Source: Deltaproteobacteria bacterium
GTDB taxonomy: Bacteria > JAUYMQ01
DNA: 6,090 nt
Direction of reading: 5' to 3'
Assembly: GCA_030698575.1 (NCBI GenBank)
Contig: JAUYMQ010000193.1
Span: 1 to 6,090 of the forward strand
The position numbers were made by a program, and so were the translations under genes. Positions 1 through 6,090 of this stretch are shown here, in pieces. Numbering within the stretch: position 1 is the first letter of the stretch; each line of letters begins with the position of its first letter. The notes under the pieces were generated by a model that made no database searches, was not told where the DNA came from, and saw only the letters and a program-made list of their open reading frames with translations.

Positions 1-2
1 AT

Positions 3-962
3 TGGCCGCTCACGAGCTCCAGGGTGAACGGCATGCCGGACTTCGCACCTGCGAATGAGGCATTTCTCTGGATGAACCAAGCTACCGAGGATCCGGGCGG
101 CGTTCAGAATCCCGAGATGAAACCTGCTTACGGTGTCATCGCGCCATGGCACTTCGGGCCATGGCTCAATTACATCGCGGAAAGACCGGCGCTGGCAACG
201 CCGTTCATTCTCTCCGTAAAGGAGCAGGAAGCGATCCGGATGAGCATCGATTTCTTTTTAGCGACGGAAGAGATGGAAGCGGTGAAGCTCGCTGAGAATC
301 AGGATCTCCGGTACGTGGTCGTCAGGGAAATCGACCCCTTCCTACCGACGTACCTGGAAGTTCAAGGCCGATCGATGGCTGATTTCGTCGGAGCGACAAA
401 ATCTCTGGGTGATGACGCGCTCCACTATGCCGCCGTCTACTATCGCACCATGACTAACCAGATGCTCCTGCTCGACGGATGCCGCGAGGAGCGCCTTGGT
501 TTACCGGGACTCGGACAGTTTCGCATCGTTTACGAATCTTCCTACCATTTTCAAAGGTCTGTTGGGCTCCTGGACGGTTCCTCAAAGGCTCCGCCCCTCG
601 GAGTCAGCAGCGTGAAAATATTCGAAAGAATGAAGGGCGCGCGACTGGAGGGGATGGGAGCGCCCTTGGAAGAAGTAGTTGCCCGTTTGCGGGTGCGGAC
701 CAACCAGGGAAGGGTGTTCGTATACGAGAAGGGAGTTCGGAGCGACGAGACTGGGCGCTTCTCCATGCGCGTGCCCTATGCGCCCGGCGAGAAGTGGGAG
801 GGCGGGCTGACCCGCGCGCTGGGGCTTTACGAGATTACCGGCGTCGGGGGAAGTGCTCGCACCGCGGTGACCGAGGAGCAGGTGCGCCTCGGGGCGCGCG
901 TGGAGGTCGGGGCCCTCAAGCACGGGGCGGCCGAGGCGGCTCCTGAGGGGAATTCACTTTGA
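3..962 (+). CDS. Oligosaccharyltransferase, STT3/AglB-like, C-terminal part (5' end outside window)
   Basis: The reading frame is open to the left edge, so this is the 3' part of a longer gene; the GTG at 24 and ATG at 33 are probably internal. No membrane helix is visible, which fits the soluble C-terminal domain of STT3/AglB enzymes, whose N-terminal half carries the helices and metal site. Supporting motifs, in order: FLWMNQATED (bases 63-92), like the helix before the signature motif; APWHFGPW (141-164) followed by a YIAERP segment, at the place of the family's WWDYG acceptor-recognition motif; QMLLLDG then FRIVYES (519-539); VKIFERMKGA (612-641); TNQGRVFVY (699-725); and a beta-rich RVPY tail. 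The order and spacing resemble archaeal AglB C-termini. The family moves a polyprenyl-linked glycan to Asn of exported proteins. The canonical Asp of WWDYG is His here. Sure of the family, less sure of activity and acceptor. The 5' two thirds is less GC-rich than the 3' end. Confidence 0.75.
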   Translation, partial: WPLTSSRVNGMPDFAPANEAFLWMNQATEDPGGVQNPEMKPAYGVIAPWHFGPWLNYIAERPALATPFILSVKEQEAIRMSIDFFLATEEMEAVKLAENQDLRYVVVREIDPFLPTYLEVQGRSMADFVGATKSLGDDALHYAAVYYRTMTNQMLLLDGCREERLGLPGLGQFRIVYESSYHFQRSVGLLDGSSKAPPLGVSSVKIFERMKGARLEGMGAPLEEVVARLRVRTNQGRVFVYEKGVRSDETGRFSMRVPYAPGEKWEGGLTRALGLYEITGVGGSARTAVTEEQVRLGARVEVGALKHGAAEAAPEGNSL

Positions 963-987
963 CAAGCCAGGCGAAGTGCTTTAAAAC
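959..987 (+). promoter_or_regulatory. Candidate sigma70-type promoter before wecE
   Basis: A perfect TTGACA hexamer at 959-964 overlaps the stop codon of the oligosaccharyltransferase gene. It is followed, after exactly 17 bases, by TAAAAC at 982-987, which matches the TATAAT consensus at four of six positions. Transcription would begin near base 994, almost on the wecE start codon, so a transcript from here would be leaderless or nearly so and would lose the ribosome binding site at 991-995. That makes a chance match quite possible. If real, it would let genes 2-5 be expressed apart from the upstream gene. Confidence 0.3.
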
Positions 988-990
988 TCT

Positions 991-995
991 AGGGA
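991..995 (+). promoter_or_regulatory. Ribosome binding site of wecE
   Basis: AGGGA lies one base before the ATG at 997 and four bases before a second in-frame ATG at 1000. The spacing favours 1000 as the true start; the two choices differ by one methionine. Confidence 0.45.
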
Positions 996-996
996 A

Positions 997-2169
997 ATGA
1001 TGAGCAAGCGCGCCGACATCCCCGAGTCCAAGGTCATTCCCTTCTCGGCGCCGAGCCTGGGAGAGGACGAGGTCCGGGCCGTCGCGGAAGCACTTCGGTC
1101 AGGGGCCGTGGGCGGCGACGGGCCCCTCGGCAAGGCCCTCGCCCTTCGAATGGGCGAGCGCTTCGGCATCCGCCACGTCCTGCTGACCCCCTCGGCCACC
1201 CACGCACTCGAGCTGGCCCTCCAGGTTGCCGATATCGGTCCTGACGACGAGGTAGTCCTCCCCAGCTTCACTTTCGTCTCCGTCGCGAACGCCGTGCTTC
1301 GACGTGGCGCGCGTCCGGTGTTCGCTGAAATCTCCGACGCGACGCTCGATCTCGATCCCGACCGGCTGGAGGAAGTCGTCACGCCGCGGACCCGCGCCGT
1401 CATTCCGGCGCACTACGGCGGCGTGGGAGCGCCCATGGAACGCTACCAGGAGATCGCCGGGAGGCAGGGCATCCGCGTGATCGAGGACGCGGCGCAGGGC
1501 CTGGGCGCCCGGCGAGGCGGACGATGGCTCGGCGGCTTCGGTGACATGGCGGGTTTCAGCTTTCACGAGACCAAGAATCTCACCTGCGGCGAAGGGGGCG
1601 CGTTCCTGACCCAGCGCGACGACCTGTTCAAGCGCGCGGAGGTCATCTACGAGAAAGGGACGAACCGCTCCCAGTTCTTCCGCGGCGAGGTCGACAAGTA
1701 CACCTGGATCGGGCCGGGCGGAAGCTACGTGCTCTCCGACATCCTGGCGGCACTGCTCGGTGTGCAGCTTGACAGGATGGAAGCGCTGCACGCCGCCCGG
1801 CGCCGCGTCTTCGAGCGCTATCAGGCGGGGCTCTCCGATCTTGCACGCGAGGGAAAGCTCCAGCTTCCCGTCATTCCGGACGTGTGCGAGCCGAACTGGC
1901 ATGTCTTCTACGTCCGCCTTCCCTCGGGCGAGGAACGCGACCGGGTGCTGGCGGAGATGAGGCGGCGAGGCATCATGTGCACTTTCCACTTCGTGCCGCT
2001 TCACAGCTCGCCATTCGGCAGCGCCCAGCTCGGCTACCGCGAGGGGGATCTGCCGGTGACCGAGGCCGTGAGCCGGACCCTGCTGCGCCTGCCGCTTCAC
2101 GCCGGGCTGACCGACGAGGATGTGTCTCGCGTGATCGAGGCGATGGGGGAGGTTGTTCGTGGCCGCTGA
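997..2169 (+). CDS. wecE: dTDP-4-amino-4,6-dideoxygalactose transaminase (WecE/RffA)
   Basis: A 390-residue PLP-dependent aminotransferase of the DegT/DnrJ/EryC1/StrS family. WecE converts dTDP-4-keto-6-deoxy-D-glucose plus glutamate to dTDP-4-amino-4,6-dideoxy-D-galactose (dTDP-Fuc4N) in the cytoplasm. The match to E. coli WecE, as recalled, is close along the whole length: VIPFSAPS (13-20) at the N-terminus, LLTPSATHALELA (62-74), DEVVLPSFTFVS (84-95), VIEDAAQG (161-168), where D164 should pair with the PLP ring nitrogen, and FSFHETKN (187-194), where K193 should form the Schiff base. The stretch GTNRSQFFRGEVDKYTW (221-237) is nearly identical to E. coli WecE and is more specific than the family fold, separating it from ArnB-, PglE- or PseC-type enzymes. 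Length is near the usual 376. It leads an overlapping gene set that includes a WecD-like acetyltransferase. No rmlA/rmlB genes for its substrate are in the window. The start is ATG 997 or 1000. Confidence 0.92.
   Translation: MMSKRADIPESKVIPFSAPSLGEDEVRAVAEALRSGAVGGDGPLGKALALRMGERFGIRHVLLTPSATHALELALQVADIGPDDEVVLPSFTFVSVANAVLRRGARPVFAEISDATLDLDPDRLEEVVTPRTRAVIPAHYGGVGAPMERYQEIAGRQGIRVIEDAAQGLGARRGGRWLGGFGDMAGFSFHETKNLTCGEGGAFLTQRDDLFKRAEVIYEKGTNRSQFFRGEVDKYTWIGPGGSYVLSDILAALLGVQLDRMEALHAARRRVFERYQAGLSDLAREGKLQLPVIPDVCEPNWHVFYVRLPSGEERDRVLAEMRRRGIMCTFHFVPLHSSPFGSAQLGYREGDLPVTEAVSRTLLRLPLHAGLTDEDVSRVIEAMGEVVRGR
2145..2152 (+). promoter_or_regulatory. Strong ribosome binding site inside wecE for the glycosyltransferase
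   Basis: GGGGGAGG lies near the 3' end of wecE. It is directly against a TTG (2153), six bases before a GTG (2159) and 27 bases before the first ATG (2180), all in one frame. The spacing supports GTG 2159 as the start of the downstream gene. Confidence 0.55.
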
Positions 2170-3127
2170 TCGCTCCGCGATGGACGTCTCCGTCGTCGTC
2201 CCGGTCTATCAAAACGCCGGAACGCTCCGGGAACTTCACCGGCGCATTGCCAAGGTGCTGGACGACCGGGATCTGCGGTTCGAGATCATCTTTGTCGACG
2301 ACGGGAGCAAGGACGGCTCCTGGGACGCGCTCAAGGCGCTTGCGAAGGAAGACGCGCGGGTCCGCCCCCTTCGATTCGTCCGCAACTTCGGCCAGGCCGC
2401 CGCTCTCAGCGCGGGCTTCGAACGGGTGCAGGGGCGGGTGGCCGTCACCATCGATGCGGATCTTCAGAACCTGCCCGAAGACATTCCCGCTCTTCTCGAC
2501 GAAATTGACCGCGGCTACGAATTCGTGAGCGGCTACCGCACGGAACGGGAAGATCACTATCTGTTCCGCGTTCTTCCGTCGCGGCTCCTGAATCGCCTCG
2601 TGCAGGCGACGATCGGGATTCCGCTCCGCGACTACGGCTGCGGGCTGAACGCGCTCAGCCGGCGGCTGGCGCTCGAGGTGCGGCACCATGGCGAGATGCG
2701 CCGCTTCCTGAAGCCGCTCGTGGTCATGCTGGCGGAGTCGGTCTCCGAGGTGCCTGTCCGCCAGGGCGGCAGCGGCGACCGCTCGCGCTACAGCTTCTCG
2801 AGCCTCGTGGGTCTTCAGCTCGACTTCTTCACGGGTTTCTCCCGCAAGACCTTCCAGCGCATAGGGCTGTTCGGCGTTCTGATGGCGCTGGCGGGATTTC
2901 TCGGCGGACTGGTCTACGTCGCGATCCTGTTCGGATTCGGGCACCCGCTCGGCGGCCGTTTCCAGGCGCTGATCATTCTCGCCATGGTCCTGGGCCTGCA
3001 ACTGGTCGTGCTCGGGCTTCTCGGAGAGTTCATCGTGCGCATCTACCACCTCACGCAGGGGCAGCCGTTCTATCTCCTGAGAGAGAAGGACGAACGCGAG
3101 GCGCTTCGGGACGATGATGGGCCTTGA
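2159..3127 (+). CDS. Polyprenyl-phosphate glycosyltransferase, family 2 (ArnC/DPM1-like)
   Basis: A 322-residue GT2 (GT-A fold) enzyme expected to move a sugar from a nucleotide donor onto a polyprenyl phosphate, giving a monophosphate-linked sugar on the cytoplasmic face. Seen, numbered from GTG 2159: VSVVVPVYQN (about 11-19) at the first strand; VDDGS (46-50), binding the nucleotide; RNFGQAAALSAGF (75-87); the metal-binding DADLQNLPEDIP (99-110); and DYGCGLNAL (158-166), near ArnC's DYGC motif. SRYSFSSL (209-216) precedes two hydrophobic helices at about 236-260 and 269-289, and GLLGEFIVRIY (286-296) ends the second, all as in ArnC (322 residues). Gene context, between WecE and WecD homologues, suggests Fuc4N or Fuc4NAc as the sugar rather than ArnC's formyl-aminoarabinose; no other arn gene is present. 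GTG 2159 was chosen for its ribosome binding site and gives an 11-base overlap with wecE; TTG 2153 and ATG 2180 are alternatives. Donor sugar is unknown. Confidence 0.85.
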   Translation: MAADRSAMDVSVVVPVYQNAGTLRELHRRIAKVLDDRDLRFEIIFVDDGSKDGSWDALKALAKEDARVRPLRFVRNFGQAAALSAGFERVQGRVAVTIDADLQNLPEDIPALLDEIDRGYEFVSGYRTEREDHYLFRVLPSRLLNRLVQATIGIPLRDYGCGLNALSRRLALEVRHHGEMRRFLKPLVVMLAESVSEVPVRQGGSGDRSRYSFSSLVGLQLDFFTGFSRKTFQRIGLFGVLMALAGFLGGLVYVAILFGFGHPLGGRFQALIILAMVLGLQLVVLGLLGEFIVRIYHLTQGQPFYLLREKDEREALRDDDGP

Positions 3128-4124
3128 AACGAGAGTCTTCACGGCTGCCGACGCCGGGGCGGTGCTGAAGCTCACCCGCGAGCAGTCCTATCCCGAGTTC
3201 CGCTGGTACCGCCTGACGAAGCAGGACTTCGCCGTCGACTACCTGGCCTGGCAGGTCGAGCGCTTTCTGGGCGAGGAGGCCTGCTTCGGGCGGGTTGTGG
3301 TGAAGGAGGGCGAGATCGTCGGTTTCGTCGGCGCGGCCCGATCGCCCTGGGAGTCGGAGCACTTCGGCCTTCCCATGGCGACCATCGCCCATATCTTCGC
3401 GCGCGGCGAAGGAAACGAGCGGGCTGCAATCGCCGCCGCTCTCCTGGCCTCCCTGGAGGGCGACGCGCGCGATCGCGGCTTTCGGCATCTGCGCGGCATG
3501 AGCGACATCGAAGACACGGCGCTCCTCCTGGCGCTCCAGGAGCGCAAGTTCCTGCTGGTCGACACGCTCGTCACCTATATCAGCGACAACCAGCGCCCGC
3601 CCGCGGCGCCTCCGCCGGTCGATCCTTCCTTTACGTTCGAGACCTACCGCAAGGAGGACTTCGGCCGCATCGATCCGGGCGAGATCTCTCACATCGCGAA
3701 GTTCATGCGCGAGGCCTACCGCATCGATCGCTTTCACGCCGATCCGCGCCTTCCGCGGGAGAAGTGCCACGAGGTCTACGTCGAATGGTTTCGGAACGTC
3801 TTCAACGGGAACTGGGCGGACGGCGTTCACCTGCTTCGCAAGGAAGGGCGCGTGGTCGGGTTCCTCGGTTTCCAGTACTTCGCTGAGATCGAGGCGCGCT
3901 ACGGCTCTAAAATCATCGGGCGCGGGCTGTCGGCCGTGCTGCCCGAGGGCCGCGGCGGGTATTCGGCGCTCACGCATGCCACGGTCAATCTTTGCCCTTA
4001 CGGCAGCCGCCACGCCGAGTTCGATTCCCAGATCCAGAACTTCCCCGTCATAAACGTATGGGTGCGCAACGGCCTCTCCTTCGCGCGGGGCCGCTACACG
4101 CTGCACCGCTGGCTGGACCGATGA
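3114..4124 (+). CDS. wecD: WecD/RffC-like GNAT acetyltransferase (dTDP-Fuc4N N-acetyltransferase)
   Basis: A 336-residue cytoplasmic protein resembling WecD, which uses acetyl-CoA to turn dTDP-Fuc4N into dTDP-Fuc4NAc. Residues 79-85 (WESEHFG) correspond to the WecD-type W-x-S/N-x-x-F-G element near the N-terminus. DTLVTY (150-155) ends the degenerate first half. The second half is the GNAT-like part: RFHADP (206-211), YVEWFRN (222-228), VVGFLGF (247-253), GRGGYSALTHA (279-289) as the likely acyl-CoA-binding turn and helix, then Q306, N309, N314 and G320 in the place of WecD's TQ-x-x-N...G ending, and LHRWL at the C-terminus. E. coli WecD has 224 residues; the roughly 75 extra N-terminal residues here contain a strand-like VVVKEGEIVGFVGA (61-74), suggesting a second, degenerate GNAT-like unit. 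It overlaps the glycosyltransferase by 14 bases and the hydrolase by 4. WecE in the same operon supplies the expected substrate, which is the main support for the specific name. ATG 3117 is an alternative start. Confidence 0.72.
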   Translation: MMGLETRVFTAADAGAVLKLTREQSYPEFRWYRLTKQDFAVDYLAWQVERFLGEEACFGRVVVKEGEIVGFVGAARSPWESEHFGLPMATIAHIFARGEGNERAAIAAALLASLEGDARDRGFRHLRGMSDIEDTALLLALQERKFLLVDTLVTYISDNQRPPAAPPPVDPSFTFETYRKEDFGRIDPGEISHIAKFMREAYRIDRFHADPRLPREKCHEVYVEWFRNVFNGNWADGVHLLRKEGRVVGFLGFQYFAEIEARYGSKIIGRGLSAVLPEGRGGYSALTHATVNLCPYGSRHAEFDSQIQNFPVINVWVRNGLSFARGRYTLHRWLDR

Positions 4125-5161
4125 AGTCCACGACTGTGCTGGTCCTCCTGTCGCTGGTGTTCGGACTTCTGCTCTGCGAGACAATCCTCCGCGCCTCGGG
4201 GTACCTGCGCAGCCGATACCTCGTCCCTGATCGACCATTCTTCGTCGTGGATCCCGATCCTCGCATAGGCTACAGCCTGAAGCCTGGATATCGCGGAAAT
4301 CCAACATTCTTCGACTTCAGGCAAAGGGAGTACAGGTTCCCACGGGTGGATTACACCGTGAACACCCAGGGCTTTAGAGGGCCGGAGTGGCTCCCCCTGG
4401 ACGAGGGGGTGTTTCGCATTGCGGTGGTGGGAGATTCGATGGCCTTCGGCTTGGGTGTCGAAGAGGGTGAAGCGTTTCCGCGCATTCTCGAACGTGATCT
4501 GAATGGCTGGGCGGTGGAGAAGGGAATCGAACGCAGGTTTCGTGTCTACAATTTGGGAGTGCCTGGATACAACCTCGAGCAGGAGTACTTCACATGGTCT
4601 CGCTGGGGGAAGATCCTGAAACCGCAGATGGTAATACACGTGGTCTATATAAACGACTGCGAGGCGCAACTGCATTACGCACTCGGGACCATCGTGCGGG
4701 AATTCGGACAGAGGTTCCCTTCACACCTCCTCTTCTTGGCTAACGTTCTCCGGACGAACATTAGGTCTTCTCCGCCTGGGATCCGCGAGGGTACGGATCT
4801 CGAGGCGTGCCAAGACTATCTCAAGCAGTTCGGGGAGGGCGCCAAGGCTATCGGTGCAGACTACTGGGGTTTCGTTTTGGTGCCGGTGCAATATCTGAAG
4901 ACTCTACAGGGGACGGATAAAGAGAAGATCGGAAGGTTGAACGCCTTTCGGAGGAGCATGGAGGGCGCATTTACTGCGAGCGGCGGACAGGCCCAAGACG
5001 TGATTGAAGTTCTTCTCGGTTATCCGCCTTACCAATTCCTGATCGATCCCCAAGACGACCACTTCAACGCGAAAGGGCATGTCGTTATCGCCGATGCGTT
5101 GAAGCGGAAGGTTATCGAGAACTACGCCGCCACTTGGCGGGAATCCGGCCAGAAAAGTTGA
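4121..5161 (+). CDS. Membrane-anchored SGNH/GDSL-family hydrolase
   Basis: A 346-residue protein starting at ATG 4121, which overlaps the preceding stop as ATGA. Residues 4-19 form one hydrophobic helix followed by ETILRASG, the usual membrane anchor of this group; C19 lacks a proper lipobox (preceded by L-L-L), so a lipoprotein is unlikely. Seen: VNTQGFRGPE (80-89), a conserved lead-in; IAVVGDSMAFGLGV (100-113) with S106 as probable nucleophile; NLGVPGYN (144-151) with a block II glycine; YIND (176-179) with N178 of block III; and DDHFNAKGH (312-320), where D312/D313 and H314 should complete the catalytic set. The catalytic part should face the periplasm or outside. Relatives act as esterases, deacetylases or O-acetyltransferase partners on glycans; which applies is not visible. 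Position at the operon end suggests trimming or acylating the glycan. From about base 4210 the composition drops (two hand-counted lines, 4621-4680 and 4861-4920, are both 50% GC) against about 63% in the preceding gene. Confidence 0.78.
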   Translation: MKSTTVLVLLSLVFGLLLCETILRASGYLRSRYLVPDRPFFVVDPDPRIGYSLKPGYRGNPTFFDFRQREYRFPRVDYTVNTQGFRGPEWLPLDEGVFRIAVVGDSMAFGLGVEEGEAFPRILERDLNGWAVEKGIERRFRVYNLGVPGYNLEQEYFTWSRWGKILKPQMVIHVVYINDCEAQLHYALGTIVREFGQRFPSHLLFLANVLRTNIRSSPPGIREGTDLEACQDYLKQFGEGAKAIGADYWGFVLVPVQYLKTLQGTDKEKIGRLNAFRRSMEGAFTASGGQAQDVIEVLLGYPPYQFLIDPQDDHFNAKGHVVIADALKRKVIENYAATWRESGQKS

Positions 5162-5183
5162 AACGCCCGTAGGACCGCCCGCC

Positions 5184-6090
5184 TCAGTTCACCCGCCGCG
5201 ACTTGTCCTTCCAGAAAGGCTCACGCAGTTCGCGCTTCAACACCTTGCCTGACGGGTTCTTCGGGAGCACTTCCGCGAAGTCGACCGAACGCGGGCGCTT
5301 GTAGCCGGCGAGCTTGCCCTTGCAGTACGCCATGACGTCGTCCGCGGTTGTCTTGGCGCCCGGCTTCAGGACCACGATCGCCTTGATCTCCTCGCCCCAC
5401 TGCGCGGAGGGGATGCCGATGCAGGCGGCGTCGGCGATGTCTGGGTGCGAGAAGAGGACCTCCTCGATCTCGCGCGGATAGACGTTCTCGCCGCCCGAGA
5501 CGATCATGTCCTTGATGCGATCCTTGATGTAGATGTACCCCTCCTCGTCCATCTCACCGAGATCGCCCGTGTGCAGCCAGCCGTCCTTCAGCGTCTCAGC
5601 CGTGGCCTCGGGGAGCTTCCAGTAGCCCTTCATCACCTGCTCACCCCGTCCGACGATCTCGCCCACCTGGCCGTGAGGTAACGCGTTTCCCTGCTCGTCG
5701 ACGATTCTCATCTCGGTGCCGAAGATCTCTCGACCGCAGGACTCGAGGCGCCGGACCTTTTCCGGGGGGCCGTCAAGCACATGGTCCTCGGGACGCAGCA
5801 TGGTCAGCACCGCCACCGACTCCGTCTGTCCGAAGCCCTGAACGAAGTTGCACTTGAACAGCTGCATCGCCTGGCGGAGCACCTCGAGCGGGATTGCCGA
5901 CGCCCCGTAGATCACGTAGCGGAGCGTGCCGAAATTCACTTTCTCGATCCCCGGCATGTTGAGCAGGAAGAGGATCATCGCCGGCACGAGGAGCGTGTGG
6001 GTGACCCCCTCCTCGTTGAATGCATGGACGACCTCGGGAGGGATGAAATCCTTCTTGATGACGAGCGTGGCCCCGCCCGCCAGAGCCGAC
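5184..6090 (-). CDS. Acyl-CoA synthetase (AMP-forming), C-terminal part (5' end outside window)
   Basis: An adenylate-forming enzyme that activates a carboxylic acid with ATP and joins it to CoA. The frame stays open from the stop at 5184-5186 to the right edge (about 301 residues; GTG at 5985-5987 is internal), so roughly the first 200-250 residues of a typical 500-560 residue enzyme are missing. Order of motifs, reading on the - strand: GATLVIKKDF and VTHTLLVPAMILFLL near the window edge; YGASAIP; VQGFGQTES (the Y/F-G-x-TE motif, contacting adenine and metal); GWLHTGDLGEMDEEGYIYI with the ATP-ribose Asp; KDRIKDMIVSGGENVYPREIE, the hinge motif leading into the C-terminal domain; WGEEIKAIVV; and NPSGKVLKRELR with the catalytic lysine. 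This pattern fits medium/long-chain fatty-acid or related acid ligases (FadD/AlkK-like); the substrate cannot be read from this part. It converges on the glycan operon with 22 bases between stops and has no obvious link to it. Confidence 0.9.
   Translation of the reverse strand, partial: SALAGGATLVIKKDFIPPEVVHAFNEEGVTHTLLVPAMILFLLNMPGIEKVNFGTLRYVIYGASAIPLEVLRQAMQLFKCNFVQGFGQTESVAVLTMLRPEDHVLDGPPEKVRRLESCGREIFGTEMRIVDEQGNALPHGQVGEIVGRGEQVMKGYWKLPEATAETLKDGWLHTGDLGEMDEEGYIYIKDRIKDMIVSGGENVYPREIEEVLFSHPDIADAACIGIPSAQWGEEIKAIVVLKPGAKTTADDVMAYCKGKLAGYKRPRSVDFAEVLPKNPSGKVLKRELREPFWKDKSRRVN

Follow-up and report, generated by a model that had tools for sequence, protein, structure and literature searches.

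The window analysed here is the whole of a 6,090-base contig (C302) from a source genome of 4.13 Mb in 653 contigs. Five open reading frames lie in a row on the plus strand between positions 3 and 5161, just as the first-pass annotation had described. The first (3..962) belongs to an AglB-like GT66 transferase, of which it covers the C-terminal 319 residues. The 5' end is open at the contig edge, and as the contig starts inside the gene, the catalytic N-terminal half of the enzyme is outside the window. It is followed by genes for a WecE-like dTDP-4-keto-6-deoxyglucose 4-aminotransferase of the DegT family (997..2169), an ArnC-like GT2 polyprenyl-phosphate glycosyltransferase (2180..3127 from an ATG start, with a TTG at 2153 also possible), a WecD-like GNAT acyltransferase (3114..4124) and an SGNH/GDSL hydrolase (4121..5161). 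An AMP-dependent acyl-CoA ligase on the minus strand (5184..6089), truncated at the contig end, has no clear link to the row. Four of the genes had initially been described as having overlapping ends. This is true of the GT2 and GNAT genes, which overlap by 14 nt, and of the GNAT and SGNH genes, which overlap by 4 nt (ATGA). The wecE and GT2 genes overlap with the TTG start only, there being a 10-nt gap with the ATG, and the GT66 gene is separated from wecE, on the same strand, by 34 nt.

The family calls made in the first-pass annotation (transferase, WecE, ArnC-like GT2, WecD-like and SGNH) were borne out by Pfam/NCBIfam and PDB matches. The window transferase matches AglB_L1 (2.7e-17; residues 212-299, nt 636-899) and the AglB_core-like model. 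The best PDB match to a GT66 family profile was A. fulgidus AglB-L (5gmy), and the predicted model of the window fragment matched AglB-L structures (Foldseek, 7e9s, E 9e-18), ie the protein has the GT66 fold with the C-terminal domain of AglB. At the position of the (S/A)WWDYG motif of AglB, the window reads APWHFG (nt 141-158). WWDYG is absent from the window protein and from all 54 aligned bacterial rows, some of them from close species, and is kept in 4/4 archaeal controls in the same alignment. In its place the bacterial relatives, which are mostly 700-800 aa, usually read x-W-x-x-G-H. The metal-site and catalytic motifs of these relatives (first DxD, DHH and TIxE-type) are kept, in the half of the protein that lies outside the window copy.

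The pocket that receives the Ser/Thr of the sequon is built from WWDYG and the DK/MI motif (PMC8342417, PMC3703281). Because WWDYG is missing, the window and bacterial GT66 enzymes are probably not N-X-S/T oligosaccharyltransferases, and their sugars would go to other acceptors. A classical N-OST identity was rejected on the same ground, and with it the name 'oligosaccharyltransferase' in its N-glycosylation sense, which had been given to the window enzyme; the motif is missing from every bacterial relative examined. Monophosphate donors had also been ascribed to some archaeal AglBs. This is correct for the Euryarchaeota (PMC8342417, PMC4476749), and AglB-L is the nearest solved relative of the window protein.

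The source genome has further AglB-like pieces, N-terminal at C407:93-809 (L072) and C-terminal at C524:57-377 (L073). The C407 fragment keeps DxD/DHH and bears the motifs DPYYHLRR and DHH.

The WecE-like protein scored 437 bits with NF008687 (cut-off 375) and 388 with TIGR02379, where the cut-off is 434.85. Its best PDB matches were WecE 6blg and 4piw/4zah, and it is 42% identical to E. coli WecE, compared to 35% for ArnB. The best curated model for the GT2 protein was ArnC, at 197.9 bits, well under the equivalog cut-off of 529. The best PDB match was ArnC 9hwj (1.9e-53), followed by GtrB sll0501. The protein is 35% identical to E. coli ArnC, carries the motifs DDGS and DADLQ, and has the polyprenyl-phosphate GT2 fold, with a length and a hydrophobic C-terminal region corresponding to ArnC. 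In a tree it is placed with the ArnC-type enzymes and away from GtrB.

The GNAT protein gave a weak match to PRK10975 (WecD) of 1.6e-5, or 24.8 bits with a cut-off of 219. A profile of the protein and 15 homologues had WecD (2fs5/2ft0) as its best PDB match, at 7.4e-29 over most of the length and 14 orders of magnitude better than any other GNAT. The acetyl-CoA loop is shortened in the window (3864-4124), as it is in L069, and the acyl donor is therefore uncertain and may differ. The single-sequence AlphaFold model of this protein was unusable (pLDDT 40). The last protein of the row matched GDSL/SGNH below the Pfam cut-off and no PDB relative was found, but the catalytic blocks GDS, ND and DxxH are present and the N-terminal segment is hydrophobic. 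Its putative membership of the system comes from gene coupling only.

A search of the ORFs and domains of the contig revealed no orthologues of ArnA, ArnD or ArnT. WecA, WecF and WzyE were also absent from it, ArnE/F were not seen, and it has no flippase or pilin gene and no membrane transferase other than the GT66 enzyme. RmlB, a gene that the first-pass annotation had named as one to look for, was found elsewhere in the source genome (C436, 457 bits, over the cut-off), and the substrate of WecE can therefore be made.

The recurrence of the row was determined in genomes which share only their domain with the source, none being from the window's phylum; a search for named relatives with alignment A3 turned up just 8 loci, none of them from a genome closely related to the source. 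A match to the GNAT protein was present in 28/386 genomes, the source genome included, and in none of the viral contigs scanned. Genes for GT2 and WecE both adjoin that for the GNAT in G024, in G310 (two loci) and in G295, so that outside the window the trio is found at four loci in three unrelated genomes. The three genes are directly adjacent there, as a cassette without other sugar genes. A PMT_2 protein adjoins the trio in G024 and a YfhO protein does so at one of the G310 loci. At several further loci the GNAT gene has a GT2 neighbour alone, without WecE. The SGNH gene was not seen at the other trio loci. Of the five genes whose co-conservation the first-pass annotation had wanted checked, the trio recurs at these loci, and GT66, GT2 and WecE occur together in a further genome, G104.

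A tree that also includes ArnC and phage GtrB places the GT2 proteins of G024, G310 and G295 in one cluster, with that of G104 next to them (89/90). The window GT2 falls with ArnC and with the GT2 proteins of G276 and G138, which have GT66 neighbours (87/93, 83/88). It is not sister to the GT2 proteins of the other trios, and this suggests, with moderate tree support, that the trio was assembled independently in the window and in the other genomes. The base composition of the row is also uneven. The GT66 and SGNH genes have a GC content of 56-60% and enclose three genes of 65-68%, and GC3 is approximately 0.70 at 3-750 and 4250-5161, and 0.83-0.85 for the three genes in 997-4124. Because the GT66 and SGNH genes are the lower in GC, the row may be a mosaic or a recent juxtaposition. 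An assembly chimera within the transferase was considered and rejected, as the AglB_L1 match spans the GC step near nt 750.

A ten-member GT66 profile had matches in 16/386 broadly sampled genomes and in 36/195 genomes of one phylum, genomes of 12-13 Mb included. Among about 50 GT66 loci, linkage to WecE was observed in the window and in G104, and only in the window do wecE and wecD both lie beside the GT66 gene. The G104 locus has, on one strand, genes for two pilins, GT66, WbqC, an ArnC-like GT2, two sulfotransferase-like proteins, a methyltransferase, LPG_synthase_TM and WecE; no WecD-like gene was seen there. DPM1- or ArnC-like GT2 genes are found near many other GT66 genes.

A type IV pilin motif occurs within 5 kb of the GT66 gene at 12/51 loci. 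Other loci totalling 412 kb had no such motif, and far flanks totalling 250 kb had two. The enrichment over the 412-kb background has a P of about 5e-10, a value which the higher far-flank rate would weaken and which related genomes inflate. Because of these 12/51 loci, type IV pilins are the leading candidate acceptor for the wider GT66 family. The source genome has 15 prepilin-type matches, none of them on C302, C407 or C524. Dedicated accessory transferases, TfpO and TfpW, are known to glycosylate pilins (PMC11841053).

Since the trio recurs, and since G104 joins pilins, GT66, GT2 and WecE, the best reading of the trio is that it would produce an acylamino-dideoxyhexose linked to a lipid monophosphate. 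For the row as a whole we tentatively favour, at somewhat less than an even chance, an Arn-like cassette with a different sugar, feeding the AglB-like GT66 enzyme through a lipid monophosphate, with protein as the most likely acceptor. The RmlB encoded on another contig would supply dTDP-4-keto-6-deoxyglucose, from which WecE would form dTDP-Fuc4N or an isomer, and the WecD-like enzyme would N-acylate that product. The ArnC-like GT2 would then transfer the sugar to polyprenyl phosphate, leaving a single phosphate in the link, and the lipid-linked sugar would be flipped across the membrane. There the GT66 enzyme would pass it, alone or as a decoration, to an acceptor on the outside, with a protein as the likeliest one. 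A possible role of the SGNH hydrolase is to trim an acyl group, in which it would loosely resemble ArnD. In favour of this scheme are the closest solved relatives of the proteins (WecE, ArnC, WecD and AglB-L), the recurrence of the trio and its PMT_2 and YfhO neighbours, the G104 row, the GT2 genes near many other GT66 genes, the monophosphate donors of euryarchaeal AglBs, the presence of RmlB, the parallel arn gene order and the pilin genes near GT66 loci. Against it are the rarity of the GT66-WecE linkage, the scores below the ArnC and WecD equivalog cut-offs, the shortened GNAT loop, the position of the GT66 catalytic half outside the window, the lack of a pilin or flippase gene on the contig, the GC mosaic, and the GT2 proteins not being sisters. 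The idea of a set making and using polyprenyl-P-Fuc4NAc, put forward in the first-pass annotation, is partly supported. It gains from the ArnC-type GT2 that accompanies WecE and the WecD-like protein in the window, G024, G310 and G295, from the kinship of the transferase to AglB-L, from RmlB and from the G104 row, and is weakened by the missing WWDYG and by the rarity of GT66-WecE linkage.

By analogy, the row would work like the arn operon, which places L-Ara4N on lipid A, without being that operon. Common to both are a DegT aminotransferase, an N-acylating enzyme, a GT2 acting on undecaprenyl monophosphate and an outside GT-C transferase. The genes overlap in both, and the E. coli K-12 order, arnB-arnC-arnA-arnD-arnT, is parallel to that of the window. 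However, the window has WecE for ArnB, a WecD-like GNAT for the ArnA formyltransferase, SGNH for ArnD and an AglB-like GT66 for ArnT. The wec cluster for enterobacterial common antigen also has WecE and a WecD-like enzyme for dTDP-Fuc4NAc, but the window has an ArnC-type GT2 instead of WecF. A. fulgidus AglB-L, a GT66 N-OST, shares its fold and AglB_L1 with the window protein, and the DxD, DHH and TIxE-type motifs with the bacterial relatives; in the bacterial family WWDYG is reduced to W-x-x-G(H) and some members lie beside pilin genes. In CsbB/GtcA/YfhO systems a GT2 makes a C55-P-sugar which a multi-pass transferase uses outside, YfhO enzymes taking sugars from C55-P carriers, but the sugars are GlcNAc or other common ones and the acceptors are teichoic acids (PMC7389260). 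The gene for Pseudomonas TfpO or TfpW, like some of those for GT66, adjoins a pilin gene, but these transferases are unrelated to GT66 and their glycans are an O-antigen unit or D-Araf (PMC11841053).

Polyprenyl-P-Fuc4NAc might instead decorate LPS, O-antigen or another polysaccharide through another membrane transferase, the AglB-like gene being a neighbour with its own donor. The trio is indeed near PMT_2 or YfhO, not GT66, in G024 and G310, the GC of the GT66 and SGNH genes is unlike that of the trio, and linkage of GT66 to WecE is rare. We consider this explanation somewhat unlikely, as the contig is without another membrane transferase, only 34 nt separate the GT66 gene from wecE on one strand, and the linkage of GT66, GT2 and WecE is repeated in G104. 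Characterised ArnC and GtrB enzymes use UDP-sugars, and in enterobacterial common antigen WecF adds Fuc4NAc to a pyrophosphate-linked glycan. Both facts would agree with a soluble transferase elsewhere placing dTDP-Fuc4NAc in a pyrophosphate-linked repeat, moved by GT66 or a Wzy-type route, with the GT2 adding a UDP-derived side sugar. What makes this quite improbable is that the GT2, WecD-like and WecE genes of G024, G310 and G295 are directly adjacent, in a cassette free of further sugar genes.

The AglB_L1 domain and the fold match to AglB-L are what might be expected of classical N-glycosylation, in which an AglB-type OST moves a Fuc4NAc-containing glycan to the Asn of N-X-S/T. With the Ser/Thr pocket formed by WWDYG and DK/MI (PMC8342417, PMC3703281), and WWDYG missing from the window and 54/54 bacterial rows and present in 4/4 archaeal controls, this is very unlikely. 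Neighbours brought together by chance, with no joint function, are in our estimate very improbable, even with the GC mosaic, the fragmentary genome and the confinement of SGNH to the window among the trio loci. The starts and stops of GT2, GNAT and SGNH overlap, and chance does not account for the row, since homology is strong or at the family level for every ORF and genomes that are not related have the trio again.

The locus is plausibly a new combination of known parts, judging from its genes. A search of the open literature, which does not extend to subscription papers, found no description of the trio or of GT66-linked pilins; the first-pass annotation had not recognised the combination as a described one. 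It is possible, if rather doubtful, that many bacterial phyla have an AglB-derived GT66 without the N-X-S/T pocket, which is fed by lipid monophosphate and acts on other acceptors, type IV pilins included, the supply in the source genome and G104 being WecE and an ArnC-like GT2 (and in the source also a WecD-like enzyme). If true, bacteria would reuse the fold of the core N-glycosylation enzyme for acceptors chosen by another rule, and GT66 would receive an amino-sugar on a monophosphate lipid from a cassette that is portable. This would be a further, unrelated route to the glycosylation of pilins or surface proteins, and a GT66 without sequon recognition would be helpful for the origin of STT3/AglB specificity.

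Some other arrangements were seen at individual GT66 loci. At L096 (G276) and L156 (G138) the GT66 gene is followed by genes for a DPM1-like GT2, a DUF2304 protein and an ArnC-like GT2, and at L096 by an RmlC-like epimerase after these. A type IV pilin gene is directly 5' of GT66 at L091 (G365) and L157 (G097), and a YfhO gene directly 3' of it at L091. The GT66 gene of L152 (G402) is split between two reading frames, and two pilin-like genes lie no more than 5 kb away. AglB-like genes occur in adjacent pairs at L193 (G411) and L194 (G412).
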